NCBI GenBank assembly: GCA_963205275.1
Contig: CAUJIH010000017.1
Span: 1-32,717, forward strand
Length of the DNA: 32,717 bases
From: Verrucomicrobiota bacterium
GTDB taxonomy: Bacteria > Verrucomicrobiota > Verrucomicrobiia > Verrucomicrobiales > DEV007
Direction: 5' to 3'
The translations under genes were made by a program, and so were the position numbers. The notes beneath the pieces are model-generated. The model saw only the letters and a program-made list of their open reading frames with translations. It had not been told where the DNA came from and did not search any database. Shown piece by piece: positions 1 to 32,717 of the stretch. How positions within the stretch are numbered: position 1 is the first letter of the stretch; every line of letters begins with the position of its first letter.

Positions 1-3000
1 CCCTGTGATGGAGATCGCTCCATTGCGTGTCCCGCTGGTGCTGCGCCCCCCATGTCCGATCTGTGCATAGGCACTGGTGCCAGTCGAACCATTCAGAATC
101 ACATCACCCGGTTGGCAGAAGGAAATCGTGATCGTAGCGGAGGCAGTCGTATTCCCGGTGCTTGAACCAATTCCGCCGTGACCAATCTGGGTATACCCGC
201 TCGCCAGACTACCAGAGTTCAGAGTGAGTCCGCCAGTAGAAAGCCCGATTCGGATGGCTCCGCTCGCATCGCCACTACCGTCTCCATAAAATCCAAGCTG
301 GGTCCCGGAATTCGCTGTCGTTGTACTCGCGTTCAAAGTGAGACCATAACCTGCGAGCATCGTCAGTCCCTGTCGACTACCCACTCGAACAGCGCGAACT
401 TGATTTGCGTATCCAATGGTCACTGCCTTGTTTCCAATGCCGAAGTCACCGCAGCCATCATAGCCGGTGGTACCGTTCAGAACGAGATTAGAATTCCCGT
501 AATCCGTTCCGCTCGCTCCGTAGGTAACACCCCAATTGCTGGAACTTCCTGATCCACTCCAGCCTTTCCAGCCAGCGACCAAGATCACGTTGCCATCGGC
601 ATTATTCTGGTAGCCGCGATTCACGGTGAGATTTCCACCGGTTAAGATGGCTAGATCATTTCCAGAACCCGCATCGACCTGCGTGCCCGCATTGAGAGTA
701 ATATCGATGTCATTGTTCAACGTGAGACGAATGGGGCCATTCCCATAATTGGCGTTCGCCAGCGTATTGACCCCAGTAGTGCCTCCCAGAGCGGTATCCT
801 CAATATTTGTCGCACCATTCGCTACGATCTGATAACCGACAGAGTTTGGCCCTGCCGTATAAGTCCCAGGAACATTTCCAGAACTGACATGCGCGATTCT
901 GGCATAAGTTCCCGTAGCCTCGATGTTTCCGTCGGCAAAAACTCGCAATCCACCAGACAGGCTGCTCACGGCCGTAGCCGTCGCCCCGTGCCCAATTATC
1001 GCCGGGCTGTGATTACTGGTCGTTGCTGCATCTAAGGTGATATTACCTCCGCGGGCTGCGATGACGGTAACATTACCGGCCGCGGATCCTGCTCCCCCAC
1101 TCACCCCGTGCCCAATTTGAGCGAAACGTGATGTATTTCCTCCACTCGGCGAAATCAGAGAAACGCCTCCCTGAGTCAGCAAACCCGACACCACAGTGAT
1201 ATCACCACTTCGGTCCGATGCATGATTCCGCCCACCGTGACCGATCATCGCATACGTCCCGGTCGCGTCTTTTGAGGTCACAGTCACCTTCCCTCCCAAG
1301 AGCACAGTAATATCGTCCTTAAGAACATCAGGCGTTGAACTGACACTTCCAAAGCCCCCTCCATGCCCAATCTGCACATAGGCGTTCCCTCCGATGCCAG
1401 CAAGAAGATCGAGGGAAGAACCGGCGGTGACGTTCAGTGCCCCACTGGCCGAACCGAGGGAGTCCACTCCGCCGTGCCCGATCTGGGCGTACGCTGCCGA
1501 ACCTGAATTTCCGGTGAGCGAAATCGCTCCAGCTACATCGACGGTGATCGCGTCACTTTTCGTTCCAGCAATATTGTTTCCACCGTGCCCGATCTGGGCG
1601 CTCGTCATGGTTCCTGTCCCGCCACTCATGCTTAGGTTTCCTCCATGAATCGTAACGCCAACGGTTCCGCTCATGGTGCTCGCCCCCGTATTCGAGCTGG
1701 TATCCCCACGGTTCGCGTGCCCGATCACTGCGTAGGCATAACTTCCCCCTCCTCCTGTCATCGAAATCCCGCCATTTTTCACATCGACTGACGTATTACC
1801 TGTCACGGTTGTATTGTTAATGAAATAATGTCCACTCCCTAGCATCGCTCCCGAGCTAGCGCCGGAACCACCCTGAAGAGTAATTCCATCGTTCGCGCTT
1901 AGACCTTTCGCGAATAAGGACACATTTCCGGAAATCGCATAATCCGCGTTATAGGAGCCATTCCCAATCTGAGCATTCGCCCGCCCACCTGTTCCACCTT
2001 GAACCAGAACGCCCCCCACCCCAGCATGAACAAGAATCTCTCCAGACGAAGTTCCCGACATGGCGAGACCACCGTTACCAATCTGAGCATAACCATTTGA
2101 ACCTCCTCCGGCAGTTAGGGAAACCTTGCCGAGAGTATTGGTCACAGAAATGTTCCCCGAAGCGTTCCCGTTACCCCATGTACTGGTAACTCCGGCCCCG
2201 CCGTGTCCGATCTGGGCATAACTATTCCCGTTCGCTTCGACATTGTTTCCAAAACCTCCACCCGTCAAAGTCACATGATCTGCCTGATCGATGGTGATCG
2301 AACCACTTTTGGCACCCTTCCAATTATTTCCCCCATGCCCGATTTGGGCATAAGCATGAGAAGCGGACGTACTAGCGCTGAGGTTTACATCACCATCCAT
2401 TCCAGTCGAGAATTTGATGTCGATAGCCGCCGCCAAGGATACTCCAGTCGCCGTAGCCCCCGTGCCCCCATGCCCGACCTGAGCAAAGGCTCCGGTTTGA
2501 TTTCCTGCTGTAAGATTCAGTCCGCCTCCTTTCAGTTGAGCCGAGATACTTCCACTGATGGTGCCCGCAGCCGTCGGACGATAACCAAGCTGTGCAAATG
2601 CGTCGCTAGCCGCCCCTCCACTCACATTCAGAGCGTAGGCCGCCATTCGCGTGGCTCCGCCCGCACTCCCCACAGCAATCCCTGTCGTCTGACTCCCGCT
2701 CCCCACATAGATGCTGCTATTGCCGTTACCATAGGAAGAAACGTTCGTGATAAAATTCTGGAAGTTGACGCTTCCCGGTTGATTGAGACCAGTGATTCCA
2801 GAAAATCCGGTGGTTCCGTCCCACCCGGCGACGGCGTTGATCGCTCCCGCTCCGGCATTCTGGACCGAGGCGTTGAAGCGAATATCTCGATTCACCAGCA
2901 GTGTTAGGGCATTCGCGCTGGAGTAAGTCACTGCATTGTTCACCGTCAGATCCCCGGCTTCGGCACCTCCTGACTGCGTCGATACGACGACATTCCCTCC

Positions 3001-4497
3001 CGACAGAGCAGTCGTCAGTGTCGTGACATTGATATTGTTCGATGAGTTCGCAGCAGAACTGATCGTCAAATTCGTCGGGTCTAGCAGCAGTGTTCCCGCC
3101 TGCCCATTTGCGGACAGGGTCGAAACACTACCATCGTAGAGCAGGCTCCCCTTGCCAGAGACCTCCACAAAGCCGCCGTTACCGATTTGACCTGTAGCCT
3201 CGGCAGAAACGTTCCCTTGGAAGTTCGTGCCTCCATCCGACCAGAGAATCACCGTGCCGGCCTGTCCGTTGGTCCCGTCTGCGTGGATTTGCGAACCAGA
3301 TTCCACCGCCAGTGTTTCTGAATTCACTATCGAGCGATCCTTCCCCTGAAAACCGCCCCCGATGCGGACCGTTCCACCTTCGGCTCCTCTCGCATTGATG
3401 CGGCCCGTTGAATCCACAGAGATTTCTGAACCTTCCACCACCACAGTACCACCCTTGCCGCTTGCGTTCACCACATCGATTGAGCCACCCAGTTCCACCC
3501 GATCCGTACCAGTCACGCGCACATCGCCACCCTGTGCTTGAAGTCGTCCATCGACTCGCGCGTACGCTGCCTCGATCACTATTCGACCAGCATTCACTGG
3601 ATCCGAGCTCGTCGCCTTGATCGATCCGCTATTCTCGACCGCTCCGCCCGCTCCACGCAGATAGACCTTTCCTCCCTCATTCACCGCTCCGGTCGCTCGG
3701 ATCGAACCCTTATTATTGATCGCTAGGGCATATACGTTCCCGTGGGCTTTCAGTTCCACAGCCGCTCCTTCAATTGTCCCGTCGTTTTCGATCCCTGTGC
3801 TGCCGCTCCCTCCCTTCGGACGCACGAACATGCGCTCGCCATCGGCTCCCTCGTGCGCTGTCAGCAACACTTCCTGCCCTGCCGCCAAGCCCACTCGACC
3901 GCTACTGGCACTGATACTACCGCGATTACTGACGGTCTGACCGATCAGGAAAACATCGCCTCCGATGGCGTTAATTCTCCCCATGTTGGTAACCCCACCA
4001 TTGCCCGAGCCTTTGAATGTCATGTCTCCCCCAGCAAGAAACTCACCATTGCTGACATCTAGGGTCGAGAGCACCAGTCCGTGAACATCGATGGTTCCGC
4101 TCGGCCCGACCAAGATTCCGTTCGGATTGATCACGAACACATTTCCGTTCGCTTTCAGCGCTCCGTGAATCGCGCTCGGGTCTCCGCCTGTGACGCGATT
4201 CAAGACTGAGGAATTTGCCCCCGGCTGTCGGAACTGCGTCAATTCACCTGCGTCAATGGAGAATTTGTCCCAGTGAATGATGGCGTTCTGGCTATTTTGC
4301 AGAATCTGCAAATTCCCAGCGCCGCCGTTGAAGCGAACATCACCATGGACCACCACGCTGCCCTGCGGATTCGCCATCAGGGTGTCATTGTACTGCATCA
4401 GCCCAGGAAAAAGGCTGAACATCATCAGATGGAGGATGTATCGACGACGACGCACGCGAGCAAGGACGCCGGCGGATTCGATAGAATTAAATTTCAT
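1..4497 (-). CDS. TPS-type filamentous haemagglutinin-like exoprotein, 3' end outside window
   Basis: The reading frame stays open from an ATG at 4497 to the window edge, giving 1499 residues without a stop. Residues 1-42 resemble a long signal peptide: a basic RVRRRR stretch, a hydrophobic segment, then a likely cut after LMA. Residues 43 to about 250 match the two-partner-secretion domain, with the NPNG hallmark at 124-127 and an LNRVTGG segment just before it. TPS exoproteins cross the outer membrane through a TpsB pore and fold as a beta-helix; no TpsB gene is in the window. An LDPTNLTI segment near residue 471 marks the start of a second region, in which the motif AQIGHGG and variants recur about every 37-45 residues. 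Gly, Ser, Thr and Asn dominate. It is probably a surface or secreted adhesin, but its ligand is unknown. There is no clear ribosome binding site. The neighbour upstream is dnaN, so context says nothing about function. Confidence 0.9.
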   Translation of the reverse strand, partial: MKFNSIESAGVLARVRRRRYILHLMMFSLFPGLMQYNDTLMANPQGSVVVHGDVRFNGGAGNLQILQNSQNAIIHWDKFSIDAGELTQFRQPGANSSVLNRVTGGDPSAIHGALKANGNVFVINPNGILVGPSGTIDVHGLVLSTLDVSNGEFLAGGDMTFKGSGNGGVTNMGRINAIGGDVFLIGQTVSNRGSISASSGRVGLAAGQEVLLTAHEGADGERMFVRPKGGSGSTGIENDGTIEGAAVELKAHGNVYALAINNKGSIRATGAVNEGGKVYLRGAGGAVENSGSIKATSSDPVNAGRIVIEAAYARVDGRLQAQGGDVRVTGTDRVELGGSIDVVNASGKGGTVVVEGSEISVDSTGRINARGAEGGTVRIGGGFQGKDRSIVNSETLAVESGSQIHADGTNGQAGTVILWSDGGTNFQGNVSAEATGQIGNGGFVEVSGKGSLLYDGSVSTLSANGQAGTLLLDPTNLTISSAANSSNNINVTTLTTALSGGNVVVSTQSGGAEAGDLTVNNAVTYSSANALTLLVNRDIRFNASVQNAGAGAINAVAGWDGTTGFSGITGLNQPGSVNFQNFITNVSSYGNGNSSIYVGSGSQTTGIAVGSAGGATRMAAYALNVSGGAASDAFAQLGYRPTAAGTISGSISAQLKGGGLNLTAGNQTGAFAQVGHGGTGATATGVSLAAAIDIKFSTGMDGDVNLSASTSASHAYAQIGHGGNNWKGAKSGSITIDQADHVTLTGGGFGNNVEANGNSYAQIGHGGAGVTSTWGNGNASGNISVTNTLGKVSLTAGGGSNGYAQIGNGGLAMSGTSSGEILVHAGVGGVLVQGGTGGRANAQIGNGSYNADYAISGNVSLFAKGLSANDGITLQGGSGASSGAMLGSGHYFINNTTVTGNTSVDVKNGGISMTGGGGSYAYAVIGHANRGDTSSNTGASTMSGTVGVTIHGGNLSMSGGTGTMTSAQIGHGGNNIAGTKSDAITVDVAGAISLTGNSGSAAYAQIGHGGVDSLGSASGALNVTAGSSLDLLAGIGGNAYVQIGHGGGFGSVSSTPDVLKDDITVLLGGKVTVTSKDATGTYAMIGHGGRNHASDRSGDITVVSGLLTQGGVSLISPSGGNTSRFAQIGHGVSGGAGSAAGNVTVIAARGGNITLDAATTSNHSPAIIGHGATATAVSSLSGGLRVFADGNIEATGTYARIAHVSSGNVPGTYTAGPNSVGYQIVANGATNIEDTALGGTTGVNTLANANYGNGPIRLTLNNDIDITLNAGTQVDAGSGNDLAILTGGNLTVNRGYQNNADGNVILVAGWKGWSGSGSSSNWGVTYGASGTDYGNSNLVLNGTTGYDGCGDFGIGNKAVTIGYANQVRAVRVGSRQGLTMLAGYGLTLNASTTTANSGTQLGFYGDGSGDASGAIRIGLSTGGLTLNSGSLASGYTQIGHGGIGSSTGNTTASATITISFCQPGDVILNGSTGTSAYAQIGHGGRSTSGTRNGAISITG
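46..2595 (-). repeat. Protein-coding repeat array, AQIGHGG motif
   Basis: The 21-bp core coding for AQIGHGG or a close variant is seen at 46-66, 172-192, 982-1002, 1102-1122, 1231-1251, 1357-1377, 1468-1488, 1579-1599, 1711-1731, 1954-1974, 2068-2088, 2197-2217, 2329-2349, 2464-2484 and 2575-2595. A worn copy lies at 1825-1848, another near 283-303, and an outlier at 3172-3192. Between 982 and 2595 the start-to-start distance is 111-135 bp, always a multiple of three. Variants include AIIGHGA, AMIGHGG, AVIGHAN, AQIGNGG and AQLGYRP. DNA between cores is diverged, so selection seems to act on the protein motif rather than on recent duplication. Confidence 0.9.
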
Positions 4498-4610
4498 TTT
4501 TGACAAAAGTGACGTCTGCGCGCTTCTGTATCGCCACTCACACGAGAGATGTCTGAAAGCACGAGTCCAATGGGATATTGCTCCCAGAGACTACAACGTG
4601 ACAAGGAAAT

Positions 4611-4646
4611 CGCAAAGCTGAGAATGATGTTAATTCTCAGTTTGCG
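4611..4646 (-). terminator. Inverted repeat after dnaN, possible weak terminator
   Basis: The arms 4611-4625 and 4633-4646 pair over 14 bp with one bulged base and a 7-base loop. It starts about 50 bp past the dnaN stop. On the minus strand the stem is followed only by ATTTCCTTGT, a poor T-tract, so it may be a weak terminator, a processing site, or a barrier between dnaN and the exoprotein gene. Confidence 0.45.
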
Positions 4647-4695
4647 AGGCGATATTTCAACTCCCCGGATCGTGGAAAGTCCCGGTATTCACGAA

Positions 4696-5793
4696 TCACC
4701 GAGTCGCTCGCATCGGCATCATGACGTACAGGAATGGCTCGTCGATTTTGATAACCCCTGGACTACTTGTATCGATGAGATCGATATAGACCTCATCCTG
4801 ATCCAAGTTCCGAAGAGGTGCGATCACAAACTCGGGATTGAACGCCATCACCATACGCGGACCGGTGTAGCGAATGTCGATGGTTTCCTCCGCTTCACCG
4901 ATTTCCGGAGAAGTCGTGCAAATCGTCAGTTGGTTGTTGTCGAAGATGAAATTGACGGAATTTGTCGACTCATCCACCAAGAGATTCATCCGTCGTAGAG
5001 TGCCCAACAGAACCTCTCTCTCGACGATCACTCGATAATTCGCCGGTCCAGGGATCACTTGACGAAAGTTCGGGTAGTTTCCTTCGATCAGCTTTGTCAC
5101 GAGCACGCTTCCGTTCAGATCGAAACTCGCTTGATTATCGGAAATGACTACCTTGACGTCTCCTTTAATGTCGAGCTGGCGCTGTAATTCATTTACTGCC
5201 TTCGTCGGGATAATGACAGAGACCTCCTGACCGGCAGGAAACTCAAGATCCTGTTCTACCATCGCAAGGCGACGTCCGTCCGTAGCCACTAGAGTCAGCA
5301 TTCCATCACGGATGACGCAGTTCACTCCATTCAGCACGTAACGCGTCTCATCGGTGGAAATCGCGTACGATGTCTTCCGCAGCGCATCGCGCAAGAGTTT
5401 CTGATCGATCGTGAACTCTCGGGGATTGCGAAACTCGCCGACGTGGGGAAAGTCGAATGGTGGAAGACCGAGAATTTTGAAGATACTAGCACCGCTCTGT
5501 AGGGTCGCCACGCTATCCGCAGAGACATCAAACTCCACATCAGATGCTGGCAATTCGCGCACGATTCCCGCAAGCCGTCGAGCTGGCAAAGTAATCGCCC
5601 CTGGCTGCACAACATTCGCAGCGACGATCTTCGAAACTGTGACGTCGAGATCAGTGGTCGAAAGTTCCAGCCCTCCCTCGCTAGCCTCAATCAGCACGTT
5701 CGAAAGAATAGGGAGGGGGGAGCGACTGGCGACGACATGCTGCACCTGATTCAGAGCATTTTGAAATGCGTCTCTCTCAATCTGAAATTTCAT
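4696..5793 (-). CDS. dnaN: DNA polymerase III beta subunit (sliding clamp)
   Basis: This 365-residue protein has the usual length of the bacterial clamp, which encircles DNA as a dimer and holds polymerase III on the template. The N-terminus MKFQIERDAF followed by RSPLPILSNVLIEA is typical, and the C-terminus ends FLYVMMPMR, matching the family's final strand (usually YVLMPMR). The frame continues upstream to a GTG at 5826, but the ATG at 5793 gives the family N-terminus and is preferred. It starts 42 bp after the dnaA stop on the same strand, the normal dnaA-dnaN arrangement, and is probably cotranscribed with it. Downstream, recF and gyrB are not found; the exoprotein gene follows instead. 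Confidence 0.97.
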   Translation of the reverse strand: MKFQIERDAFQNALNQVQHVVASRSPLPILSNVLIEASEGGLELSTTDLDVTVSKIVAANVVQPGAITLPARRLAGIVRELPASDVEFDVSADSVATLQSGASIFKILGLPPFDFPHVGEFRNPREFTIDQKLLRDALRKTSYAISTDETRYVLNGVNCVIRDGMLTLVATDGRRLAMVEQDLEFPAGQEVSVIIPTKAVNELQRQLDIKGDVKVVISDNQASFDLNGSVLVTKLIEGNYPNFRQVIPGPANYRVIVEREVLLGTLRRMNLLVDESTNSVNFIFDNNQLTICTTSPEIGEAEETIDIRYTGPRMVMAFNPEFVIAPLRNLDQDEVYIDLIDTSSPGVIKIDEPFLYVMMPMRATR

Positions 5794-5835
5794 TGTTTCC
5801 GAAACCTCGAGTTTGGACCGAACCACTCGATCTGT

Positions 5836-7383
5836 CTATTTGAATCTTTTCCTGTTCTTAAGGTTTGGCTCGGCTTGACCGAGATTCTGGGAGGACCTGA
5901 CATCCCGAATCGCTTTTCCTTGGCGTATCCGCGCTGCGTCGCCTGAGCCCGTACACCGGATCAAACGTCGCTTGATCAATTCAACAGAACTCTTGAATGC
6001 CCCAGAATCCTGCATACGCTTTTTGATCTTTTTCACTGCATAAATCACAGTGCCATGATCCTTTCCGAAGGCACGCGCCGTTTCGACCAGCGACCAATCG
6101 GTCAGATCGCGCACGAGAAACATCGCCACCTGACGAGCTTCGGCGATGCGAGCCGTCCTCTTCTTTCCATCGATCACGGCAATCTCGATATCGTAATGCT
6201 CGGCGACTGCTGCTTTGATCTCTTCGGCTCCAATATTGCGCGTTTCACTGTCGTCGCAGATATCCGCCAACAGTTCGGCAATTTCCGGAATCGACAGAGC
6301 TTTCTCATTCATCGTCGCCGACATCGAGACGCGAATCAGAGCGCCCTCCAATGCCCGGACGTTTCCGTGCACTCGACTGACGATATAATCGATCGATTCA
6401 TCATCGACCGCCATCTTCCAGTCGTCACGCTTCTTTCGCAGAATCGCAGCCCGTGTCTCGAGTCCAGGCCGGTGGATTTCCGCAGCAAGCCCCCATTGAA
6501 ATCGAGTGACCAGTCGCTCTTCTAACTGGGTAATTTCCGAAGCAGGGCAGTCACTAGCCAAGACGATCTGCTTTCTCGTATCGCTCAGGCGATTAAAGGT
6601 ATGAAAGAATTCATTCTGCAGGCCCTCTTTGCCGCCAAAGAACTGGACATCATCGATCATCAACAGATCCGCCTCCCGAAAGCGCTTGCGAAACGCTCCC
6701 AGAGTCTGCTTCTGAATCGCATCAATGTAATCGTTCGCAAACTGTTCAGCAGTCACAATCAAAATTTTAGACTTCGGGCGCTGTCGCAGAGACTCCCATC
6801 CTATAGCATTCAGCAGATGCGTCTTTCCCAAACCACTGGCAGAATGGAAGAACAAGGGTTGATACGTCTTGCCAGGTTGATCGGCAACGGCCCTAGCAGC
6901 AGCGTACGCCAATTCGCTGTTCTCTCCAGGAACAAACGTATCAAAACGGTAGCTACCCATAAGTCCGACGGCGTGTCCCTTCTCTAACAGCTCCCGCTCA
7001 CTCAGACCACCAACGCGAATCTCAAGATCCTTTGCATCATCTGATGGCAACGCCTCAGTCGATTCGTCGCTCGACGTCGAAGGGCCTTCACTCGACTCGT
7101 CGATACGAAATAGAATCTTATCACATCCCCCGAGATAGCGGGTAAACGTGGAAATTAATGAGTTTTTAAAATTCTCTTCAATCCAGATCATGTACATCGA
7201 CCCTGGAACGATTAGAATAATTTCATCCCGGGTGGCCGAAGCCAACTTCGTCTCCGCAAACCAGAGATCAAAATTCGCCTCTCCCAACTGTTCACGAAGA
7301 CTGGCAGTCACTCGGGACCAGAGCTCCTGAGAGGACAAGTCAGGAGCGTTTTGATTGGAGTCGTACGGTGAGGAACTGTGCAT
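5836..7383 (-). CDS. dnaA: Chromosomal replication initiator protein DnaA
   Basis: DnaA binds origin DNA boxes and opens the duplex. With the ATG at 7383 the protein has 515 residues. Domain I (SSQELWSRV...) covers roughly 17-95, an acidic Ser-rich linker 96-125, the AAA+ domain about 145-350 and the DNA-binding domain IV about 375-475, where GKDHGTV at 440-446 is the signature loop. Walker B is LLMIDD at 240-245. The P-loop reads SASGLGKT (181-188), so the usual first glycine is serine. After the normal family end near residue 476 there is an extra basic tail of about 39 residues rich in Arg and Lys, running almost to dnaN. A TTG at 7479 would add 32 hydrophobic residues unlike DnaA, so the ATG was chosen. 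No good ribosome binding site precedes it. Confidence 0.96.
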   Translation of the reverse strand: MHSSSPYDSNQNAPDLSSQELWSRVTASLREQLGEANFDLWFAETKLASATRDEIILIVPGSMYMIWIEENFKNSLISTFTRYLGGCDKILFRIDESSEGPSTSSDESTEALPSDDAKDLEIRVGGLSERELLEKGHAVGLMGSYRFDTFVPGENSELAYAAARAVADQPGKTYQPLFFHSASGLGKTHLLNAIGWESLRQRPKSKILIVTAEQFANDYIDAIQKQTLGAFRKRFREADLLMIDDVQFFGGKEGLQNEFFHTFNRLSDTRKQIVLASDCPASEITQLEERLVTRFQWGLAAEIHRPGLETRAAILRKKRDDWKMAVDDESIDYIVSRVHGNVRALEGALIRVSMSATMNEKALSIPEIAELLADICDDSETRNIGAEEIKAAVAEHYDIEIAVIDGKKRTARIAEARQVAMFLVRDLTDWSLVETARAFGKDHGTVIYAVKKIKKRMQDSGAFKSSVELIKRRLIRCTGSGDAARIRQGKAIRDVRSSQNLGQAEPNLKNRKRFK

Positions 7384-8268
7384 TCTCAGGGAGGCGAAGC
7401 CTGGTAAAAGAGTTGGAGAGTTAAAATAGAAAAATGAAAATAGAACAAAGGTAGGTTCACACGACAGTCTATTACTCAAATACTAGCAGAAGCGTTCAAA
7501 GTGGTGTGGAATTACTATCAGATTGAGAGACACCGATTCCTTAAGAGGTTCCGATCAGAATCCAGCGTCATTCAATATAATACTCTGAATACTCGTTGGA
7601 ATCATTTTCGGCCCTTTCGCAGGCGGCTCACTCGGGACGCTTATCGTGACACTCACCCTTCAATCCGACAACCGAAATTACTTCCTTTTTTCCGTATCAG
7701 CGAGACCGACACCCTCGAAATGCGGTTCTATCAGGGTTCGGAGCATAAGATGTAATTTTTAGAATTCTATTATTACAGACTTCTGTATTTTAAAATTTTA
7801 CAAACTATCGGAACTAAAATCAGCAATCGAAATGGGCGGGATACTCGATGAACTGGTTGAGGCAGCATCGTAAAGCAGCCCATGCAAAAGGTAACAGCAC
7901 GCGATCAACTCTTCTTCTCTCGATTTCAACACGTACCTGTAAGACCGGATACCTCAGAAAGGAACCCACCTGTCAGAACTCCTCGTAACTCCCGAGCCAA
8001 AAAGACTACGCCGTCCTTATAGGGAAGCATGGTAGTTAGCGGAGCACTCGATAATCGGCTCTACGACAGGCAGCGACACCTAGGAGTCAGAAATTGACAA
8101 CACCTTGAATCCAGAGCGGCTTCAAGACCAGATAGCTGCTCTTTCCCGAAGTGATCGCAAGCCTGTCGACTCCTCATTATTTCCTAGAAACGATGAAGCA
8201 CTCTGAAATTGTCGCTGTCCTCAGACAGCATTTTCAGCTATAGTGCCGCCTTTCGCCTAGAGCGCCAA
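7384..8268. other. 885-bp stretch between atpC and dnaA, no credible gene
   Basis: No reading frame here has a recognisable protein or ribosome binding site. I scanned both strands for DnaA boxes (TTATNCACA) and found no exact copy, so an origin cannot be claimed, although position beside dnaA makes one possible. A strongly AT-rich island lies at about 7747-7803, including TTTTAAAATTTTA and a small hairpin with TACAG/CTGTA arms (7774-7787). The dnaA promoter should lie near 7400-7500 on the minus strand; a weak candidate is TTGAAC, 17 bp, AGTAAT (about 7469-7497). No tRNA or known structured RNA was recognised. Confidence 0.6.
8214..8229 (-). terminator. Candidate terminator hairpin after atpC
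   Basis: Six-bp arms GCTGTC (8214-8219) and GACAGC (8224-8229) enclose a 4-base loop, about 40 bp past the atpC stop. The following minus-strand bases, GACAATTTCAG, contain few Ts, so termination would be weak. Confidence 0.4.
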
Positions 8269-8670
8269 TCACAGTTGCCGACGTTTTCTTTTCACGTGGA
8301 GCTGTGCGAGCGATTTCTGCAACGCAAGACTCGCCGCTGCGATATCCTCAGGTAGAGCCTTCTCCGACATCGCCTTCCGAGCATTTTCTATTGCTTGCTC
8401 GACTGCTGATTCATCGATTTCACCCACTCCGAGCGCCATATCAGTAACGACAGAGACGCGATCATTGGAAACCTCAACAAACCCCGTGCCAATCGCAAGG
8501 GATGTCGCCTCCCCCTTCTGTAGGAAGTGTAACTCCCCAGGGCGCAATGCAGATACAATAGGTGCGTGAGCTGGCAAAATTCCCATCTCACCCTCTGAAC
8601 CAGGTACCACGACACTGTCAATTTCATCAGAAAAGACAAGTTTTTCAGGTGTTACGATCTCGAGTCGCAT
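8269..8670 (-). CDS. atpC: F1F0 ATP synthase epsilon subunit
   Basis: The 133 residues match the epsilon subunit, part of the central stalk that couples rotation to catalysis and can inhibit ATP hydrolysis. The N-terminal beta-sandwich is recognised from MRLEIVTPEKLVFSDEI, VVVPGSEGEMGILPAHAP and the later FVEVSNDRVSVVTDMA. A C-terminal helical hairpin of normal size follows (about residues 85-133). It is the last gene of the operon, 53 bp after atpD. The ATG at 8670 gives the family start. Confidence 0.97.
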   Translation of the reverse strand: MRLEIVTPEKLVFSDEIDSVVVPGSEGEMGILPAHAPIVSALRPGELHFLQKGEATSLAIGTGFVEVSNDRVSVVTDMALGVGEIDESAVEQAIENARKAMSEKALPEDIAAASLALQKSLAQLHVKRKRRQL

Positions 8671-8723
8671 GGGAAAATAGGTTCAGTGAGATGAAATGTG
8701 GTGTGCAAAACTCGGAGGGAATG

Positions 8724-11097
<2,374 letters not shown>

Positions 11098-11129
11098 AGC
11101 GATTCAGAAAAGAGATCGTTCGATAAAAA

Positions 11130-12665
11130 TCAGGCTTTATAGGTAGACTTGAAGTCTTCGATCGCCTGCTTGAGTTCGGAGACGATGCCATCGTTGAGTT
11201 GTTTCTCTTCGCGGATCTTCGTCAACACAGAAGCCTTACGAGTCGATAGGAACTCTTCCATCTTCTTTTGAAAATCCTTGATTCGATTCACCGGGATTGC
11301 ATCAAAGTGACCATTCTGCATCGCCCAAAGAAGAGCAACTTCAAGCTCCATCGGCAGGGGCGAGTATTGCGTTTGCTTAAACAGCTCAACAATTCGCTGT
11401 CCGCGCTCGATTTGTCCCTTTGTCTTCTCATCAAGATCCGATCCGAACTGAGCGAACGCTTGAAGCTCACGGAACTGGGCTAAGTCAAGCTTGGTGGTTC
11501 CAGACACCTTCTTCACTGCCTTCGTCTGCGCAGCGGAACCCACTCGACTCACCGAGAGACCGACCGAAATCGCCGGACGAATCCCCTGATAAAAGAGGTC
11601 CGTTTCCAGATAGATCTGCCCATCAGTGATCGAGATCACGTTTGTCGGAATGTACGCGGAAACGTCACCCGCTTGCGTTTCAATGATCGGAAGAGCCGTC
11701 AGCGAACCTCCACCATTCGCCTCATTTAGACGAGCTGCACGCTCGAGCAGGCGGCTATGCAAATAGAAAACGTCACCGGGGTATGCCTCACGTCCCGAAG
11801 GGCGGCGGAGCACCAGAGAAACCTGACGATAGGCAACTGCGTGCTTGGAGAGGTCATCATACACGATCAGTGCGTCCATACCGTTCGCCATGAACCACTC
11901 ACCCATCGCAGCGCCAGCATAGGGTGCCAAGTATTGATTGGTCGCAGAATCCGAAGCTGAGGCAACGACGACGATGGTGTAATCCATCGCACCTTCAGCC
12001 TCGAGCGTCGCAATCGTCCGTGCTACGTTTGCCAGCTTCTGCCCGATCGCGACATAGATGCAGTAGAGTGGCTTGTGATCTTTCAGTGCACCTTCCTCAG
12101 CCGCACGATTTTGGCGAGCCTGCGAAATAATCGTGTCCACAGCTACGGTTGTTTTTCCAGTGGAACGGTCTCCGATGATCAACTCCCGCTGACCACGTCC
12201 AATCGGAATCATCGCATCAATGGCGAGAATCCCCGTCTGAACCGGCACCGAAACCGACTGCCGCGGAATAATTCCGGGAGCAATTTTCTCGACCGGATAG
12301 GTCACATTTGTCTGAATCGCTCCCTTCCCATCAATCGCCTGACCGAGCGCATCGACTACGCGTCCCAGCATCTCCTTTCCGACGGGTACCGAGAGCAGTC
12401 GTCCGGTGGAACGAACCTCATCTCCTTCCTTTACATGCAGCGCATCACCAAGCAAAATACAACCGACCTCGGTTTCTTCCAAGTTCAACGCCAGGCCATA
12501 AAGCCCGCCGGGAAACTCGATCATTTCATTCAGCATGACATCGCTCAGGCCTTCGACCTTGGCGACTCCGTCACCGATTTCTCGCACGATCCCTACGTTC
12601 GACTTGGTTACGGAGGTTCGCAAGGCGGCGATTTCGGATTCCAATTCCTGGAGAATATTGCTCAT
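11130..12665 (-). CDS. atpA: F1F0 ATP synthase alpha subunit
   Basis: The 511-residue non-catalytic nucleotide-binding subunit alternates with beta in the F1 head. The P-loop is GDRSTGKT (165-172), preceded by a typical beta-barrel region ([16 protein letters not shown]). The arginine-finger region [10 protein letters not shown] is intact, so it should complete the beta catalytic site. The N-terminal helix ELESEIAAL would contact the delta subunit. It begins 38 bp after atpH. Confidence 0.98.
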
Positions 12666-12703
12666 ACGCTAGCGTCTAGTAAAATTAGAGAGTGAATTGA
12701 GGT

Positions 12704-13099
12704 TCAACTGAATTTTTCGGAGAGTCTCTCCAGTCTATTTTTGATACTGCCATCCCACACATCACTTCCGATGCGGACTTTCATACCGCCCAGCAGTGCC
12801 TGATTTGTGGTAAATTCAGGGCTTATTTGCGCTCCGTATTTTTTTCTCAGATCGGCAGTGATCTGGCTTTTTACGGGTTCATCCAACGAAGCAAAACTCT
12901 CGACGATCGCCCGATTCTCTTGCACCTCCAAGCGGATCAATCGCATGTAGGCATCCAGCAAAGCCTGATAGCCTCGCGGCTTCAATTGAGAGAACTTCGC
13001 GATAATTTGTTTCGCCACTCCGACATCCACTCCACGATCCGTCATCGTAGCGACAAAAAGCTTTTTAGCAATGCGCTGAACTTCTTTTCGTGACTTCAT
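12704..13099 (-). CDS. atpH: F1F0 ATP synthase delta subunit, short form
   Basis: At 131 residues this is well below the usual 175-185. The C-terminal signature GGMKVRIGSDVWDGSIKNRL (about 104-123) identifies the family. The segment before it (RLIRLEVQENRAIVES) matches the normal second half. The missing residues are in the N-terminal helical domain that binds the tip of alpha. The upstream frame reaches a stop at 13121-13123 without another start, so the shortness is not due to a wrong start. Delta joins F1 to the peripheral stalk b subunits. It lies between atpF and atpA as expected. Confidence 0.9.
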   Translation of the reverse strand: MKSRKEVQRIAKKLFVATMTDRGVDVGVAKQIIAKFSQLKPRGYQALLDAYMRLIRLEVQENRAIVESFASLDEPVKSQITADLRKKYGAQISPEFTTNQALLGGMKVRIGSDVWDGSIKNRLERLSEKFS

Positions 13100-13140
13100 A
13101 CAGGGAGCGGAGTAGAGAAATTAAGATTCCTTAGGTGAAT

Positions 13141-13641
13141 TCAGAGAGCGATCTGACTCGTAGCCTCTTCGTTAATTCTGACTTGATCTTGATCATCGAG
13201 CACCTTGCCCGTCACTTTCGCCGTAGCATCGATCACCAAACGACCGAAATCGCGTTTCAGCTCACCCATGACACGCTCGTGCTCCAAGCGAGCACCGTCT
13301 CGAGCCTTTTCGAGAATTTGATTCGCCTCTTTGACAGCCTCTTGCGTCTTCTGAACACGCACAGCCTCCGCACTTTCCCGAGCCTCCACAATGAGACGCT
13401 CTGCATCAGCATTGGCACGGTCAAGAGTCGCACGGACATTTTCTTCGGCTTTATCCATCTCGGCCTTAATTGTCTCGAGATTGGACTCACCTTCAGCAAT
13501 ACGTCGCCGCCGAGCCTCCAATACACTGAGAACGGGACCAAATGCGTATTTAGAGAGGATGGTATAGACAAGCAGGACGATGATCACCTGGGCGATAAAC
13601 TTCGGCCAATCAAGTCCAAATGTTTCGAGTATTTCCGTCAT
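13141..13641 (-). CDS. atpF: F1F0 ATP synthase b subunit
   Basis: The 166-residue protein has one N-terminal membrane helix (about 14-34, FIAQVIIVLLVYTILSKYAF) and then a long charged helix rich in Ala, Glu, Lys and Arg, expected to form the dimeric right-handed coiled coil of the peripheral stalk. Only one b gene is present, so the stalk is probably a homodimer. It follows atpE after a 102-bp spacer carrying a GC-rich hairpin. Confidence 0.95.
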   Translation of the reverse strand: MTEILETFGLDWPKFIAQVIIVLLVYTILSKYAFGPVLSVLEARRRRIAEGESNLETIKAEMDKAEENVRATLDRANADAERLIVEARESAEAVRVQKTQEAVKEANQILEKARDGARLEHERVMGELKRDFGRLVIDATAKVTGKVLDDQDQVRINEEATSQIAL

Positions 13642-13664
13642 CGTCTTCGAAAATTAAGAGTCGA

Positions 13665-13680
13665 CCGGGGTCTCCCCCGG
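13665..13680 (-). promoter_or_regulatory. GC-rich hairpin between atpE and atpF
   Basis: Arms CCGGGG (13665-13670) and CCCCGG (13675-13680) enclose a 4-base loop. On the minus strand it lies 63 bp past the atpE stop and 23 bp before the atpF start, followed by TCGACTCTTAATTTT. It could protect the 3' end of an atpE message or reduce read-through into atpF, which would help supply many c subunits per complex. This role is inferred. Confidence 0.5.
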
Positions 13681-13743
13681 CTCATTAGTAAATACCCGAG
13701 AAACATCGCCGCCCAATGGATCGCGATTTCCCGGAGCACTCCA

Positions 13744-13980
13744 TCAGCCACGCAGAGCCATGATCAGCGCATAAATAGCAATAGCCTCGGCCAAAGCCAT
13801 AGCGATAATACCGATAGTCAGAATATTGCCGAAAGCACCCGGGTTGCGACCGACCGCCTGAGCGGAGGCCATACCGATCAAGCCGATACCGATACCGGCA
13901 CCAGCACCTGCAATCGCGAGGGCAAAATTCCCATTGAACGCGACTTCAGCGAGAACTTGGAGTGTAGTGAGATCAATCAT
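13744..13980 (-). CDS. atpE: F1F0 ATP synthase c subunit
   Basis: The 78-residue proteolipid has two membrane helices joined by the polar loop RNP (45-47). Helix 1 has the glycine-repeat packing motif (GAGAGIGIG, about 25-33). The ion-binding carboxylate is E65 in ALAEAIAIYAL. The glutamine and serine that mark sodium-binding c rings are replaced by isoleucine and alanine, which suggests proton coupling. Multiple copies form the rotor ring. It follows atpB by 77 bp. Confidence 0.97.
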   Translation of the reverse strand: MIDLTTLQVLAEVAFNGNFALAIAGAGAGIGIGLIGMASAQAVGRNPGAFGNILTIGIIAMALAEAIAIYALIMALRG

Positions 13981-14057
13981 GTTATTTTTCAGGGTATGTG
14001 TTGCTCATCAGCACCCGCGCTCAGAGACACGGTCATACTGACAAAATTGAGTTAAAA

Positions 14058-14954
14058 TCAATGATGCTCCGCATCCTCATGAGAGGTGGACAACTTGATG
14101 TATACGGCACACAGAAGTGCGAAAACAGTAGCTTGGAGCATTCCGACCAGAATCTCCATAAAATAAAAAGGAATCGGAAAGACAACGGAAGTCAAAAAGG
14201 CCGGAATTTTACCGAGTCCGAGAGCTGCCCCCAGACCACCCATCGTGTGAAGCAGCGTTTCCCCAGCAAAAATATTGCCCAGAAGCCGCAGAGAGAGCGA
14301 CAAAGGACGGAAAGCGATCGACAATACCTCAATCATACCAACCGCAAAGAAAATTGGCATAAGAGCGTATTTCAGGAAGCCTGTCAGCCCACCCTTGGGA
14401 CCAAAAATGTGAACCAGACTCCCCCAAACACCGAGTTCACTAACAGACAAATAAAGCCACACGATCATGAAAACTAGCGCCAGCGCTAGATTCATATTCA
14501 GATCAGCCGTCGCCGGACGCAGCAGCGGAGTGAAGGTCGCATGACCCTCCGCGTTCACAAAGGAGGAATCGACCGAAAGGAAGGCAAGCTTTTGCCCAAA
14601 TCCGACCGTTCCCACACCTGGGATCAAACCGAACCAGTTCGAAGCTAGGATGAAAATAAACAGTGTTGCCAATATCGGAAAGGCCTTCGGAGCGACTTTT
14701 TTTCCAACAATTCCCTCGACCTGCCCGTAGAGAAACTCGATTACGAACTCGACGAAGTTTTGCTTCGCATTCGGGATGAGCGACATCTTTTTGGTCGCAA
14801 CTCGCGTAAAAAGAAGAATTGCTGTCGTGACAACGGCTGCAACCAAGATCGAATTCGTCAGCCACCCGAAGTCGGGAAGACTCGGCGCACCGATTCCTCC
14901 AGATGCGAGGATCGGGAGTTTGGTTGCGAAAAATCCTGGAGTAAAGGGGGCCAT
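14058..14954 (-). CDS. atpB: F1F0 ATP synthase a subunit
   Basis: The 298-residue integral membrane protein forms the proton half-channels next to the c ring. The essential arginine is R223 in LSLSLRLLGNIFAGE. Several membrane segments are visible: about 32-50, 92-112, 155-175, 197-215 and the last 60 residues. A longer N-terminal segment (1-30) precedes the first helix. It is the first gene of the operon; no atpI was found upstream. Confidence 0.97.
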   Translation of the reverse strand: MAPFTPGFFATKLPILASGGIGAPSLPDFGWLTNSILVAAVVTTAILLFTRVATKKMSLIPNAKQNFVEFVIEFLYGQVEGIVGKKVAPKAFPILATLFIFILASNWFGLIPGVGTVGFGQKLAFLSVDSSFVNAEGHATFTPLLRPATADLNMNLALALVFMIVWLYLSVSELGVWGSLVHIFGPKGGLTGFLKYALMPIFFAVGMIEVLSIAFRPLSLSLRLLGNIFAGETLLHTMGGLGAALGLGKIPAFLTSVVFPIPFYFMEILVGMLQATVFALLCAVYIKLSTSHEDAEHH

Positions 14955-15023
14955 CGACTAAAAGATTAAAGCGAACGGTGCGCTGATTACGACGGAAAGT
15001 GGCATATTTCCGAAGGCGCGTGA

Positions 15024-15051
15024 ATCCTATCCACGTCAGCGAATCTCGCAA
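15024..15051 (-). promoter_or_regulatory. Possible sigma70-type promoter of the atp operon
   Basis: On the minus strand TTGCGA (15051-15046) and TAGGAT (15029-15024) are separated by 16 bp, each matching four of six consensus bases. The element is about 70 bp upstream of atpB. The match is weak and no transcription start is known. Confidence 0.3.
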
Positions 15052-15058
15052 GGTGAAT

Positions 15059-15076
15059 TTGTGAAAAATTTCACAA
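15059..15076. promoter_or_regulatory. CRP/FNR-family-like palindrome upstream of atpB
   Basis: TTGTGAAAAATTTCACAA is a perfect 8-2-8 palindrome and contains TGTGA-N6-TCACA, the E. coli CRP consensus half-sites and spacing. A further TTCACAA at 15080-15086 repeats the right half-site exactly 10 bp away, one helical turn. It is centred about 113 bp from the atpB start and just upstream of the candidate -35. This suggests a regulator of the CRP family controlling ATP synthase expression; the regulator is not in the window. Confidence 0.5.
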
Positions 15077-15552
15077 GCGTTCACAAATCGACTCCGAAGG
15101 GCGATAAAAGAAACCAGTTGAACAGTGCTTGCATTCCATGGTAAAACACTGGACGGCGTAAATTTAAGACAAATTAACAATTGACGACTCTCGATGTAAG
15201 AAGTACGAAAAACAAAGACTGACCCCAACGAGTCGCCGAAGTTACTCTAGAGGAACTTCCGCCGCAATTCAAGTCCTGTCTGAAGCTCAACCAGGCGCAC
15301 CTGCGCTGTCTGATGATGTCGGCTTTAGCCGTGATTGCGCAGAAGTCCGTGTCATCCGATTCTGGCTTTCCTAGTGTCCTGTTAGGGCTGCTTCTGCTGA
15401 TTCGATATACCGTCACTTCCAACGGTTTCTTGCTTCAGGCTTGCTCAAAGCTGAAGCTATTGGCTGTCTCATCGTGATGCTTACCCCTAAACCCAGCGAG
15501 GGATGGACCGTCACTCGCCTCATCGACGTCCCCCTAGTTTTTCCGAAAAGAG

Positions 15553-15565
15553 CCTCAGAATGAGG
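15553..15565 (-). terminator. Small hairpin after the 844-residue protein gene
   Basis: CCTCA and TGAGG arms with a 3-base loop lie 11 bp past the stop at 15576 and are followed on the minus strand by CTCTTTTCGG. The stem is only 5 bp, so it is a weak candidate. Confidence 0.3.
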
Positions 15566-15575
15566 ATGCGACGGT

Positions 15576-18110
15576 TCATTCGCCCGCGAGTTGAACGGGA
15601 TTTCCAATCTGGCGTTCCTGAAGCCAAATCCGGGCTGAGTGATGGCCTAGGGCAGCCGCTCGCTGCATCCACCGCCGCGCTTCGGGAAAAGAGCGACCAA
15701 CACCGTAGCCAATCTCAATGCAGCGGGCGAAATCGAACATAGCATCGAGATTGCCGCACTCACTGGCCCGACGAAAGAATACAGCCGCTTTCTCTGCGTC
15801 GACGACACATCCGATGCCGGAGCTCAAAAAAATTCCCATTTGATGAAGAGCGGAACTCCAGCCTTCTTCCGCAGCCTGATTCATCGCCGCAGAAGCCCCC
15901 ATCGAATCGCCCGTTTCGAGGAGAAAACGGGCAAGGCGTTCGCTAGCTGCCGGATGCAGGGAAGCCGCTCGACGGAGAACTTTAGCCACTTCGCTCGAAT
16001 GCGGCTGTCCGGGCTGCCACGCCAGTAGGGCCGAATAATGCGCTGCCTCGGAGTCGCCGAGTTCGGCGGCTTCGGAGAAATACTGAGCGGCGTGCGTGAG
16101 ATCGTGACGAGACAGGGCGACGAAGCCTATGGCCCGAAGAGCGAGCGGGGCACGCTGATCAGATCGCTCGGCGAGATGAGCTAAGAGTCGGCTGTCATCC
16201 GTCTGCCAGTTTTGGAAGTCCGCGAGCAAGCGCAGAGAATCGGAACTCGCATCAGTGACGAGACAGGCGATCCATGCCTCTTTTGCGAGCGCCAAGGACT
16301 CGGCAGGAGTCGGGAGAGGCTCGGGAGGGAGAAGAGCGAATGAAGCGGGCACGCTGGAGATGGGGTACAGTCCCTGCTGTGCGGACCATGTCGCGAGTGC
16401 GTAGCCGATCCAAGCAGCAAAAACGACGGCAGCGACCATGATCAGTCCCCAGTGGAGGGGTGCAGAATGTGCTCGATCAGGCACAGATGGCGATGAATCG
16501 GGCACAGATAACGATGAATCGGGTGCAGAATGTGCTTGATCGAATGCAGTTGAGGAGACGACTCGATCAGGCGTATCTGGCACATCACTCGGCGACTCTG
16601 GAACTCCATAGAGACTCTGTCGCCGCTCCTCTAGCACGGCTGCCAGATCGGCGGGAATCCGGGGATGATTGAATGTCTGGTGCCAGTGGAATGGCTCACC
16701 CGTAAGCGCAGTCCAATAGAGCGGAAGCGTGACGGCAGATCGCCGATCAGCGATGGAGTCCTCTGCGGGAAGAGCGAGCATCGCACGAAGCTGCTCGGGA
16801 AAATCGATCCCGTCGAGCAAGGTATCGGTGGTCTGGTGGACGCGGATCTTCAGTGGAGCACTTTCCCAATCGGAAACGGTGGGATCTTCCGAGGTTACCA
16901 GAAACAGGTTTTTGGGCGACAGCCACCAGACGAGACAGGATCGATTTTCACCCTCGATTTCGTCGAGGAGGGCGCGAATCCGTCGCAGAAGAATGTCAGC
17001 GCTTTCCGGTGAAAGCGGACCGTGCGAAGCGATCCATCGTGCCAGGCTCATTCCCTGAATCGATTCTTCACCGATCAGAGAGAGCGAACCCGCATCTTCG
17101 AGAAAGGTGACCTGCAACTGCTGAGCGTGTCCGCGTCCGAGGCGGCGTGTGGCGACGTAATGTTGCTCAAGCCAGAGGTGACGCGGCAGAAAATCAGGGC
17201 CGGGAATGACTTGCAAGCGAGTCTCAGAGCCTCGGATAATCGTTGAAAGAGCGAATTTCTCCTCTCCCAGAGGATGCTCCTCGGAGAGAGCTCGATCCGA
17301 ACCGACCGCCGCGAGTCCTTCACTTCGGAACCACGCTCGCAAAGGAGACCGAGGCGGTGGGATCGACACGAGTCGATCTGCTTTTCCTTGATCTCCCAGC
17401 ACCGCAAGCAGAGCATCCCTGAATTGTTCAAGCTGCACTGAGACAGAATTTCGTTCTTTTCCCCCGAGGATTCTTGTGAGTGCGTCCTGCAGCGGTGATG
17501 GCCACTCAGAGCTTTCTTCCCCAGCCACTGCATGAAACATTCGGGCAAAGCAACAGGCTAGGGTGTCATTCGAAGTCGTGAGTTCAGATTCAGGAAAATA
17601 CGAAGAAAAGAACCCAGTCCGAACAATGTGAATTTCGTGCTCACTATTCTGGACGATTTCGAAATCTTCCGTGCTGCAAAAGCTGAGTGGCGAGCAGAGT
17701 TCTACCCGCTCCATCGCCGCTTGGCAAAGTTGACTGATCCAGTAGGCGACGAGCGGCAGTGGCAGAGGTCCTACGCGATGGATGTAATCGGACAGAACCT
17801 CGCCATCCGGAAATGCGCAGACATAATACGGACCGTCCTCATCGTAACCCCAGGAGTGGATTCGTGCCCATCCTTCGGGTTGCTTGATCGGATCGGAGAA
17901 CGCCTTAAGAAAACTTGCAAAATCCTCCCATCGACCTGCGGGAATCAATTCCGGGGCTATTCGATGAAGTTGAGCTAGGCCCCAGCGATGATGATCGATC
18001 ACGGGGAGCACGGTCTCTGAAGCTCGTGCGGTGGGTAGCGTCAGCACCTCTCCCGCTGCCGACCTGAGCAGGTGATATCGATCCGAACCAGATGAATGAG
18101 AGAAAGGCAT
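15576..18110 (-). CDS. Tandem pseudokinase-like, transmembrane, Sel1-repeat protein
   Basis: This is an 844-residue protein not recognised as a named gene. Residues about 86-152 look like the hinge and C-lobe of a Ser/Thr kinase (GYDEDGPYYVCAFPDGEVL, then a GPLP helix). A second kinase-like region covers about 318-500. There the catalytic loop HRDLKPEN corresponds to VWWLSPKN (394-401), with the catalytic Asp as Trp, and DFG to DWE (414-416). Both regions therefore appear catalytically dead. Residues 524-551 are four heptads of pattern DxxxS[AV]P, followed by one membrane helix (554-575). The C-terminal 265 residues carry Sel1/TPR-like repeats, for instance AAVFFRRASECGNLDAMFDFA and ARRWMQRAAALGHHSA. 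It may be a membrane scaffold with the repeats outside the cytoplasm. It is divergent from hisB. Confidence 0.8.
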   Translation of the reverse strand: MPFSHSSGSDRYHLLRSAAGEVLTLPTARASETVLPVIDHHRWGLAQLHRIAPELIPAGRWEDFASFLKAFSDPIKQPEGWARIHSWGYDEDGPYYVCAFPDGEVLSDYIHRVGPLPLPLVAYWISQLCQAAMERVELCSPLSFCSTEDFEIVQNSEHEIHIVRTGFFSSYFPESELTTSNDTLACCFARMFHAVAGEESSEWPSPLQDALTRILGGKERNSVSVQLEQFRDALLAVLGDQGKADRLVSIPPPRSPLRAWFRSEGLAAVGSDRALSEEHPLGEEKFALSTIIRGSETRLQVIPGPDFLPRHLWLEQHYVATRRLGRGHAQQLQVTFLEDAGSLSLIGEESIQGMSLARWIASHGPLSPESADILLRRIRALLDEIEGENRSCLVWWLSPKNLFLVTSEDPTVSDWESAPLKIRVHQTTDTLLDGIDFPEQLRAMLALPAEDSIADRRSAVTLPLYWTALTGEPFHWHQTFNHPRIPADLAAVLEERRQSLYGVPESPSDVPDTPDRVVSSTAFDQAHSAPDSSLSVPDSSPSVPDRAHSAPLHWGLIMVAAVVFAAWIGYALATWSAQQGLYPISSVPASFALLPPEPLPTPAESLALAKEAWIACLVTDASSDSLRLLADFQNWQTDDSRLLAHLAERSDQRAPLALRAIGFVALSRHDLTHAAQYFSEAAELGDSEAAHYSALLAWQPGQPHSSEVAKVLRRAASLHPAASERLARFLLETGDSMGASAAMNQAAEEGWSSALHQMGIFLSSGIGCVVDAEKAAVFFRRASECGNLDAMFDFARCIEIGYGVGRSFPEARRWMQRAAALGHHSARIWLQERQIGNPVQLAGE
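16458..16541 (-). repeat. Four 21-bp tandem repeats in an A-B-B-A order
   Basis: Four in-frame 21-bp units code for DQAHSAP, DSSLSVP, DSSPSVP and DRAHSAP. Units one and four are nearly identical in DNA, as are two and three. They form a Pro/Ser-rich spacer directly before the membrane helix of the 844-residue protein. Confidence 0.85.
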
Positions 18111-18198
18111 GGAATCCGCAATAATAAGCGGTTGAGGACAGTCCTGAGAGAGTGGAAGTTACCACTGCACAGGATTCCAAGAGAATCATAGCATTACC

Positions 18199-18798
18199 AT
18201 GTCAGATATCAGAAAAAACAGCCAGCAGCGAAAAACGGGGGAGACGGAAATTCGTCTTGATCTGCTCATCGACGGGACAGGGCAGTCCTCGATCAATACA
18301 GGAGTTCCGTTTTTCGATCACATGCTGACGCTCTTCGCGAAACATGGACGCTTTGATCTCGTGGTCGAAGCAAAAGGAGATATTGAGGTCGATTTTCACC
18401 ACACGGTCGAAGACGTGGGAATCGTGCTCGGGCAGGCCCTTCACTCCGCTCTGGGAGACAAGAGAGGAATCACGCGCTATGCCTCCGGCCATTTCCCGAT
18501 GGATGAAACGCTCGTCCGCGTGGCTCTCGATCTGAGCGGACGACCCTTCCTCGAATATCGCTCACCGGAAAACGTTCCACACATCGGGGACAAGTTCAAT
18601 TTCACGCTCGTCGAGGAATTTTTTCGTGCGTTTTGTTTTAATGCTCGGATCAATCTGCACACGGAAATTCTTTACGGGCGCGATCCGCATCACATGGCCG
18701 AGGCGCTGTTTAAGGGACTGGCGCGTTGTCTCGACACTGCCTGTCGCATCGACGAGCGCACGGCAGATCAGATTCCGAGCACGAAGGAAGTTCTGTAA
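18199..18798 (+). CDS. hisB: Imidazoleglycerol-phosphate dehydratase
   Basis: This 199-residue enzyme converts imidazole glycerol phosphate to imidazole acetol phosphate in histidine synthesis. Signatures are PFFDHM (37-42), DFHHTVEDVGIVLGQAL (65-81), the PMDE motif (100-103) and GRDPHHMAEALFKGLAR near the C-terminus; the histidines and acidic residues are the manganese ligands. It is the monofunctional form, without the histidinol-phosphatase domain of enterobacterial HisB. No other histidine gene is next to it. The 88-bp gap to the divergent 844-residue protein gene must hold both promoters; none is clear. Confidence 0.97.
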   Translation: MSDIRKNSQQRKTGETEIRLDLLIDGTGQSSINTGVPFFDHMLTLFAKHGRFDLVVEAKGDIEVDFHHTVEDVGIVLGQALHSALGDKRGITRYASGHFPMDETLVRVALDLSGRPFLEYRSPENVPHIGDKFNFTLVEEFFRAFCFNARINLHTEILYGRDPHHMAEALFKGLARCLDTACRIDERTADQIPSTKEVL

Positions 18799-18922
18799 AG
18801 CTTCTTCAGAAAACGAAAAAAACTGCCTTACGTTAGATTCCTTGAAACTGTAAAAACTTGTGTAAGACTGAGATTTACGAAGATTTTCTTCATAATTCAT
18901 TCGTATTGTCTCCCCTGCTCCC

Positions 18923-19834
18923 ATGATCGTTCCCGTACAAAAAGATGACGATTTCCTCACGGACTTCCGGGAGGCGGATAAGGTCAGCGGAGCAATTCAC
19001 ATCTGGTGGCTAGGGCAGAGTGGATTTCTTGTTAAATGGGCAGGTCACGGTCTGTTGATCGACCCCTACCTGTCCGATGCCCTGAGTCGCCAGACCGCTG
19101 GAACAGCAGAGGAACTGGTTCGTGTATCGGAGCGAGTCGTCGATCCGCTCCAGCTTTCGGGAATCGACGTAGTGGTCTGCTGCAATGCCGATCCAGATCG
19201 CCTGGACGCGGAGACCATCCTGCAGCTCCGCGCTGCCAATCCGAACTTGAAGGTGGTGATTCCGGCAGGGCTGTTGAACGAGGTGGATGAAATTCTCGGA
19301 GCTGCAGCCCCTTCCCTACTACCAGTGAATGCGGGAACCTATGTAAAATACGGTCCTTTCGATTTCCACGGGATCAACGCGGCCAATCCGAAAATCCGGC
19401 GAGACGAGCGAGGAAATTCCCGCGATCTCGGCTATGTGATTCTCTTCGGCCCCTTTGCGCTCTACCATGCAGGCGAGACCATCTGGCATACGCATCTGGT
19501 CAAGGAAGTGCGTCGCTGGTCGCCCAATTTAGCGTTTCTTCCCATCAGCGGACCGGGGGCTGATCAGCCGGAGCACACGCGAATGAACGGCTTCGAAGCG
19601 GCAGCTTTCGCGAAATCCATCAGTGCCAGTCTGGCCCTGCCATGCCACTACGATCTCTTCGAGCGTGGAAATGTCACGACGGAGGAGTTTTCGAGCTGTT
19701 GTGATCGGCTAGGGCAGCGATATCGGGCGCTGAAGATCGGTCAACGACTGACGATGGGACCGATCACAGATCCCAGTGCAGGCAAATCGCTACCGAGCGA
19801 GCCATACACTCCCCATTGGAATCTGGGTTACTGA
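18923..19834 (+). CDS. UlaG-like metallo-beta-lactamase-fold protein with degenerate metal site
   Basis: The 303-residue protein aligns with the UlaG-like branch of the MBL fold: IWWLGQSGFLVKW (27-39), GLLIDPYLSD (43-52), the YHAGET segment (181-186) and LPCHYDLF (239-246). The HxHxDH motif that binds two metals reads NADPDR at 88-93, keeping only D92. Other ligand positions also differ: AAN154 instead of AAH, and E185 instead of Asp. H242 remains. The fold is well supported, but normal two-metal hydrolase activity is doubtful; it could bind one metal or act without catalysis. Substrate unknown. It starts 124 bp after hisB with its own likely promoter; a weak candidate is TTGAAA (18842-18847) and TAAGAC (18863-18868). 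Confidence 0.8.
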   Translation: MIVPVQKDDDFLTDFREADKVSGAIHIWWLGQSGFLVKWAGHGLLIDPYLSDALSRQTAGTAEELVRVSERVVDPLQLSGIDVVVCCNADPDRLDAETILQLRAANPNLKVVIPAGLLNEVDEILGAAAPSLLPVNAGTYVKYGPFDFHGINAANPKIRRDERGNSRDLGYVILFGPFALYHAGETIWHTHLVKEVRRWSPNLAFLPISGPGADQPEHTRMNGFEAAAFAKSISASLALPCHYDLFERGNVTTEEFSSCCDRLGQRYRALKIGQRLTMGPITDPSAGKSLPSEPYTPHWNLGY

Positions 19835-19932
19835 TTCTCGGCCTCGTTGCGATATCGTCGAGGTGAAAATCTGTTTTACCTGCGCTGTTGCGCTCTTGCC
19901 AGTCGCGCATGCATGAGCATAGCGTTCCGTAG

Positions 19933-22900
19933 ATGAAATTCTCGTCAATCTCACTTTCCCTCATTCTTTTCTTACTCACCTTTTCTCGCTCGTGGGCGAT
20001 TACTCCCGCTGAACTGGAGGCAAAATTCAAACAGCTTCCCACCGTCGCAGAAAAAGATTTGCCGACACTGAGCAATCAGAGAGGCTCTTTTCGTGGAGCG
20101 CTTCTGCACGACGGCCTAGAAGGACACACTTGGGTCTCTTTTCCCTTCATCGAGAATCCCGGCAGTCTTTGTTTTGACGCGAAGGGGGCGATGTATGTGG
20201 CCGAAGCCAATCGCTTCTGGCTGGGAGTACCGGACTTGCGAGGAGCCAACGAACTAATCCGCGACGACTTCCGGGCCGTGACTGTCGCAGACCGCTTGGC
20301 CATGTATCAAAAATACGCATCGAGTTTTCCTGAAGGCTGGTTCAGCCGGGTCGCAGATCGAGTGATTCGCCTAGAAGATCGCGATGGGAATGGGGCCCCA
20401 GATCATCGCACTCTGTTTTCGGATCGCTTTCATCGTCCCGAGGACGGCATCGGTTTTTCGCTGCTAGCTGATGGCGATGCGGTCTATTTCACCTGCATTC
20501 CCAGTGTCTGGAAACTGCGAGACAAGGATGGAGACGGAAGGGCAGACGAGGAAATAGAAATTTCGACTGGCTACGGCGTGCGGGTTTCCTTCATTGGACA
20601 CGACTTGCATGGAATCACGCGGGGGCCTGATGGACGGCTGTATTTTTCCGTGGGAGACCGAGGATTTCACGTAACGACAGCGGACGGGGTGACTCATGCG
20701 GGATCGGGGCGTGGAGCGATCTTTCGCTGTGAACTCGACGGCAGCGGATTAGAGGTTTTTGCCATCGGGCTACGCAACCCCCAAGAACTGGCTTTCGACG
20801 ATGAGGGCAATCTCTTCACCTTCGACAATACGGGAGACATCGGAGACAAGGCTCGTTTTGTGTATGTGCTGGAGGGCAGCGATTCGGGCTGGGATATGTC
20901 ACATCAGTCGGCTCACCACTACGCCACGCATCTCGACTGGGGAGACTTTCGCCCGGAGCAGTCGATGTGGGTAAAGGAGCGGATGTTCGATCTGTTTAAC
21001 GAGGATCAGCCTCAGTGGGTGTATCCTCCCGCCTCTCATGTCGGAGAAGGGCCATCAGGGGTGGTCTGGACGACGGGTGAATCGCTGCCAGCAGATCTGC
21101 GCAATCGCTTCCTAATGGCGAATTACCGAGGGGCGTCTGACAACTGTACAATTCTCTCGATCGAGCCAGAACGCAAGGGGGCGGGGTTCGTGGCAAAGGA
21201 GGTGAAGGAGCTCGTGAAGGGCGTCGGAGCGAGCGATGTTGATCTCGGCTACGACGGGAATCTCTATCTCTGCGACTTCGGAGGAGGCTGGAGCGTGAAT
21301 GAAAACGGCTCAATCCAAGTGCTGGTTCCGAAGGATGAAAAACAGCGCACCGCCGGAAAACAGGTGGCCGAGCTGTTCCGAGCAGGATTCGATCAGCGCG
21401 GAGTTGATGAATTACAAAATCTCCTGAACCATCCGGATCGGCGTGTCCGGCAGGCTGCTCAGTTTGCTCTGGTGGAACGCGGTGCGGAAGGAATCAAAGT
21501 TCTCAAAGAGATCGTCGCAAAGCCCGGCAATTCGATTCCTCGGCTTCACGCCCTGTGGGGACTCGGACAGGCGGCTCGTCGAGGAGAAGCAGTTTCCGAC
21601 ACTCTGCTGCCGCTGCTTCAAGACGGTGATGCGATCATTCGGAGCAATGCTGTTCGTGTCTTGGGAGATCTCCGCACGGAGGCGGCTCTGGTGCCACTAC
21701 GAGACGTGCTGGCAAAAGACGATTCTCTCGCCGTTCGCTCTTTGGCGGCCGTTGCCCTTGGACGGATCGCGAAATTGGGTGATACGACGACGATCAGCGC
21801 CCTTTTCTCCGCCGCCGTCGCCAATGGAGCTGAGAAAAAGGAAACTGACGTGGTTCTGCGTCATGCGATACTCTCGGGACTTTCGCTGATCGCCTCGGAA
21901 AACGATGCGGCGACAAAGATCAATTCAGCGTCTCGTGAAGAACGCCTGATGGCGGTGCTGCTATTGCGTCGAAAGGAAAGTCCCCTGCTCGAAAAATTTT
22001 TGGATGAGAGAGATCCGCTGATCCTGCGCGAAGTCATCCGTGCCATCTACGATACCGGTGCGGTGGATTCTTCAGCGGGCCAAGCGCTGGCGGCATTTCG
22101 TCGAGGTCTCGCTGAGCTACCCGAGGCCGTGCAGCGCCGCATTGTGGCGGCCAACTACCGAGTCGGCACACCGGAAAGTGCTCTGGCGATGTTGAGGCTC
22201 GCCGCAGACGCTTCTCTTACGCATCCGGTGAGGAAGGCCGCGCTCAATGGACTCCGAGAATGGTCTGCTGTGATCGATACTGATCCTGTGAAAGGCTGCT
22301 ATCGGCCGCAAGTCGTGAGAGATGGGCGCGATTTCGCTCGGATGGAATCGGTTCTCGGGAACGAGTTGCGGAAATTTCTCGCTCATTCCGAGGACTCGGA
22401 GCTGACGGCCTTGGCAACTGAATTCGCCACAGAGGCGAAAATCCCTCTCGATTCAGCGATTCTCTTTGCTCAGGCGAAAAATCCGAAGCTGGCTCCCAGT
22501 CTGCGCATCGCTGCCGTGGAAAGTCTGCTTTCAACGAAACCTCAGGGCACGGAGGAGTGTGTGTCGTCGCTGCTCGACGATTCGAGCGCTCACGTTCGAG
22601 CGGAGGCGATGAAAGCTGCCTTTGATCTCGGGTTGGCGGGAATCGCCGACAAAGCAGAGGCGACTCTCGCCAAAGATCCTCTGCCAGTCGCACGGGCTAC
22701 GATCGCAGGGTTGGTCAATGTGCAACCGGAGAAAATCGCCACTCTTTGGAAAGCCCGTGAGACAGGCCTCCGCAAAGGCCTCTGGCTTGACGCGTATTTG
22801 GCACTGGCAGCGAAAAGGCTTCCTGAAGTGGCCGATTTCCCGACTTCCACGAAGTCGGCGGTGCATCGTCTGGGATTGGAGGGAGGCGATCCTCTAGCGG

Positions 22901-23361
22901 GAGAAATCGTCTTTAAAAATCAGGGAGCCTGTCTCCAATGCCACAAAGTCGGAGGGGAGAATGGAGAAAAAGGCGGGGTACAAGGCCCCAGCCTACGCGA
23001 CGTCGGCAAGAGACTCACCCGTGAAAAAATTTTGGAATCGGTGATCGATCCCGGTGCCGAGATTGCGGCGGGTTACGGGATGACGACGATTGCCCTGAAA
23101 AGCGGTGATGCTGTCGTGGGGAGGGTCGCCTCTGAAAACGCTGCCCAGATCGAAGTGATCGCACCCGACGAGAGTCATCGCATGATCACACGCAGCGAAA
23201 TCACCTCCATCGCTCCCCCCGTATCGGCGATGCCGCCGATCGGCGAAACTCTGTCCCCGAGGGACTTTCGTGATCTGATCGCCTTCCTTGCCACACAGAA
23301 GGGAGGAAAATGGTCACGGGAGGAAGCAGCGCACGGCGACGGCGAAGAAATCGCGAAGTGA
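19933..23361 (+). CDS. PVC-type propeller/HEAT-repeat/cytochrome c secreted protein
   Basis: The protein has 1142 residues. Residues 1-22 form a signal peptide (ILFLLTFSRSWA). Residues about 60-460 form a sorbosone/glucose-dehydrogenase-like beta-propeller, with DRDGNGAPDHR and DKDGDGRADEE resembling calcium-binding loops, and GLRNPQELAFDDEGNLF. Residues about 470-930 are HEAT-like helical repeats (for example RRVRQAAQFALVERG, AIIRSNAVRVLGDL). The C-terminus carries one haem site CLQCH (1000-1004) and the family segment ILESVIDPGAEIAAGY. Such proteins are abundant in Verrucomicrobiota and Planctomycetota and are thought to oxidise sugars or other carbohydrates in the periplasm and pass electrons to the haem; the substrate here is unknown. 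It stands alone between the MBL-fold protein and the acylphosphatase, 98 bp after the former. Confidence 0.9.
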   Translation: MKFSSISLSLILFLLTFSRSWAITPAELEAKFKQLPTVAEKDLPTLSNQRGSFRGALLHDGLEGHTWVSFPFIENPGSLCFDAKGAMYVAEANRFWLGVPDLRGANELIRDDFRAVTVADRLAMYQKYASSFPEGWFSRVADRVIRLEDRDGNGAPDHRTLFSDRFHRPEDGIGFSLLADGDAVYFTCIPSVWKLRDKDGDGRADEEIEISTGYGVRVSFIGHDLHGITRGPDGRLYFSVGDRGFHVTTADGVTHAGSGRGAIFRCELDGSGLEVFAIGLRNPQELAFDDEGNLFTFDNTGDIGDKARFVYVLEGSDSGWDMSHQSAHHYATHLDWGDFRPEQSMWVKERMFDLFNEDQPQWVYPPASHVGEGPSGVVWTTGESLPADLRNRFLMANYRGASDNCTILSIEPERKGAGFVAKEVKELVKGVGASDVDLGYDGNLYLCDFGGGWSVNENGSIQVLVPKDEKQRTAGKQVAELFRAGFDQRGVDELQNLLNHPDRRVRQAAQFALVERGAEGIKVLKEIVAKPGNSIPRLHALWGLGQAARRGEAVSDTLLPLLQDGDAIIRSNAVRVLGDLRTEAALVPLRDVLAKDDSLAVRSLAAVALGRIAKLGDTTTISALFSAAVANGAEKKETDVVLRHAILSGLSLIASENDAATKINSASREERLMAVLLLRRKESPLLEKFLDERDPLILREVIRAIYDTGAVDSSAGQALAAFRRGLAELPEAVQRRIVAANYRVGTPESALAMLRLAADASLTHPVRKAALNGLREWSAVIDTDPVKGCYRPQVVRDGRDFARMESVLGNELRKFLAHSEDSELTALATEFATEAKIPLDSAILFAQAKNPKLAPSLRIAAVESLLSTKPQGTEECVSSLLDDSSAHVRAEAMKAAFDLGLAGIADKAEATLAKDPLPVARATIAGLVNVQPEKIATLWKARETGLRKGLWLDAYLALAAKRLPEVADFPTSTKSAVHRLGLEGGDPLAGEIVFKNQGACLQCHKVGGENGEKGGVQGPSLRDVGKRLTREKILESVIDPGAEIAAGYGMTTIALKSGDAVVGRVASENAAQIEVIAPDESHRMITRSEITSIAPPVSAMPPIGETLSPRDFRDLIAFLATQKGGKWSREEAAHGDGEEIAK

Positions 23362-23445
23362 TGATGAGAATTTGATTCTCTGGGCCAATCCGCTTCCCGT
23401 GCGTCTTTGTGCTGGCATCCACGCCGTTCGTTTGCTTCACTACCC

Positions 23446-23718
23446 ATGGTGATTGCCAAACAATACATTTTTCAGGGACGAGTTCAGGGTGTCGGCTTTC
23501 GCTACGCCACGAAGCAACTCGCGAAAGGCTTTGATGTCATCGGCTGGGTTCGCAATCGCGAGGACAGGACGGTGGAATTGCAGGTGATGGGCGAGGAGAA
23601 GGAAATTAACGACTTTTTGAGTGAACTCCGTGACAGTTTTGTCGGTCAGTTCATCACGGAGCAGACGGAAAGGCGGATTCCACTGCTTCAGAACGTGACA
23701 GGATTTTCGATTCAGTAA
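23446..23718 (+). CDS. acyP: Acylphosphatase
   Basis: The 90-residue enzyme hydrolyses acyl phosphates. It contains the phosphate-binding loop GRVQGVGFR (11-19) with catalytic R19 and the partner N37 in GWVRN. Both active-site residues are present. The frame continues 13 codons upstream of the ATG at 23446, but the family start fits 23446. Its stop codon overlaps by one base the start of the following ABC ATPase gene (TAATG), so the two are translationally coupled. Any link in function to the transporter is not evident. Confidence 0.93.
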   Translation: MVIAKQYIFQGRVQGVGFRYATKQLAKGFDVIGWVRNREDRTVELQVMGEEKEINDFLSELRDSFVGQFITEQTERRIPLLQNVTGFSIQ

Positions 23719-24584
23719 TGAGTAGCAGTAACGCAGCGGTCGAGGTGGAGAACATGACCAAGGTGTTCCCCTTGGGTCTGAGAAAAGGTTCGGTCATCGC
23801 AGTGGATAGCCTGTCTCTGCGCGTCGAAGCCGGAGAGGTCTATGGCCTGATCGGACCGAACGGATCGGGGAAATCGACTACGATGAAGGTGGTGCTGGGT
23901 CTGATGGCACCCAGCAAGGGATCTGCGAAAGTCTTCGGCTTGGACTCGGGCGACATTCAAGCGAGGAATGAAATCGGTTTTCTCCCGGAAAATCCCTACT
24001 TCTATCGCCATCTCACTGGAGAAGAGACGATACGATTTTACGGGAAGCTCTGCGGAATGCGCGGAGCCGAACTCAGCGCTCGCACAAAGGAATTGCTGCG
24101 ACTGGTCGATTTGGAAAGTGCAGCCAATCGGCGGCTCGCTGGATACTCGAAGGGGATGCTGCAGCGCATCGGACTCGCACAGAGTCTCGTGCAAAAGCCT
24201 CGATTAGTCATTCTGGACGAACCGACAGCGGGCGTTGATCCCGTTGGTTCGCGACAGATTCGCGATCTGATTCTGCGCTTACGAGACGAAGGTTACACAG
24301 TGTTTTTGTGTTCGCATCTACTGGCACAGGTTCAGGAAGTCTGTGATCGAGTCGGGATTCTTTTTCGCGGAAAGATGCGGCGCGAGGGAACACTGGATGA
24401 GCTAGTCGCCGTCGAAGGACGTACGAGCCTGACGCTCGATAGTGTCTCGCCGGAACTACTAGCGGAGATCCATGAACTCGCTGCAGCGAAAGGCGTTTCC
24501 GTCCTTTCCGAGGAACGACCGCGCACGAGTCTCGAACAACTTTTCATCCAGCTCGCCGAGAGTGAGGGCGAGACACGATCATGA
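23718..24584 (+). CDS. ABC-2 type transporter ATP-binding protein
   Basis: The 288-residue ATPase has Walker A GPNGSGKST (about 44-52), a family signature YSKGMLQRIGLAQ instead of LSGGQ, Walker B LVILDEPTAGVD and the switch histidine in CSHLL. The LPENPYFY Q-loop variant and YSKGM signature are common in the NatA/GldA-like branch that pairs with ABC-2 permeases. An extra C-terminal region (about 225-288) resembles the regulatory tail of that branch. It overlaps the permease gene by 4 bp. Substrate unknown; export is more likely than import because no binding protein is present. Confidence 0.93.
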   Translation: MSSSNAAVEVENMTKVFPLGLRKGSVIAVDSLSLRVEAGEVYGLIGPNGSGKSTTMKVVLGLMAPSKGSAKVFGLDSGDIQARNEIGFLPENPYFYRHLTGEETIRFYGKLCGMRGAELSARTKELLRLVDLESAANRRLAGYSKGMLQRIGLAQSLVQKPRLVILDEPTAGVDPVGSRQIRDLILRLRDEGYTVFLCSHLLAQVQEVCDRVGILFRGKMRREGTLDELVAVEGRTSLTLDSVSPELLAEIHELAAAKGVSVLSEERPRTSLEQLFIQLAESEGETRS

Positions 24585-25516
24585 GCAGCTCTCCTCCCAC
24601 AGAAAAAGCGGATTCCAGGGTGCAGACTAGGCATGTGCCTCTGTTCTCTCTTGGGCGCGTCCTGACGATCACCTCTGGCACCGTGACGCAACTGTTCCGG
24701 ATGAAGGTCTTTTATTTCCTGTTCGCCTTTGCTCTAGTGATGGTAGCTGCGGGGAATTTCAGCTTGCCTGCGACTCCGGCACAGGAGCTTTCAACGATCA
24801 AGAAAGTCTCTTTCGGGACGATGGACCTGTTCGCTTGGCTTTTTTCCATCGTGGCCACCGCTCTGTTGATCCCACGCGATCAGGAAGATCGCACGCTTTA
24901 CACGATCCTAGCCAAGCCTGTACGACGGATCGAATACTTGCTGGGCAAGCTGGGAGGCGTTCTCTGCGTGGTAGGCCTTTCTCTGCTCGTCATGGGTACG
25001 ATCTGTGCGATCACGGTGGGATTCCGAGAAAGTCTGCTCGTGTCAGAGGAGATCGGCGCCATGCAAGCGGATGGGCACTTCGCGCCAGACGAAGTGAATC
25101 AGCAGATCGATCTGATCCGACATCAGGGCTTGCGACCAGAATTAGCCCTGGTAGTACTGGCGTATTTTTTCAAAGCGGCAGTGGTCGCTGCCGTGACCTT
25201 GCTGCTCTCAACTATCGCCTCCAGTTCACTCTTTACCATCATCGTGAGTATCCTGGTCTTTCTCATCGGCAACGCGCACGCGCTGGCGACCGGATTTTGG
25301 CTGCAGGAATCGGGTAATAGTTGGGTCGTGCGCATCGTGGTGAAAGTCGTGAAAGTCCTCATTCCTGATTTTCAAATTTTCGCTTTCAGTGAAGGAATTG
25401 TTCAAGGCGAAGTAGTGCCTTATTGGCTGGTCGGGGAAATGGGGTTGATCACAGTGGGATATCTTCTCGTTTTTCTCTTGCTCTCGCTTCTCGTATTCGT
25501 CGATAAGGAATTCTGA
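24581..25516 (+). CDS. ABC-2 type transporter permease
   Basis: The 311-residue membrane protein has about six hydrophobic segments: VFYFLFAFALVMVAAG, MDLFAWLFSIVATALLIP, LGGVLCVVGLSLLVMG, LALVVLAYFFKAAVVAAV with the following TIIVSILVFLIG, and a final YLLVFLLLSLLVF. The cytoplasmic loop DQEDRTLYTILAKPVRRIEYLLGK between helices two and three is typical of ABC-2 permeases and contacts the ATPase. It overlaps the upstream ATPase gene by ATGA and is its obvious partner. Confidence 0.9.
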   Translation: MSSSPPTEKADSRVQTRHVPLFSLGRVLTITSGTVTQLFRMKVFYFLFAFALVMVAAGNFSLPATPAQELSTIKKVSFGTMDLFAWLFSIVATALLIPRDQEDRTLYTILAKPVRRIEYLLGKLGGVLCVVGLSLLVMGTICAITVGFRESLLVSEEIGAMQADGHFAPDEVNQQIDLIRHQGLRPELALVVLAYFFKAAVVAAVTLLLSTIASSSLFTIIVSILVFLIGNAHALATGFWLQESGNSWVVRIVVKVVKVLIPDFQIFAFSEGIVQGEVVPYWLVGEMGLITVGYLLVFLLLSLLVFVDKEF

Positions 25517-25528
25517 CCTGATTTCTCC

Positions 25529-26371
25529 GTGAAACGCCTCTTTCACTTCGTTCCTCGCCTGATACTCGTGCTCGCCTTGCTGGCGATGTTCGGCCTAGTG
25601 CGCGAGCCGGTCGAGCAGAGAATGCGAGCACGACTGATCGAGGCCAATCTCCTGCTGCCACCACCGGCCCAGACGGCATTCGAGCAAATGAGCCAGTCGG
25701 CGATGATGGGAACGCTGGGCGGCCTGCGCACTCTCGTGGCGACTTATCTGACGCTGGAGGCCTTTGACTACTTCAGCACCAAGTCCTGGGATGCTCTCCG
25801 TCAGACCTACCAGATCATCGTCGATCTGGAGCCGCGTGACGAGTCCAACTGGGTCTCCGCAATCTGGCATCTGGGGATCAATGCGACAGCGAATATGGAA
25901 TACAACGACCGACTGCCGAAATTCGAGCGAGAGCGTCTCTTCCGGGAGTACGCCTTCGCCGGGATCGCTTTCGCCGAGCGAGGGATCGCGCAGTTGCCGG
26001 ATTCCGTCGCGATTCGACTCCAGTTGGCCGAAATCTATCGGGTAAAACTACAGGACAACTGCGCAACTGCTCGCGTGTATGGCGATACCATTGGACGCCC
26101 CGGTGCTCTCGGTTACGTGAGGCGCTTTTATGGGTATTTCATGGCCCGCTGTCCCGGAAAAGAGCGAGAGGCCTATGACTATCTGATTTCTCTCTATCGA
26201 GAGGGGAAACAGCAGCATCTACCGACGCTAATCAAGGAAATCAAAAATCTGGAGGTGAAGTTGTCAATTCCTGACAAGGAAAGGATTCCCGATCCAGATC
26301 CCGATCTACCGAGGCCCGCTCCCCAGTCTCAGCCCTCGACACCTTTGCCCGGGGGGATCATGGTTCCCTGA
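25529..26371 (+). CDS. Membrane-anchored helical-repeat (TPR-like) protein
   Basis: The 280-residue protein begins at a GTG 12 bp after the permease stop; later ATGs would cut into the single N-terminal hydrophobic segment (about 8-24, LILVLALLAMFGLV), so the GTG is preferred. The segment looks like a signal anchor. The rest is helical: TLEAFDYFSTKSWDALRQTYQIIVDLEPRDESNWVSAIWHLGIN and REYAFAGIAFAERGIAQLPDSVAIRLQLAEIY are TPR-like. The last 35 residues are Pro-rich. Position suggests a periplasmic partner of the ABC-2 transporter. No named family recognised. Confidence 0.75.
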   Translation: MKRLFHFVPRLILVLALLAMFGLVREPVEQRMRARLIEANLLLPPPAQTAFEQMSQSAMMGTLGGLRTLVATYLTLEAFDYFSTKSWDALRQTYQIIVDLEPRDESNWVSAIWHLGINATANMEYNDRLPKFERERLFREYAFAGIAFAERGIAQLPDSVAIRLQLAEIYRVKLQDNCATARVYGDTIGRPGALGYVRRFYGYFMARCPGKEREAYDYLISLYREGKQQHLPTLIKEIKNLEVKLSIPDKERIPDPDPDLPRPAPQSQPSTPLPGGIMVP

Positions 26372-26492
26372 GCGAGGTCTGGCGCAATTCCGTCGATCCA
26401 ATCAATACGCGAGATTGCGAAACTTCCCAGATATGTTTTGTTGAATGGCTTAGCGAAATGGGTTTCGTTAATGCTAGATAGGACACCAGTGA

Positions 26493-27215
26493 ATGAAGTA
26501 CGCAATCTTCGGAGATATCCACGCGAATCTGGAAGCATTTCAGGCGGTGCTTGCTGATGCAAGCGCTCAGGGCTGTACGGACTACGTGTGCCTAGGAGAC
26601 ATCGTCGGCTATGCAGCGAATCCAAAGGAATGTCTCGCCATCGTGCGTGAGATGGGGTGTCCTGTAGTGAAGGGGAACCACGATGAAGAAGCGGTGCTCG
26701 AAACTCCTCTGGAAGGCCTCAATCCACTAGCGAAAGCTGCGATGGAGTGGACACGAGCACAGCTTGACTACGATGAGCAAGATTTTTTAGCCGGATTGAA
26801 ACTAGTCCGCCAAGTGAATGACTTCACCATCGTCCACGCAACTCTCGATACTCCTGGGGGATGGACTTACGTGACGAACAAGTTCGATGCTATGGCGAGC
26901 TTCAGCTACCAGTTCACGCAACTCTGCTTCTATGGGCACACACATGTGCCGCGCATTTATCGCAGGAGCGATACGGTGGAGGTCCTCCCTGCGAATTCGG
27001 TAAAATTGGAGTTTGGAAAAAAATATTTTATCAATGTGGGAAGCACGGGACAGCCTCGTGACGGCGACTGGCACGCCTCTTACGCGACCTATGACCCTGC
27101 GGAGAAGGAAGTGGTGATTCATCGCATCGATTACGATATCGAGAAGGCACAGGAAAAGATCATCGCCGCTGGTCTGCCTGAGCTTCTGGCAGAGCGTCTG
27201 GATCTGGGACGGTGA
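26493..27215 (+). CDS. Calcineurin-like metallophosphoesterase
   Basis: The 240-residue protein has all the metal-binding blocks in order: GDIHAN (8-13), GDIVGYA (35-41), GNHDEE, a VHATLD histidine and GHTHVP. It belongs to the YfcE/MJ0936-like group of small phosphodiesterases; the substrate cannot be inferred. A 121-bp gap precedes it, containing a small CGAAA/TTTCG hairpin (about 26455-26468) that could end the upstream transcript. The next gene overlaps it by one base (TGATG), so it is probably coupled to the glycosyltransferase. Confidence 0.92.
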   Translation: MKYAIFGDIHANLEAFQAVLADASAQGCTDYVCLGDIVGYAANPKECLAIVREMGCPVVKGNHDEEAVLETPLEGLNPLAKAAMEWTRAQLDYDEQDFLAGLKLVRQVNDFTIVHATLDTPGGWTYVTNKFDAMASFSYQFTQLCFYGHTHVPRIYRRSDTVEVLPANSVKLEFGKKYFINVGSTGQPRDGDWHASYATYDPAEKEVVIHRIDYDIEKAQEKIIAAGLPELLAERLDLGR

Positions 27216-28270
27216 TGAGGTTCGATTCGAGTCGACTGCTAAGCTGTCATCGCATTCTCATCGTCAAACCGAGTTCTCTGGGAGATATCGTTCACACGCT
27301 TCCTGCGGCGGAGGCGATTCATCGTGCGGTGCCTCATGCGAAGATCGACTGGCTGGTGAATACGGAATGGACTCCGATTCTGGAAGGTGCCTCATTTCTG
27401 GATCGGCGGATTCAGTTTCCGCGACGCGAGTTTCGCGGAATTGGAGGGCTTCTCCGTGCGCGACGATGGATGAAACGAGAATTGCCGCTCAAGGGCTACG
27501 ATTTCGCCGTCGATTTCCAAGGATTGCTGCGTAGTGCGATTTTTGCCCGGCACTGTGGGCGCATCACCACGGGGTTCGCTCGATCTCGCGAGGCTGCGGG
27601 CTATTTCTATGATCACATACTGTCCCTGCCGAACTGGGAGAGTCTCCACGCCGTAGATCGGTACTTGGAGCTAGCTCGGAGCTTAGGTGCTGAAGTGACC
27701 GATCCTAAATTTTCCCTACCGGAAGGAACGAGACCTGCAGCGCTTCCCGATCTGACGGAATCGCCCATCGTACTGCATCCATTTTCCCGCGGTCGAGGAA
27801 AATCGATGACTTTGGACGAGACTGCAGACCTAGCTCTGCACCTCGCCCCCTATCCCGTCGTTCTCGTAGGATCGGCGCTGAATCAGGAGGGTATCGTGTG
27901 GCCAGAGAATGTGATCGATCTGCTCGGGAAAACATCTCTCACAGAGCTAATTTATCTTCTGCGGACTGCTGCGTGGACGGTCAGTGTCGATAGCGGGCCG
28001 ATGCACCTAGCTACAGCCATTTCGGATCGCGTTCTGTCCCTGCACACATGGTCGAATCCAGTTCTGGTCGGCCCGTGGCGGCGAGGAGCCTGGGTCTGGT
28101 GTAAGGGAATTCTCTCTCGTGTGAGCGATTTGAATCCCGAGACCTTTTCAGATCGTCGCGATCAGGTGACGCTCTATGAGAATCAGCCGATTCTCGGAGC
28201 AGAAAATGTGAAAACCATTGTGAGATTCCTGCAAACGAAAATCAGCGAGAATCGATCAGAGACTCCATGA
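27215..28270 (+). CDS. Glycosyltransferase family 9 (heptosyltransferase-like)
   Basis: The 351-residue protein has the GT-B fold signatures of LPS heptosyltransferases: ILIVKPSSLGDIVHTLPAAE at the N-terminus, VLHPFSRGRGKSM in the middle and VSVDSGPMHLATAI in the donor-binding half. It would transfer a sugar to the lipopolysaccharide core at the inner face of the cytoplasmic membrane. The exact sugar is not certain, so no waa symbol is given. A GTG at 27212 precedes the ATG at 27215; the ATG is preferred. It overlaps the RNase HI gene by 4 bp. Confidence 0.88.
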   Translation: MRFDSSRLLSCHRILIVKPSSLGDIVHTLPAAEAIHRAVPHAKIDWLVNTEWTPILEGASFLDRRIQFPRREFRGIGGLLRARRWMKRELPLKGYDFAVDFQGLLRSAIFARHCGRITTGFARSREAAGYFYDHILSLPNWESLHAVDRYLELARSLGAEVTDPKFSLPEGTRPAALPDLTESPIVLHPFSRGRGKSMTLDETADLALHLAPYPVVLVGSALNQEGIVWPENVIDLLGKTSLTELIYLLRTAAWTVSVDSGPMHLATAISDRVLSLHTWSNPVLVGPWRRGAWVWCKGILSRVSDLNPETFSDRRDQVTLYENQPILGAENVKTIVRFLQTKISENRSETP

Positions 28271-28737
28271 AGAAGGTCGAAATTTTTACCGATGGCTCCT
28301 CACGCGGCAATCCTGGACCCGGCGGATATGGCACGATCGTTCGCTACGGAGTCCACACACGCGAGCTGGCGCAGGGATTCCGTCATACGACGAACAACCG
28401 CATGGAAATTCTGGCCGCCATCGCCGGGCTGGAAATCCTCAAAGAACCCTGCCATGTGACGATCTACTCCGACTCCCGCTATCTCGTCGATACGCAGAGC
28501 AAAGGTTGGGTCGCGAGCTGGGAGAAGCGAGGCTGGCGGAAGGCAGATAAGTCCGCAGTAAAAAATGTGGACTTGTGGAAGCGGCTCACCCGAGCTGCTG
28601 CGGGGCACGAGATCATCTGGTGCTGGGTGAAAGGTCACGATGGGCACGACATGAACGAGCGCTGTGACGAGCTGGCGACCGAGGCTGCGGATGGGAAGCG
28701 TGGAGCGCGAATCGAGGACGAAGGCTTTGATGGATAA
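28267..28737 (+). CDS. rnhA: Ribonuclease HI
   Basis: The 156-residue enzyme cleaves RNA in RNA-DNA hybrids. The catalytic carboxylates are present: D9 (TDGSSRGNPGPGG), E47 (NNRMEILAA), D69 (YSDSRYLVD) and D134 (NERCDELA), plus the active-site H124 (VKGHDGH). Length matches the family. It starts within the stop codon of the glycosyltransferase gene and ends 9 bp from a convergent gene, leaving no room for a separate terminator. Confidence 0.97.
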   Translation: MKKVEIFTDGSSRGNPGPGGYGTIVRYGVHTRELAQGFRHTTNNRMEILAAIAGLEILKEPCHVTIYSDSRYLVDTQSKGWVASWEKRGWRKADKSAVKNVDLWKRLTRAAAGHEIIWCWVKGHDGHDMNERCDELATEAADGKRGARIEDEGFDG

Positions 28738-28746
28738 AGCTCCAGA

Positions 28747-30153
28747 TCACGGTGCCGAAGCTCGATCCACCGCTGGAAAGAACTTCAAAAATTGGCCAGC
28801 GACCGGGCGAGTATAATGCGGCATCGGGACGACCAGATGAGGGCGAGAGGACGGAACAGGCGTAGGACCAAAGAGAAATTCCGCGAGTGTTTTTTCATCG
28901 AGTCGAGCACCGACCCCATCGAGAGAAGGTGGAAGATGGGCTGGTAACGTCGTCGCCCCTACAGGATCCTCTTTGTATCCAAAGTAGGCCTCTCGTGCGA
29001 ATTCGGGGCCGCCTGATCCTCCTCGTTCGTGGCAGGCGTAGCAGTTGAGTCGCTTCATTAGGTGATCCATCTCTGCCGGAGCATCGAGCGCGCGCAACGT
29101 GTCGAGATGTCGAAGCGCGGCGGAGATCGCCTGCTTCTGCGCCGGCACGAGTCCGTAGAAGGGCACCAATCCACCGATCGGACGAGCGGAAAAACAGCCA
29201 GTTTCAGAATCGGGATTGAGCGCGGTGAGGGCGGGGATTGCGACGCTCACGACTGGCGACGAAAGCCCGCGAGGCGGCTCGTGACAAGTATGACAATTTT
29301 TCCGAAAAAAGAGCTGTTTTCCCTCCTCGATCAGCGACTGATCCGCCGGTGGAGCATCGTGACTCAGCGCCTCCGTCAGATTCTGTGGCAACACCAAATC
29401 AGGGCCAGAGCGCAGGTAGGCTGCGAGATGAATTGCGTCCTGTTCGCTGAGACCGAAGTCGGGCATTCGCGAGGAGGGGCGATATTCGGTCGGTCTGAGG
29501 ATAAAATCCGTCAAGGTATCGAGATCGTAATAGTCCGCCAAATCCACCGGTACATTCGGTAGTGCGACGGGTTCAATCGCAACTTCTTCGGGAAGTTCCG
29601 GCGGGCGATACCCAACTTCCGGAGCGTGGCAGGCGACACAGCCGATGCGATGGAAGAGCGCTCGACCGAGCTGAATATCGCCGACGGGACGATGGGGAAT
29701 ATCTGCGGTGAGAGTCTTCAGCCAGGCTGAAAGGGCGGCGACTTCATGCAGGTCTCGATCCGGGCCAGCGAAGAGGCTAGGCATGGTCGTATCTCGCTTG
29801 ACGAAGCGGGGATTGCGAACAAATAGCTCGATCTCAATCGGTGAGAGCCGTGATGCCACACCGTCGAGACGAGTAGCGGGCAGGGCGGAAAGCCGAGATG
29901 CTAGATCAGGTGGGGGCTGATGACAGGACACGCAGTTGAGTTCCTCCAGTAGTAAGAATCCCCCCTCGCTAAGGTAAGTTTCATCGTCCGAGCCTGCATA
30001 AAAGCGCTCGAACCCAATGACGAGCGGGTGATTCACCGGCTCCGCCTGGAGAGGATGAGCAGACGAATAGCGCGGTATGAAGGCCGAAACTGAAGCGAGC
30101 ACGAGGGCGACAGAGGATCGGACTAGGCGATTCCACCCTGTCTGGTCAGGCAT
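28747..30153 (-). CDS. Secreted tetrahaem c-type cytochrome
   Basis: The 468-residue protein has a signal peptide (about 1-32, VALVLASVSAFI then SSA) and four haem sites: CVSCH (74-78), CVACH (172-176), CHTCH (287-291) and CYACH (371-375). Met-Pro segments at M124, M230 and near the C-terminus (PMPHY) could supply axial ligands; none is obvious for haem three. Modules one and four share LDGV-x-[SA]RL, and modules two and three share a G-x-x-LF-x(5)-C pattern, suggesting internal duplication. A TTG at 30177 would overlap the upstream ABC gene; the ATG at 30153 gives a better signal peptide. Redox partner unknown. Confidence 0.88.
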   Translation of the reverse strand: MPDQTGWNRLVRSSVALVLASVSAFIPRYSSAHPLQAEPVNHPLVIGFERFYAGSDDETYLSEGGFLLLEELNCVSCHQPPPDLASRLSALPATRLDGVASRLSPIEIELFVRNPRFVKRDTTMPSLFAGPDRDLHEVAALSAWLKTLTADIPHRPVGDIQLGRALFHRIGCVACHAPEVGYRPPELPEEVAIEPVALPNVPVDLADYYDLDTLTDFILRPTEYRPSSRMPDFGLSEQDAIHLAAYLRSGPDLVLPQNLTEALSHDAPPADQSLIEEGKQLFFRKNCHTCHEPPRGLSSPVVSVAIPALTALNPDSETGCFSARPIGGLVPFYGLVPAQKQAISAALRHLDTLRALDAPAEMDHLMKRLNCYACHERGGSGGPEFAREAYFGYKEDPVGATTLPAHLPPSLDGVGARLDEKTLAEFLFGPTPVPSSRPHLVVPMPHYTRPVAGQFLKFFPAVDRASAP

Positions 30154-30173
30154 GATACCCTGTTGAGTCTGTT

Positions 30174-30854
30174 TCAATTCACGATGCGTCCATCGACGAG
30201 AGTGATCGTCCTGTCCCCGAGTCGGGCGAGAGTCTGATCGTGAGTAACCACGAGAAGGGTGCGACGCTGCTCATTCACCAATTCCATCAGCAGCGTCATC
30301 ACAGATGATCCGGTCGCAGTATCGAGATTGCCCGTTGGTTCGTCAGCGAAGAGAATCGCCGGATCGTTCATCAGAGATCGGGCGATTGCCACCCGCTGCT
30401 GCTCACCACCGGATAGCTCGGACGGCAAGTGCGCAGTGCGAGCTCCCAGACCGACGCGCTCCAGCAACTCGTGAGCTCGAGCACGAGAGGTTTTGTTTCG
30501 GATCAGGGCAGGAATCATTACGTTTTCCAGAGCGGTGAGCTCGGGAAGCAGAAAGAAGCTCTGGAAGATATATCCCAGTCGCGTATTTCGAATGCGTGCC
30601 TGCTCTCGTCGGGAGAGTTCGTAAAAGCTCTTTCCCTCAATCATCACCTGACCAGAGTTCGGACGCTCGAGTCCCGCCAGAGTGTAAAGCAGAGAGGTCT
30701 TTCCGGCTCCCGAGGGGCCGATCAGAAACATCGTCTCGCTGTGGTGGACATCTAGGCTCACCCCCCGGAGCACTTCGATATCGTTCTCTCCGATGTGAAA
30801 CGTACGGACGATATCGATGGCGGCGACGGAAATTTCGGAATCGGGGCAGGGCAT
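30174..30854 (-). CDS. LolD/MacB-type ABC transporter ATPase
   Basis: The 226-residue ATPase has Walker A GPSGAGKTS, signature LSGGEQQRVAIARS, Walker B ILFADEPTGNLD and the H-loop VVTHD. The sequence resembles the MacB/LolD/FtsE branch, which powers lipoprotein release, efflux or division-related complexes through separate FtsX-fold permeases. No such permease is in the window, so its partner must be elsewhere. It starts 15 bp after trmL and ends 20 bp before the cytochrome start. Confidence 0.9.
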   Translation of the reverse strand: MPCPDSEISVAAIDIVRTFHIGENDIEVLRGVSLDVHHSETMFLIGPSGAGKTSLLYTLAGLERPNSGQVMIEGKSFYELSRREQARIRNTRLGYIFQSFFLLPELTALENVMIPALIRNKTSRARAHELLERVGLGARTAHLPSELSGGEQQRVAIARSLMNDPAILFADEPTGNLDTATGSSVMTLLMELVNEQRRTLLVVTHDQTLARLGDRTITLVDGRIVN

Positions 30855-30869
30855 GGCTTCGAGAGAATG

Positions 30870-31406
30870 CTAATGATGCTTCGGATTTTCTGCCTCGACG
30901 AATGTTTTTTCATCGGGAATGGAATCGGCAAATGGAAAAAGCGTAGGGGTGGATGCTCGGTGCGAAATCTGACGAATCGCCTCATACAGGACGATTCCTA
31001 CGGCAGTCGCGAGATTTAGACTACGACCAGCGATCTGAGGAATGGTCAAACAATCGTCCGGGTTCGCTTCCAACAGGCTCTCCGGTAGTCCTTTCGTCTC
31101 CGCTCCAAAGACCAGAAAGTCTCCGTCCTGAAACTCCGCATCCCAATAGGTGCGTTCGCACTTAGTCGTCAGCAGCCAAGTGCGAGCGGTCGGAGAGATC
31201 TCGTGACGACAGGCCGAATAGTCAGACCATAGCTTCGGAGATAACTCGCGCCAATAGTCGAGTCCAGCGCGACGAAGAGCGCGATCATCGATCGAGAAAC
31301 CGAGCGGTGCGATCAAATGCAGCGCTGAACCTGTGGCATGACACAGACGCCCTATATTCCCCGTATTCGGCGGAATCTCAGGATGATGCAGCACGACGTT
31401 CAGCAT
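30870..31406 (-). CDS. trmL: tRNA (cytidine(34)-2'-O)-methyltransferase
   Basis: The 178-residue SPOUT-fold enzyme methylates the 2'-hydroxyl of the wobble base of leucine tRNAs. It has the family blocks PPNTGNIGRLCHATG (12-26), FGAETKGLPESLL and IPQIAGRSLNLATAVGIVLYEA, which build the trefoil-knot SAM site. A C-terminal tail of about 27 residues follows the knot. It begins 27 bp after rpmA on the same strand. Confidence 0.92.
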   Translation of the reverse strand: MLNVVLHHPEIPPNTGNIGRLCHATGSALHLIAPLGFSIDDRALRRAGLDYWRELSPKLWSDYSACRHEISPTARTWLLTTKCERTYWDAEFQDGDFLVFGAETKGLPESLLEANPDDCLTIPQIAGRSLNLATAVGIVLYEAIRQISHRASTPTLFPFADSIPDEKTFVEAENPKHH

Positions 31407-31433
31407 GGAACGTCACCGGGCAGTGGTAACGAA

Positions 31434-31688
31434 TCAGGAAGCGACGGCCAGATCGACATTGACCCGGCGTCCGTTCTGATCGAAGCGGACAGCACCGTCC
31501 ACCAGCGAATAAATCGTGTAATCGCGACCGATTCCAACGTTGAGACCGGGATACCATTTGGTACCACACTGACGGATGATGATATTTCCGGCGATCACTT
31601 TCTCACCGCCGAATTTCTTCACACCGCGACGTTTGCTTTGGCTGTCGCGTCCGTTCTTGACACTTCCTTGTCCTTTCTTATGGGCCAT
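31434..31688 (-). CDS. rpmA: 50S ribosomal protein L27
   Basis: The 84-residue protein begins [20 protein letters not shown], the typical N-terminal arm near the peptidyl-transferase centre, and contains [14 protein letters not shown] and [15 protein letters not shown]. There is no N-terminal propeptide of the kind cleaved in Firmicutes. It is 37 bp after rplU. Confidence 0.98.
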
Positions 31689-31725
31689 GAGTTTGGATTC
31701 GGTTTGAGTTGGGCGAAAATAAAAA

Positions 31726-32034
31726 TTAGATGGAGACGATCTCCAGACGAGTGAGTTGACGACGATGTCCCTTGGTCTTATGGAAGCCCTTACGGCGCTT
31801 GAACTTGAAGGCGATCACCTTCTCTGCACGATGCTGATCCACGACTTTCGCCACGACCTGAGCACCTTCAATAAAAGGAGCTCCGACCGCCAGCGAATCA
31901 CCTTCGCCAGAGGCGAGGACAGTGTCGATAGTGACTGTGGAATTCACTTCTGCATCGAGCTTTTCGACGTCGATTTGATCACCGACTGCGACTCGATACT
32001 GTTTTCCACCGGTTTTAATGATTGCGTAAGCCAT
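31726..32034 (-). CDS. rplU: 50S ribosomal protein L21
   Basis: The 102-residue protein starts [19 protein letters not shown] and ends in a [21 protein letters not shown] block, both diagnostic for L21. The frame extends 18 codons upstream of the ATG at 32034, but GGAG about 12 bases before that ATG and family length favour 32034. It heads the usual rplU-rpmA pair; obgE, often next, is replaced by trmL. Confidence 0.98.
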
Positions 32035-32053
32035 GGTTCTGTTCTCCAAGGGG

Positions 32054-32089
32054 GCGGGCAAGCTGCCATGAGTTCGCCTCGCGGGCAAG
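32054..32089. repeat. Two direct repeats in the rplU leader
   Basis: GCGGGCAAG occurs at 32054-32062 and 32081-32089, 27 bp apart, within the 60-bp spacer between the upstream gene and rplU. It may be chance or a protein-binding leader element. Confidence 0.35.
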
Positions 32090-32094
32090 TAATT

Positions 32095-32717
32095 TTATTT
32101 TTCTTCCGAAAGAAAGACGAGCCCGTCAGCAGCGATCTCGGCTTTCGACGGACTGGAAAGCCACTCATCCGCTTTCGTCAAACCCAGTCGATAGTGAAAT
32201 CCCCTCTCCCCGGAGCGGGCGATCACGCCGGGGAGCAGGCGTCCCACAGACAGTGGATCACTGCCTCGAATTTTCTGGCGAATCGCATCTTGATCGAGGA
32301 CTGAGTCGGGCAGGCTTAGAGACAGAACTCGCCCACCCTGAGACCAGCCCCGAACGACGGGACGACCGAGTTTTAACTCCCATGCAGACAATTCCTCCTC
32401 CGTGATCAGACCAAAGACGATTCCGAAACGGATGGAGTCAGGAAGAAGATCGTTTAACGAGCGGAAGAGGGCCGCTGATCCGATGATATGAGATACAGGG
32501 CGAGTCTGGAGCAGAGAAGTCACTGAGCGCGCATCTTCTCGTAAGGATAGTGATCGGTCACAGACCTGACCTCCGCAGAGGACTGGCCCCCAGCATCCGA
32601 AGACGAGTCCTTCGCCTTCCGAGGAGGGCGTTTCACAGAAGAACGAGTCGCCACGTCTCACCGGATGGGCGGCATAGACGCGGAGAGTATCACGCAGTAG
32701 CTCGCTAGATGAGAAAA
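32095..32717 (-). CDS. Protein of unknown function, 5' end outside window
   Basis: The frame is open from the stop at 32095 to the window edge, giving about 207 residues; the true start lies outside, although a GTG at 32661 is possible. No family recognised. The visible part has GEGLVFGCWGPVLCGGQVCD, a middle region with SIRFGIVFGLITEEELSAWEL, and a C-terminal end with RSGERGFHYRLGLTKADEWL. No membrane segment or signal peptide is visible. It ends 60 bp before rplU, so it may be cotranscribed. Confidence 0.6.
   Translation of the reverse strand, partial: FSSSELLRDTLRVYAAHPVRRGDSFFCETPSSEGEGLVFGCWGPVLCGGQVCDRSLSLREDARSVTSLLQTRPVSHIIGSAALFRSLNDLLPDSIRFGIVFGLITEEELSAWELKLGRPVVRGWSQGGRVLSLSLPDSVLDQDAIRQKIRGSDPLSVGRLLPGVIARSGERGFHYRLGLTKADEWLSSPSKAEIAADGLVFLSEEK

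Follow-up and report, generated by a model that had tools for sequence, protein, structure and literature searches.

Why would a giant exoprotein carry the same short motif, AQIGHGG, again and again along its chain, and on which side of the protein do the histidines of this motif lie? The motif runs through a gene at the edge of the window, i.e. the whole 32,717-nucleotide stretch of Verrucomicrobiales DNA analysed here (contig C17). An earlier note on this DNA had placed the motif on a beta-helix and had proposed that its histidines line up along one face and bind metal or a ligand. Our analysis leads to a different picture. The repeats probably build a TpsA beta-helix fibre in which each unit makes one coil, with a ladder of histidine or asparagine facing inward at the coil corner.

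Results

Gene and protein organization

The gene lies on the minus strand and extends from an ATG at 4497 to the contig edge at position 1, where the frame is still open (residues are counted from a TTG at 4506, so that M4 corresponds to 4497). It starts about 200 nt past the end of the dnaN frame (4696) and shares its direction with dnaA and dnaN. Its parts in the window are the following.

1..4497, minus strand: giant TpsA-type exoprotein gene, represented by its 5' part; the frame does not close before the contig edge (reading frame and 141-nt overlap with contig C61)
4372..4497, minus strand: putative signal-peptide region (MKFNSIESAGVLARVRRRRYILHLMMFSLFPGLMQYNDTLMA), judged from the sequence
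3616..4371, minus strand: TPS secretion domain, residues 46-297 (PF05860, E 2e-31; TIGR01901; PDB chains of EtpA, FHA and HxuA)
2611..3615, minus strand: putative leader beta-helix region (residues 298-632), free of the motif; the N-terminal part is found in further TpsA proteins as far as about residue 548
1612..2610, minus strand: repeat block 1, residues 633-965; units at 675, 720, 764, 807 (N) and 845 (N); worn units at 638, 887 and 926
895..1611, minus strand: repeat block 2, residues 966-1204; units at 970, 1007, 1044, 1086, 1129 and 1169, each one coil of the predicted model; worn unit at 1202
205..894, minus strand: spacer module, residues 1205-1434, with ordinary coils of about 22-38 aa (alignment; DSSP on the model), conserved better than the repeats
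1..204, minus strand: beginning of repeat block 3 (residues 1435-1502), with units at 1439 and 1481; the block extends onto C61

The assignment to TPS-type exoproteins made in the earlier note is borne out by the domain at residues 46-297, which matches PF05860 with an E-value of 2.1e-31 (110 bits against a cut-off of 33.5), TIGR01901, and PDB chains of EtpA, FHA and HxuA. Past this domain, a long right-handed beta-helix is predicted by AlphaFold2 models and by VIA matches to EtpA and HxuA. By its domain and its predicted fold, the protein is a TpsA member, and it is presumably secreted through a TpsB. The genome contains three TpsB genes (PF03865, on contigs C82, C96 and C34); none was seen beside the giant gene and the window holds none. 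The curated haemagglutinin repeat family Fil_haemagg (PF05594) is unmatched in the window protein and reaches one of 48 relatives at E 0.04.

The C-terminus, which the earlier note had proposed to locate in the full genome, was provisionally found on contig C61 of the same genome. The first 141 nt of the window exactly match the end of C61 in the correct frame, which runs on for 2,453 codons to a stop; the length of the overlap suggests an assembler k-mer. Joining C17 and C61 yields a protein of 3,908 aa with 55 units, which is provisional given a single k-mer-length overlap in a repetitive gene. The joined protein ends with a proline-rich linker followed by a C-terminal region that is common to paralogues and relatives. 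One series of seven unit spacings is seen twice (1481-1767 and 2242-2528), apparently because about 760 residues were duplicated in one piece. C92 (2,362 aa, N-terminal) and C64 (1,829 aa, C-terminal) carry the portions of a paralogue and likely belong to one gene, and two further TPS N-termini are located at the ends of contigs C3 and C80. No overlap was found between the ends of C92, C80 or C3 and those of C61, C64 or one another.

Two general doubts about the gene can be weighed here. Its frame leaves the contig edge and its sequence is repetitive, as might be expected from an assembly artefact or a decaying pseudogene. This is hardly credible given the stop-free frames of 1,502, 2,453, 2,362 and 1,829 codons on four contigs, the frames that stay intact over 6,371-8,899 codons in relatives and the strong purifying selection on the motif. 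Alternatively, the protein could serve as the rod of a toxin of the contact-dependent or polymorphic type, in which the repeats would be no more than a stick; CdiA proteins are likewise TPS exoproteins with long beta-helix rods. However, the C-terminal region is not polymorphic but recurs in paralogues and relatives, and its last 500 aa match nothing in Pfam or PADLOC; a CdiA-like toxin is unlikely.

As regards the surroundings, dnaA, dnaN and an ATP-synthase-like gene set adjoin the giant gene (4696-15000, minus strand; translations judged by eye). Further away, a plus-strand gene (19933-23361) encodes a 1,142-aa protein that combines DUF7133 and HEAT repeats with a cytochrome c-like end. Besides, the C92 protein (locus L022) displays, at residues 1052-1264, an unbroken series of units in which GAG replaces GHG, a natural His-less stretch that could be used as a control.

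A conserved repeat motif

The repeat is real and its motif is under selection. Between residues 620 and 1502, the pattern x-x-[ILV]-G-[HN]-G occurs 13 times, nine of them in the strict form [QM][ILV]GHGG. The 12 motif cores observed compare with 0.17 on average, and never more than 3, in 2,000 shuffles of the repeat region. The count of at least 15 clear copies in the earlier note was thus somewhat high: 13 are clear, and a total of about 18 is reached only with the worn copies at 638, 887, 926, 1202 and 1402. In the same vein, the proposed spacing of 37-45 residues holds between units within the blocks, but it is interrupted by breaks of 125 aa (with worn copies) and 270 aa (with a different spacer). 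The claim that the motif is kept while the DNA diverges was supported. Nine different 21-mers encode the nine strict copies. Moreover, in a 530-aa segment with a homologue in this genome, 3 of the 28 codons that changed within the motif are non-synonymous, versus 190 of 344 elsewhere (Fisher p = 4.5e-6).

No described function could be attached to the motif, as the earlier note had anticipated and as far as this can be checked. The repeat unit has no match among Pfam or NCBIfam families, and its profile gave chance-level matches only against PDB sequences, so that no characterised repeat family was matched in these three libraries. Similarly, a literature search retrieved no paper printing AQIGHGG and none on this family or on Verrucomicrobial TPS giants.

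The repeat is common in the genus of the host (Verrucomicrobiales) and sporadic in Gammaproteobacteria, Roseibium and Candidatus Theseobacter. Among 57 genomes searched as relatives, 25 match (own genome included), all but one (G053) from the own genus, and their frames reach 8,899 codons. In the named genome collection, the loci are mostly from Verrucomicrobiales, with additional ones in a Gammaproteobacterium (L094), a Roseibium (L109) and Candidatus Theseobacter exili (L107). The TpsA of the Gammaproteobacterial locus is complete (2,064 aa); its units read YAQLGHGG, and a TpsB comes directly after it. When 388 genomes were drawn evenly from the phylum, with few candidates scored per genome, the own genome alone was returned, which shows a patchy distribution and not an absence. 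A tblastn search of the repeats against plasmids and phages gave nothing, a result that the BLAST low-complexity filter may explain as it can hide such repeats. The longest runs of consecutive GHG units count 24 (G007), 22 (L094) and 21 (L058).

Predicted fold of the repeat unit

Two AlphaFold2 models were obtained, one for residues 955-1502 (48 aligned sequences; pLDDT 89.9, pTM 0.91) and one for 11 units of the Gammaproteobacterial array (28 sequences; pLDDT 95.2, pTM 0.92). Both are right-handed beta-helices with three strands per unit, in agreement with the beta-helix predicted in the earlier note. In the first model, each unit is composed of strand a (YAQI), a bridge just past GH, strand b (xIxVx) and strand c (xIxL), and the 270-residue break is filled by worn and ordinary coils with strands as in the units. 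The second model has the same strand layout; YAQIGHG forms one unbroken strand in its last three coils, and DSSP leaves the histidine outside the strand proper in 8 of 11 coils. Its best structural match in VIA is the TPS domain of EtpA (8cpk; Z 20.4, 255 residues, rmsd 3.2), while Foldseek gave no match at E <= 0.001 for either model. The 11 units of the second model also superpose on 3p4g (215 residues aligned, rmsd 2.6 A, chain 29-244), a structure made of 12 repeats of 19 residues (PMC6891781). At 19 residues per coil, the 216 residues of this segment amount to 11.4 coils for 11 units and therefore to one coil for each unit.

Coupling between neighbouring units

If units stack coil on coil, residues of the same column should depend on each other from one unit to the next. 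Within runs, coupling to the next unit (lag 1) is seen at Y/F(-1), I(2) and H/N(4), with z-scores against shuffled data of 8.0, 9.3 and 7.8, versus -0.5 to -0.2 at lag 2 for the same positions. Positions -2, 0 and 1 show no excess agreement with the next unit, and the identity of the flanks (25 residues past the motif) is no higher at lag 1 than at larger lags. With 800 non-redundant pairs, same-column coupling is found at core positions 2, 4, 17, 19, 25 and 27, also at 13 and more weakly elsewhere, and position 1 couples with position -1 of the next unit. The odds ratio for H/N in these pairs is 7.5 at lag 1 and 2.7 at lag 2. Predictions of one coil per unit reach z-scores of 3.9-15.8 compared with 0.6-6.9 for a two-coil alternation; all such values are inflated by shared descent, which the lag-2 and off-phase controls and the redundancy removal merely reduce, as the lag-2 odds ratio of 2.7 indicates. 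Moreover, as the units were chosen by the motif pattern, the invariance of their glycines is by construction. With these bounds, neighbour coupling supports one coil per unit independently of the models.

The number of coils and the direction of the histidine can now be considered together. The earlier note had remarked that the period is about twice that of a haemagglutinin coil, and each unit could indeed consist of two ordinary 19-residue FHA-like coils with the motif on every second one. A length of 37-38 residues is close to 2 x 19, and strands a and b are 18-19 residues apart. The likeness is numerical, but three strands per unit are present in both models, 11 units cover 11.4 coils of 3p4g, and same-strand coupling between neighbours is far above the coupling of a with b. 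On the basis of the models, the superposition and the coupling, the two-coil alternative was rejected as highly improbable, and each unit of 36-45 residues is predicted to be one long coil. Along a helix built in this way, the histidines do line up as the earlier note expected, one per unit and in register. If they were exposed in a row along one side of the helix and bound metal ions, haem or another ligand, this would account for this arrangement and for the fact that about half of all histidines in these proteins fall within the motif; besides, an LRR protein exposes a histidine/tyrosine ladder on its concave face (PMC9525666). Such a surface site is nevertheless unlikely. H4 has the phase of A0 and I2, which point inward, and covaries with residue 17 in the core of strand b (z 17.9), where isoleucine is the commonest partner of histidine, valine is more frequent with asparagine, and valine or threonine accompanies alanine. 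Although the letter at position 4 was left free, 2,677 of 3,471 matches have histidine, 404 asparagine and only 24 a charged residue, and a block of consecutive alanine copies is tolerated in C92. The phase, the covariation with residue 17 and the exchange for asparagine led us to reject the surface metal site.

In the reading that we favour instead, the motif most likely serves as the structural signature of a coil, and its histidines and asparagines form a ladder that faces inward. The inward, stacked orientation of the H4 side chain is deduced from its coupling to the next coil, its covariation with residue 17, its exchange for asparagine and the rarity of charged residues. It is doubtful that such a stack, with dozens of neighbouring buried histidines, has a function of its own, either as a pH- or metal-dependent zipper that would keep the chain unfolded until export and then lock the fibre, or as an internal metal-loaded row.

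Discussion

The reading of the protein as a TpsA fibre with one coil per unit suggests how it may be built. It would leave the cell by Sec and then through a TpsB pore, and fold outside into a long right-handed beta-helix fibre. Each coil would run from strand a, (Y/F)AQIGHG, through a conserved GxxxxGxxxG loop about 10-12 residues long to strand b (xIxVx) and then to strand c (xIxLxGG). A0 and I2 would be core residues and the glycines would form the bend, while H4, sometimes replaced by asparagine, would point inward from the corner where strand a meets the loop and stack on H4 of the next coil, which would help to hold the fibre together. In this way, the motif may hold each long coil in register. 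As a beta-helix rises by about 0.48 nm per coil, each unit would lengthen the fibre by one such step, and growth may have proceeded by copying of units and of whole modules of several hundred residues. The outer faces and the loops would be left for adhesive or matrix-forming activity, and the protein may act as an adhesin or a fibre.

The overall plan is that of known TpsA proteins such as FHA of Bordetella, EtpA of E. coli and HxuA of Haemophilus, which likewise have an N-terminal TPS domain and a right-handed three-sheet beta-helix, here predicted. The coils differ: a 19-residue motif is attributed to FHA in a reference given by PMC5422565, and EtpA has nine turns per 228-residue repeat (PMC10284417), whereas the coils predicted here have 36-45 residues and a fixed AQIGHGG strand. 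The size differs as well, as relatives of up to 8,899 aa are larger than the 100-650 kDa stated for TpsA proteins in a passage of PMC5422565. The inferred ladder is reminiscent of the asparagine ladder of beta-helix polysaccharide lyases such as the PL6 enzyme BcelPL6, in which a polar residue is stacked coil on coil at a turn on the hydrophobic side; asparagine is the main substitute in our repeats. The BcelPL6 ladder has 10 steps and was stated in 2019 to be the longest Asn ladder reported (PMC6879350), while the residue is usually histidine here and GHG runs extend over 21-24 units. The RTX ice-binding adhesin MpIBP (region IV, 3P4G) is similar in having one repeat per coil in a long solenoid of a giant surface protein, with a unit-for-coil superposition, but its 19-residue repeats bind calcium (PMC6891781), its sequence is different and it follows another export route. 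In the LRR protein Crov588, histidines are stacked repeat on repeat (PMC9525666), although its histidine/tyrosine ladder is on an exposed surface and in another fold.

As far as the Pfam, NCBIfam and PDB-sequence libraries searched show, this long-coil unit and the histidine ladder inferred for it form an uncurated variant. An uncatalogued repeat of giant exoproteins is thereby given a concrete predicted structure, one long beta-helix coil per unit. From a methodological point of view, coupling between neighbouring repeats can count the coils per repeat and suggest stacking residues without a structure. If the ladder is true, it would provide a testable design rule for long protein fibres.

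Two minor observations are worth recording. On contig C96 of the same genome (L054, 2-3762), the C-terminus of another TPS-type protein with MBG-like repeats has a TpsB gene directly after it, and its tail SGGGEEE resembles the tail SGGGEE of the giant protein. Finally, position 13 in the loop is H in 23%, K in 11% and L in 9% of units across relatives (e.g. in the L094 array, 6469-7668), with a next-unit MI z-score of 10.9, and may form a second stacked row in the loop.
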